This document shows, in pieces, positions 1-43,327 of a stretch of DNA of 43,327 bases; the stretch's first letter is position 1, and each line of letters starts with the position of its first letter. The position numbers were made by a program, and so were the translations under genes. The DNA comes from Nanobdellati archaeon (lineage in GTDB: Archaea > Nanobdellota > Nanobdellia > Woesearchaeales > JAADFO01): the NCBI GenBank assembly GCA_013152815.1, contig JAADFO010000011.1, forward strand, positions 1 through 43,327. The letters run 5' to 3'. The notes under the pieces are model-generated. The model did no database searches, was not told where the DNA came from, and saw only the letters and a program-made list of their open reading frames with translations.

Positions 1-15
1 TATTACTAACTTAGT

Positions 16-369
16 ATGGGTAAGGAGTTTAAAGACAAGATAAAGTTTCATGGTGATTCAATCCTTGTTGAAACATATTTAAAAGGTGTTCTTAGTACCT
101 CATGGGTATTGGAATTTAAAGGTAAAGTAGCTGAAAATGAAGTAAATAATAATAATATTTCTTCAACAAAAATTGAACTCTGGGAGCATAGTTATGATAT
201 TAATGGTTCACAAGCTAAAATGTTGCATGATGAAGTTCTAAGGATGTTGACATTTAATCTTCCATTTGTTGAAATATATAACAAATTACGTGAGATTAGA
301 AATAAGATTTTTCCTTTGTTGAAAGATATTCATGAAATATTTGAAACAACGATTCATTTAAAACATTAA
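16..369 (+). CDS. Hypothetical protein, AT-rich
   Basis: A 117-residue protein I do not recognise. It begins at an ATG 15 bases from the window edge, so the promoter is mostly outside the window. The first half is mixed strand-like sequence; the second half (about residues 65-112) looks helical and amphipathic and ends in HLKH. No signal peptide, membrane segment or cysteine motif is visible. Its strong AT bias differs from the GC-richer core genes and matches the toxin-antitoxin and IS genes just downstream, which suggests acquired DNA. It could be a defence or mobile-element accessory protein, but nothing shows a function. Confidence 0.5.
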   Translation: MGKEFKDKIKFHGDSILVETYLKGVLSTSWVLEFKGKVAENEVNNNNISSTKIELWEHSYDINGSQAKMLHDEVLRMLTFNLPFVEIYNKLREIRNKIFPLLKDIHEIFETTIHLKH

Positions 370-640
370 TACTTCTAAAATGGATAATACTTAGATAATT
401 ATTTGGTCCTTTTCCTACCGCCCGCTTTGTACGGCGAATTTTCTCTTTTTGCTTTCTGGCTTGTTCTATATTCAGGCACCGTATCGTCGTATTCAAGCAT
501 CATTTTTTATGTTTACTTCAAAAGCAAGAAAATATCCATAGTCATATGTTTGAAAAGGTGCAAAGAGAAGGTAAATTTGTTACAAATGATTTTACAAAAT
601 TCTCAACAGATTACCTAATCATAAGACTTGATGATATCTC
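370..640. other. AT-rich stretch without a supportable gene
   Basis: About 270 bases between the first gene and the IS remnant. On the minus strand there are two short overlapping basic readings near 390-500, one of 34 codons ending GGRKRTK. Neither has a ribosome binding site or a recognisable family. I read this as decayed accessory sequence. Confidence 0.4.
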
Positions 641-652
641 ACCAGTGAAGAA

Positions 653-673
653 CCACCGGTCTCTGACCGGTGG
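653..673. repeat. Subterminal hairpin of the IS (transposase 3' side)
   Basis: Perfect 9-bp inverted repeat, CCACCGGTC and GACCGGTGG, around a TCT loop. It is very likely the right-end recognition hairpin of the IS200/IS605 element. Confidence 0.7.
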
Positions 674-682
674 CATCCCTTG

Positions 683-705
683 GCTAAGCAGCAAAGCTAC
701 TTAGC
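683..705. repeat. Second hairpin, at the end of the tnpA reading frame
   Basis: GCTAAGCAGC and GCTACTTAGC pair with one mismatch around an AAA loop. It lies at the 3' end of the interrupted transposase frame, between that frame and the terminal hairpin. It could be a terminator-like or end structure of the element. Confidence 0.45.
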
Positions 706-1142
706 GTTACCTGCCCTTTCCCAGCACCCCACACACCATACTTCTGCTTCTTGATATACCTAACCGTATTTTCTAAGTTCCTAGGGGAAGCAATATAGTA
801 AGCAGGATTCTACAAACCACTACCCCAGAAATATTTTTGCTTGATATCAGGAAAATACTCAAAAAACTTCTTCCCCGTATAGCCTCGGAGAAGTTTCGCA
901 ACCTCTTCACGCTTATACATACCAATATCAGCCATGAAATGCACATGATCACTATCAAAACCAACCTCACCAACAGGAATCTCATAATCATACGCCGCTT
1001 CAAAAAGCAACAACCTCAAACCCTCACGAACAACCTCATCATCAAAAACATCATGGCAATACTTCACCTTGAACTGACAATGCATCCAAGCCTCACCAAC
1101 CGCAGAGCTACGCCTAACAGGGTTTTCTTTACGCATTTTCAC
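684..1142 (-). pseudogene. tnpA: IS200-type Y1 transposase TnpA, interrupted by TAG
   Basis: The first 110 codons (to the TAG at 810-812) encode an IS200/IS605 TnpA with the HUH motif in DHVHF. The stop falls in FWGSGL-stop-NPAYYIAS, where relatives typically read GLWNP, so a TGG (Trp) codon has become TAG. The frame continues past the stop for 41 more residues, which include the Tyr-containing segment YYIAS expected to carry the catalytic tyrosine. The truncated product therefore has the metal-binding histidines but no nucleophile. The start is the GTG at 1142 or the ATG at 1136. The rest of the frame is intact, so the mutation looks recent. Confidence 0.85.
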
Positions 1143-1176
1143 AACACTCTCACAGAAAGCTTTTTATCTTCGCTTC

Positions 1177-1235
1177 ACATAGCCACAGCTATGTAAAGCT
1201 GAGTATATGGTAGCGCTTCCCCAGGGAGCCTACCA
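1177..1235. repeat. Hairpins in the tnpA 5' region
   Basis: Two structures precede tnpA (minus strand). ACATAGC and GCTATGT form a 7-bp stem at 1177-1194. TGGTAG (1208-1213) and CTACCA (1230-1235) form a second, longer imperfect stem. In known IS200 elements the tnpA leader folds to limit its own translation, and these may do the same. Confidence 0.4.
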
Positions 1236-1277
1236 CATACACACGTATCCTACAAAAAGAAATAGTTTACGGTCTTA

Positions 1278-1298
1278 CCACTGGTCAAAGCCCAGTGG
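1278..1298. repeat. Subterminal hairpin of the IS (transposase 5' side)
   Basis: CCACTGG and CCAGTGG pair around a 7-base loop just inside the other boundary of the element. The sequence is related to the 653-673 hairpin (both start CCAC and end GTGG), as expected for left- and right-end recognition hairpins. Confidence 0.65.
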
Positions 1299-1336
1299 AA
1301 TTATGGAATTAAACTAGAACGGGCAGGAAGAAAAAA

Positions 1337-1582
1337 TTATTTATAGCTGTCTTTCCTATGATCAAAACAATTAAGGATAATCTTATTTTTTTCTAACCTA
1401 TAAATAATCCTAAATGGTGGAATCCTGACAGAACGATGATTTTTCAGATCATACTTTAATGGTTTTCCAGATTCAGGCAATTCTTCTAATTTTTTAATAT
1501 GCTTTATTAATTTTAATCTTGTTGATTTATCTTTGATCTTCTTGAAATCCTTCCTAAATTCCTCAGAAAAAATAATCTCCAT
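1337..1582 (-). CDS. RelE/ParE-family toxin
   Basis: An 81-residue protein with the RelE pattern: an N-terminal FSEEFRKDFKKI helix, a Leu/Lys-rich second helix, a central GKPLKYDL turn, and the strands RIPPFRIIYR and IILNCFDHRKDSY. Members of this family cleave mRNA on the ribosome, or inhibit gyrase in the ParE branch. The start ATG lies one base after the upstream antitoxin stop, the usual coupling of antitoxin then toxin. The toxin frame is intact although its antitoxin has an apparent frameshift, so either the toxin is poorly expressed, it is weakened, or a shortened antitoxin still works. Confidence 0.8.
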   Translation of the reverse strand: MEIIFSEEFRKDFKKIKDKSTRLKLIKHIKKLEELPESGKPLKYDLKNHRSVRIPPFRIIYRLEKNKIILNCFDHRKDSYK

Positions 1583-1583
1583 T

Positions 1584-1860
1584 TTAAGCCATCAATAAAT
1601 CATCAATTTCTTCATCTTTCATACGGGTATCTGCTTTAACGACTTTTCCAGTCTTGATCTGTTTTTCACTTCTTAAAAGTTTGTCAATTAATTTCATGTC
1701 TTTTCTTAAGGATTCTTTTTTTATCTGTTTCAATAAAATATTACCATCTTGATTAAAGACAATGAATTTAGTTGATGGCTCTATGCCTGCATCTCTTCTG
1801 ATTTCAGAAGGAATCACCACTTTGTCCATTTTGAGATATTTTTGTTATGGCAACTTCCAT
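1584..1860 (-). pseudogene. AbrB/SpoVT-type antitoxin with an N-terminal frameshift
   Basis: The ATG at 1860 has a good ribosome site (GGTGA, 5-base spacing) and reads MEVAITKISQNGQ, the usual start of an AbrB-fold antitoxin. It then leaves frame: the continuation VVIPSEIRRDAGIEPS is in another frame. Removing one A from the AAA run at 1821-1823 restores QNGQVVIPSEIR. From an internal ATG at 1829, 81 residues remain open to the stop at 1584; this start has no ribosome site and would lack the first beta strand of the swapped-hairpin DNA-binding domain. The basic C-terminal half should bind the toxin encoded next. A sequencing error in the A run is possible. Confidence 0.7.
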
Positions 1861-1897
1861 TTGAATCACCTACAATACATTTTAATATTAAAACAGC

Positions 1898-1911
1898 TTT
1901 TATATATAAAC
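1898..1911 (-). promoter_or_regulatory. TATA box of toxin-antitoxin module 1
   Basis: TTTATATATAAA on the minus strand, about 45 bases upstream of the ATG at 1860. This predicts a transcript start near 1879 and a short leader containing the GGTGA site. It supports 1860, not 1829, as the original start. Confidence 0.6.
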
Positions 1912-2075
1912 CTTTCGTTTTTTTCTTCCCACAGTTGATAATCCTTTGATGCCCTCCATGCTTGATTGGGCGTGTTTCCCTGCAGCATGCTGTCGCTCTG
2001 TTTTACTCCGCGATTCTTTCTTGCAGAAAGACTAACAGCGACGCCATCCTCATCATCTTCATCTCTGATTTGTCC

Positions 2076-3590
2076 CTATCTGCGACAGACCTTCCTGAAG
2101 GTCTCGGCAGCCTCAGCAAGCGTGGGATGGACATGGACGGTCCGGGTGATGGTCTCGAGAAAGGGGCTGCTGCTGTTCATGACAGCAACATACTCATGGA
2201 TAAGCTCGTCTGCTCTTGGACCGACGATGGTGCATCCGAGGATGCGCTGTCGGGTCCTTCGGCCTGCGGAGCCTTTCCTGCCCATGCCGACGATGAGCTT
2301 GATGAACCCCTCTGTCTCTCCGATGATGGCCGCCCTTCCGGCCTTCGCGAACGATGCTTTGTATATCTCGAACAGAAGTTTCCCCTTCGTCGCCTGCTGC
2401 TCGGTCAGTCCGACACCAGCAATAGGAGGTGAGGTGAACACGGCCCAGGGCACCAGGGAGAGATCGAGATGGTCTCCGTGCCGAGAACGGCTGCCGACGA
2501 TGCGGCTCAGAAGCAGCCGCGCCTGCCGCTTTGCCGCATGGGCGAACATGGCCTTTCCTGTCACGTCGCCGACGGCATAGACCGACGGGTTGGTGGTCTG
2601 GAACTTCTTGTCGATGATGATGCCTCCTTCTGGTGAGGTCCTGATTCCTGCCTGTTCCAGACCCAGGCCATCGGTATTGGGCGTCCTTCCTGCAGCGACC
2701 AGCAGGGCATCGCTCGTGATGCTTTTCAGCCTTCCTTTGGCAGTGCCTTTGCCGGCAGGACGATAACGCAGGATGATGCGTCGTCCCTGCCGCTTCACCT
2801 CAGCGATGCTCACGCCTGTCAGGATGACGGTCCCTCGGGAACGCAGTCCTTCAAGGAGGACATCCCGCACATCCTCGTCAAGGGAAGACAGGACCTGAGG
2901 AAGCGCCTCCAGGATGGTCACCCTGGTGCCGAGGCTGCTGAAGAAGGTGGCAAGTTCCATCGAGATGTAGCCGCCTCCGATGAGGGTGAGGGTCCGGGGA
3001 AGGGTCTTAAGATGGAATACGGATTCATTGGTCAGGAAACCTGCATTCTCAAGGCCTTTGATCAGGGGTATCCTGTTACGGGAACCGGTGCAGATCACGA
3101 TGATGGCACCTTTCACGGTCTTCCTGCCCACGCGAAGCGTGTCCTTCGAGAGAAAAGATGCTCTTCCTTTCCAGACCGTAAGATCCGATGCATCGATGCT
3201 CCTGTCGATATGGGCCTGGCCTTTGCGGATGAATGACCTCACCTGTCTCATCATGCGGGGGATATCGAGGCTTGCAGCGGTCCTGATGCCGATGGACGGT
3301 GCTCGGGCTACTGACCGATAGGTCTCGGCAGCATGGAGCATCGCCTTCGTCGGGATGCAACCCGTATGGAGACAGGTTCCTCCTGGCCTGCCGGGCTCCA
3401 CGAGCAGCGTCTGCTTCCCTTTCCGGGCAAGAGAAAGACCGAGACGCAGCCCGGCAGTCCCGCCACCGACTACGATGACATCGAAGGATGCAGAGGACAT
3501 CTGATGATGCATCTTCTTTCCTTTTTCTCTCTGTCCGCTCTGTCCTTTCTGTCCCCGCTGCGTTCCCGGCTTCTTCTGCGTGATCTTCAT
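2076..3590 (-). CDS. FAD-dependent pyridine nucleotide-disulfide oxidoreductase (Lpd/MerA-like)
   Basis: A class I flavoprotein of 504 residues. It has an FAD-binding VVGGGTAG near 40-47, redox-active cysteines in GGTCLHTGCIP (C73 and C78), an NAD(P)-binding LIGGGYISME, the second FAD motif VYAVGDVTG, and the dimerisation domain with the catalytic HPTLAE. It therefore resembles dihydrolipoyl dehydrogenase and mercuric reductase, but no MerA heavy-metal domain or Cys-Cys tail is visible. A better E3 candidate ends the pyruvate dehydrogenase operon nearby, so this copy may serve another substrate or complex. Start: the ATG at 3590 has GGTGA 4 bases upstream; a GTG at 3620 would lie before the predicted transcript start. 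The first 35 residues are a Lys/Gln/Gly-rich extension, so an ATG near 3510 is also possible. Confidence 0.85.
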   Translation of the reverse strand: MKITQKKPGTQRGQKGQSGQREKGKKMHHQMSSASFDVIVVGGGTAGLRLGLSLARKGKQTLLVEPGRPGGTCLHTGCIPTKAMLHAAETYRSVARAPSIGIRTAASLDIPRMMRQVRSFIRKGQAHIDRSIDASDLTVWKGRASFLSKDTLRVGRKTVKGAIIVICTGSRNRIPLIKGLENAGFLTNESVFHLKTLPRTLTLIGGGYISMELATFFSSLGTRVTILEALPQVLSSLDEDVRDVLLEGLRSRGTVILTGVSIAEVKRQGRRIILRYRPAGKGTAKGRLKSITSDALLVAAGRTPNTDGLGLEQAGIRTSPEGGIIIDKKFQTTNPSVYAVGDVTGKAMFAHAAKRQARLLLSRIVGSRSRHGDHLDLSLVPWAVFTSPPIAGVGLTEQQATKGKLLFEIYKASFAKAGRAAIIGETEGFIKLIVGMGRKGSAGRRTRQRILGCTIVGPRADELIHEYVAVMNSSSPFLETITRTVHVHPTLAEAAETFRKVCRR

Positions 3591-3623
3591 GGGTTCACCA
3601 TCGAGAGGTATCGGATGCACAAG

Positions 3624-3633
3624 CTTTATAAAG
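3624..3633. promoter_or_regulatory. Symmetric TATA box serving two divergent genes
   Basis: CTTTATAAAG is a perfect palindrome. Counting about 26 bases each way predicts one start near 3602 (leader of the oxidoreductase, ATG 3590) and another near 3655, just before GGAGGTG and the ATG of the CPFC protein. The two genes may share a single TATA box, with direction set by the flanking BRE sequences. Confidence 0.55.
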
Positions 3634-3673
3634 TTTTTTCATGGAAAGGAAGATGTTCCCGGAGGTGTCTTGC

Positions 3674-3754
3674 ATGGCTAAAGAAGAAGCGACAAAAAAG
3701 AAGAAGAAGCCGGAAGAAGAGGACGACGAGGAAGAAGGCTGTCCGTTCTGCTGA
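3674..3754 (+). CDS. 26-residue charged protein ending CPFC
   Basis: This open frame of 26 codons plus stop is too short for usual gene callers. It starts at an ATG with one of the best ribosome sites in the window (GGAGGTG, 7-base spacing) and a TATA box about 26 bases before the predicted transcript start. The product is a basic run of five Lys, an acidic run of Glu and Asp, and then GCPFC at the extreme C-terminus. A C-x2-C pair can bind metal or act as a dithiol; a single pair would need a partner or a dimer for four-coordinate zinc. It is divergent from a dithiol oxidoreductase, which fits a redox link but does not prove one. I know no named family. Confidence 0.6.
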   Translation: MAKEEATKKKKKPEEEDDEEEGCPFC

Positions 3755-3856
3755 AAAGCGTCTGTGGTCCGGCGGATGAGAACCATAGAACCATCAAAAG
3801 CCATCTTGGAGTCGCACCATCATCCTGAGACCGCGACAGACAAGCATCCAGGCACC

Positions 3857-4603
3857 CTAACGCAGGGCATTCCATGATCGGGTCGCATACTTCTCTTTCA
3901 CAAGCTCCCCTGCCCTGGCCAGCTCTTCAGCCGTATAGTCGCCGATTTCAGTGTCTCGCCCGTCGCCGAAGGCAGCTTCCAATGCTCTGAGGACCTCTTC
4001 CTTGGAAGCAGCGGTATGCTGGCTGATGCTGGTCACCCTCTTCTTGACGCTTTGGATGAGCTTGTCGGAGATCTTCTCCTTGCTCACTTTCAGGAGGGCA
4101 AACATCCTCTTGACATCGACTGCATAGAGCAAGGTTCCATGCTGCAGCAGGATGCCATGCCTCCGGGTCTGGGCATTTCCCGATATCTTCTTCCCGTCCA
4201 CCAGCACGTCGTTGATGGGCGAGAACCTCGCTGCCATGCCCAGTCGTTCAAGCCCCCGGATGAGGATGCCGCAGACCTGTTCATAGCTCTTCAGGATGTC
4301 CCGGGGGAAATGTTCCTCAGGGCCGATGATGCTGTAGGTGATCTCCCCGGATGCATCATGGTAGACTGCACCGCCTCCGGTTCGCCGTCTTACCCACTCT
4401 ACCCCTGCCTTCCTGCAGGCCTCAAGATCGACCTCATTCTCCAGGCTCTGGAAGTAGCCGATGGATATTGCCGAAGGTTCCCAGCCATAGAAACGGATGG
4501 TGGGAAGGCTCCTGCCTGCCTTGACCGATTCTGCTATGGCCTCGTCCAGGGCCATGTTCATGGCTGCGGGGAATGAACGTTGCCTGATGAGCCGGTATCT
4601 CAT
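3857..4603 (-). CDS. lplA: Lipoate-protein ligase, catalytic subunit LplA
   Basis: A 248-residue BPL/LplA/LipB-fold ligase that activates lipoate (or octanoate) with ATP and transfers it to the lysine of a lipoyl domain. Visible motifs are RRTGGGAVYHD near 73-83 (the Gly-rich lipoate/AMP loop) and KKISGNAQ near 138-145, where K139 aligns with the catalytic lysine. It lacks the C-terminal domain of the bacterial single-chain enzyme; that domain is the next gene upstream (4600-4893), and the start overlaps that gene's stop by 4 bases. This is the archaeal bipartite arrangement known from Thermoplasma. The likely substrate is E2 at 8247-9740. Confidence 0.9.
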   Translation of the reverse strand: MRYRLIRQRSFPAAMNMALDEAIAESVKAGRSLPTIRFYGWEPSAISIGYFQSLENEVDLEACRKAGVEWVRRRTGGGAVYHDASGEITYSIIGPEEHFPRDILKSYEQVCGILIRGLERLGMAARFSPINDVLVDGKKISGNAQTRRHGILLQHGTLLYAVDVKRMFALLKVSKEKISDKLIQSVKKRVTSISQHTAASKEEVLRALEAAFGDGRDTEIGDYTAEELARAGELVKEKYATRSWNALR

Positions 4604-4893
4604 CGTGTTGCCTCCAGGAGCGCATCCAGGATGTCCTGAGGAGCGATTCCGATGAGGAGGGCATTGTTCTTGCGGAGGATGCCGTCAAGTTCACGGGCGA
4701 TGATACGGTCCCTGTTCTTCAACCCATCGAGAGGCGTACCGATGAGATGATGTTCCAGGGCCCTGAGGGTCTCTTCGGGATGGAGGAAGAAATCTCCGGT
4801 GATGGTCAGGTCCTCAAGATTGAGGCCGAACACGGCATCGACCCGGACCATCTTGCCCCCTGCGACTTTCCTGACTGCATAGCCTGTCCTCAT
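4600..4893 (-). CDS. lplB: Lipoate-protein ligase accessory subunit LplB
   Basis: A 97-residue protein matching the C-terminal domain of LplA enzymes as a separate gene: GKMVRVDAVFGL, ITGDFFLHPEE and a helical C-terminus. In archaeal two-part ligases this subunit is required for the adenylation step. It is the first gene of the pair and overlaps lplA by 4 bases. A TATA box at 4917-4926 puts the transcript start a few bases before the ATG, so the message is essentially leaderless. Confidence 0.88.
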   Translation of the reverse strand: MRTGYAVRKVAGGKMVRVDAVFGLNLEDLTITGDFFLHPEETLRALEHHLIGTPLDGLKNRDRIIARELDGILRKNNALLIGIAPQDILDALLEATR

Positions 4894-4916
4894 CTCTTCA
4901 GGAGCGTATCATTTCT

Positions 4917-4926
4917 GTATTTAAAG
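4917..4926 (-). promoter_or_regulatory. TATA box of lplB-lplA
   Basis: CTTTAAATAC on the minus strand, centred about 28 bases before the lplB ATG at 4893. It predicts a transcript with almost no leader. Confidence 0.55.
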
Positions 4927-5060
4927 TATGTGTTAGATGCATGTGTCCCTGTGTCGATGGAAAGAGCGTGATTGACAAGAAAGGGTTTTGAGCAAGAAGG
5001 CATCACGAAAAATGATTATTTGTCCCTCGACGCTGTTGTCACTCCACCATAGAGAGCAAA

Positions 5061-5070
5061 TCTTTTAAAG
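5061..5070 (+). promoter_or_regulatory. TATA box of the lipA-PDH operon
   Basis: TCTTTTAAAG, 38 bases before the lipA ATG at 5108. The predicted start near 5091 leaves a short leader containing GGGGGA as a possible ribosome site. Confidence 0.5.
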
Positions 5071-5107
5071 GGCGGAAAGAAATACGAGTTTGGGGGAACC
5101 AGACAGT

Positions 5108-6088
5108 ATGGTGGAAACAAAGAGCAGAAAGCCCTCGTGGCTAAAGATACGACCGTCAACCGACAGAGATTTCTCCATCATCAAGAATGCGCTCCGTAGA
5201 CGAGGACTGGTGAGCGTCTGCGAAGAGGCCCGATGCCCGAACATGGCTGAATGCTGGAAAGAACAGGAGACAGCGACATTCATGGTCATGGGCGATACCT
5301 GCACACGGGGCTGCAAGTTCTGCGCCATCAGGACCGCGAGGATCGGCAGGCCGCTGGACCCGAAAGAACCGGAGAAGCTGGCAGATGCCATCGCTGAGAT
5401 GAACCTGCACTATGCTGTCATCACCTCGGTGGACAGGGATGACCTCCCTGACCAGGGAGCCGGCCATTTCGCTGCCTGCATCCGCGCCATCAGGAAGGCG
5501 AGGCCTGATACCCATATCGAGGCGCTCATCCCTGATTTCAGAGGCGAGAGGGAACGTCTCCGGGAGATCATAAAGGCGAGGCCTGATGTCATCGCCCATA
5601 ATGTAGAGACCGTCCCACGGCTCCAACAGGATGTCCGGGATCCACGAGCGTCCTATGCACAATCATTGAACGTCCTTCGGACCATCAAGGAGCTTGACCC
5701 CACCATCCGCTCGAAGACCTCATTGATGCTCGGGCTCGGTGAGACGGCAGAAGAAGTTGCCAGTGTCATGAAAGACCTGAGAGAAGCAGGATGCGACATC
5801 CTTACCCTGGGTCAGTACCTCAGACCAGGAAACCGTTTTCTGGAAGTGAAGGAATACGTGCATCCTGAGCAGTTCGAACGCTACCGGAAGCAAGGAGAGA
5901 CGCTGGGATTTCTTTATGTCGCTTCCGGACCATTGGTGCGTTCATCCTATCGTGCAGGAGAACTGTTCAGGGAACATCTCCTCGGGGAGAGCGGCCAAGA
6001 GACAGGACAGCCGCTGCTCGACCGGCCCTCCGAAGAAAGAACAGCTCCGACAACTGCAGGGGAGGTGATCCCATCACCCGAGACATAG
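5108..6088 (+). CDS. lipA: Lipoyl synthase LipA
   Basis: A 326-residue radical SAM enzyme that inserts two sulfurs into protein-bound octanoate. Both clusters are visible: the auxiliary [4Fe-4S] motif C-x4-C-x5-C (C38, C43, C49) and the radical SAM motif CTRGCKFC (C65, C69, C72). The C-terminal RSSY that supplies the serine ligand of the auxiliary cluster follows GPLV. A 40-residue disordered tail extends past the usual end. I prefer the ATG at 5108 over a TTG at 5090, which lies at the predicted transcript start. The stop overlaps the GTG start of E1alpha by one base, so lipoate synthesis and the complex that needs it share an operon. No LipB or LipM octanoyltransferase is present; LplA may load the octanoate. 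Confidence 0.93.
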   Translation: MVETKSRKPSWLKIRPSTDRDFSIIKNALRRRGLVSVCEEARCPNMAECWKEQETATFMVMGDTCTRGCKFCAIRTARIGRPLDPKEPEKLADAIAEMNLHYAVITSVDRDDLPDQGAGHFAACIRAIRKARPDTHIEALIPDFRGERERLREIIKARPDVIAHNVETVPRLQQDVRDPRASYAQSLNVLRTIKELDPTIRSKTSLMLGLGETAEEVASVMKDLREAGCDILTLGQYLRPGNRFLEVKEYVHPEQFERYRKQGETLGFLYVASGPLVRSSYRAGELFREHLLGESGQETGQPLLDRPSEERTAPTTAGEVIPSPET

Positions 6089-7185
6089 TGCAGCGCTTTG
6101 AGGTCGAATACGTCCAGGTGCTCGACACAGAAGGCCACGTGGACACCGCACAGATGCCTGACCTCAACGACGACCAGATCAAGCAGATATACCATGTGAT
6201 GCGCCTCACCCGAGAGATGGACCGACGGCTCTTCAAGCTCCAACGGCAGGGCAAGATAGGGACCTTTGTCGAGGCGAGGGGAGAGGAGGCTTCAGAGGTC
6301 GCCTCGGCCTATGCGCTCCGGCCTGCGGACTGGATGGTCCCGTCGTTCCGCGAATCAGGGGCATACCTCATGCGGGGAGCAGACCGCGTCAAGTTCATCC
6401 AATCATGGAAAGGGGACACCAGGGGATTCATCGGGGACGAGCATTGCCGCGACCTTCCGGTCTCCATACCCATCGCGTCCCAGATACCCCATGCCGTCGG
6501 CCTCGCCTGGGCAGAGAAGATCAAGGGCAAGAAGAACGTCGCCCTGGTCTATTTCGGGGACGGCGCGACGTCTGAAGGGGATTTCCATGAAGCCCTCAAT
6601 TTCGCAGGCGTCCTCAAGCTTCCGGTCATCTTCTTCTGTCAGAACAATCAATGGGCGATCTCCACGCCGCGCAGCAAGCAGACCGCCTCAGCCACCATCG
6701 CCCAGAAGGCCATCGCCTACGGCATGCCAGGCATCCAGGTGGACGGCAACGACGCCCTGGCGGTCTACAAGGTCACCCGGGAAGCCATCGGACGTGCCAG
6801 GGACGGCGGCGGTCCGACACTCATCGAGTCCCTTACCTACCGTCTCGGAGACCATACTACCTCTGATGACGCATCCCGTTATCGCTCAGAGGAAGAGGTC
6901 CAGAGCTGGCAGGCAAAAGAGCCCATCGCCCGACTGGAACACTATTTCAGGGAAAAGGGGACGTGGACCGACGACTATGGAACATGGGTCGGCCACGAGG
7001 TCGCCAAGGAAGTGGACGAGGCCATCGAGAAGGCCATGGCCATACCTCCTCCTCCGCCGGAGAACCTCTTCAACAATGTCTATGCCAAGATACCTCCCGT
7101 GCTTGTAGAGGAGAAAGCAGAACTCGAGAAAGAATGGAAAGCCATCAAGGCCGAAAGAGAGGCCAAGAAAGAGGGAGCGCCATGA
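6088..7185 (+). CDS. pdhA: Pyruvate dehydrogenase E1 component, alpha subunit
   Basis: A 365-residue thiamine-diphosphate-dependent 2-oxoacid dehydrogenase alpha chain. It has GFIGDEH, then the ThDP/Mg motif from GDGATSEGD (157-165) to CQNNQWAIS, and the loop YRLGDHTTSDD with the phosphorylation-site-like region of this family. The N-terminus QVLDTEGHVD matches pyruvate-type E1alpha chains of Gram-positive bacteria and Thermoplasma, but a branched-chain substrate cannot be excluded from sequence. It starts at a GTG overlapping the lipA stop; the 3' end overlaps E1beta by an ATGA junction. Confidence 0.9.
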   Translation: MQRFEVEYVQVLDTEGHVDTAQMPDLNDDQIKQIYHVMRLTREMDRRLFKLQRQGKIGTFVEARGEEASEVASAYALRPADWMVPSFRESGAYLMRGADRVKFIQSWKGDTRGFIGDEHCRDLPVSIPIASQIPHAVGLAWAEKIKGKKNVALVYFGDGATSEGDFHEALNFAGVLKLPVIFFCQNNQWAISTPRSKQTASATIAQKAIAYGMPGIQVDGNDALAVYKVTREAIGRARDGGGPTLIESLTYRLGDHTTSDDASRYRSEEEVQSWQAKEPIARLEHYFREKGTWTDDYGTWVGHEVAKEVDEAIEKAMAIPPPPPENLFNNVYAKIPPVLVEEKAELEKEWKAIKAEREAKKEGAP

Positions 7186-8156
7186 CCAAGATGCACATGG
7201 TAAAGGCACTGAACAACGCGCTCCAACAGGAGATGGAAGCAGACGCATCCATCATGGTCCTCGGCGAGGATGTGGGTGTGAACGGAGGGGTCTTCAGGGT
7301 CACGGAAGGGCTTCAGGAGGCCTTCGGCAAGGACCGGGTCGTCGATACCCCCCTGGCAGAATCTGCCATCGTCGGTGCGGCCATAGGTCTCGCCATCAAT
7401 GGCATGCGACCGGTCGCAGAGATGCAGTTCTCCGGATTCTCCTATCAGGCATTCGCACAGATCAAGCAGCATGCTGCAAGGATCAGGCAGCGCTCGGAAG
7501 GGACCTTCTCTGCACCCCTGGTCATCAGGGCCCCCAGCAGCGGAGGCATCAGGGCACTGGAACATCACTCGGAAAGCCCGGAGGCCTTCTTCACCCATTG
7601 CCAGGGCCTCAAAGTGGTCATGCCTTCAGGACCCTACGACGCCAAGGGCCTGCTCATCGCATCCATCAGGGATCCTGACCCTGTCATCTTCCTCGAGCCC
7701 AAGAAGATCTATCGTGCCTTCAAGGAAGAGGTCCCCGAGGAGCCCTACACCGTTCCGCTGGGCAAGGCAAAGGTCGTCTCGCAGGGAGAACAGCTGACCA
7801 TCATCAGCTGGGGGTCCATGCTCAAGCTCTGTCAGAAGGCGCTTCTTCAGCTCGACCAGGAATCGGGCATCGAACTCATCGACCTGCGGACCATCTGGCC
7901 CTTCGACATCGACACCATCATCACGTCGGTGAAGAAGACCGGCAGGGCCCTCATCGTCCATGAGGCGCCGCGGACAGCAGGCATGGGAGCAGAGATCGCG
8001 GCCAGGATACAGGAACAGTGCCTGCTGCATCTTGAGGCACCGGTCATCAGGGTGACCGGCTTTGACGTTCCCTTCCCCCAGTTCGCGTTGGAAGAGCACT
8101 ATCTGCCCAACGTGACCAGAATCCTCGACGGCATACAGAAGGTCCTGGAATTCTAG
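7182..8156 (+). CDS. pdhB: Pyruvate dehydrogenase E1 component, beta subunit
   Basis: A 324-residue partner of E1alpha; the two form an alpha2beta2 heterotetramer that decarboxylates the 2-oxoacid and acetylates lipoate. It reads VLGEDVGVNGGVFRVTEGL, then DTPLAESAIVG and EMQFSGFSYQA, all typical of E1beta, with the transketolase C-terminal domain from about residue 195 (LIDLRTIWPFD). The ATG at 7182 overlaps the E1alpha stop and follows GGGAG. A longer reading from 6963 in this frame only runs antisense-like through E1alpha and is not used. Confidence 0.92.
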   Translation: MTKMHMVKALNNALQQEMEADASIMVLGEDVGVNGGVFRVTEGLQEAFGKDRVVDTPLAESAIVGAAIGLAINGMRPVAEMQFSGFSYQAFAQIKQHAARIRQRSEGTFSAPLVIRAPSSGGIRALEHHSESPEAFFTHCQGLKVVMPSGPYDAKGLLIASIRDPDPVIFLEPKKIYRAFKEEVPEEPYTVPLGKAKVVSQGEQLTIISWGSMLKLCQKALLQLDQESGIELIDLRTIWPFDIDTIITSVKKTGRALIVHEAPRTAGMGAEIAARIQEQCLLHLEAPVIRVTGFDVPFPQFALEEHYLPNVTRILDGIQKVLEF

Positions 8157-8246
8157 CGCAGGAGGGAATGGTTGCCTGAGAAGAAGCATCCCGAAGAAGA
8201 CCCCTGAAGACAGCGAGAAAGAATATCAGCAGAAGAGGACAACAGC

Positions 8247-9740
8247 ATGGGAATCCCTTTCAACTTTCCAGACGTCGGCGAAGGCATCGTAGAGGGCAAG
8301 CTCGTCAAGTGGCACGTCAAGGAAGGAGAGCTTGTCAGGAAGGATTCCACCCTGGCAGAGGTCGAGACCGACAAGGCCATCGTCGAGATACCCTCTCCCA
8401 GAGACGGGACCATCGAAAAGCTTCCCTATCAGGAAGGTGACACCCTGACCGTGGGCAAGCCCCTGCTCGTCTTCACCGGCAAAGGAGATGACCAGGAAAC
8501 AGCACAAACAGCAGTGTCAGGGACAGGAGAGCGTGCGCTCCCTGACAGCCCCGCTGTCTCCTCTGAGAAGGAAAAGCAGCCGGAAAAGTCTCAGCCTCCG
8601 CAGCACACAGGAAACCCGCAGCCGACAACAAGAGAAACATCGGATGATGTCATCGCACTCCCCTCTGTACGGAAGTTTGCAGCCCAGCATGGCATCGATC
8701 TCACCAAGGTCAGAGGGACCGGCAGGGAAAACAGGATAACGTTGGAGGACGTGCAGCAACAGGCAGGTTCGGCGACACCGTCGGTACCCAAGGTCCCGCG
8801 GCAGTTCATCGGACGCAAGGATCCCCCGGAGAAACGGACAATCCTTGCGACTCCGTCGCTGCGCAGATATGCCCGGGAACAGGGCATCGGCCTTGAGACC
8901 GTCAAGGGTTCAGGCCTTCTGGGAAGGGTCACCAAGGAAGACATCGACCATGCCAACGGACGTGGAGGCATTGAAGGCAAGCCTAGCACGTCCCTGAAGC
9001 TCGCCCGAGCAGTTGTCGCATCACCAAAGGTGACGGGCCCGGCAGAGGTCATCCCGTTGACGGCCATCCGCAGGGCCATCGCGAAGAAGATGACCGAATC
9101 GCTGGAGAAGGCTGCCCAGGTCACCCACAGCGACGAGGCAGATGTCACCGGTCTCGTGAAGGTCAGAGAGCATGAGAAAGCCAAGCTTGCAAAGCAGGGG
9201 ATCCATCTTACCTACCTCCCTTTCTTCGTCAAGGCAGCGGTCTCGGCATTGCAGAAACACCCGCTCCTCAACGCCACGCTGGATGAGGGACAGCAGGCCA
9301 TCATCCTCAAGAAGTATTACCATGTCGGGATAGCGGTGGACACGCCGGAAGGACTCCTCGTCCCGGTGGTGAAGGATGCTGACCGGAAGAGCATCGATGA
9401 TCTTGCCCGGGAGATCGGCGACCTTGCGGCCAGGGCACGGGCGAAGAAACTGACGCCTGCAGAGATGCACGACAGCACGTTCTCCATATCATCCGTCGGA
9501 CGTTTCGGAGGGCAGGTCTTCACCCCCATCCTGAACTATCCCGAAGCGGCCCTGCTCGGCATCGGACGCATCCTCGAGAAACCCGGCATCGTCGACGGCA
9601 AGATCGTGCCTCGCAAGATGGTCACCCTGTCGCTCACCTACGACCATCGCATCCTCGACGGAGCAGAGGCCGCGAGATTCATCTCCACGCTCATCCAGTA
9701 CCTGGAGGATCCTGACCTCTTCATGGTCGAGATGCCCTGA
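8247..9740 (+). CDS. pdhC: Dihydrolipoamide acyltransferase E2 with two subunit-binding domains
   Basis: The 497-residue core of the complex. It has one lipoyl domain (1-80; lipoyl lysine K43 in ETDKAIVEIPS), a Gln/Pro/Glu linker, then two peripheral subunit-binding domains: 138-172 (PSVRKFAAQHGIDL...) and 201-235 (PSLRRYAREQGIGL...). The acyltransferase domain runs from about 268 to the end, with the catalytic histidine in YDHRILDG (H467). Most E2 chains have a single subunit-binding domain; two could hold E1 and E3 separately or raise occupancy. The ATG lies 90 bases after E1beta, so translation is not coupled to it. Confidence 0.93.
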   Translation: MGIPFNFPDVGEGIVEGKLVKWHVKEGELVRKDSTLAEVETDKAIVEIPSPRDGTIEKLPYQEGDTLTVGKPLLVFTGKGDDQETAQTAVSGTGERALPDSPAVSSEKEKQPEKSQPPQHTGNPQPTTRETSDDVIALPSVRKFAAQHGIDLTKVRGTGRENRITLEDVQQQAGSATPSVPKVPRQFIGRKDPPEKRTILATPSLRRYAREQGIGLETVKGSGLLGRVTKEDIDHANGRGGIEGKPSTSLKLARAVVASPKVTGPAEVIPLTAIRRAIAKKMTESLEKAAQVTHSDEADVTGLVKVREHEKAKLAKQGIHLTYLPFFVKAAVSALQKHPLLNATLDEGQQAIILKKYYHVGIAVDTPEGLLVPVVKDADRKSIDDLAREIGDLAARARAKKLTPAEMHDSTFSISSVGRFGGQVFTPILNYPEAALLGIGRILEKPGIVDGKIVPRKMVTLSLTYDHRILDGAEAARFISTLIQYLEDPDLFMVEMP

Positions 9741-9845
9741 TCGCGGAAAGAGAAAGATGATGAAGGATACGGGAAGCATGATGAAAAAAAGAAGGGAAGA
9801 GAGAACAGAAAGCAGGAAAAGGATGGATCGACAGGTGGACCGGAG

Positions 9846-11279
9846 ATGGTAGTAGGATCGTTGCAGGTGGAGACCGACGTCCTGGTCATAGGAGCAGGAC
9901 CAGGAGGGTATGTCGCCGCCATCCGCGCCGCACAGCTGGGAAAGACCGTCACCCTCGTAGACAGGGAAAAGGCGCTCGGCGGCATCTGTCTCCAGAAGGG
10001 ATGCATCCCCACCAAGGCGCTGGTCCATGCCTCTGACTATTTCCATACGCTCCAGGAACTGGATGCCATGGGAATCCTGGTCAAGGAGTACCACGTGGAT
10101 ATCGGCAAGATGATGGCCTGGAAAGACGGCATCCTCGAGCGGCTCGACAAGGGCATACATCTGCTCTGCGAAAAGAACGGCATCGACATCATCGTCGGCA
10201 CGGCCACCTTCATCTCATCGAACGAAGTGCACATCGGAGGCAAGAGCGACATCAACTCCATCATCTTCAGGCAGGCCATCATCGCGACAGGCTCCTCACC
10301 CGTCGAGATCCCGAACTTCCCATTCTCCCATGAGAAGATACTCTCTTCGTCAGAAGCTTTGTCGCTCGCCAAGCTCCCGGAGACCCTCATCATCATCGGA
10401 GGCGGCTACATCGGGACAGAGATGGGGACGGTCTACGGCAAGCTCGGAAGCACCGTCCACATCATCGAGAAGGGGGACCGGCTGATACCGAGCATCGAAG
10501 AGGAGCTGGTCAGGGTGGTCGAGCAGCGGCTCAAGAACTTCAACATCCATCCTCACTACAGGTCGACGGCAGTCGCCTTCTCTGAGAAAGAAGGAAGCAT
10601 GACGGTCACCTATGAAGAACAGGGAGTGAAGAAGGCCCTCACCGGAGACTGTGTCCTCGTGGTGGTCGGCAGGAGACCCAACAGCCAGGGCCTGGGACTC
10701 GACCACACCCAGGTCAAGCTCGACAACAGGGGGTTCATCATCACCGACGAACAGATGCAGACCTCAGACCCGGCCATCTATGCGGTCGGCGACGTGGTCG
10801 GCCAGCCCATGCTCGCCCACAAGGCATCCCGCCAGGGCAAGGTGGCAGCAGAGGCCATCTGCGGACTTCCCGCAGCGTTCGACAACAAGGTCATCCCCTT
10901 TGTGGTGTTCAACGACCCGGAGATCTGCTCGGTGGGACTCACCGCCGGACAGGCAAAGGAACAGGGATATGATGTCCTGGTGGGAAGGTTTCCCTTCAGA
11001 GCCCTGGGCAGGACGATGACGCTCAACAAGAAGGACGGATTCATCAGCTGGGTCGCTGAGAAGGGAAGCAAACTCGTCCTGGGCATGCATGCGGTCGGGC
11101 CGTCAGCCTCAGAGCTCGTCGGCGAGGCGGCGCTTGCCATCGAGATGGGAGCGACGGTGGAAGACATCGCTCTCACCATCCATGCCCATCCTACCATGGG
11201 CGAGTCGCTCATGGAGGCGGCAGAAGCGACCATGGGCCAGGCCATCCACATTTTCCAGCCCGGGACAAAAGAAAGGTAG
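9846..11279 (+). CDS. lpdA: Dihydrolipoyl dehydrogenase E3
   Basis: A 477-residue flavoprotein that reoxidises dihydrolipoamide with NAD+. FAD motif GAGPGG at 16-21, redox cysteines C48 and C53 in GGICLQKGCIP, NAD motif IIGGGYIGTE, second FAD motif YAVGDVVG, and the catalytic pair H448/E453 in HAHPTMGES. It is the last gene of the PDH operon, 105 bases after E2 across a purine-rich spacer. The position and closer match to canonical E3 make it the complex's own E3, unlike the relative at 2076-3590. Confidence 0.94.
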   Translation: MVVGSLQVETDVLVIGAGPGGYVAAIRAAQLGKTVTLVDREKALGGICLQKGCIPTKALVHASDYFHTLQELDAMGILVKEYHVDIGKMMAWKDGILERLDKGIHLLCEKNGIDIIVGTATFISSNEVHIGGKSDINSIIFRQAIIATGSSPVEIPNFPFSHEKILSSSEALSLAKLPETLIIIGGGYIGTEMGTVYGKLGSTVHIIEKGDRLIPSIEEELVRVVEQRLKNFNIHPHYRSTAVAFSEKEGSMTVTYEEQGVKKALTGDCVLVVVGRRPNSQGLGLDHTQVKLDNRGFIITDEQMQTSDPAIYAVGDVVGQPMLAHKASRQGKVAAEAICGLPAAFDNKVIPFVVFNDPEICSVGLTAGQAKEQGYDVLVGRFPFRALGRTMTLNKKDGFISWVAEKGSKLVLGMHAVGPSASELVGEAALAIEMGATVEDIALTIHAHPTMGESLMEAAEATMGQAIHIFQPGTKER

Positions 11280-11373
11280 GGTCTGAAAGAAGCGAGAAAG
11301 AAAGGAAGATAATACGGACGAACACAGAGAGAAAGAAAGGGCAAAGAACAAGGAAAGAAGAACCCGCTCACCC

Positions 11374-11973
11374 TTATCTCTTCGTTTTTCTGGAAGCCTG
11401 CTTCGAACCAGGATGCCTACCTGAGGATTGATGCCTGTAGGAATCCCGTTCCCGCATCTTGCTGCAGCCCTTGCATCCGCCCTCGACGATCTTGCAGCTG
11501 TCATAGCGCATCTCATCCATCAGGCCGATGGTGAAGATGAACTCCTTGGTGGCGCTCACAACCACATTGACGGTGATGTCTGACACCGAAGGGTCGTTAC
11601 GGAGATGCTGGTTGATGATGTCCTCGATCTTCCTGATGTTGTCATGGACAAAGAAGGCAGAGGCGTTGTTCTTGCCGGAGATGATGAAGCCGTTCACGAA
11701 GAAGGTGCATCGCTTAAGCTCTTCCATGGTCGCGGAGGCATCGGCAGCGGTGAAGTCCACCCGTATCATGATGAGGTTGGAGGTGTTGAGATTGATGCCC
11801 GCCCGATGGTTGAGTATCCCCCGCTTCTTGAGCTTCTGGATGCGGACATTCACGCTGGGCTGGGAGAGCTTCAGACGTTCGGCGATCTCGTTCTGGCTGA
11901 TCTCCGGCGTTTCCATGAACCAGGAGAGGATCTGCACGTCCTTATCGTCCAGGCCAAGGGTGGCTTTGAGCAT
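11374..11973 (-). CDS. Lrp/AsnC-family regulator with a cysteine-rich tail
   Basis: A 199-residue regulator. N-terminal helix-turn-helix (about 8-60: DDKDVQILSWFM...SQNEIAERLKLSQPSVNVRI), then an AsnC-like ligand/dimer domain (about 64-150), then a tail not seen in plain Lrp proteins with C160-x6-C167-x2-C170 and a basic Ser/Arg/Lys end. The cysteines could bind a metal or sense redox state. The gene converges on the PDH operon and is divergent from endonuclease IV with about 150 bases between starts. I take the ATG at 11973 because a TATA box at 11995-12004 places the transcript start there; an upstream start at 12042 would precede it. Confidence 0.85.
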   Translation of the reverse strand: MLKATLGLDDKDVQILSWFMETPEISQNEIAERLKLSQPSVNVRIQKLKKRGILNHRAGINLNTSNLIMIRVDFTAADASATMEELKRCTFFVNGFIISGKNNASAFFVHDNIRKIEDIINQHLRNDPSVSDITVNVVVSATKEFIFTIGLMDEMRYDSCKIVEGGCKGCSKMRERDSYRHQSSGRHPGSKQASRKTKR

Positions 11974-11994
11974 TCCTCTCCGGACCGGATGATG

Positions 11995-12004
11995 CTTTAT
12001 AAAT
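11995..12004 (-). promoter_or_regulatory. TATA box of the Lrp-type regulator
   Basis: ATTTATAAAG on the minus strand, about 26 bases from the ATG at 11973: a leaderless arrangement that decides the start. Confidence 0.55.
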
Positions 12005-12091
12005 ATTTCTATCTTTAATAGTCGTCCTGTCTTTGAAGGCAACGGGCGCCACGAGGATGATGAAAAGGGAAGAACAAGGTATCGGCGAAAT

Positions 12092-12101
12092 GTTTATTAA
12101 C
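12092..12101 (+). promoter_or_regulatory. TATA box of endonuclease IV
   Basis: GTTTATTAAC centred about 26 bases before the ATG at 12123. It supports a leaderless message and the shorter protein. Confidence 0.5.
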
Positions 12102-12122
12102 GGCCATGGCGACAGGCAGGTC

Positions 12123-12965
12123 ATGGCACGATTCTCAAAGCTGCTCTTCGGTACTGCAGGGCTTCCTCTTTCCACACCAAGACGCAACACCGAGAACGGG
12201 ATACGGCATCTCACCGAGCTTGGCCTCGACGGCATGGAACTGGAGTTCGTCCATAGCGTGAACATCCGGCCAGAGAAGGCACCCCTTATCGATGCGGTGC
12301 GGAAGGAAGAAGGGAAGACACTCACCTGCCATGGACAGTATTACATCAACCTCAATTCTCTCGAACCGGCCAAGGTCGAGGCGAGCAAGCAGCGCATCCT
12401 GAACGCAGCACGGATAGCCCATCTTGCAGGGGCTTTCTCCCTGGTCTTCCATGCTGCATTCTATCAGAAGGTCGAGCCGAAAAAGGTCTATGCCAACGTG
12501 AAAGCCGGCCTCAAGGATATCGTGGCGACGCTTCAGGAGGAAGGCAACCCCATCTGGGTACGGCCGGAGACCACAGGGAAACCGACCCAGTTCTCTGGGG
12601 CAGAGGACCTGCTCAGGCTCTCCCAGGAGATCGAGCAGGTGATGCCCTGCATCGACTTCGCCCATCTGCATGCACGCACCAACGGCAAGGTCAACACCTA
12701 CGAGGAATTCAGCCGGGTCCTGACCCAGGTCGAGGAAGCATTGGGGCGGGAAGGCCTTGACCAGATGCACATCCATGTCTCAGGGATAAACTACGGCGAG
12801 AAGGGAGAGAAGAACCATCTCATCCTCGAAGAGAGCGATTTTCGCTACAGGGAACTGCTCAGGGCGCTCAGGGACTTCAAAGCAAAAGGCATGGTCATCT
12901 GCGAGAGCCCGAACATCGAGGAGGATGCACTGCTCCTCCAGAAGACCTATCAACAGCTAGGATAG
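12123..12965 (+). CDS. nfo: Endonuclease IV family AP endonuclease (TIM barrel)
   Basis: A 280-residue xylose-isomerase-like TIM barrel. Metal-ligand motifs of endonuclease IV are recognisable in order: TCHGQYYINL, LVFHAAFY, RPETTGK, CIDFAHLHAR, HIHVSG and ICESPN. These enzymes cut the backbone 5' to abasic sites in base excision repair. The length matches archaeal family members. The longer reading from 12033 adds a segment lying before the predicted transcript start. Some archaeal relatives are annotated only as sugar-phosphate isomerases, so the exact substrate is inferred. Confidence 0.85.
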   Translation: MARFSKLLFGTAGLPLSTPRRNTENGIRHLTELGLDGMELEFVHSVNIRPEKAPLIDAVRKEEGKTLTCHGQYYINLNSLEPAKVEASKQRILNAARIAHLAGAFSLVFHAAFYQKVEPKKVYANVKAGLKDIVATLQEEGNPIWVRPETTGKPTQFSGAEDLLRLSQEIEQVMPCIDFAHLHARTNGKVNTYEEFSRVLTQVEEALGREGLDQMHIHVSGINYGEKGEKNHLILEESDFRYRELLRALRDFKAKGMVICESPNIEEDALLLQKTYQQLG

Positions 12966-13062
12966 CATAAACAGCAAGAGAGCAGAGCGACCGAAAGAAG
13001 AAAAGAGAAAGCAGATCCCGGTGGGATGCCGGCCCTACTTTCTACAGAGCCATCCCAAACAG

Positions 13063-13074
13063 AATATTTTTATG
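13063..13074 (+). promoter_or_regulatory. TATA box of the lipoprotein gene
   Basis: AATATTTTTATG about 28 bases before the ATG at 13098, predicting a message with almost no leader. Confidence 0.45.
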
Positions 13075-13097
13075 CTGTTCCTGCTTCGCTTGTCTCT

Positions 13098-13679
13098 ATG
13101 ACACGCAAGCCAGACCAGAAGAACATGAAGATGAAGAGGATAGTCCTCCTGCTCTTCGTATTCTCCTTTGCCGTGATGCTGGCCCTGACCTTCACCGGAT
13201 GTGCGAAAGAACAGGCGACGATGCCGGAACGTCCATCGACGGTGTCCTTCAACGCGAGCAGGCTCTTCATCCTCAACAACACCTATAAGGTCGACCAGAT
13301 ACATGTCCGGAATGTCGACCAGCAGCTCAGGATAACTCCCTATGCGATGTGGGAGATCGACAACAGGACAGGACGCTACCGCAACGCCTCCACCTATGAT
13401 GTCTTCGAAGCCGATGTGGTCGTCCAGACAAAGAAGACCTGGAACATGACCCTACGGGGCCAGACCATCGACAGCATATTCCGGAGACGGTTCCTGAACA
13501 TGACCGAAGACCATGATATCGTCCAAGAGGACTGCCGGTTCTGGGACGAGTACGACCCCCGCTATCCTGTGGTCCATGGCCGATGCAGAGACCGGCAACA
13601 GCTCATCTTCATCTCGGTGGGCGGCGAGATCGACAACAGGGAGATGATGAGAAGGATCCTCTCGCTCATGACTTCTTGA
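13098..13679 (+). CDS. Predicted lipoprotein of unknown function
   Basis: A 193-residue exported protein. After a basic N-terminus (MTRKPDQKNMKMKR) comes a hydrophobic stretch and a lipobox-like LTFTGC, so it is probably lipid-anchored at the cysteine near residue 35. The mature part is polar, with several N-x-S/T sites suitable for archaeal N-glycosylation and a Cys pair in EDCRFWDEYDPRYPVVHGRC. I do not recognise the family. The start at 13098 follows the TATA box; an earlier ATG at 13026 precedes the predicted transcript. Its 3' end overlaps the convergent carbamoyltransferase by 14 bases. Confidence 0.7.
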   Translation: MTRKPDQKNMKMKRIVLLLFVFSFAVMLALTFTGCAKEQATMPERPSTVSFNASRLFILNNTYKVDQIHVRNVDQQLRITPYAMWEIDNRTGRYRNASTYDVFEADVVVQTKKTWNMTLRGQTIDSIFRRRFLNMTEDHDIVQEDCRFWDEYDPRYPVVHGRCRDRQQLIFISVGGEIDNREMMRRILSLMTS

Positions 13680-14613
13680 ATGACTTGAACGACTTCTTGA
13701 GAAGGGTCAGCATGATGGCGTTCTGGGCCCAAAGCCTGTTCTCTGCCTGGTCGAAGACGACGGATTGCGGCCCGTCGATGACCTCTGCGGTCTGTTCTGC
13801 TCCCCGTTCTGCAGGGAGGCAGTTCATGAAGACGGCGTCAGGCTTCGCATGTCTCATGAGCTCTGCATTCACCTGATAGGGCATGAACAGCTTCCTGCGG
13901 GCCTCTTTCTCTTCGGCAGGGATGTGATAGCTCATCCAGGAATCAGTATAGACCACGTCAGCATCTTCTGCCGCTTCTGCAGCGTCCTGGGTGATGGTGA
14001 TGGTGCTTCCGCTTGTCTGGGCATATGCCTTTGCCTGCGCGACGACATCCTCTGCAGGAGCAGAGGACCCGGCAGGACAGCCTATGGCAATGTGCATGCC
14101 GGTGAGTGCACAGCCGAGCAGCAGGGAATGGGTGACGTTGTTGTCGGCATCGCCCAGGTAGGCCAGCTTCAGCCCCTTGAGAGACCCCTTCTTCTCGGAG
14201 ATGGTCAGGAGGTCAGAGAGTATCTGGCAGGGATGGTGGCGGTCGGTGAGAGCATTGATGACCGGGACGCCGGCATATGCTGCAAGTCCGTCGATGTCCT
14301 CCTGCCGATAGGTGCGTGCCATGATGAGGTTGACATACCTCCCTGCACATTTGGCCGTATCGTGGATGTTCTCCTTCTTCCCGAGCGGAGAGTCCTTGAT
14401 GCTGTAGAAGATCGCGTGGCCGCCCATCCGGGTCATGCCGGTCTCGAAGGACACCCGTGTCCGCAGGCTTGGCTTCTCGAAGAGCATGAGCAGGGTCTTC
14501 CCTGCCAGGGCTTCGTCGTAGGAGGCAGGATCTGCCTTGATGCCCTTCGCAAGGATGATTATGTCCCTAATCTCGTCGGGACTGACGTCGTTGAGGCTTC
14601 TTAGATGTTCCAT
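13666..14613 (-). CDS. argF: Ornithine carbamoyltransferase-like enzyme
   Basis: A 315-residue aspartate/ornithine transcarbamylase-fold protein. Carbamoyl-phosphate motif SLRTR at 49-53 (usually STRTR), DRHHPCQ at 124-130, and the C-terminal FMNCLPAERG near 262-271 (usually HCLP). The ornithine-binding SMG loop is replaced by SWMSYHIP around 225-232. Overall similarity points to ArgF, which makes citrulline from ornithine, but three signatures are changed, so another amine acceptor or the reverse catabolic direction is possible. No other arginine-pathway gene is in the window. The start overlaps the end of the upstream membrane-protein gene by 47 bases. Confidence 0.75.
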   Translation of the reverse strand: MEHLRSLNDVSPDEIRDIIILAKGIKADPASYDEALAGKTLLMLFEKPSLRTRVSFETGMTRMGGHAIFYSIKDSPLGKKENIHDTAKCAGRYVNLIMARTYRQEDIDGLAAYAGVPVINALTDRHHPCQILSDLLTISEKKGSLKGLKLAYLGDADNNVTHSLLLGCALTGMHIAIGCPAGSSAPAEDVVAQAKAYAQTSGSTITITQDAAEAAEDADVVYTDSWMSYHIPAEEKEARRKLFMPYQVNAELMRHAKPDAVFMNCLPAERGAEQTAEVIDGPQSVVFDQAENRLWAQNAIMLTLLKKSFKSFKKS

Positions 14614-14863
14614 TCTTCTTCAACCGTTCCTTGATCTTCTGTAGCTTGGTCTTGTTCTCAGGCTGCGGCACACCGAGATGATGGGCGATGGCCTCGATAT
14701 TGGTGTTGATCCTCTTGAGGAGCCCCACGACACTGAGAGACTCTTTCCAGCGTATGATGACCAGGATGAGGTAGAGGCCGAAAAGACCGCCCATGAAGAA
14801 TTCAAGATAGCCCAGGAGCGATCTTGCGCCAGCACCAAGCTCCTGGATGAACGCGATGGCCAT
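14567..14863 (-). CDS. Small single-span membrane protein
   Basis: A 98-residue protein with a hydrophobic region at about 14-37 (LLGYLEFFMGGLFGLYLILV), then a basic helical cytoplasmic part ending in a Lys/Arg-rich tail. No family recognised. A TATA box at 14885-14894 places the transcript start at the ATG, so the gene is leaderless and the start is well supported. It overlaps the carbamoyltransferase start downstream and is probably cotranscribed with it. Confidence 0.65.
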   Translation of the reverse strand: MAIAFIQELGAGARSLLGYLEFFMGGLFGLYLILVIIRWKESLSVVGLLKRINTNIEAIAHHLGVPQPENKTKLQKIKERLKKNGTSKKPQRRQSRRD

Positions 14864-14884
14864 GGTGCCTGAGATAGCATCACT

Positions 14885-14894
14885 GTATTTAAAG
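14885..14894 (-). promoter_or_regulatory. TATA box of the membrane protein-argF unit
   Basis: CTTTAAATAC, identical to the lplB box, about 26 bases before the ATG at 14863. Confidence 0.5.
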
Positions 14895-15055
14895 CTTGCT
14901 TTTCATATTTTCATAGCATCTCATCATAGCATCTACATCTGCTCAGATGTGTTCTCATATGATAGCGTCATAGGAAGAACAGTACTGAAGAGAATATATC
15001 GTTTCAGGAGCAAGAACCACAGGACAGGAAGCATCCAACAGACAAAGAGGACCGA

Positions 15056-15247
15056 TCACTGATCATCAGCGTGCGCATCTTTGTGGTCGTCTTTCTCTGC
15101 AGAAGAATCCTTCGCGGGTTCCTCATCATAGCCCTTCATGAACGCTTCTTCCTCTGGAGAAAGTTCGTCGTTCTCGACCAGATCCTCTCGGGTCTCTTTC
15201 TTATAGACGTTTTCTTCTCCTTCTTCAGCGGGAAAGTCCTCAGTCAT
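15056..15247 (-). CDS. Small acidic protein
   Basis: A 63-residue, strongly acidic protein (about a third Asp/Glu), with a short core LSPEEEAFMKGYDEE and a His/Asp-rich tail (HKDAHADDQ). No membrane segment. The core FMKGYDE looks like a conserved docking motif inside disordered sequence, but I cannot name a family. A TATA box at 15271-15280 supports leaderless initiation at this ATG. The composition is unlike a random shadow reading. Confidence 0.6.
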   Translation of the reverse strand: MTEDFPAEEGEENVYKKETREDLVENDELSPEEEAFMKGYDEEPAKDSSAEKDDHKDAHADDQ

Positions 15248-15270
15248 GATAGCGGGGTTATAATATCCCT

Positions 15271-15280
15271 TTTTTAAAGG
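15271..15280 (-). promoter_or_regulatory. TATA box of the acidic-protein gene
   Basis: CCTTTAAAAA on the minus strand, about 28 bases before the ATG at 15247. Confidence 0.45.
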
Positions 15281-15383
15281 TTTCTATTCACGCCCATCAA
15301 GGGTTATTCAACCGCATGATAAGAGATAAGAGAGGATAAGAGGAAAGGCACGCAGAGAAAGGCCTGAAAAGAGGAAAGGTCGC

Positions 15384-15698
15384 TCAATCATAGTCCCGCC
15401 AGGTATGCCTGCAGGCGGTGCATTTGAGGAATTTTGTCTCCGGCTCGTCAGCAGCCCTCGTCTGGACCGTCCAGAACCATGCCTTATCATTGCCGCAGGT
15501 AGGACATTTGGCACCGATGATGGGATTGGTCTCGAAATCTTCATGCACGACTTCGATGTCCTTCTTCTTGGCAAGGGTCTCTTTGATGTTGGCAGAAGAG
15601 AGGTCAGTGGTCTTGTAGCCGCAGGAACAGGCCAGGATCTTCTTGCTCCCGTCTTTCTTGGGGACCAATATCGCTCCACATTTCGGACAGAACATCAT
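15384..15698 (-). CDS. tfs: Transcription factor S (TFIIS-like)
   Basis: A 104-residue archaeal TFS. N-terminal zinc ribbon C4-x2-C7 with C24-x-C26, a linker, and the C-terminal ribbon C65-x2-C68...C93-x2-C96. The acidic pair D84-E85 in RAADEPET is the catalytic loop that enters the RNA polymerase pore and stimulates cleavage of backtracked RNA. This separates it from RpoM/Rpb9-like subunits, which lack the pair. A TATA box (15754-15765) and a GAGGT ribosome site precede the start. Confidence 0.95.
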   Translation of the reverse strand: MMFCPKCGAILVPKKDGSKKILACSCGYKTTDLSSANIKETLAKKKDIEVVHEDFETNPIIGAKCPTCGNDKAWFWTVQTRAADEPETKFLKCTACRHTWRDYD

Positions 15699-15753
15699 TT
15701 TGATACCTCAATCATGCTGCAACCATGTCTCAATCTGCTGCGTTATAGAGGTT

Positions 15754-15765
15754 CATTTAAAAATG
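15754..15765 (-). promoter_or_regulatory. TATA box of tfs
   Basis: CATTTTTAAATG on the minus strand. The predicted start near 15733 gives a leader of about 35 bases carrying GAGGT; this gene is among the minority here with a real leader. Confidence 0.45.
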
Positions 15766-15835
15766 TTTCCCATAGGAGCCATACGGACTGCAGCACAGCA
15801 GCAAAAGAGGGGGGCCAAGGGATGCTGGAGGATAA

Positions 15836-16795
15836 TCATCTTTTCAAAGAGAGCTCGCCCCTATAGAACTTTGCCGCGTCTTCTGGGTTCACTGAATTGA
15901 TGATGATGCCGCTGCCGAACTCGAATCCTGCCCATTTCGCCATCCGCGGGATGACCTCGATATGGAACTGCAGGCCGTCCTCGGTGCGGGCATTGAAGAA
16001 CGTGAAGTTATAGGAGACCTGGAGCTGTTTCAGTCTGGAAAGCACCTGATGGAGCATGGCGGCGAGCGACGCCTCCTGAGAAGAGTCCATGATGGCCAGT
16101 GAAGGGCAATACCATTTGGGCAGGATGAGCAGCTCATAGTTGAAACGGGAGGCATAGGGGCAGATGGCCAGGAAATGGTCATTCTCGAAGCATCGTCGGT
16201 CAGAATCTTTCTCACGCTCCATCACGTCGAGATAGCGGGAGCCTCCTTCAAGGAGACTTGCCTTGATCTTCTGCTCTATCAACGGGGGCATCAGATGCAT
16301 CGAGGCCAGCTGGCTATGGCTGTGGACAAGAGAGGTGCCTGCCTCAGGACCGTGGTTCTTGAAGAGGTTGACATAACGTATGCGGCTGTCTTCATAGGCA
16401 CGCCCGATGCGTCTCCTGTAGACCTGCAGCACAGCGAGGAGTTCCTCTTCGGTGAGGTCCCATAGCTGCCGGTCGATGTCCGGGCTGTCGACGATGATCT
16501 CATGGTCGCCATAGGCGCCGGTGAAGGTGTAATAGTCATTGTGGGTCACAAATTCCGAATCGGCATCCTTCGTGACCGCAGGGAACTTGTTGTTGAACAC
16601 CCTGATCTTCCATGCTGACCCGTTTTCAGGGAAACGATAGAGTTCAGGAGGAGTAAGGTGCTCGTTGCCGGGTGCGAAGTAGTCGACCTGCGCAGGATGC
16701 TCCTGAACAGCGTGGGTGAATTCCCGTGGCCGTAAGCTTCTCCCCTCGGAGATGATGACCCAACGATCCAGAAGATAGTCTTTACGCAACTCCAT
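15836..16795 (-). CDS. galT: Galactose-1-phosphate uridylyltransferase-like, zinc site lost
   Basis: A 319-residue HIT-superfamily nucleotidyltransferase. The order of motifs is that of GalT: ELRKDYLLDRWVIIS, FAPGNEHLTPPE, IRVFNNKFPA, FKNHGPEAGTSLVHSHSQ with the HxHxQ nucleophile region (H158, H160, Q162), and LLILPKW. The structural zinc ligands usually seen are missing: CPFCPGNE is here DYFAPGNE (D38 and A41), and the His of the SPxH motif is I107. The enzyme should still swap UDP between hexose-1-phosphates, but it could instead be an ADP/UDP-sugar phosphorylase-like relative. The TATA box at 16835-16845 leaves a leader of about 20 bases. Confidence 0.82.
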   Translation of the reverse strand: MELRKDYLLDRWVIISEGRSLRPREFTHAVQEHPAQVDYFAPGNEHLTPPELYRFPENGSAWKIRVFNNKFPAVTKDADSEFVTHNDYYTFTGAYGDHEIIVDSPDIDRQLWDLTEEELLAVLQVYRRRIGRAYEDSRIRYVNLFKNHGPEAGTSLVHSHSQLASMHLMPPLIEQKIKASLLEGGSRYLDVMEREKDSDRRCFENDHFLAICPYASRFNYELLILPKWYCPSLAIMDSSQEASLAAMLHQVLSRLKQLQVSYNFTFFNARTEDGLQFHIEVIPRMAKWAGFEFGSGIIINSVNPEDAAKFYRGELSLKR

Positions 16796-16834
16796 GATGC
16801 AGCCCCATGATGATCTCAGGAGAACAGGCGGGAA

Positions 16835-16845
16835 GGTATAAATAG
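16835..16845 (-). promoter_or_regulatory. TATA box of galT
   Basis: CTATTTATACC on the minus strand, predicted start near 16814. Confidence 0.5.
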
Positions 16846-16949
16846 TTTCGTTACGACTCCCCGATAGGCCGGAATATAAGTATTTTTATTAATATATTAT
16901 CTGATATAAAAGATAATAAATAAAATAGCAATTAAGATAATAGAAAAAT

Positions 16950-16960
16950 ATTTATATAAG
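16950..16960 (+). promoter_or_regulatory. TATA box of the AbrB-like small-protein unit
   Basis: ATTTATATAAG inside a roughly 120-base very AT-rich stretch (16860-16984). The predicted start near 16981 gives a leaderless ATG at 16985. Confidence 0.55.
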
Positions 16961-16984
16961 TAAGTTTAAAAGTAAGTATAACAA

Positions 16985-17188
16985 ATGGAATTCAGAAGAA
17001 AGCTCTACCAGAGGGGATCAAGCTATGAGACCACCATCCCGAAGCCCATCCTCTTCGCCATCGATCCTTCCAGAAAGCATGAAGTCATCTTCAGCTATGA
17101 CAAGAAGCTCCGACGATGGATCGTCAGCATCGAAGAACAGCCGGTCCAGAAGGACAAAAGAGACGCGAGGAGAAGGAAGCATGGATGA
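16985..17188 (+). CDS. AbrB/SpoVT-fold small protein
   Basis: A 67-residue protein, MEFRRKLYQRGSSYETTIPKP at the start, whose KLYxRGSSYETTIP pattern is the first strand-turn-strand of a SpoVT/AbrB swapped-hairpin domain. It is short and has a basic tail (RDARRRKHG). These proteins usually bind DNA as dimers, as regulators or antitoxins. No toxin follows: the next gene overlaps by 8 bases and encodes a Cys-rich protein, so a regulator is more likely. Confidence 0.7.
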   Translation: MEFRRKLYQRGSSYETTIPKPILFAIDPSRKHEVIFSYDKKLRRWIVSIEEQPVQKDKRDARRRKHG

Positions 17189-17630
17189 CAAACTACAGCA
17201 CTTCGTGAAGAGCCTCACTGAGAAGGAGCTCTATCAGCTCCAGGACCAGCTGGGAAGCAAAGAGAACAAGATGCGCGAACTCGTCCAGAGACAGCTTCTG
17301 GAGCTCCAGGCATCGTCGGGGAAGGCCTGTGCGACCTGCATGGGCGGTCTCGAGCCTGCAAGCATCCATAACTATCAGCTCATCTTCGGTCCCCATGACC
17401 TTCGGAAGCAGGCATTCTTCTGCGGCATCGACTGTCTCGAGTACTTCATCATCAGGCTCAAGGCCCGGAAGCAGTATCCCCTCATACCTCAAGCATCTCC
17501 AGAAGAGGGGAAGAGACTGAAGAGTCCTCTCAAGCAGGAAGTTCCTGCCGAGAAAAGACCAGAGCGCCCGTCAGAACCCCTGGAAGGAGACCCTTCAAAG
17601 ACCGACCTTTTCCGTCAGGGAGGAATCTGA
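17181..17630 (+). CDS. Protein with a TRASH/MYM-like zinc-binding motif
   Basis: A 149-residue protein. A helical N-terminus (1-45) is followed by C50-A-T-C53 and F-F-C81-G-I-D-C85, a C-x2-C plus C-x3-C pair spaced like small treble-clef fingers (TRASH or MYM type), and then a disordered Pro/Glu/Lys tail from about 100. It probably binds zinc and interacts with protein or nucleic acid, but no named family is certain. The ATG at 17181 follows GGAGAAGG and overlaps the AbrB-like gene, so the two are co-translated. The reading that starts at 17025 is only the overlap of the previous gene. Confidence 0.65.
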   Translation: MDDKLQHFVKSLTEKELYQLQDQLGSKENKMRELVQRQLLELQASSGKACATCMGGLEPASIHNYQLIFGPHDLRKQAFFCGIDCLEYFIIRLKARKQYPLIPQASPEEGKRLKSPLKQEVPAEKRPERPSEPLEGDPSKTDLFRQGGI

Positions 17631-17670
17631 GACAGGGCGATGAGGAGAAAGAGACAGGAACAAAAGGACC

Positions 17671-19203
17671 ATGGCAAAGAAGGACATCCTCAGCAAAGGA
17701 CAGGAACGGCGCACATCAAGGAAGCTCAGCAGACTTTCCGAGAGCGACAGAAGGACAGAGCAGGAGATCGTCTCCATGGACCAGGAGCATCAACAGCTGG
17801 GAAAAGACATCAAGAGGATGCGCAAGAACAATGCCGGAGAAGACCAGGAGACGCTCAGGGCCATGGAAGAGCGATATCAGGCACAGGAGAAGGCCATGAA
17901 AAGACGAGGAAAAGATGCCCGTCGCATCCATGCACAGACCGAACGGCTGCAACAGGATATAGGCGGGCCGGAAACGAGAACACGGCACACGGGTAGGCTG
18001 GCCAGGATCCTCAAGTTCGCATTGCTTCTCGCAGCACTGGCCGTCGGCTATCTTCTCCTCGTCAACAGCATCTCCTCAGGAGACAATCTCATCAGCGGAC
18101 GCGTCGTCGGCTCGGCGTGCAATCTTCGTGAACTCAACTGGATAGAGACCGAGGTGAACCCCGGAGATACCACCCACATCGTCCTCTTCAGCGACCGGTG
18201 CGAAGGCAAGACCGCGCAGGTCAGCATATGGGAACTTCCCGCAGACGACCACAGGGTAGAAGGCACCAAGGTGGCCACCATCGACGACATCATCCTGGGC
18301 GCCCAACCAGCAGAGATGCCCTGGCAGACGCCGACCGACGGAAATACCCCTGATGCGACGGGCAGCAGCGGCACCAGATACTATTATCTCAGGGCATCCC
18401 TGGCCGACAGCCGACAGGGAATAGCATCGGTACGCGATGATGCATCGCTTCTCAAGATCATTAGTTCCCCGGGCAGTGCTGCAGAGCAGGGAAATGGGGA
18501 TAGGGGCCCGCTGGATGACTGCCCGTCCAGCCTGGGCTCCGCTTACCGTAAAGTGGAGACCGATGCAGACTGCGACGGCATAGACAATGATTGTGATGGA
18601 ACCATCGACGAGCTCTGCGGCCCGCGACAGGAACAGCCAGGGACGCTTGATGGTGCAGGTGACGGCAACGACATCGCAGGAAACCAGAGCGACGGATGGT
18701 ATGTGGAAGGCGGCAGCGGCGGCAGCGACATGACCGGTCATCTCTTCATGGGAGCCATACTCCTCCTCGTGGGAGGCGGACTGGCAGGGCTCTTCATCTT
18801 TGAGAAGAAGCACCGGAAGAAAGAGAACCCTCCTCTTGCCAGATTCGAGCATCCGACGATCCAGCATGAGACCGACCAGGCAAGGCTCCATGCCTATGTC
18901 ACCGTGGTCAGGAACCAGGGCTTTGAAGAAAAAGACATCAGAAGGGAGCTCTTCTCCAAAGGATGGAGTCCGCTCCTGGTGGGAAAAGAACTGGCCAGCA
19001 TGGAAACAGCGAAGCAGGGATTCACCATCAAGGTCGACCCGAGAGCATACCATAAGAAGGTCGAGGCAGTCTTCGAGGAGGATATGAGGACAAGAGAGAA
19101 CAGGAGACTGCAGGGATACGGACGCAGGAAAGAACCGCAGCAGACACCAGAGCAGGCCTTCCGCAAGCTTAAGGATTTCGCCGAAGAAAAGATAAGACTC
19201 TGA
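17671..19203 (+). CDS. Two-span surface protein with a MopE-like calcium-binding motif
   Basis: A 510-residue membrane protein. A charged coiled coil (about 1-108) precedes TM1 (about 112-132). An extracellular domain (about 137-352) contains DADCDGIDNDCDGTIDELC (298-316), the Cys-flanked Asp repeat known from MopE-type putative metal-binding motifs, and a Gly-rich stalk. TM2 (about 357-377) is followed by a cytoplasmic part with a helical motif at about 405-443 (DIRRELFSKGW). Both ends are predicted inside. I do not know the family as a whole. It may be a Ca2+-stabilised adhesin, pilus-like or sensor protein. The downstream membrane protein carries a related helical motif, suggesting they work together. 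Confidence 0.65.
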   Translation: MAKKDILSKGQERRTSRKLSRLSESDRRTEQEIVSMDQEHQQLGKDIKRMRKNNAGEDQETLRAMEERYQAQEKAMKRRGKDARRIHAQTERLQQDIGGPETRTRHTGRLARILKFALLLAALAVGYLLLVNSISSGDNLISGRVVGSACNLRELNWIETEVNPGDTTHIVLFSDRCEGKTAQVSIWELPADDHRVEGTKVATIDDIILGAQPAEMPWQTPTDGNTPDATGSSGTRYYYLRASLADSRQGIASVRDDASLLKIISSPGSAAEQGNGDRGPLDDCPSSLGSAYRKVETDADCDGIDNDCDGTIDELCGPRQEQPGTLDGAGDGNDIAGNQSDGWYVEGGSGGSDMTGHLFMGAILLLVGGGLAGLFIFEKKHRKKENPPLARFEHPTIQHETDQARLHAYVTVVRNQGFEEKDIRRELFSKGWSPLLVGKELASMETAKQGFTIKVDPRAYHKKVEAVFEEDMRTRENRRLQGYGRRKEPQQTPEQAFRKLKDFAEEKIRL

Positions 19204-19242
19204 GCAGTCACAAGAAGGAAAGAGAGGAAGGAGACACAGCCC

Positions 19243-20103
19243 ATGCCAAAGGAACGACAGAAGGTCCTCGATTACATCGAGCACGAGATAAAGAAGGGCT
19301 ATCAGATAGAGAACATCAGACAGGTGCTGGTCGAGCATGGTTATGACGATGGCCTGGTGGACACGCTCATCAGGGAGTCCATCGCCGACCTGCAGCAAGA
19401 AGCAGGAGCAGGACCGGCAGGAGAGAGCGGGAGCCCTGCAGAGAGCAAGCCTACGAAGAACAGGACAGGAGAAGCCCAGGCCACTGCCCCTGTCCAGGCC
19501 GATGGTCCGGAGAAAGCGCAGAGGATCCCGGATACGGCAACATCGACGACGACACAGAAAGCAGGACAGGCAGATGCCGACACGACCAGGCTCCGGTTCC
19601 TCCGGGAGGACTTCATCCATCTTCGGATGCCCTCCAGGGACCACACGTTCCTGGTCATCATCCCGACCGCTCTCGGCATCATGGCCCTGGGAACGTTCCT
19701 CATGGGCCTGAGGGTCAGACTCTTCGGTTGGGCACCCGATTGGGCACTCATCAAATTCGCCGTCTATCTCATAGCAGGAACCCTTACGGCCAAGGCCATA
19801 GCCCATCGTCTCAGCACAAAGGGCATGCAGGGATATGATGATGCCATCTTCGAGAAGGTGATGCGTTTCGGATTCATCATCTATCTCCTGAGTCTTGCCA
19901 TGGACGGCAGGATGCTCATGGGTTTTGTCGTGCTCGGCGTCCTGGTCCTCGCCTATGCCCTCGCCCGCAGGACCGGACTTTCGCTCTGGAGATCGGTCAG
20001 GATGACAACGCTCTTCGCCTCGCTGGGACTGGCCATAACCTATGGTTCCATCGCAGTGTCTGCCCTGGCCATCGGTCTCCTGAAAGCGCGGGGCCTCATC
20101 TGA
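19243..20103 (+). CDS. Polytopic membrane protein with an N-terminal helical motif
   Basis: A 286-residue protein. Residues about 5-45 (VLDYIEHEIKKGYQIENIRQ...HGYDDGLVDTLI) form a small helical motif of the form IRxxLxxxG(Y/W)xxxxV, common in DPANN membrane proteins. A disordered Gln/Glu/Pro region (about 47-115) leads to a helical membrane region with five or six hydrophobic segments (about 135-283). No transporter motif is visible. It starts 40 bases after the MopE-like protein, whose C-terminus has a similar helical motif. Confidence 0.6.
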   Translation: MPKERQKVLDYIEHEIKKGYQIENIRQVLVEHGYDDGLVDTLIRESIADLQQEAGAGPAGESGSPAESKPTKNRTGEAQATAPVQADGPEKAQRIPDTATSTTTQKAGQADADTTRLRFLREDFIHLRMPSRDHTFLVIIPTALGIMALGTFLMGLRVRLFGWAPDWALIKFAVYLIAGTLTAKAIAHRLSTKGMQGYDDAIFEKVMRFGFIIYLLSLAMDGRMLMGFVVLGVLVLAYALARRTGLSLWRSVRMTTLFASLGLAITYGSIAVSALAIGLLKARGLI

Positions 20104-20174
20104 ACATCTGGACAGGAGCAGGAAGAAGAGAAAGAAGAAGCAAACATCCATAATGAAGCGAGCAGAGAAAGGAA

Positions 20175-20184
20175 GATTATTAAG
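20175..20184 (+). promoter_or_regulatory. Possible TATA box of elp3
   Basis: GATTATTAAG, about 80 bases before the elp3 ATG. It predicts a leader of about 50 bases; weaker than the other boxes. Confidence 0.35.
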
Positions 20185-20258
20185 TCAGGCCGGTTTTTTC
20201 TCAGAGGACAGGGAACCTTTCAAGAGCTGAAGATAAGCGAGAAGCAGCAGACAGCACC

Positions 20259-21953
20259 ATGACAGACGTGATCGACGAGCAGTTCGTAGCAGACCTCCTT
20301 GCAAGGATAAGGGGAAAGAATCCCGCCAAGGATGACATCTCCCGCATCAAGAACCGGCTTGCTGCGAAACATCATCTCAGGAAGGCGCCCACGGACATAG
20401 ATATCCTGCTCAGGGCATCGGCGAAGGAGCGAAGGCTGCTCAAGCCCTATCTCAAGACAAAACCTGTCAGGACACAATCAGGAGTGGCTCCTGTCGCCCT
20501 GATGACCCGCCCCATCAACTGCAAGCATGGACGGTGCACCTATTGCCCCGGAGGGATCGGCTCGTTCTTCGGTGACATGCCCCAGAGCTATACCGGGAAC
20601 GAACCCTCCACCATGCGGGCCATCCGGAACGACTATGAAGCATATCTCATCGCCATGAACCGGCTTGAACAATACGCCCTCCTGGGACATGAGCTGACCA
20701 AGGTGGAGGCCATCGTCATGGGAGGGACCTTCACCTCCTTTGACAGGAGATACCAGAGGCATTACATCACCGACATGTTCCAGGCGTTCAACGACTTCGG
20801 CGACCGTTTCATGGACAAGGGCAGGGTCGACCTGGACAAGCTGAAGGAAGCCTTCCTCCTGCCCGGCGACCTTCATGACAAAGGACGGGCAAAGAAGGTG
20901 AAGAAGAATCTCCATGCCCTGAAGAGGAAGACGACCCTCGAGAAGGAGCAGCAAAGGAACGAGTCTGCAACGGTACGCTGCGTCGCCCTGTGTCTGGAGA
21001 CACGACCAGACTATGCCAAACCGAGGCACATCGACCAGATGCTCAGGCTGGGATGCACCCGGGTGGAGATGGGTGTCCAATCGGTCCATGATGAGGTCCT
21101 CAGAGCGGTACACCGCAGCCATACGGTCAAGGAATCGATCGATGCGACCCGCTACCTCAAGGACAGCCTGCTCAAGGTCGGGTATCACATGATGCTCGGC
21201 CTTCCGGGCATGGACTACGACCAGGACCTGGAGCAGCTCAGGCAGGTCATCACGGATTCCCGGTTCAAGCCCGATGCGTTGAAGATATACCCCACCATGG
21301 TGATGCCCGGGACCGTCCTTCACACCCAATACAGACGGGGAGAATACACCCCCATGAGGACCAAAGAGGCGGCATCCCTGATCGCAAAGTTCATGAAGGA
21401 TATCCCGTCCTGGCTGAGGATCATGCGTGTCCAGCGGGACATCCCCACCAAGGTGACGATCGACGGCGTGGACAGGACCAACCTCCGCCAATACGTCGAG
21501 CAGGAGATGCAGAGACAGGGCATCAGGAGCAGGGACATCCGGGCAAGGGAACCGAAGCACCCGCAGGATCCGAAGGACTGGATGCTCGTCCGGCAGGAAT
21601 ATGAGGCCAGCAAAGGCACGGAGATCTTCCTTTCCATGGACAACCGTAGGCATGATGAGCTGCTGGGGTTCCTGCGGCTGCGCATACCGTCAAGGCCCAT
21701 GAGGAAAGAGTTCGATGACCGGACAGCAGGCATCAGAGAGCTCCACGTCTATGGAGGCGCCACCGCATTGGGCAAGAAAGGAGAGGTGCAGCACAGGGGC
21801 ATCGGAAGGAGACTGCTGGAAGAGGCCGAGAGGATAGCCAAAGAAGAATTTAAGAAGGACATGATGCTCATCATCTCAGGGGTAGGAGCAAGAGAGTATT
21901 ACCGGAAGTTCGGCTATAGGCGAACAGGCCCGTATATGAGAAAAGGGCTGTGA
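20259..21953 (+). CDS. elp3: Elp3, tRNA U34 carboxymethyltransferase
   Basis: A 564-residue protein: radical SAM domain with C88-x4-C93-x2-C96 (CKHGRCTYC), then conserved LETRPDY and VEMGVQS, and a C-terminal GNAT domain (about 430-564) with LHVYGGATALG, HRGIGRRLLEEAE and YYRKFGYR. Archaeal Elp3 alone makes the cm5U precursor at the wobble position from acetyl-CoA and SAM. The length is typical. The next gene is also an RNA-modification enzyme. Confidence 0.95.
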   Translation: MTDVIDEQFVADLLARIRGKNPAKDDISRIKNRLAAKHHLRKAPTDIDILLRASAKERRLLKPYLKTKPVRTQSGVAPVALMTRPINCKHGRCTYCPGGIGSFFGDMPQSYTGNEPSTMRAIRNDYEAYLIAMNRLEQYALLGHELTKVEAIVMGGTFTSFDRRYQRHYITDMFQAFNDFGDRFMDKGRVDLDKLKEAFLLPGDLHDKGRAKKVKKNLHALKRKTTLEKEQQRNESATVRCVALCLETRPDYAKPRHIDQMLRLGCTRVEMGVQSVHDEVLRAVHRSHTVKESIDATRYLKDSLLKVGYHMMLGLPGMDYDQDLEQLRQVITDSRFKPDALKIYPTMVMPGTVLHTQYRRGEYTPMRTKEAASLIAKFMKDIPSWLRIMRVQRDIPTKVTIDGVDRTNLRQYVEQEMQRQGIRSRDIRAREPKHPQDPKDWMLVRQEYEASKGTEIFLSMDNRRHDELLGFLRLRIPSRPMRKEFDDRTAGIRELHVYGGATALGKKGEVQHRGIGRRLLEEAERIAKEEFKKDMMLIISGVGAREYYRKFGYRRTGPYMRKGL

Positions 21954-22031
21954 GCGTCAAGGAAAAGAAAGAGAGCAAGAAGAAGGAGAACAGGAAAAGG
22001 AGAGAGAAAGAAAGAAGAAAACGTGCTGCCC

Positions 22032-23066
22032 ATGGCGAAAGACTACCAGAAGGAAGACGTGAATATCAAGCCTGCCTTCCAGGAACGCTATGCCGCACTG
22101 ACCGACTGGGAGGCCTTCCTGAGCTGCTCGCTTCGCTTCCTGCGGAGGAGCATCCGGGTCAACACCCTCAAGATGAGCGTGCATGAACTGGTCGCGCGGC
22201 TGGAGCCGGAATGGAAGCTCACTCCGATCCCCTGGTGCCCTGAAGGGTTCTGGATAGAACACCGGAAAGGTGAGCGACGGGACATCGGCAACATCCCTGA
22301 GCATTCCCTGGGCTACTTCTACATACAGGAGGCAGCGTCCATGATACCTCCGCTGGTGATGGACCCCCGACCAGGAGAGACCGTCCTCGACATGTGCGCG
22401 GCTCCGGGAAGCAAGGCAACACAGATCGGCATGTACCTGAAGAACGAAGGGACACTTGTTGCTAACGACTACACCGGTATCCGGATGCAGAGCCTCGGCA
22501 TCAACCTGCAGCGCTGCGGACTCACGAACAGCGTCGCCACGCTCATGGAAGGAAGATGGTTCAAAGGGCATCAGTTCGACAGGATCCTCGTCGACGCGCC
22601 CTGTTCTGGGACAGGCACCATCAGGAAATCGCTCAAGACCCTCCGCATCTGGAACCCGAACATGGTAAGGCGGATAAGCGGCCAACAACGCCAGCTCCTG
22701 GAGAGTGCCTATCAGAACCTCAAGCCCGGAGGGGTCATCGTCTACTCGACCTGCACCCTGGAGCCGGAAGAGGACGAAGGCATCATCAGCTGGCTCCTGC
22801 ACAAGCATGAGGACATCCATACCGAGAAGATAGACCGGGGACGGTTGCCCGGACTCAAGACCAGCAAGGTGGTGACGTCCTTCGGAGGGGTCGACTTCCA
22901 TCCCGGAGTGAAAGACTGCATCCGGATCTGGCCCCAGGACAATGACACCGAAGGGTTCTTCATCTGCAGGCTCGTGAAGGAAAAGAGGGAGACAAAGAAA
23001 GAGCAGGAAGAGACGAAAGATGCGCTTCCTCAGAAGAAGCCCGACCTGCCTGACAAAGGTTTTTAA
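22032..23066 (+). CDS. NSUN-family RNA cytosine-5 methyltransferase
   Basis: A 344-residue m5C methyltransferase (RsmB/NOL1/NSUN). SAM motif DMCAAPGSKA, and the two cysteines of the mechanism: VDAPCSGTG (C191) and YSTCTLEPEEDE (C241). The N-terminal RNA-binding part begins near 14. Archaeal members such as aTrm4 methylate tRNA at positions 48/49, others rRNA; the target here is not decided by sequence. A Lys/Glu-rich tail of about 30 residues ends the protein. A GTG at 22023 could add three residues; I prefer the ATG. Confidence 0.9.
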   Translation: MAKDYQKEDVNIKPAFQERYAALTDWEAFLSCSLRFLRRSIRVNTLKMSVHELVARLEPEWKLTPIPWCPEGFWIEHRKGERRDIGNIPEHSLGYFYIQEAASMIPPLVMDPRPGETVLDMCAAPGSKATQIGMYLKNEGTLVANDYTGIRMQSLGINLQRCGLTNSVATLMEGRWFKGHQFDRILVDAPCSGTGTIRKSLKTLRIWNPNMVRRISGQQRQLLESAYQNLKPGGVIVYSTCTLEPEEDEGIISWLLHKHEDIHTEKIDRGRLPGLKTSKVVTSFGGVDFHPGVKDCIRIWPQDNDTEGFFICRLVKEKRETKKEQEETKDALPQKKPDLPDKGF

Positions 23067-23069
23067 AGG
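23058..23069 (+). promoter_or_regulatory. TATA box of the Dph2-like gene
   Basis: GGTTTTTAAAGG, overlapping the last codons of the methyltransferase gene, about 26 bases before the ATG at 23091. It shows that the short N-terminus is the true one. Confidence 0.5.
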
Positions 23070-23090
23070 CATCGGACATCCCTTCTGTTC

Positions 23091-23768
23091 ATGAAAGTCC
23101 TGCATCTTGAGGCCAGGTACACCAAGAAGATAGCCCTGCCTGCGGCAGCCATCAGGAAGCTTCCTGAGAAGGTCGCGCTCTTCATGTCGGTCCAGTTCCT
23201 CGATTCGCTCCAGGACATCAAGGCAGCCCTCGAGAAGAGAGGGAAGAAGGTCCTGCTGTTCCAGACAAGACACACACGCTACCTCGGCCAGCTCTACGGG
23301 TGCAACAACGAGAAGTACGAAGGAGACTATGACGCCTTCCTCTACGTCGGAGACGGGGAGTTCCATCCAAAAGCGTTGGCCCTGGCGAACAGGAAGCCCA
23401 TCTTCATCTACAACCCCATCACCAAGAAGTCCGGCCAATGGAAGCAGCAGTATTTCCTGGAAGAGCAGAAGCGGACCCGGGCTGCCCTGCTGCGGTTCCA
23501 CTCGTCAGAGCGCATAGGGATCCTGGTGACCACCAAGTCCGGCCAGAACAAGATACGGCTGGGGAAGCTCCTTGAGAAGCGCCATCCCGAGAAGACGTTC
23601 TTTTACCTGGTCTTCGACTCCCTGGAGTTCGGGCGGCTGGAGGACTTCCCGTTCATCCAGTGCCTGGTCAACACTGCCTGCGAACGGATCGCCTTCGAGG
23701 ACAGGAAACGGTTCTTCAGGCCGGTCATCAACGCCGAGGACATCCTCTGGCCAGAACGTCTCCAGTAA
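23091..23768 (+). CDS. Dph2-like protein lacking domain 1
   Basis: A 225-residue protein matching domains 2 and 3 of Dph1/Dph2, the radical enzyme that adds the 3-amino-3-carboxypropyl group to a histidine of elongation factor 2 in diphthamide synthesis. Residues 27-70 align to the start of domain 2 (LPEKVALFMSVQFLDSL), with C71 in GQLYGC matching the second cluster cysteine. C197 in VNTAC matches the third. Full archaeal Dph2 is about 330-340 residues and carries the first cluster cysteine in an N-terminal domain that is absent here. The leaderless TATA placement argues against a mis-set start. It may need a separate domain-1 partner or have a new role. Confidence 0.75.
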   Translation: MKVLHLEARYTKKIALPAAAIRKLPEKVALFMSVQFLDSLQDIKAALEKRGKKVLLFQTRHTRYLGQLYGCNNEKYEGDYDAFLYVGDGEFHPKALALANRKPIFIYNPITKKSGQWKQQYFLEEQKRTRAALLRFHSSERIGILVTTKSGQNKIRLGKLLEKRHPEKTFFYLVFDSLEFGRLEDFPFIQCLVNTACERIAFEDRKRFFRPVINAEDILWPERLQ

Positions 23769-23793
23769 AATCAGATCGAAACAGGTTACCTGC

Positions 23794-24147
23794 TCATTTC
23801 CGTCGGGGCAATGGCGGTCTCTTCAGGTCCCGGTCATTCATGCCCTGCAGGATCTCCTCGAACCGGGAAAGGGTCTTCTTGGACGTGTCGACGACAATAC
23901 CCAGGAAGACGAAGCTCGTGATCAGGAGGAGCCAGATGAAGATGGCATTGATCATCTCCCAGGTGATGATCCGATCCATGACAAAACGGTTCTGGATGAT
24001 CCTGAAGCCGAAATATGCCACTGCGACGCCGACCGCGAGGATGAGCATCTCGAAGACACTCGGCCTGCTTGTCTGTGCAGAGGATTCGCCTCTTATCCTG
24101 CCAGCGGTTCTTCCCTGCTGCCTGCCGCTCGGGTGTTCTGTTCTCAT
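23794..24147 (-). CDS. Small two-span membrane protein of the MoxR cluster
   Basis: A 117-residue protein with a basic, Gly/Arg-rich N-terminus, two hydrophobic segments (about 35-55 and 68-92) and a short cytoplasmic tail (SRFEEILQGMNDRDLK). It is the last gene of the minus-strand MoxR/DUF58/VWA cluster, starting just after the DUF58 stop. The ATG at 24147 follows GGTGAT by 4 bases; an ATG at 24165 overlapping the DUF58 stop is the alternative. No family recognised. Confidence 0.6.
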   Translation of the reverse strand: MRTEHPSGRQQGRTAGRIRGESSAQTSRPSVFEMLILAVGVAVAYFGFRIIQNRFVMDRIITWEMINAIFIWLLLITSFVFLGIVVDTSKKTLSRFEEILQGMNDRDLKRPPLPRRK

Positions 24148-24161
24148 GGTATCACCTGGTT

Positions 24162-25010
24162 TCATCTCAGGACGTCCCAGAAGACGTCGAAGATGGGTTT
24201 GTCTGTGGTCACGGTCCAGAACCGCGCCTTGAGTTCCTTGGCCGTATCCTGCAGGAGATGGATGTGTTCCTGCAGCCTGTCCTGATAATGGCTCTTCAGG
24301 CGGGGCGTGACCGATGTCCTCAGCTGGTCTCCGGATTCCATGTCCCTGAGGAAGAAATCTCCCTCCAGATCGAGATGCACCTCGCTGGGATCCAGGACCT
24401 GGATGAGATGCACATCATGCTGGGGAAACTGCATGATGCCGTTGCGGAACTCCTTCACGTCGAAGAGGAAGTCTGAGATGATGACGATGAAGCTCCGGCT
24501 GCCGATGGTGCGACGGTAGCGCACCATGGAACCTTCGAAGTTGGAGGAGCCGGAGAGCTGCAGCCCGTCGAGATGGTCGACCATGGATCCCAGTTGGGAA
24601 CCCTTGAGGCTCGTCGGGAAGAGGGTAAGATCGTCGCCGAAGGTGGCTATCCTGAACTTTTCATTGTTCTTCATGGCAAGATAGCAGAAACCGATGCCGA
24701 GCAGGGCTGCATAGTCGAACTTCCGCGTCTTCGCCCCATAGTCCATGGACTTCGAGCTGTCCACCACGGCATTGACGACCAGGGAACGGTCCTCGTCATA
24801 GCGCTTGACATAGAGGTCGTCGGTCCTGGCGAAGATCTTCCAGTCGATGGAACGGAAATCGTCCCCTGGAGAATAGATGCGATGGTCGCTCATCACCGTC
24901 CCCCTGCCGAGGAAGTTGGACTTGCGGTCGCCGCTGTACTTGGAGGTGATCTTCCGTTTGATCACCAGGTCGAACTTCTCCAGTTCTTTGAGGATGCTCA
25001 GGTCGATCAT
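24162..25010 (-). CDS. DUF58-domain protein
   Basis: A 282-residue cytosolic protein of the DUF58 family, whose core motif SPGDDFRSIDWKIFART spans about 47-63, followed by a VWA-like fold (VNAVVDSSKSMDYG) with a MIDAS-like DxSxS. Members are regularly encoded next to MoxR ATPases and VWA membrane proteins and are thought to be chaperone partners or substrates. GAGG precedes the ATG. Confidence 0.88.
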   Translation of the reverse strand: MIDLSILKELEKFDLVIKRKITSKYSGDRKSNFLGRGTVMSDHRIYSPGDDFRSIDWKIFARTDDLYVKRYDEDRSLVVNAVVDSSKSMDYGAKTRKFDYAALLGIGFCYLAMKNNEKFRIATFGDDLTLFPTSLKGSQLGSMVDHLDGLQLSGSSNFEGSMVRYRRTIGSRSFIVIISDFLFDVKEFRNGIMQFPQHDVHLIQVLDPSEVHLDLEGDFFLRDMESGDQLRTSVTPRLKSHYQDRLQEHIHLLQDTAKELKARFWTVTTDKPIFDVFWDVLR

Positions 25011-25132
25011 TTATGGGCCTCGCGCGTCATGCGCTCTGGATAACGTGAAACGTGATGATCTTTCCTATGGCAGGATCAATCGACGACCTTCTCCTGCCAT
25101 TTTCATCCTTTCATGCCTTCTTCATGCAGGCT
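25011..25132. other. Intergenic hairpin region between moxR and DUF58
   Basis: 122 bases without a gene. Positions 25067-25075 (ATGGCAGGA) and 25092-25100 (TCCTGCCAT) form a perfect 9-bp stem around a 16-base loop. A 14-base direct repeat (25111-25124 and 25133-25146) straddles the moxR stop. No clear TATA box precedes DUF58. The hairpin may be a processing or attenuation site in the operon message. Confidence 0.4.
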
Positions 25133-26074
25133 TCATGCCTTCTTCAGGACAGCGGACACGACATCGTCAGGGGAAAGGCCTTTCCGTTCAGCCTCGAAGG
25201 TCGGGATGATCCTATGACGCAGCACAGGATAGGCCATCTTCTCTATATCGGCGGAAGAGACATAGTTCTTCCCCTTGATGAGCGCGTAGGCCTTGGAGGC
25301 AAGGGTCAAGGCGATGGATGCCCGGGGAGACGCCCCGTAGGCGATGAGCTCATGCTTCCTCGTCAGGGTGACTATCCTGATGATCCTGTTCTTCAGGTCG
25401 TTGGCGATGGGCATCTGCTTCACGAGGTCCTGGAGATACTGGATCTTCTCCTTGTTGAGGACCTTTTTCAGGCGCACATTGGTCCCTGCTGCGGTATATT
25501 GGTTTACGATGGCAAGCTCTTCCTGGGGAGACGGATAGCCGACGAGGATCTTGAGCAGGAACCGATCAGCCTGGGCCTCGGGAAGCGGGTAGGTGCCTTC
25601 CTGTTCGATGGGGTTCTGGGTGGCCAGGACGAAGAACGGAAGATCGAGCTTGAAGGTGGAATTTCCCACAGTCACCTGCTTCTCCTGCATGGCCTCCAGC
25701 AGCGCAGACTGGGTCTTCGGCGTGGCCCGGTTGATCTCGTCCGCAAGGACGATGTTGGCGAAGATGGGACCGGGATTGAACTTGAAGGAACGTTTCCCGC
25801 CAGAACCCTCCTCGATGAAATAGGTGCCGGTGATGTCCGAAGGCATGAGGTCCGGCGTGCTCTGGATCCGGGAGAACTTCAGGTCCAGGGCGCTGGCAAG
25901 GCTCTTGATGGCCAGGGTCTTCGCGAGACCCGGATAGCCTTCCAGCAGGCCGTTCCCGTCGCAGAGCAGGGTGACGAGGACCTGTTCGATGACCTCGTCC
26001 TGCCCTATCACCACACGATGGAGCTCTTTCATCAGCACTTTCATTATATCTTCGACGTTCTTCATGATCTTCAC
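25133..26074 (-). CDS. MoxR-family AAA+ ATPase
   Basis: A 313-residue MoxR ATPase. Walker A GYPGLAKT (46-53), Walker B VLADEINR (109-116), sensor 1 ATQNPIEQEG and a conserved YGASPRAS in the lid. MoxR proteins act as chaperones for VWA-domain partners, helping metal insertion or assembly. The neighbours here (DUF58, two VWA membrane proteins) are the usual company. GAGGTGA sits 5 bases before the ATG, and the upstream gene ends 14 bases away. Confidence 0.93.
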   Translation of the reverse strand: MKIMKNVEDIMKVLMKELHRVVIGQDEVIEQVLVTLLCDGNGLLEGYPGLAKTLAIKSLASALDLKFSRIQSTPDLMPSDITGTYFIEEGSGGKRSFKFNPGPIFANIVLADEINRATPKTQSALLEAMQEKQVTVGNSTFKLDLPFFVLATQNPIEQEGTYPLPEAQADRFLLKILVGYPSPQEELAIVNQYTAAGTNVRLKKVLNKEKIQYLQDLVKQMPIANDLKNRIIRIVTLTRKHELIAYGASPRASIALTLASKAYALIKGKNYVSSADIEKMAYPVLRHRIIPTFEAERKGLSPDDVVSAVLKKA

Positions 26075-26088
26075 CTCAATTCAACAAT

Positions 26089-26925
26089 TCAATTGTTTGC
26101 CAGGGACGTGAAATAGTTCTTCACCACGACCCGTTCATCCTCGTCTATCTTCTCTGCATAGGTCTTGGCCGCCGTCGCATAGAGCTCGACCGGAAGCTCG
26201 GACCTGAACTGCTCATCGGCATAGTCTGCCTCGTTCTTCAGGTCCAGCTCGAACCCGAAATCATTGATGACCAGATCGATGACATCGTTCCCCAGGCTTG
26301 CCACGGTATTGTCACGGATGACCTCATCGGAGACCGTCCCCAGGGGTTCTTTGTCCCCGTCGGTGGTCTCTCCATGGATGGAATTCTGCAGCATGGCAAG
26401 GGCATTCTTCGACAGGTCATCCACACTCTCGCCTATCTGCCGGGGCATGTCCCGGAAGGAGTCTCGTATCGCCTCTTTCATGGGGAAGAGCCCTTCCTGG
26501 AGGAAACTGACGAACATCAGGGAGAAGATGAGCAAAAGAAGGACCCCCACCTTGAGGGTGAGCCTCTTGCTGTCGAGCAGCACCGAGAGCCGGAACCGTC
26601 TGAGTCCGGCCATCACCTCGCGCTTGAGCTCATCGACGATGGGGTTGGCATGCCTTCGGTATTGGGCAGCGGTCCGCAGCCGCTCCTTCAGGACGGCATC
26701 ATGGTCCTCCACCTCACGCAGGCCCGTCCCGGAGAACCGTACATACAGGGCCACCAGGAGGTAGACCAACGCCGGCACGACGGCCGCCAGGGATATGAAG
26801 GTGAAGATGGAGAGCAGGAGGAAGGTGGCCAGGAAGATGAGGCCGGTGTTGAGAAGTATATCAAAGACCCAGATGGATTCTACGCTCAGCTTGAGCTCCC
26901 GCAGTATCTTGCTGAAATCGCTCAT
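26089..26925 (-). CDS. Three-span membrane protein of the MoxR cluster
   Basis: A 278-residue protein. Two adjacent hydrophobic segments at about 20-65, a polar loop with a predicted helix (about 72-118), a third span at about 125-147, then an extracellular or lumenal domain (about 150-278) rich in Asp/Glu. I do not recognise it, but its position between the coiled-coil gene and moxR suggests it is a membrane member of the same machine. A palindromic site lies just upstream of its start. Confidence 0.6.
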   Translation of the reverse strand: MSDFSKILRELKLSVESIWVFDILLNTGLIFLATFLLLSIFTFISLAAVVPALVYLLVALYVRFSGTGLREVEDHDAVLKERLRTAAQYRRHANPIVDELKREVMAGLRRFRLSVLLDSKRLTLKVGVLLLLIFSLMFVSFLQEGLFPMKEAIRDSFRDMPRQIGESVDDLSKNALAMLQNSIHGETTDGDKEPLGTVSDEVIRDNTVASLGNDVIDLVINDFGFELDLKNEADYADEQFRSELPVELYATAAKTYAEKIDEDERVVVKNYFTSLANN

Positions 26926-26937
26926 GGTGGTTCCTTT

Positions 26938-26973
26938 ATGTTCTCAAATGCATGTTCTCAAATGTTTGAGAAC
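26938..26973. promoter_or_regulatory. Palindromic operator-like site with a repeated half-site
   Basis: A 20-base palindrome, GTTCTCAAATGTTTGAGAAC (26954-26973), is followed 14 bases away by another copy of its ATGTTCTCAAATG half (26938-26950), directly in front of the gene starting at 26925. No T-rich tract follows, so a terminator is less likely than a binding site for a dimeric regulator. Confidence 0.5.
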
Positions 26974-27036
26974 GCCTGATGTCTTGATGGCCGGCCGGAC
27001 CTCAGGGCTCCGGCGTCTCCTGACGCGGCTCTTGTT

Positions 27037-27681
27037 CTATGAAGTGGAGGTGACCGATGATGCGATGGACTGGAGATGGTTCTTGGAGGATTTGACCGAC
27101 GCGAAGCTGTCGTCGACGAGCGACAGTGTCGCTTTGCAGCTCGAGCTCGTCGCGTTGTCTGCGATGGAGGCATCCAACATGGCCTGCACAGCATCCACAC
27201 GGTCATCGAGCCGGGATACTTCGCTGTCATAGCTCTCCAACGATTGCTGGGCATTGCTCAGGACGGCCTGGGTGTTGATGAGGGTCAGCTTCTCTGTCTG
27301 GAGCTCCTTCAGCTTGTCCTGGAGCTGAGCCTTGGTGGTCGCCAGTTCCATCGTTGTCGAGGTGAGGGCGGTGGTCACGTTCTGCAGCTGCGCCTCACGG
27401 GTGGCGGCCTCTTCCCTGAGGCCCTGGTAGTTCTCGCTGAGCTGCTGCTCCCGTCTTTCCTTGAGCTTGACGGTCACCATGGTCTCGTTGAGCTTGGACT
27501 TCTCCGCCTGCAGGTCGGCGATGAGCTTGTCATATCTCTGCTGGACCGTGAAATGGCGTTCGGCGAGCTCTGAAAGGCTTGAATGATAGTAGGAGGTCAC
27601 GACCACGAGGGAGATGACCAGCAGCATGACCAGGCCAAGGAGGATCAGCATCGTGTTTTTCTGGAAAAAGCCCATGGTCAT
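27037..27681 (-). CDS. Membrane-anchored coiled-coil protein
   Basis: A 214-residue protein with one N-terminal span (about 9-29, LILLGLVMLLVISLVVV) followed by about 150 residues of heptad-rich coiled coil (Gln/Glu/Lys/Leu with regular L spacing) and a Ser/Thr-rich tail with one Cys. It probably forms a rod on one membrane face. A TATA box at 27717-27727 gives it its own start inside the VWA cluster. It has no counterpart in standard Bat operons that I know of. Confidence 0.65.
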   Translation of the reverse strand: MTMGFFQKNTMLILLGLVMLLVISLVVVTSYYHSSLSELAERHFTVQQRYDKLIADLQAEKSKLNETMVTVKLKERREQQLSENYQGLREEAATREAQLQNVTTALTSTTMELATTKAQLQDKLKELQTEKLTLINTQAVLSNAQQSLESYDSEVSRLDDRVDAVQAMLDASIADNATSSSCKATLSLVDDSFASVKSSKNHLQSIASSVTSTS

Positions 27682-27716
27682 CACTTCTTTTTGCTGTCTT
27701 TCATCCTGGGAAACTC

Positions 27717-27727
27717 ATTTATAAGGT
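27717..27727 (-). promoter_or_regulatory. TATA box inside the VWA cluster
   Basis: CCTTATAAATG on the minus strand, 36-46 bases before the coiled-coil gene. It suggests that the lower part of the cluster is transcribed separately from the two VWA genes. Confidence 0.5.
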
Positions 27728-27767
27728 TTTTTATCATGTTGCTGTCATTGGCCTCCTGGGCAGCGCT

Positions 27768-30158
27768 TCATCGCGGCCTCCGGAGAGCGATATCCACCAG
27801 GAAGACGATGATGGCCAATGCGAGGAAGGGCCAGCGGAGCAGGATCCGCTGGGCAAAGGAGCTTCTGGCGACGCTCTTCACCCGCTCGATGATGAAATTA
27901 GGATCGTCGCTGGAGAAGACCTCCCCGCCGTTGTCCCTGATGAGCTTGAGGAAGCCCTCATCCATCCCGGTATGCCGGTATTCCTCCTTGCTGTTGACCC
28001 CTAATTTTGCGCCCAACAGATCTTTTATGCCGACCGCGTCCGGAGTGTAGCTGAGACGGTAGGTGTCTTTTCCGACTTTGGCCAGGGGGTATCGGTCGGT
28101 GCCCGGCCGGGATTTGGAATAGATCAGGAGGTTCGTGGGGGTCTTCACCTGCGCCTGTGTGATGAGCAGGGCGAAGTCCTGCTGGCGCTTGTTCGAGCCG
28201 ATGATCCAGTTGACCGTCCTGCTGATGAGCAGGGAATTCTCCTGCCCGAGCAGGTCCCCGGACCAGGCCATGCCCTCGTCGGTGGACAATACGGCCACAC
28301 GGCCGAGGCCGTAGCGGCCGACCGTGAGGATGGGATTGTTGGAGCCGGTGGTGACCAGGAGCTGTGCGTGGGACTTGGGGATGACCGCATTGAAGCCGGC
28401 CACCGACGCCTTGAGCTGCAGGCCACGGGTGATGAAGTGGTCGGTGTTGAGGATGACCAGCTGCTTGTCTGACTCCTCCTTGAAATCCCCCTGCGGGCCG
28501 AAGAGGATCTTGAGCTTCTGGGTCTCGTCGGGCTCGAAATAGGAGTCAGAACCGCCTGCAGCAGCCAGGCTCCGGAGGATCCTGCTGTTTGTCCCCTCAC
28601 CGATGCCGACGGTATAGAGTTTCATGCCGTCATCCTTGATGTCGTTGGCTATCTCGAAGGCATATTCGGTGTTGCGGTTCTCCCGGCCGTCAGATATGAG
28701 GATGATGTTGTTGGAGCCCTTCGCTGAGATGAGCTGGTCATAGGCCACCTCAAGCCCTGCAGAGATCTGGGTCGCGCCGGAGAAAGGGAGCGAGGTGATG
28801 TCTGCCCTGAGCTGGTCACGGGAAGAGGCGAGCCTGCGGAGCGGCCTGATGAGCTTTCCCTCGTTGTTGAAGGTGACCAGTGATACCGAGACATCATCAC
28901 CGAGGGTGTTGAGGATCTCGATGGCGATGGCCTTCTGGACCGCTCCCCGGGTATAGACCGAGCCGGACTTGAACTTCCTGCCTGAACTCTGGGACACGTC
29001 AAGCACCAGGACCACATTGGTGTCCTCCTTGGACTTCTTCTTGGCCTTGCCGGAAAAGACAGGGAGCATGGTCTCGGTGAGGCTGTCCCGATAGCCGCCG
29101 AAGTCGAAGGACCGGTCCCCTCCGATGAAGAGGATGCCTCCGCCGTCATTGAGATAACCGGAAAGAGAATCGAAATAGGGGTCGAGAGAGGACGCTTCCC
29201 GGTTGGCGATGAGCACCCCGTCAAAGGCAGAGAGATCCGCAGGGAGACTTCCCCGTTCCACGTTGTAGACCTGCCCCAGCAGCCGACGAAGGGGAGGGTT
29301 GCCGCTTCCGACATAGAGGAGCCGGGGAGGAGGGATGCCGGCGACCACCCAGTAGAAGGCATTGTTCTCCGGGAAATGGTCCTTGAGGGAGATGACCGCC
29401 GATATGGCATGATATCCTTCGGTGATACGCCGTTTCAGGGTGATGGGTTTGTCGGGAACCACCTCCTTGGAGAGTATTGTCTCGCCGTCGAAGGTGATGG
29501 TCAGGGGGACGGGCGAGACATGGTCAGGATCGGCTGCTTCCACCACCACAGAAAAGCCTGCATCGGTGCCGGTGATGACCTCCGGAGGCCCTTTGATGAT
29601 GACACTGTAGTCCTGGTCCCGGGGGACGAGCTCGAGGGCGGAGACGGTGCTGTTCAACGAGGAGGTGAACCGCAGGATCTCGTCGACTGCCTTCCCCTCG
29701 GTATTCCTGCCGTCGGTGATGATGAGGACCTGTTCCTGCTGTTTGCTGTTGGCGAGGATGCCGTCGCCTATGGCAGTTCCTTCTCCCGGCGAGAAGCTGA
29801 GGACCTGGGTGGGCAGCCCCTTCTTGAGGGCAGAGATCACCCGGTTGATGTCGCTGCGGTCGAAGAGGTCCATGGAGCTGGAGTTGTCAATGAGGATGGT
29901 TATCTTTGGGTCAGAGACGACCTCGCGCTGCTGGAAGATGAACGGTGAGGCGAAGGCGATGGAAAGGAAAAGGTAGAGGAGCAGCCGGGTCCAGAGGATG
30001 CGCCGGCGAAGCGGCTTCACCTTCTGCAGGTGGCTCTCCTCGCTCTTCGGGTCATTGAAACGCACCAGGGTCTTCCTGACGAACCAGAAGGTGACGATGG
30101 CGAGGAGGAGAAAAAGAGGGAAGACCGCCGGGTACTGGAAAGAGGAGAGGAGCCCCAT
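27768..30158 (-). CDS. Membrane protein with two VWA domains and a GATase-like region
   Basis: A 796-residue protein. Two N-terminal spans (about 12-29 and 56-76) are followed by VWA 1 with MIDAS DNSSS (91-95), a beta-rich segment, a GATase1-like region (about 275-365, FDGVLIANRE...GGGILFIGGD), VWA 2 with DVSQS (387-391), another beta-rich region, and a C-terminal span (about 772-790). Both VWA domains keep the DxSxS metal-binding motif. This resembles fused BatA/B-type proteins. Its start is adjacent to the stop of the next VWA gene, so the two are translationally linked. Confidence 0.8.
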   Translation of the reverse strand: MGLLSSFQYPAVFPLFLLLAIVTFWFVRKTLVRFNDPKSEESHLQKVKPLRRRILWTRLLLYLFLSIAFASPFIFQQREVVSDPKITILIDNSSSMDLFDRSDINRVISALKKGLPTQVLSFSPGEGTAIGDGILANSKQQEQVLIITDGRNTEGKAVDEILRFTSSLNSTVSALELVPRDQDYSVIIKGPPEVITGTDAGFSVVVEAADPDHVSPVPLTITFDGETILSKEVVPDKPITLKRRITEGYHAISAVISLKDHFPENNAFYWVVAGIPPPRLLYVGSGNPPLRRLLGQVYNVERGSLPADLSAFDGVLIANREASSLDPYFDSLSGYLNDGGGILFIGGDRSFDFGGYRDSLTETMLPVFSGKAKKKSKEDTNVVLVLDVSQSSGRKFKSGSVYTRGAVQKAIAIEILNTLGDDVSVSLVTFNNEGKLIRPLRRLASSRDQLRADITSLPFSGATQISAGLEVAYDQLISAKGSNNIILISDGRENRNTEYAFEIANDIKDDGMKLYTVGIGEGTNSRILRSLAAAGGSDSYFEPDETQKLKILFGPQGDFKEESDKQLVILNTDHFITRGLQLKASVAGFNAVIPKSHAQLLVTTGSNNPILTVGRYGLGRVAVLSTDEGMAWSGDLLGQENSLLISRTVNWIIGSNKRQQDFALLITQAQVKTPTNLLIYSKSRPGTDRYPLAKVGKDTYRLSYTPDAVGIKDLLGAKLGVNSKEEYRHTGMDEGFLKLIRDNGGEVFSSDDPNFIIERVKSVARSSFAQRILLRWPFLALAIIVFLVDIALRRPR

Positions 30159-31931
30159 CTAGACATCACCCCGGAACTTCACGACGGAAAGCTCGACAAG
30201 GACGAGCAGGAGCGCCAGGCTCATGAGCGGGAACTGGAGGCTGAGGTCCTTCTGGCCAGAGAGGTCAGTGAGACGGGAACTGGCATACTGATGATGGTTG
30301 TTGACGTCTGATTCCTGTTCGTCCAGGAGGTTCACTGCAAGGGTCTTTCCGCGGAAGGAGACGAATCCTCTGCGGGAGAGCAGCTGCCGGCCGTCGGCAT
30401 CGGTGGCAGCGAGGAAAGAGCCGGTCCTGCGATGATAGAAGCCGATGGACTCTATGTTCCCCAGCCGCTTGAGTATCCTGCTCCAGAAGATAGGGAACGA
30501 GGGAGTCAGCCGGAAGTCGGCCTGGTCTTCCCGGAAACCCACGTAGAGGACCGAACCAAGGCCTTTCTTGCGCAGGGCGATGAGCGGGACGCTCGTGTCG
30601 GTGTCGGCAAGGAGGACTGCCTTTTCCTTCAGGATGGCATCCCAGTAGACATGGACCTGGCCGAAGTCCATCTCATCGAGCCCATAGCTCTTGGTGGCAG
30701 GATAGAGCGTGGCCGCTTTCTCTTTCTTCGAAGCGATGATGACCGGAAGTTCATCCTGCAGCGGACTCTCCATGAGCGCATCGCTTGCGATGAGGACCAG
30801 GGTCGAACCGCCTTCGACCTGCCGGAGGATGGAAGGGAAGGTCCCCGGAAGTATCTTGTCGCCTTCGAAGGAATCGATGATGATGAAATCAAAGGGCTCC
30901 TGGGGGATGATGGGGGGGATGGCGGTGCGCACCTGGAGGAAGGGCATGGCATAGAGAGCAGTCAAGAGATAGCCGGAGGTGGTGTTGCTGATATAGAGCA
31001 CCGACTCCTTGTTGGCCAGCGGATTGTAGATGAAAAGGGTGTTGTCCGCAGGGAAATCATCATCCCGGTCGATCCGGACGGTGTTCTTCCCCGGGAACGT
31101 GGCAAAGGTCAGCTGTTCCACGGAATCCGGTCGGAGGGTCACGGTCTGGGACGATTTGGTCTCGTCTCCCTGTCGCAGGGACACGGAGATTTCCAGCGTC
31201 TTCGTATCATAGTTCTTCACCGTGACCAGGGCATCGGTCCGGTCGAAGGAGAGGCCTATCAGGCCGACATTGTCCAGCTCCTTGTCCGGCAGCGGATTCT
31301 CGAACTCGACGAGGGTGTTGCGTGATTCCAGGGTCTTCTGGGCCACCTGGATGTCAGAGCCGGTAGTAGGCATCATATCAGAGACCACGATGACCTTGCC
31401 GGTCCCCTGTTGCAGGAGAGAAGAGGCGGCGATGATGCTGTCCCCCAGATTCGACGGCAGATCAGTGGGCGACAGCCTGTCCAGTGTATCTTTCAGGGCC
31501 GACGGGCTCGCTTTGTCCAGCACCAGCCGGGGCTGGTCTCCCAGGAGGATGAGCGAGTTGCTCGAAGCCGGATGGGCCTTGATGTAGTCACGGAAATAGT
31601 CGAATGCAGCCTTATTGCCGTAGCGGGCCTGGGAGCTTGCGCTGATGTCCAGGACCCAGACCACATGGCCTGGCTGGGCAGAGGACTCCAGAGGGATCTG
31701 AGGGTCGGCCATGGCCAGCACGAGAAGGGAGAGTATCAGGAGCTGCAGGAAGAAGAGCAGGTTCCTGAGGAGACGGCGCAGCATTGACCGCTGGACGCGT
31801 TTCTCGTCCTTCATGAGGAACATGAGGGAAGGGAGGGCTTTCTTCTTCGGCCGAGGCCTCCGAAGGTAGATGATGATGAGGGGTATGAGGAAGAGGAAAC
31901 CGAGCAGCCCGAGCGGGTTCAAAAAGTCCAT
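30159..31931 (-). CDS. BatA-like membrane VWA protein
   Basis: A 590-residue protein. Residues 1-80 match the BatA N-terminal region (NPLGLLGFLFLIPLIIIYL, then a basic hinge and a second span). A VWA domain follows with MIDAS DISAS (95-99), then a long extracellular or cytosolic mixed domain and a C-terminal span (about 565-585). It is the first gene of the cluster. VWA domains with this motif bind divalent metal and protein partners, and MoxR ATPases often act on such proteins. The promoter region is shared with rio1, divergently. Confidence 0.82.
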   Translation of the reverse strand: MDFLNPLGLLGFLFLIPLIIIYLRRPRPKKKALPSLMFLMKDEKRVQRSMLRRLLRNLLFFLQLLILSLLVLAMADPQIPLESSAQPGHVVWVLDISASSQARYGNKAAFDYFRDYIKAHPASSNSLILLGDQPRLVLDKASPSALKDTLDRLSPTDLPSNLGDSIIAASSLLQQGTGKVIVVSDMMPTTGSDIQVAQKTLESRNTLVEFENPLPDKELDNVGLIGLSFDRTDALVTVKNYDTKTLEISVSLRQGDETKSSQTVTLRPDSVEQLTFATFPGKNTVRIDRDDDFPADNTLFIYNPLANKESVLYISNTTSGYLLTALYAMPFLQVRTAIPPIIPQEPFDFIIIDSFEGDKILPGTFPSILRQVEGGSTLVLIASDALMESPLQDELPVIIASKKEKAATLYPATKSYGLDEMDFGQVHVYWDAILKEKAVLLADTDTSVPLIALRKKGLGSVLYVGFREDQADFRLTPSFPIFWSRILKRLGNIESIGFYHRRTGSFLAATDADGRQLLSRRGFVSFRGKTLAVNLLDEQESDVNNHHQYASSRLTDLSGQKDLSLQFPLMSLALLLVLVELSVVKFRGDV

Positions 31932-31992
31932 GGTCCTGTATCACACCTTTTTCCTTTTTCACACATGCTATGCATGCTTGTCTCACAGGGTC

Positions 31993-32008
31993 GGATATTT
32001 TATAAAGC
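31993..32008 (-). promoter_or_regulatory. TATA box of the VWA cluster
   Basis: GCTTTATAAAATATCC on the minus strand. The predicted start near 31975 leaves a leader of about 44 bases with AGG close to the ATG. Confidence 0.5.
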
Positions 32009-32033
32009 TTTTGCAAGACGAACGCAAGACAAA

Positions 32034-32045
32034 CCTATATTAATC
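32034..32045 (+). promoter_or_regulatory. TATA box of rio1
   Basis: CCTATATTAATC, about 27 bases before the ATG at 32067: a leaderless arrangement that excludes the longer reading from 31965. Confidence 0.55.
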
Positions 32046-32066
32046 ACCTCGCCTGCAGAAGGTACC

Positions 32067-32777
32067 ATGGCCAAGCGCTCCCTTGAGAAATGGAAGACCT
32101 ACAAGAACGTCTTCGACAACTTCACCATCCATAACCTGGACCTGCTTTCCGGCAAGGGGTACTTCGATGAGCTCCTGAGCCCCATCGCCATCGGAAAGGA
32201 GGCGAACATCTTCACCGCGAAGGCAGGGAGAAAGAGGATCATCCTCAAGATCTACCGGCTGGAGAACTGCGACTTCAACAGGATGTACAGCTACATCCGA
32301 GCCGACAGCCGCTACCCGACCCTGAAGAAGAACCGGAGAGGGGTCATCTTCGCCTGGGCCCAGCGCGAATACAGAAACCTCTACCTCGCGAGGAAGATAG
32401 GGATACGGGTGCCGACGCCCATCCATCGGAAGGACAACATCATCATCATGGAGATGATAGGGAAAGGGGAACCTGCTCCCCAGCTGAAGAACGACTATCC
32501 TGCAGACCCCGAGAGGTTCTATCGGGAGGTCGTCACGTTCATGGCCAGGATGCACAGGAAAGGGCTTGTGCATGGCGACCTCTCGGGATTCAACATCCTC
32601 AACAACAGAGAACGGCCGGTGTTCATCGACTTCTCCCAGTCGACGACCCGCGACTCTCCGGACTATGACGAACTGCTGCACCGGGACGCCCGGAACATCG
32701 CACGCTTCTTCCAGAAGGCAGGAGTAGAGACCTCGACAGGGAAGCTGCTCAGGGAACTGGAAAAGGAAGAGCCGTAG
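32067..32777 (+). CDS. rio1: RIO1-family protein kinase
   Basis: A 236-residue atypical kinase involved in late small-subunit maturation. ATP loop GKEANI, K61 in LKIYR, catalytic loop HGDLSGFN (D171, N176) and metal-binding IDFSQ (D188), and the subfamily STTRDSPDYDELLHRD after it. It lacks the N-terminal winged helix of RIO2, so it belongs to RIO1. Length is usual for archaea. Confidence 0.93.
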   Translation: MAKRSLEKWKTYKNVFDNFTIHNLDLLSGKGYFDELLSPIAIGKEANIFTAKAGRKRIILKIYRLENCDFNRMYSYIRADSRYPTLKKNRRGVIFAWAQREYRNLYLARKIGIRVPTPIHRKDNIIIMEMIGKGEPAPQLKNDYPADPERFYREVVTFMARMHRKGLVHGDLSGFNILNNRERPVFIDFSQSTTRDSPDYDELLHRDARNIARFFQKAGVETSTGKLLRELEKEEP

Positions 32778-32849
32778 AGCAGCAGGCCGGGCCGAAAACC
32801 GATCTCATCTTCTGGAGGGCCCATCGCCCGCTTCGGATCCTTGCAGCGT

Positions 32850-33803
32850 TCACAGCCATCTCTTGCGCTTGAAATAGAGCAGGAAGAGCACGGCAACCAC
32901 GGCCATGACGAGCAGCGAGAAGAAATAGCCGTACTTCCAGGCGAGCTCGGGCATGAAGCGGAAATTCATGCCGTAGATGCCTGTAATCAAAGTGAGCGGC
33001 ATCATGATGGTGGCGATGATGGTGAGGACCTTCATCACCTCGTTCATCTTGTTGGAGACCACCGAAAGATGGACGTCGAGGGTGGTCGAGATGATGTCCC
33101 TGAAGCTGTCCAGCATGTAGGTGAGCCGGAACATATGATCGTTGACATCCCGGAAGTAGAGTTCACAGTCAGATGAGATGAAGGGAGAATCGCGCTTCGC
33201 GAGCAGGCCGATGACCTCGCGCTGGGGAAAGGCGTTCTTCCTGACATCGAGAAGAGACCGTTTGATGGCGAAGAGCTTGTTCAGCAGGCCCGGGTCGGTG
33301 CTGTGGAGGACCCTGTCCTGAAGACGGTCAAGGCGGTCGTCCACCTTCTGGAGCACGGGAAAATAATGGTCGATCTCCTCGTCGATGAGTGCGTGCATGA
33401 GGAAGTCAGCGCCTCTCCTGAAAAGCAGCCCAAGCCGTTCCTTGTCCTGCTTCAGCTGTTCACAGGAATGGTGGAGGCGGGCATGCCCGGTGATGAGGAA
33501 CCGTTTCGAAAGGAAGAAATTGACCTCGAAGAGATGCAACGGATCGGTGTCCTCGATGCCGTAGAGCACGACAAAGATCCCATTCTTGAGCACATCGACC
33601 TTCGGAAGCGTACCGGACATCTGGAAATCCTCGAGGATGAGCGAGTGCAATCCGAGACCATCCTTGAGCATGGCAAGCTCTGATGAGGTCGGAGAGGTCA
33701 TATCCAGCCAGAACAGGATCCTGCGCTTGGAAAGGCGTCGCAACAGAGGAAGGGTCGGCGTGAGCCTTCTGATGCCTTTTTCATAGGTGTAAAGTTCTAA
33801 CAT
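32850..33803 (-). CDS. corA: CorA-type divalent cation transporter
   Basis: A 317-residue CorA. A long cytoplasmic helical funnel is followed by two C-terminal spans, with the signature YGMNF at about 277-281 between them and a basic tail (FKRKRWL). It forms a pentameric Mg2+ (or Co2+/Ni2+) channel. The usual MPEL after GMN is present. GAGG precedes the ATG. Confidence 0.93.
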   Translation of the reverse strand: MLELYTYEKGIRRLTPTLPLLRRLSKRRILFWLDMTSPTSSELAMLKDGLGLHSLILEDFQMSGTLPKVDVLKNGIFVVLYGIEDTDPLHLFEVNFFLSKRFLITGHARLHHSCEQLKQDKERLGLLFRRGADFLMHALIDEEIDHYFPVLQKVDDRLDRLQDRVLHSTDPGLLNKLFAIKRSLLDVRKNAFPQREVIGLLAKRDSPFISSDCELYFRDVNDHMFRLTYMLDSFRDIISTTLDVHLSVVSNKMNEVMKVLTIIATIMMPLTLITGIYGMNFRFMPELAWKYGYFFSLLVMAVVAVLFLLYFKRKRWL

Positions 33804-33848
33804 GGGAGCCTCTTTTTTCCCTTTGAAGGATACGCTGTGGAAATGCCG

Positions 33849-33861
33849 GATGTTTTTAACC
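33849..33861 (-). promoter_or_regulatory. TATA box of corA
   Basis: GGTTAAAAACATC on the minus strand; predicted start near 33829, leader about 25 bases. Confidence 0.4.
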
Positions 33862-33899
33862 GTTGTGTTCTCTGATCGCCTATTCTGTCTCCTGTCCCA

Positions 33900-34952
33900 T
33901 CAGTGGAGCAGCACATAGAACAACAGCCCATAGAGGAACAGGAAAAGGATGCCTTCTCTTCTGCCGAACTTCCATTCGACCCGCATGATGACGAGGAAGA
34001 GCAGGGAGAAGAGCAGCATGGCCGGAAGCGCTATCCAGAGGAGAGACGGTTCCAGGGTCAGCGGATGTATCAGTGCCGCGACACTTCCGACGACAAGCAG
34101 GTTGGCTATGTTGGAGCCGATGATATTTCCCACCAGGAGCGAACCATGGCCTTTGATGACCGAGACGATGGAGACGGTCAGCTCAGGGAGGGATGTGCCG
34201 ATGGCGACAGCCGACAGGCCGACGATCGCCGAGGAGATGCCGAAGGCGGTGGCCAGCTGGGACGCAGAGACGATCAGGTACTTGGCGCTGAGATAGATGA
34301 GGACTCCTGAGAGCAGGAAGGACGGTCCATGCATCCAGATATTGATGCCCTTCCGCGTTTGTTTCAGCCGTTCCCCTGTCTTTTTCTTTCGCCTGCTCTG
34401 GGCGATATGCCTTCGGAAGACGTCGGTGAAGCCGAAGGTGTCGAGGATCCAGCGGACATTGAAGAAGTCGATGACCTTTATCTCGTGGGAGAAGGATTCC
34501 TTCTTCCCTCCTTCCCAGCGATAGAGCAGGAAGAGGTAGTAGGCGAGGAAGGCAAGGAGGATCAGCGCATCGAGACCAGAGATGCTGCCGTCGAGGGCAA
34601 GGAGATAGAAGAGCACCGAGACGCCCAGCATGAAGAGACCGTCCCGGAAGAAGGCCACCTTGTTGAGCAGGATGGTGGAGAAGAGGGCGGTCGAACCTAT
34701 GACCAGTGCGATGTTCGCGATGTTGGAGCCGATGATGTTCCCTAAGGCTATGGAATAGTTGCCGAGCAGGGTGGCTGCCACCGAGGAACCCAGCTCAGGA
34801 AGGGAAGTCCCGAAGGCCACCACTGTGAGTCCGATGAGCAGTTCAGAGACGCCGAAGAACTTTGCCAGAAGGGCGGCACTGTCCACAAAGACATCGGTCG
34901 CCTTGACCAGGATGACCAGGGAGATGATGAAGATGAAGAGGTCGAAGAGCAT
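33900..34952 (-). CDS. Na+/Ca2+-type cation exchanger (CaCA family)
   Basis: A 350-residue membrane protein with about ten spans in two inverted halves. Each half has the alpha-repeat GTSLPEL followed by LxGNIIGSNIAN, typical of YrbG-like exchangers. A central cytoplasmic loop (about 180-215, RRKKKTGERLKQTRKG) separates the halves. It probably extrudes Ca2+ in exchange for Na+ or K+. The ATG at 34952 lies at the start predicted from the TATA box at 34974-34984; the longer start at 34976 falls inside that box. Confidence 0.9.
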   Translation of the reverse strand: MLFDLFIFIISLVILVKATDVFVDSAALLAKFFGVSELLIGLTVVAFGTSLPELGSSVAATLLGNYSIALGNIIGSNIANIALVIGSTALFSTILLNKVAFFRDGLFMLGVSVLFYLLALDGSISGLDALILLAFLAYYLFLLYRWEGGKKESFSHEIKVIDFFNVRWILDTFGFTDVFRRHIAQSRRKKKTGERLKQTRKGINIWMHGPSFLLSGVLIYLSAKYLIVSASQLATAFGISSAIVGLSAVAIGTSLPELTVSIVSVIKGHGSLLVGNIIGSNIANLLVVGSVAALIHPLTLEPSLLWIALPAMLLFSLLFLVIMRVEWKFGRREGILFLFLYGLLFYVLLH

Positions 34953-34973
34953 GGGAGGTCCAGAGGGAAGGGT

Positions 34974-34984
34974 CATATAAAAGC
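34974..34984 (-). promoter_or_regulatory. TATA box of the exchanger gene
   Basis: GCTTTTATATG on the minus strand, about 26 bases before the ATG at 34952; it excludes the upstream ATG at 34976. Confidence 0.5.
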
Positions 34985-35162
34985 TTTGCCGGTCCCCGAA
35001 GCAAGGATTATCGAATTAACACTACGCCCGAACATCGCGCGCTGTCATGAGAACCGGCCCCTGCAACGTTGGGGGAGGGAAGTATGACGCAGGGACACAC
35101 AATGCTCACAGAGAGAAGCGACAAGACAACACGAGAATAAGAACAGAAAGGTAGGGATGACA

Positions 35163-35426
35163 TCAATCGTATATTTCATCATGATGCCCATAATCTTCAA
35201 TGATAACCGTATTTCTTTTTTCATCAACAGAAAACGTGAGAACAAAGCTTTTATCAACATGGACTCTTTTGAGATGTTGTAATGGTTTTCTCAGATTTTT
35301 ATAATGCTGGGGCTTTTGGATTATCTCACCAATCTTTTTTTCGATCATTAATAACTGTTTGGAGTTTTTCTTTGCCAGTTTAAAGAATAGTTTCTCTACG
35401 GTCTTTCTTAATTCATAATCATACAT
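35163..35426 (-). CDS. RelE-like toxin, module 2
   Basis: An 87-residue protein with RelE layout: two N-terminal helices, a KNLRKPLQHLKRVHVD core, and the strands FVLTFSVDEKRNTVIIEDYGHHDEIY. It ends with the HHDEIY tail common in archaeal RelE toxins. One base separates it from the upstream antitoxin. AT-rich relative to the neighbouring exchanger. Confidence 0.75.
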   Translation of the reverse strand: MYDYELRKTVEKLFFKLAKKNSKQLLMIEKKIGEIIQKPQHYKNLRKPLQHLKRVHVDKSFVLTFSVDEKRNTVIIEDYGHHDEIYD

Positions 35427-35427
35427 T

Positions 35428-35661
35428 TTAAGCTAGACCAAAATGTCTTCTGAAGTTTTTGATCTTTACAGCAGGTTCTTTCTTCCTTTCGTTCATCTTC
35501 TGAATGAATTCGGGCCTTAACTGAGGTTCTAAGAGATCTTCACCATATTCCATGACCACCCGCTCAATAGCTTCAGATTTATCTTTAAGGTTGTGTCTAG
35601 CTTTTACAATATTTAAGATTTGATTCGCATTCTTGGAAATATTCACCATAGCTTGCACCAT
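35428..35661 (-). CDS. DUF2683/RHH-like antitoxin, module 2
   Basis: A 77-residue protein beginning MVQAMVNISKNANQILNIVK, with an N-terminal DNA-binding pattern (ISKNANQ...DKSEAIERV) and a C-terminal toxin-binding stretch ending FRRHFGLA. Members of this family usually precede RelE in archaea. GGTGA lies 5 bases before the ATG at 35661; an upstream ATG at 35670 lies inside that site. The AT-repeat region upstream probably holds its own operator. Confidence 0.75.
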   Translation of the reverse strand: MVQAMVNISKNANQILNIVKARHNLKDKSEAIERVVMEYGEDLLEPQLRPEFIQKMNERKKEPAVKIKNFRRHFGLA

Positions 35662-35671
35662 ATATATCACC

Positions 35672-35703
35672 TATATATAGAATATATATCCACTATATAA
35701 AGG
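35672..35703 (-). promoter_or_regulatory. TATA box and AT-rich operator of module 2
   Basis: CTTTATATAG (35694-35703) is followed by TATATATTC-TATATATA repeats up to the ribosome site. The transcript start is expected near 35674. The repeated TATATA blocks could be the antitoxin's binding sites for autoregulation. Confidence 0.5.
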
Positions 35704-35973
35704 TTCTGTTTTTATGTCGTCCCATCTCCACTAAATTGAAATTGCGTGTCCCGAGTAATATTTCTCATAACATCGGATTCCTGTTAGTTTCTCCGACTCT
35801 ACAAAGGGGGGTCGGATTGCGTCCGCAAAGTAAGTTTTTGAATTACTTATCAATCCAAGGCGAAGCCGAGTCATACTGTCCGAAGGACGAGGGGATTTTC
35901 ATTCAGGCGAACAAAGCGAGCTATCCCGAAATAGTATCAAGGGACACTCTCACCCACATCTAAGATTGGGGCT
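35704..35973. other. Gene-poor AT-rich stretch
   Basis: About 270 bases with no convincing gene. A short open reading (35736-35963) has no ribosome site or family. A 6-bp stem (TCCGAC 35792-35797, GTCGGA 35811-35816) and a GGGACACTCTC end-like sequence at 35941 are the only structures I see. Confidence 0.35.
35941..35951. repeat. 11-bp inverted repeat, left copy
   Basis: GGGACACTCTC; its reverse complement occurs at 37334-37344, bracketing the BRO/DinD-like and exonuclease genes. It may mark one end of a mobile segment. Confidence 0.35.
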
Positions 35974-35985
35974 AAGTATTTAAAC
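35974..35985 (+). promoter_or_regulatory. TATA box of the BRO/DinD-like gene
   Basis: AAGTATTTAAAC, about 30 bases before the ATG at 36010; leader at most a few bases. Confidence 0.45.
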
Positions 35986-36009
35986 AAGTAGAGATTTTAA
36001 GTATGAAAG

Positions 36010-36846
36010 ATGGTTGATAATAAAGGATTGGTTGTATTTCAAGACAGAAAAATTAGGAGACTTTGGCAGGATAATCAATGGTTTTATTCTGTAACTGATA
36101 TTATTCTTGTTCTGACTGATAGTAAAGATGAAATGGCTTACTGGAGGAAGCTTAAACAGCGAGAACCCCAACTCGTGACAATTTGTCACGGTTTGAAATT
36201 GCCTGCTAAAGATGGAAAATTGCGTTATACAGACTGTGTAAACACCAAAAACGCTTTTAGGTTAATTCAATCAATTCCATCTAAAAAGGCAGAACCGTTC
36301 AAGCAATGGTTGGCACAACTAGGACAAGAAAGAATTGAGGAAATTGAGAATCCAGAACTTGCCCAAGATAGAGTCAAAGAATATTATGAATTGAAAGGCT
36401 ATCCCAAAGAATGGATAGACAAAAGATTAAGGGGAATTGCAATTAGGCAAGATTTGACTGATGAATGGAAAACTAGAGGCGTTGAGAAGCAGAAAGATTT
36501 TGCCATTCTCACTAATGAAATATCCAAAGCAACTTTTGGGAAAACAGTAGGAGAATACATAAAGTTTAAGGGATTGAAAAGACCAAACCAAAATCTAAGA
36601 GATCATATGACAGATTGGGAATTAATATTGAATATGATTGGCGAGAAAGCAACTACTGACATTACTATTGCAAAAGATGCTAAAGGATTTCCTCGCTTGA
36701 AACAGACTGCCAAGGACGGTGGTAATATTGCAAAAAATACTCGTAAAGAATTGGAGCGGAAGATTGGGAAGTCATTAGTTTCTAAAGAAAATTATTTACA
36801 CTTAAACGAGAGAAAGAAAAAAAAATTGACTAAGAAAAAAGAATAA
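36010..36846 (+). CDS. BRO/DinD-like protein
   Basis: A 278-residue protein. The N-terminal ~110 residues match the BRO/ANT antirepressor-like domain (IRRLWQDNQWFYSVTDIILVLTDS, then RYTDCVNTKNAFRLIQSIPS), followed by a region like DNA-damage-inducible protein D (YYELKGYPKEWIDKRLRGI, TDEWKTRGV). The tail is Lys-rich. Such proteins occur in phages and mobile elements and bind DNA; DinD inhibits RecA in bacteria. It lies in the AT-rich island, unlike the core genes, so it is probably acquired. Confidence 0.75.
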   Translation: MVDNKGLVVFQDRKIRRLWQDNQWFYSVTDIILVLTDSKDEMAYWRKLKQREPQLVTICHGLKLPAKDGKLRYTDCVNTKNAFRLIQSIPSKKAEPFKQWLAQLGQERIEEIENPELAQDRVKEYYELKGYPKEWIDKRLRGIAIRQDLTDEWKTRGVEKQKDFAILTNEISKATFGKTVGEYIKFKGLKRPNQNLRDHMTDWELILNMIGEKATTDITIAKDAKGFPRLKQTAKDGGNIAKNTRKELERKIGKSLVSKENYLHLNERKKKKLTKKKE

Positions 36847-36847
36847 A

Positions 36848-37300
36848 TTATTTATGTTTTATTATTCCTCTATTCTTTAATTCAAAGAAACATTTTGCAC
36901 AAGCTGAAACATCGCTTAATGCATCATGTGCATTATCAAAAGTGTTGTTAAATAGTTTTTGATGAAGTTCCATAAGAGTTGGCCATTTATAGCCATATGG
37001 TCCCGGAATCTGACAAAAATCTGTTGTGTTTTTCATGGTGCAAATCTTATTAATGGAAGAAAGATTGTTTTCAATGTTCATTCTAATCAATTCAGAACCA
37101 ACAACTTTTTCATCAAAGCTCATCTTATGGGCTACGAGTAAACTAGAATTGTTTAAGGATGTGACAAACTCACTAAGAGCGTTTTGAAGAGGAATGCCTA
37201 CTTCATGTGCTTTCTCGTTGGTGATGCCATGAACTTTAGTGGATGCTAGTGTATACTTGTCCAGGGGGTAAGTGGATTGAATAAAAAGCCCCAAATTCAT
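36848..37300 (-). pseudogene. DnaQ-like 3'-5' exonuclease, N-terminally truncated
   Basis: From the ATG at 37300, 150 residues match the middle and end of a DnaQ/ExoX-type exonuclease: TKVHGIT, LLVAHKMSFDEKVV (motif II), ICTMKNTTDFC, and HDALSDVSACAKCFFEL (motif III). Exonuclease motif I (DxExT) is missing: upstream codons run into sequence that does not match the family and then into the end of the deoxyhypusine synthase gene. Without motif I it should not bind both metals. The cut coincides with the right copy of the 11-bp inverted repeat. It is either a fragment or a non-catalytic relic. Confidence 0.65.
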
Positions 37301-37333
37301 TCCGTTAAAACATAAAGTGCATAGCGCAATCAA

Positions 37334-37344
37334 GAGAGTGTCCC
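37334..37344. repeat. 11-bp inverted repeat, right copy
   Basis: GAGAGTGTCCC, reverse complement of 35941-35951, at the point where the exonuclease homology begins to fail. Confidence 0.35.
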
Positions 37345-37385
37345 GTTCTAATCTAAAAAATCCCCCTCTTTTACAAAATAGTAAT

Positions 37386-38480
37386 TCAAGAATTGTATTT
37401 AACATCCGTTCTTTTCCCTTTTGTCCCCTTTCTTGCTTTGCTCTTCTGCTTTGGTGTCTGCTGCTGCCGATCCACAAAGCCTCCTGCGACAAGGAGAGGG
37501 AACGTGATGCTTGCGTCACCGACGACCTTGGCGTTGGGAGCATCGGGCCTGTTGCCCCAGGACATGGCTTCCTGGATGTTTGCGCCGGCGTTGCTCCCTT
37601 CGTATTCCATCGCTGTTGTCAGGTAGATGGCATAATCTGCTCCGTCACGGAACAGGTTGGCGTTCGCTATCATGTGTTTCGGCAGGGAACCTCCCAGGGC
37701 GATGATGCCGGTCCTCTTCGCATTGATGGCCAGATTGGTGATCTCCACGATGTCATCGGTGATATCCAGCAGGAACTCGGGATGCTGCTGCTTGAAGAAA
37801 TAGACCATATCCCCGATGGAGCCGTCGGTCAGGGCAGGACAGAACAGGGGTATGTCGTTCCTGGTCGCCCAGTAGAGTATCGAATGCTCATCCTTGACCG
37901 TCTTCCCGAGCTCATGGACAAACTCCCGTGAGGCCATGGCACGACCATGCTGCTTCTGGAGGGCGAGCATGCGTTCCAGAAACGGCATCATGAGACGTTC
38001 AAAATAGAGATAACGGTCATTGGGGATGAAGGTATTGCCTGTGCGGTTGATGCCCTTGTCCCGCAATGCCCCTCCCGGCGCGTCGTAGTTGCCGATGACA
38101 AAGGGCTTGAGCGCCTTGATGATGTCCTCTTCAACACCGCCAGCGGTCGTCACGAGCACATCGACGAGCTTGTGTTTGACAAGATAGGCGATGACTTCGC
38201 GGACACCGCAGGACACCATGTTCGACGTATAGCCCAGGAAGATGACCGCTTTGGTCTTTCTCATCTGCCTGACGATATCGATGGCCTTGGCGAGCTCGGT
38301 GGCCTGGAACCCTGTGGAGAACAAGGAGTCCAGATAGTGCTGGAAATCCAGGCCCTTCTCGAAATCATAGCCTTTGACCTGTGGCCAATCATCGAGGGTC
38401 AGCACGGCTTCCACATAATTGACTGCATGGGCTTTCTTGACCTTCTTCTCGTCGATCTTGATGTACCGTCGCATGGGCAT
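37386..38480 (-). CDS. dhs: Deoxyhypusine synthase homologue, catalytic Lys replaced
   Basis: A 364-residue protein of the DHS family, which transfers the butylamine of spermidine to a lysine of aIF5A. Family motifs: FLGYTSNMVSCG, VTTAGGVEEDIIK, FCPALTDGSIGDM, GGSLPKHMIANANL, and DASITFPLLVAGG. The active-site segment that usually reads SWGKI is SWGNRPDA, so the lysine that forms the enzyme-substrate imine is Asn (about residue 310), with a one-residue deletion beside it. The fold and NAD-binding regions look intact. It may use another lysine, act on another polyamine, or be a partner of an active copy elsewhere. A Lys/Gln-rich tail ends it. ATG 38480 follows GGTGATC. Confidence 0.85.
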   Translation of the reverse strand: MPMRRYIKIDEKKVKKAHAVNYVEAVLTLDDWPQVKGYDFEKGLDFQHYLDSLFSTGFQATELAKAIDIVRQMRKTKAVIFLGYTSNMVSCGVREVIAYLVKHKLVDVLVTTAGGVEEDIIKALKPFVIGNYDAPGGALRDKGINRTGNTFIPNDRYLYFERLMMPFLERMLALQKQHGRAMASREFVHELGKTVKDEHSILYWATRNDIPLFCPALTDGSIGDMVYFFKQQHPEFLLDITDDIVEITNLAINAKRTGIIALGGSLPKHMIANANLFRDGADYAIYLTTAMEYEGSNAGANIQEAMSWGNRPDAPNAKVVGDASITFPLLVAGGFVDRQQQTPKQKSKARKGTKGKRTDVKYNS

Positions 38481-38510
38481 GGTGATCACCTTGGTTAGTG
38501 GAGGACTGTT

Positions 38511-38520
38511 CTTTTATGCG
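38511..38520 (-). promoter_or_regulatory. TATA box of dhs
   Basis: CGCATAAAAG on the minus strand; predicted start near 38490 with GGTGATC just before the ATG at 38480. Confidence 0.4.
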
Positions 38521-38581
38521 CTGTGGTTATGTCGTGAGACAGCATGGATGCCCTGCATTGAGCGGAAAGGAAGAACAGGAA

Positions 38582-38701
38582 ATGAGCAGGGCAAGGACCA
38601 GAGAGAGCAAGAAGGCTCATGAACCGTTGACACGCACAGTATCGAAGAGAGCGCTGCTGGTGCTGGAGAGACAGATCATGGCCATCAACCCAAGGGAATG
38701 A
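38582..38701 (+). CDS. Possible 39-residue basic protein
   Basis: A short frame starting at an ATG preceded by AGGA, product basic (MSRARTRESKKAHEPLTRTV... then a short amphipathic helix LLVLERQIMAINPRE). No family known. The TATA-like TTCTTTTATG at about 38508-38517 could serve it, but that sequence is also the dhs promoter. Coding status is uncertain. Confidence 0.3.
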   Translation: MSRARTRESKKAHEPLTRTVSKRALLVLERQIMAINPRE

Positions 38702-38757
38702 GAGGCTCTTTTTAACCATTGCTGTCCTTTCTGGCCGCCCTATGTCGTTAGAGCAAA

Positions 38758-38769
38758 CCTTTATAAAGG
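38758..38769 (+). promoter_or_regulatory. TATA box of the eS17 gene
   Basis: CCTTTATAAAGG, palindromic, about 26 bases before the ATG at 38790; leaderless. Confidence 0.6.
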
Positions 38770-38789
38770 CATCGGGGTTGCTCGTATCC

Positions 38790-38990
38790 ATGGGACGAAT
38801 CAAGACCGTACCGATCAAGAGCAAGACCTTTGACATCTTCGAGAAGCATGGGGACATCCTTTCTGACAAGTATGAGGAGAACAAGGCGAAGCTTCCGACG
38901 CTGGCCACGATAAAGTCCAAGAAGCTCCGGAACGTCGTCTCCGGCTACATCACCAGGCTCCATAAACGAAGGAGCAAAGAGGATCAGTAA
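38790..38990 (+). CDS. rps17e: Ribosomal protein eS17
   Basis: A 66-residue archaeal/eukaryotic small-subunit protein. MGRIKT start, then FEKHGDILSDKYEENK and the conserved IKSKKLRNVVSGYITRL. Start fixed by the leaderless TATA spacing; earlier in-frame ATGs lie in or before the promoter. Convergent with the MBL-fold gene, 14 bases between stops. Confidence 0.93.
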   Translation: MGRIKTVPIKSKTFDIFEKHGDILSDKYEENKAKLPTLATIKSKKLRNVVSGYITRLHKRRSKEDQ

Positions 38991-39004
38991 AAGCTCAGAA
39001 GGGC

Positions 39005-39886
39005 TCAATATTCTCCGAGAAGCTTTTGTTCTGCCAGCAGCGGGGACGCCCGGAACCCCTCCCTGTTCAACGACGCTGCCAACTCCTCGGCAAAGCCATG
39101 GAACGTGAATATCCTGTCTGGATCGCAGCGCCCGACAAATCTCATGAGTGAAGGATGGTCTGCATGGTCAGAGATCGGGAAGCCACGGGAATGAGCGTGA
39201 CGGCTTGGCCGGTCCAGCACCCAGCCGGACAGGGTGATGGTCTTGAACCCGGGAAAGGACTGGTCTGATATGATGACATCTGCATCATCTCGCTGGCAGG
39301 AATAGGCAAGACCCAGCGCATCATTGATGGCCTGTACCGCATCATGCTGTATCTGGAACAGTATCTGATGCTGGTCGAGGATATGGCAGACCTCCTGGGC
39401 CTTGCCGAACGCATAGACGTCGAAGATGACCTTCTTCTGCTGTCGGACGAAGCCGATCATCTCCTGTATCGTCCGATGATAGCCTGGCATCGCGTATCTT
39501 TTTCTTCCGTAGGTGGCCTCCACGATCAGGGTCGAGCAGCTCCTCGGTCTCGCCTGGCCGCAGTATTTCTGTATGGTGTTGAAATCACCGGTGTAGAGCA
39601 GGTCATGCTCTCTGAGATAGAGCATCCTGCTGCCGATGGTGTGGCCCGCATCCAGGAGAAGGAGCCGGGAGTCCTTCCCGAAAGCGATCTTCCTGTTCTT
39701 GATGCGACAGGAGAGGACCTTCCTGGTCTCTGGAGAGCAGACGAGGGTCTTGTCCTTGAGACGAGTAGGAATGTGGTCGAAATGCCCGTGGGAGACGAAG
39801 GAGAGCTTTCCGCCGTTGTCCTTGGGAAGTATCTTTCCGCTCTCCAGGTCGATGGAGAACTGGTTATCGATGAGGATCGGTTCCAT
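39005..39886 (-). CDS. MBL-fold nuclease-like protein
   Basis: A 293-residue metallo-beta-lactamase-fold protein: motif II SHGHFDH, DAGHTIGS (motif III), TGDFN, and a late SDHADHPSL. This ordering, with GSRMLYL and a C-terminal FHGFAEEL, resembles the archaeal MBL exonuclease/SNM1-like or beta-CASP-related branch more than a lactamase or glyoxalase. The start overlaps the stop of the upstream RNase H-fold gene by 23 bases and follows GGTG, so the two are co-translated and probably act together on nucleic acid. Confidence 0.78.
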   Translation of the reverse strand: MEPILIDNQFSIDLESGKILPKDNGGKLSFVSHGHFDHIPTRLKDKTLVCSPETRKVLSCRIKNRKIAFGKDSRLLLLDAGHTIGSRMLYLREHDLLYTGDFNTIQKYCGQARPRSCSTLIVEATYGRKRYAMPGYHRTIQEMIGFVRQQKKVIFDVYAFGKAQEVCHILDQHQILFQIQHDAVQAINDALGLAYSCQRDDADVIISDQSFPGFKTITLSGWVLDRPSRHAHSRGFPISDHADHPSLMRFVGRCDPDRIFTFHGFAEELAASLNREGFRASPLLAEQKLLGEY

Positions 39887-40634
39887 TGAACACCTTGTTC
39901 CACAGAGAGGGGATGGCATATTCGGCCAGCGGCTTGAGATTCACGATATCCTCGCGGTTGTAGGCCAACAGCTTCTCCAGATGGCGCTCGTTCCCTGTTG
40001 TCTTCCACATCTGCCAGAGATAGATCGCGTCTTCACCCATCATATCCTGGACGTCTTTGCATCTCCTGATGTCGAGCAGCTTCTCGATGACCTTGAGACC
40101 GCCCGAGAGACCTATTCGTTTGCAGACAAATCGAAGGTCGATGTGAGGATGAGGGATATCAATATTCCAGAAACGCTTGATGACCGGGATGTCAAAGGAC
40201 AACCCATTGAAGGTCAACAGCACGGACGCATCCTTGATCGCTTTCTGGAAGCCGTGCTTGTCGAGGTTCTTGTCGCGCACCATGAGAAGGGCATCCTCTC
40301 CGTCATAGACACCGATGACCGTGATGTCACCGTAGTAGGAAGAGGTCTCGATGTCAATGTAGAGCGCGTTCGCGTTCATCAGGTCCCACAGACGATAGTG
40401 CTCTGAGACCGGAAGCCGCTCGGTAAAATAGGAAAGGTCATCCTTCTCCAACGCCCTGGCTGCCTCTGCGATCCGTCTGTCGTAGAAAGATTTCCTGGCC
40501 CGGGAGAACCCCCTGATGGAGGGGGCGTCGAGAAATGCCTGCCAATCCGTGATGCCCGACCGCCATATCCTCTGCTCTGTCCGCAGACCGACACGGTCGA
40601 GAAAGATGAACGAATGTTCGAGCATAGAAACCAT
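39864..40634 (-). CDS. YprB-type RNase H-fold exonuclease-like protein
   Basis: A 256-residue protein. The C-terminal domain (about 88-250) is the DEDD/RNase H-like fold annotated YprB: YIDIETSS (motif I, DxE), LLTFNGLSFDIPVI (motif II), and LAYNREDIVNLKPL (motif III, Y-x3-D). The N-terminal 85 residues (FLDRVGLRTEQRIWRSGITDWQAFLD) are the family's helix-hairpin-like lead. It is predicted to be a 3'-5' exonuclease on RNA or DNA. A TATA box at 40656-40665 supports a near-leaderless start at 40634, or at the ATG at 40625. Confidence 0.8.
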   Translation of the reverse strand: MVSMLEHSFIFLDRVGLRTEQRIWRSGITDWQAFLDAPSIRGFSRARKSFYDRRIAEAARALEKDDLSYFTERLPVSEHYRLWDLMNANALYIDIETSSYYGDITVIGVYDGEDALLMVRDKNLDKHGFQKAIKDASVLLTFNGLSFDIPVIKRFWNIDIPHPHIDLRFVCKRIGLSGGLKVIEKLLDIRRCKDVQDMMGEDAIYLWQMWKTTGNERHLEKLLAYNREDIVNLKPLAEYAIPSLWNKVFNGTDPHR

Positions 40635-40655
40635 GACCAGGAAAGGATATTTTCT

Positions 40656-40665
40656 GGTTATAAGG
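40656..40665 (-). promoter_or_regulatory. TATA box of the nuclease pair
   Basis: CCTTATAACC on the minus strand, about 26 bases before 40634. Confidence 0.5.
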
Positions 40666-40745
40666 TTTACGGAACCCTGTCCTGTGGGAAGTGGCCTGGT
40701 TCTTCAGGAACCAACCAACAAACCGACCGTGAACCCATAGAAACC

Positions 40746-40754
40746 CATAAATAC
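40746..40754 (+). promoter_or_regulatory. TATA box of the orphan 110-residue gene
   Basis: CATAAATAC, about 29 bases before the ATG at 40779; leaderless. Confidence 0.45.
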
Positions 40755-40778
40755 TCAGGAAGGTTCGCCCTTGCCAAC

Positions 40779-41111
40779 ATGGCAAAGCATCAGACCAACC
40801 TGAGGATGTTCAGGCACATCACCAGCATGCTTGGGGGACATCTTCATTACAACGCCGACAGCAGGAACTATTTCATCATCTGCATCGACGATATACTGCC
40901 GGAGAATGATGTAAATCAGCTCCTTTCCGAGACCGGAAGGCGACACTTCTATGCGGCCCTGCCTGGGGCAGACTATGCAGTGGAGCATCCTGACAACATC
41001 CGATTCACCAAGTTCAAGGACCTGTTCCTCGATTCAGCCATCCTCCGGTTCTATGGCATAGGCTATGATGCAGGACGGACGAAGACGGCGAAGGATATCA
41101 GACAGGGGTGA
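40779..41111 (+). CDS. Conserved-looking protein of unknown function
   Basis: A 110-residue soluble protein (MAKHQTNLRMFRHITSMLGG...), with mixed alpha/beta character, and a segment RFTKFKDLFLDSAILRFYGIGYDAG near 73-97 that looks like a folded core. No cysteine motif or membrane span. I do not recognise it. The start is set by the TATA spacing; the longer reading from 40614 only crosses the divergent promoter region. Confidence 0.6.
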   Translation: MAKHQTNLRMFRHITSMLGGHLHYNADSRNYFIICIDDILPENDVNQLLSETGRRHFYAALPGADYAVEHPDNIRFTKFKDLFLDSAILRFYGIGYDAGRTKTAKDIRQG

Positions 41112-41152
41112 TACGCGGCTAGTTGCCATTGATAGGTAGTGATTTCTCAGAT

Positions 41153-41166
41153 ACATTTATAAAGAG
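41153..41166 (+). promoter_or_regulatory. TATA box of the acetyltransferase gene
   Basis: ACATTTATAAAGAG, about 27 bases before the ATG at 41188; leaderless. Confidence 0.5.
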
Positions 41167-41187
41167 GGATTGTTTTCTTCAACCATC

Positions 41188-42330
41188 ATGGAGATAACTG
41201 AGATCAACGACCTTAAGGGTCTGCAGGCGTTGGAGCCTGAATGGAAGGCCCTGCTCGACAACAGCTATAGTGCCACTTTCTTCCAGAGCCCTGAATGGAT
41301 CATCACCTGGACCAAGCATTTTCTTGACGACAGGAAGCTCAGGGTATTGGTCGCGCGCGAGCAAGGAGAGCTCGTCGGAATCGCTCCGCTGTTCATGACG
41401 CTCCAACGGGAGGGCGTCACCAACAGGACCATCAAGTTCCTGGGCGATCCACTGACCGACTATAACGATTACATCATCCATAATGATTACGTTGACAAGG
41501 TGCTTGAAGGCTTCTGCGGCCACCTCCATGCGCATGCCGATGAATGGAACCGGCTCCAGCTCAGAGAGATGCCCGGCGAATCAAAGACCCTCGCCTACAT
41601 CAAGAAAAAGCACAGGGCAAGCCTTCCGGTGAAGCAGGAAGAGACCTTCCGTTTCCGCATCTCTGAAGAGGACGGCTCGGTCGGGGAGATCATGGAACGG
41701 GTGGAGAAGAAGATCACCGAGCGGAGAGGACGGCTCAAGAAATTCATCCATTCCCAAGCCTATTCTGCCGGACTCGCAAAGGACTATGCCGAGTTCCTGT
41801 CGTTCATGGAGCGGCTGAAAGCGTTTCACATCAGACGCTGGGCCGATACCTCGACGCCCAGCTATTTCACCGACCCGAAGCACGTGCATTTTTTCGAGGA
41901 GCTGCACCGTCTGCTCTGGGACAGGGGCATGATCAACCTCTCTGTCGTCCGCAGACAAGGGGAGGTCATCGCGACCATCCTCTGTTATCTTTACCAGGAC
42001 CAATGCTATTATTACACCTCATCCTATTCCTGGGAAGCGAAGAACATCTCCCCTTCCCATGCGAACTTCCTGTCCACCATAGGTTTCTGCATCGAACGGG
42101 GATTCCATACCTTTGATTTCGGACGAGGGGATGAATCCTTCAAGAGAGAGTATGCCAACCATATCTGCAGGAACTACAGCATCGACGTGGTGAACAAGCC
42201 GGTCCTGATGCCGCTCCTCAAGGCCAAGCAGCTCTTCCTCGGCAGCCTCCGGGAGAATCCCAGGCTCTACAGGAAAGCCAAGCAGGTCAAGGAGTTCCTG
42301 GGGATCATGCATAAAAGTACAGTTGGTTGA
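41188..42330 (+). CDS. BcsL/FemAB-like GNAT acyltransferase
   Basis: A 380-residue protein of the Acetyltransf_6 (CelD/BcsL) group. The first ~100 residues read FFQSPEWIITWTKHF and GIAPLFM, the usual lead; the C-terminal GNAT part has TILCYLY, SPSHANFLSTIGFCIERGFHTFDFGRGDESFKREY and ends in a basic helix. Family members acetylate or aminoacylate envelope polysaccharides or peptides in other organisms. No sugar-nucleotide genes are nearby, so the substrate is open. The start is fixed by the TATA box; an earlier ATG at 41170 lies before the transcript. Confidence 0.8.
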   Translation: MEITEINDLKGLQALEPEWKALLDNSYSATFFQSPEWIITWTKHFLDDRKLRVLVAREQGELVGIAPLFMTLQREGVTNRTIKFLGDPLTDYNDYIIHNDYVDKVLEGFCGHLHAHADEWNRLQLREMPGESKTLAYIKKKHRASLPVKQEETFRFRISEEDGSVGEIMERVEKKITERRGRLKKFIHSQAYSAGLAKDYAEFLSFMERLKAFHIRRWADTSTPSYFTDPKHVHFFEELHRLLWDRGMINLSVVRRQGEVIATILCYLYQDQCYYYTSSYSWEAKNISPSHANFLSTIGFCIERGFHTFDFGRGDESFKREYANHICRNYSIDVVNKPVLMPLLKAKQLFLGSLRENPRLYRKAKQVKEFLGIMHKSTVG

Positions 42331-42360
42331 TTCTTCAAGAGACACAAGAAACAGCAGCGC

Positions 42361-42392
42361 TCAGCTCTTCCCCAGTTTCTGGACAAAGCCTT
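42361..42392. repeat. 32-bp direct repeat, left copy
   Basis: Identical to 43137-43168, begins tcagctcttcccc, and on the minus strand encodes the last residues and stop of the gene that ends at 43137. It lies just after the acetyltransferase gene and marks the left edge of the toxin-antitoxin cassette. Confidence 0.75.
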
Positions 42393-42423
42393 CAACCACA
42401 GGTAAATGTCCTCAAGAACAAAA

Positions 42424-42465
42424 CATTTATATATCCATTGATACTTTATAGGTATCCATTGATAC
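42424..42465 (+). promoter_or_regulatory. TATA box and tandem operators of module 3
   Basis: CATTTATATATCC overlaps two copies of TATCCATTGATAC (42432-42444 and 42453-42465), spaced 21 bp centre to centre, i.e. two helical turns. The right copy contains the inverted repeat GTATC-CATT-GATAC. Location over the promoter and start fits autoregulation by the antitoxin. Confidence 0.6.
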
Positions 42466-42480
42466 GAATAGGTGATAAAC

Positions 42481-42786
42481 ATGCCTGAACTCAAATTTAC
42501 TGATAATGAACTGATCGAAAAGATAGATCACAAGATAAGAAGATACCCCAATCTAAGCACGGTCCTCATGGTTGAGGACTTTCTGAAGAAGCACAGAGAT
42601 ATTCCCATAAAGATCTCTAGACTAAAACAAGCATTGCCAAGACAGGTCATGCATCAAACCTTGAAGATCATACTGGAATATCTTTTCAGAAGCGGAAAGA
42701 TCATGTACGGCCCTAAAGGAATTCAATGGATCTATGCAGAACCAGAACATCTAAAGAGAATGATGAAAGACACACTGGAGATCTAG
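42481..42786 (+). CDS. Winged-helix-like antitoxin, module 3
   Basis: A 101-residue protein of the archaeal pattern found before RelE toxins: helices ELIEKIDHKIRRYPNLSTVLMVEDFLKK, then a helix-turn-helix and wing SRLKQALPRQVMHQTLKIILEYLFRSGKIMYGPKGIQWIYA. It should bind the tandem operators upstream and neutralise the toxin. GGTGAT sits 4 bases before the ATG at 42481; an ATG at 42472 lies before that site. Cassette carried between 32-bp repeats. Confidence 0.72.
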   Translation: MPELKFTDNELIEKIDHKIRRYPNLSTVLMVEDFLKKHRDIPIKISRLKQALPRQVMHQTLKIILEYLFRSGKIMYGPKGIQWIYAEPEHLKRMMKDTLEI

Positions 42787-42787
42787 G

Positions 42788-43129
42788 ATGTATGCAGGGA
42801 AAGAAGTAAGGATACTATTGAAAGGTCAAGCAAAGAACAGCTATCTCGCACTTAAGAAAAGAACAGACAAAGAATCGCAAAGCATCTTGAACTCAATAGA
42901 GAGAATAAAAACAATACTCAAAGACAATCCGCAATTCGGAGATCCGATAGCAAAGAGATTGATACCCAAATCATTGAAGGATCTAAACATCCAGAACCTG
43001 TATCGCGTTGAGCTATCAAATTACTGGAGAATGCTCTACACACTTGAAGGAAATAAGATTGAAATCTTTTTGTTCGTGCTGAATATAGCAGGCCATAAAG
43101 AATATGACAAATTATTCGGATACAAATAG
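42788..43129 (+). CDS. RelE-family toxin, module 3
   Basis: A 113-residue protein with a RelE core: NSYLALKKR, helix SQSILNSIERIKTILKDNPQFGD, KRLIPKSLKDLNIQNLYRVELSNYWRMLYTLEGNKIEIFLFVLNIAGHKEYDKLFGYK. The C-terminal HKEYDKLFGYK is a frequent signature of archaeal toxins of this type. It begins one base after the antitoxin stop. The frame is intact, and this is the only one of the three modules that is both complete and precisely flanked by repeats. Confidence 0.78.
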   Translation: MYAGKEVRILLKGQAKNSYLALKKRTDKESQSILNSIERIKTILKDNPQFGDPIAKRLIPKSLKDLNIQNLYRVELSNYWRMLYTLEGNKIEIFLFVLNIAGHKEYDKLFGYK

Positions 43130-43136
43130 AGGGGTT

Positions 43137-43168
43137 TCAGCTCTTCCCCAGTTTCTGGACAAAGCCTT
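43137..43168. repeat. 32-bp direct repeat, right copy
   Basis: Same sequence as 42361-42392. This copy is the original 3' end of the gene that runs off the window edge. Confidence 0.75.
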
Positions 43169-43327
43169 TGCTCATGAGCCAGGCATTTGCGAGGACGAAT
43201 GTCGGGTCGGATAGGGGAAGGTCGTTCATGGTGATCGGCGGGGTGATGGTCTTGAGCCAGTTCCACAGCGTCAGTTCTCCTGCCTTCCGGTACTGCATGA
43301 ATGCAGGGATATCCCGATGCAGGGAGA
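43137..43327 (-). CDS. C-terminal part of an unidentified gene
   Basis: The last 62 codons of a minus-strand gene that continues beyond the window, ending LTLWNWLKTITPPITMNDLPLS... and stopping in GFVQKLGKS. No start is inside the window, so it is easy to miss. The stretch is well formed and hydrophobic/aromatic, and its base composition is that of the core genes. Family not recognised. The final 32 bases are duplicated to the left of the neighbouring toxin-antitoxin cassette. Confidence 0.65.
   Translation of the reverse strand, partial: SLHRDIPAFMQYRKAGELTLWNWLKTITPPITMNDLPLSDPTFVLANAWLMSKGFVQKLGKS

Follow-up and report, generated by a model that had tools for sequence, protein, structure and literature searches.

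A small toxin-antitoxin cassette bounded by direct repeats of a gene 3' end in a Woesearchaeota-type archaeon

The stretch of DNA analysed here (the window, 43,327 nucleotides) is an entire contig (G000:C11) of a Woesearchaeota-type MAG of 1.49 Mb. Within it, a toxin-antitoxin (TA) pair was found between the two copies of an exact 32-bp direct repeat, TCAGCTCTTCCCCAGTTTCTGGACAAAGCCTT (Table 1). The repeat begins precisely at the TGA stop codon of a minus-strand open reading frame (ORF), referred to here as gene X, and covers the last codons of that frame. The copies are identical over the 32 bp, and similarity between them breaks off abruptly at both edges. The original prediction had described an exact 32-bp repeat running inward from the stop codon of a gene, and both copies were recovered as described. 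Its further proposal, that a lone TA pair lies between the copies with no transposase or integrase, was also borne out, as the antitoxin and toxin ORFs were the only ones of any size there. The cassette does not conform to a DNA transposon, since neither an inverted repeat at its ends nor a transposase ORF was found. As with attL/attR-type sites, the direct repeats are made of the 3' end of the target gene and the gene is intact; by contrast to such elements, only the TA pair lies between the repeats and no integrase is carried inside.

Table 1. Features of the window locus and of related loci in other contigs. Plain coordinates refer to the window.
Feature	Location	Strand	Basis
FemAB/GNAT-type acetyltransferase gene, far side of cassette	41188..42330	+	Acetyltransf_6, E=1e-25
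Distal copy of gene X 3' end, promoter side of cassette, reading GFVQKLGKS (stop)	42361..42392	-	exact repeat
TATA-box-like promoter element catttatatat, in stretch conserved among cassettes	42424..42434	+	sequence
Two 13-bp copies of TATCCATTGATAC (42432-42444 and 42453-42465)	42432..42465	+	sequence
Antitoxin, 101 aa, predicted winged-helix fold	42481..42786	+	ORF; conserved upstream of toxin in relatives
Predicted toxin, 113 aa, RelE/ParE superfamily	42788..43129	+	profile and fold matches
7-bp spacer, toxin stop to gene X stop	43130..43136		sequence
Gene-side repeat copy, gene X stop and last codons	43137..43168	-	exact repeat
Gene X, 3' part (62 codons, cut by contig end)	43137..43327	-	open frame; codon score
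31-bp repeat CCCCGACCTAAAGTGCGGGG	L236 (G000:C51) 1425-1455 and 2172-2202		
polB 3' ends	L013, L031, L184 (in L184 both copies are polB ends)		
lysS 3' end	L100		
lspA 3' end	L111		
PD-(D/E)XK nuclease gene 3' end	L152		
Archaeosortase-like gene 3' end	L084		name by sequence only
ppsA-like gene 3' end	L078		by sequence only
Membrane HTH gene 3' end	G211, G210		
tRNA-Gln 3' ends	L058, L075		
trm1-like gene 5' end	L021		by sequence only
Small gene 5' end	L169		

At distances of up to 2.5 kb, no direct repeat in the whole 43-kb window is longer than the 32-bp match, the next longest being 17 bp, and the chance of such a match in a region of this size is about 1e-12. A chance origin was excluded by this length, far beyond expectation, together with the uniqueness of the repeat in the genome. 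The first 21 bases had no further match in the 1.49-Mb MAG with up to 3 mismatches allowed, the same 32-mer was not found next to other cassettes of this genome, and both the 32-mer and gene X were absent from the viral contigs searched.

The toxin family gave weak matches to ParE_like in 19 of 23 members and to ParE_toxin in 9 of 23. When a structure model of the toxin (confidence 76.5, moderate) was compared to the PDB, nearly all of the best matches were of RelE/ParE/HigB/YoeB type (E 0.002-0.1), with YoeB, HigB2, ParE and RelE chains among them; the predicted toxin has a modelled RelE/ParE fold. The antitoxin model (pLDDT 88.7) is that of a winged-helix protein, with weak fold matches. The cassette shares with type II RelE/ParE modules the toxin fold and the two-gene layout, but differs from them in that its antitoxin is a small winged-helix protein encoded ahead of the toxin and in its weak sequence similarity to known families. 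The two copies of TATCCATTGATAC upstream of the pair are probably an operator for autoregulation.

Among the six reading frames of its region, that of gene X scored best for codon usage, and gene X is likely to be a real gene. No Pfam or NCBIfam match was found for it, nor any convincing homologue among 353 genomes of the order, and the search for an empty site was accordingly unsuccessful. The FemAB/GNAT-type gene on the far side of the cassette would have been the ancestral tail-to-tail neighbor of gene X.

Homologues of the toxin were detected in 201 of the 353 genomes of the order. The closest of these (80-85% identity to the toxin of the window) occur in other families, whereas the sole genome of the same family has a toxin of at most 52% identity, a distribution that points to horizontal spread of the TA pair. 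DNA similarity to relatives, which begins near 42412 and ends with the toxin stop codon, is limited to the cassette and excludes the flanks. Ca. Woesearchaeota and Nanoarchaeota make up most of the named relatives carrying this TA family, and some records come from Pacearchaeota, Micrarchaeota, Nanohaloarchaea, Diapherotrites and Aenigmatarchaeota; searches of viral contigs and plasmids for the toxin returned none. One record titled Aminicenantes bacterium (L151, JAFCCF010000060.1) carries the archaeal TA pair and seems to be the same contig as G044:C73, the genome of which is placed in the order of the window, so the record is probably mislabelled. The genome of the window also has a second, distant TA pair of the same family between exact 31-bp direct repeats with a hairpin (CCCCGACCTAAAGTGCGGGG). 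With up to 3 mismatches allowed, the sole further copy of this repeat found in the genome was at L247 1501-1526 (G000:C71), beside an unrelated RelBE-like TA pair.

About 150 distinct cassettes were gathered with their flanks, and the left flank of each was aligned to its right flank. By this approach, an alignment score of at least 20 was reached in 26 of 142 cassettes compared to 0.76 expected from mismatched flank pairs; in a narrower earlier test, scores of at least 25 were obtained for 13 of 141 cassettes and for 0.05% of mismatched pairs. Control positions away from the cassettes gave few matches, mostly in repetitive or paralogous genes, and a polB-locus control gave flank repeats at 0 of 28 loci. 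Manual review, in which L024, L175, L011, L178, L053, L112 and L176 were dropped (repetitive proteins, paralogues or weak alignments) and two short exact cases of 17 bp (L013 and L058) were added, left about 20 cassettes with convincing repeats. No flank repeat was detectable for more than 80% of the cassettes; either their repeats have decayed or insertion does not always leave them. Repeat sequences differ from locus to locus, mostly with a different gene each time, and neither a common core nor inverted repeats at the cassette ends were found across the cassettes. Distal repeat copies were seen at or near contig ends in L063, L080 and L127, as expected if a population mixes occupied and empty sites.

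The target sites are mostly 3' ends of unrelated genes, those in Table 1 among others. The placement originally predicted for the window, at a gene 3' end with the C-terminus left intact, is thereby seen in many independent relatives. A role of polB as a general insertion hotspot was rejected, with one repeat among 30 loci. Several targets carry arrays. The lysS end occurs three times in L100, where the units consist of a TA pair and a 122-codon ORF; in G211 a gene end likewise occurs three times, with units of a TA pair and a long non-TA gene; and in L152 the three copies of the gene end separate two different TA pairs. G210, a congener of G211, lacks the TA pair but has the gene together with the non-TA unit and the distal repeat of that unit, although the outer flanks of the two loci differ. 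A pair of loci in genome G132 (L014, and the reverse complement of L237, G132:C53, 2647-3496) shares the left as well as the right repeat, but the enclosed two-gene units differ, with a RelE-like TA pair in one and a unit with a DUF2283 protein in the other.

Where the two repeat copies have diverged, they still resemble coding gene ends. All 11 gene-end pairs compared have an in-register stop codon in both copies, and this codon differs between copies in six of them (for example TAG/TGA in lysS, TGA/TAG in polB and TAA/TAG in lspA). Synonymous changes make up 36 of 62 nucleotide differences compared to 22% expected (pN/pS 0.20), an excess with P=3e-4 even if one copy is taken as neutral and the other as fully constrained; the pairs were chosen by similarity, with frames and ends set by hand, and this and the following P value are indicative. 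An identical core with diverged flanks was observed in polB (40 of 72 bp), lysS (52 of 78), the trm1-like gene (87 of 289) and the ppsA-like gene (79 of 107), with a combined P=2e-12 although several single pairs are non-significant. In the clearest pairs (polB, lysS and trm1-like), mismatches lie on both sides of the core. Identical cores could also have been produced by gene conversion between the copies at a later time.

These observations bear on the suggestion, made in the original prediction, that the repeat arose by duplication-mediated capture. Under such a scheme, 17-290 bp of the target would be copied as the TA pair enters, either through a staggered break or through a replicative event. 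In favor of this, the window copies form a perfect duplication of 32 bp, the position of the inner repeat edge varies, and long variable duplications of about 100 bp are recorded for another addictive gene pair (PMC3874152). A duplicated single target would, however, be identical at birth, have arbitrary ends and decay on the displaced side, whereas most of the gene-end repeats terminate at the stop codon or only a few bases away from it, and the non-gene copy, unlike one freed from selection, still has a stop codon, in many cases a different one, with changes that are mainly synonymous. Because the diverged copies retain a stop and coding constraint, with an identical core amid divergence, plain target-site duplication is disfavored, and we regard it as improbable. 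Recombination in the middle of a pair of homologous gene ends derived from different lineages would give the pattern observed. Still harder to accept is that no mobile element was involved and that the locus reflects an ordinary tandem duplication or an artefact of assembly, which appears very improbable: the contig does end 159 bp beyond the gene-side repeat copy, and some distal copies lie at contig ends (L063 and L080), but the arrangement recurs in numerous independent assemblies, among them contigs of 40-330 kb, with a different gene each time, and no longer similarity surrounds the window copies.

Action of a tyrosine recombinase in trans, with the repeats as attL and attR and the gene end held in a cassette attP as in other archaeal integrated elements, has more to commend it. 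Insertion at gene and tRNA-Gln 3' ends is typical of such elements, as are arrays at one site and a tip and stop that the element supplies (PMC6563490), and most of the repeat lengths (17-57 bp) are inside the known att range. Against this, about 20 cassettes with related TA genes share no repeat core, such that each would need its own recombinase. The genome of the window has one tyrosine recombinase, which looks like housekeeping XerA, and across 1.1 Mb of loci recombinase genes, both XerA-like, were near just two cassettes, which are themselves devoid of flanking repeats. The search was one for tyrosine recombinases. Strand exchange by tyrosine recombinases spans 6-8 bp, compared to identical cores of 40-87 bp here. 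Of the original proposal of a small cassette moved in trans, the small cassette at a gene 3' end stands, and the look for an orphan integrase yielded the one XerA-like recombinase. As repeats from different loci have no sequence in common, homology-driven exchange is preferred over a recombinase in trans, which we consider unlikely.

By homology-driven exchange, a minimal mobile TA cassette would have entered at the 3' end of gene X through recombination with a cassette-borne gene end, and on balance this is probably what occurred. The mobile unit would be about 0.78 kb (promoter, antitoxin and toxin), carried on incoming DNA, for example a small circular or concatemeric molecule, with a short copy of the gene X end next to the TA pair. 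Recombination within the shared stretch, in 20-90 bp of near-identical coding sequence and with no dedicated integrase, would give gene X cassette-borne last codons and a stop, while its former end would remain on the opposite side of the cassette; the addictive effect of the TA pair would then keep the cassette in place. A crossover inside the shared gene end would account for a repeat that starts at the stop codon and for a gene that is intact. Because gene X lacks a homologue and no empty site was found, the mechanism at the window is argued from relatives, and we infer the circular intermediate, the homology-driven crossover, the retention by toxicity and their extension to this locus. A free circle, an empty site or an excision was not seen in the MAG data. 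Against exchange, the locus alone fits simple duplication equally well, given identical copies in the window and a gene X devoid of relatives; most cassettes show no repeat; and the tRNA-Gln 3' ends among the targets are classic integrase sites.

Archaeal elements integrated in the 3'-distal ends of protein genes have been surveyed in Thaumarchaeota (PMC6563490). The cassettes resemble these elements in their direct repeats of gene or tRNA 3' ends, element-derived tip, alternative stop and tandem arrays. They differ in size and content, being 0.75-0.95 kb with TA genes only and no integrase, whereas the surveyed elements are large. The cryptic ones among them span 2.6-98 kb, and an integrase is part of their definition, which the smallest, of 2.6 kb, has as well. 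The cassettes fit a similar gene-end exchange within about 0.8 kb without an integrase. Archaeal integrons and integrase-less cassette clusters (PMC9668308) likewise consist of small promoter-plus-TA units and arrays with a repeat between units, but the repeats here are host gene C-termini that vary by locus rather than one attC family; comparison of repeat sequences and the tyrosine recombinase search revealed repeats that differ between loci and only the XerA-like enzyme. For bacterial restriction-modification systems, insertion with long target duplication has been proposed (reviewed in PMC3874152, its refs 81 and 82), and on that account these systems share with the cassettes an addictive gene pair, no recognised transposase and long variable direct repeats; the cassettes differ as archaeal TA genes whose repeat copies look like diverged coding gene ends, not a copied target.

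How chromosomal TA genes move without a carrier mobile element is a long-standing gap, and insertion scars are readable here in about 20 cassettes, all of a single TA family, that have kept their entry site. We tentatively suggest, as a possibility somewhat short of even, that DPANN archaea harbor integrase-free cassettes that use a host gene end as homology arm, enter downstream of that gene through homologous exchange, provide it with a new functional C-terminus and stop, and form arrays with fossil gene ends between the units, with TA genes as the commonest cargo. If true, this would be a simple route for short addictive genes through small-genomed archaea, and fossil gene ends could be read from any genome.

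Other genes near repeats were observed at a few loci. In L183 (640-3018), an AAA ATPase-like gene and a TA remnant lie between two gene-end copies (TTATPxPVFESVYEK, stop), suggesting larger cargo of the same kind. Beside the TA pair of L075 is a nucleotidyltransferase and HEPN-like pair bounded by its own exact 23-bp direct repeat (2024-2046 and 3150-3172). L240 (G211:C186) has a reverse transcriptase gene (87-800, RVT_1 E=5.6e-19) beside a 98-bp repeat (1-98). G211 has dozens of copies of this repeat, often at the ends of contigs, and the arrangement resembles a diversity-generating retroelement or dispersed repeat.
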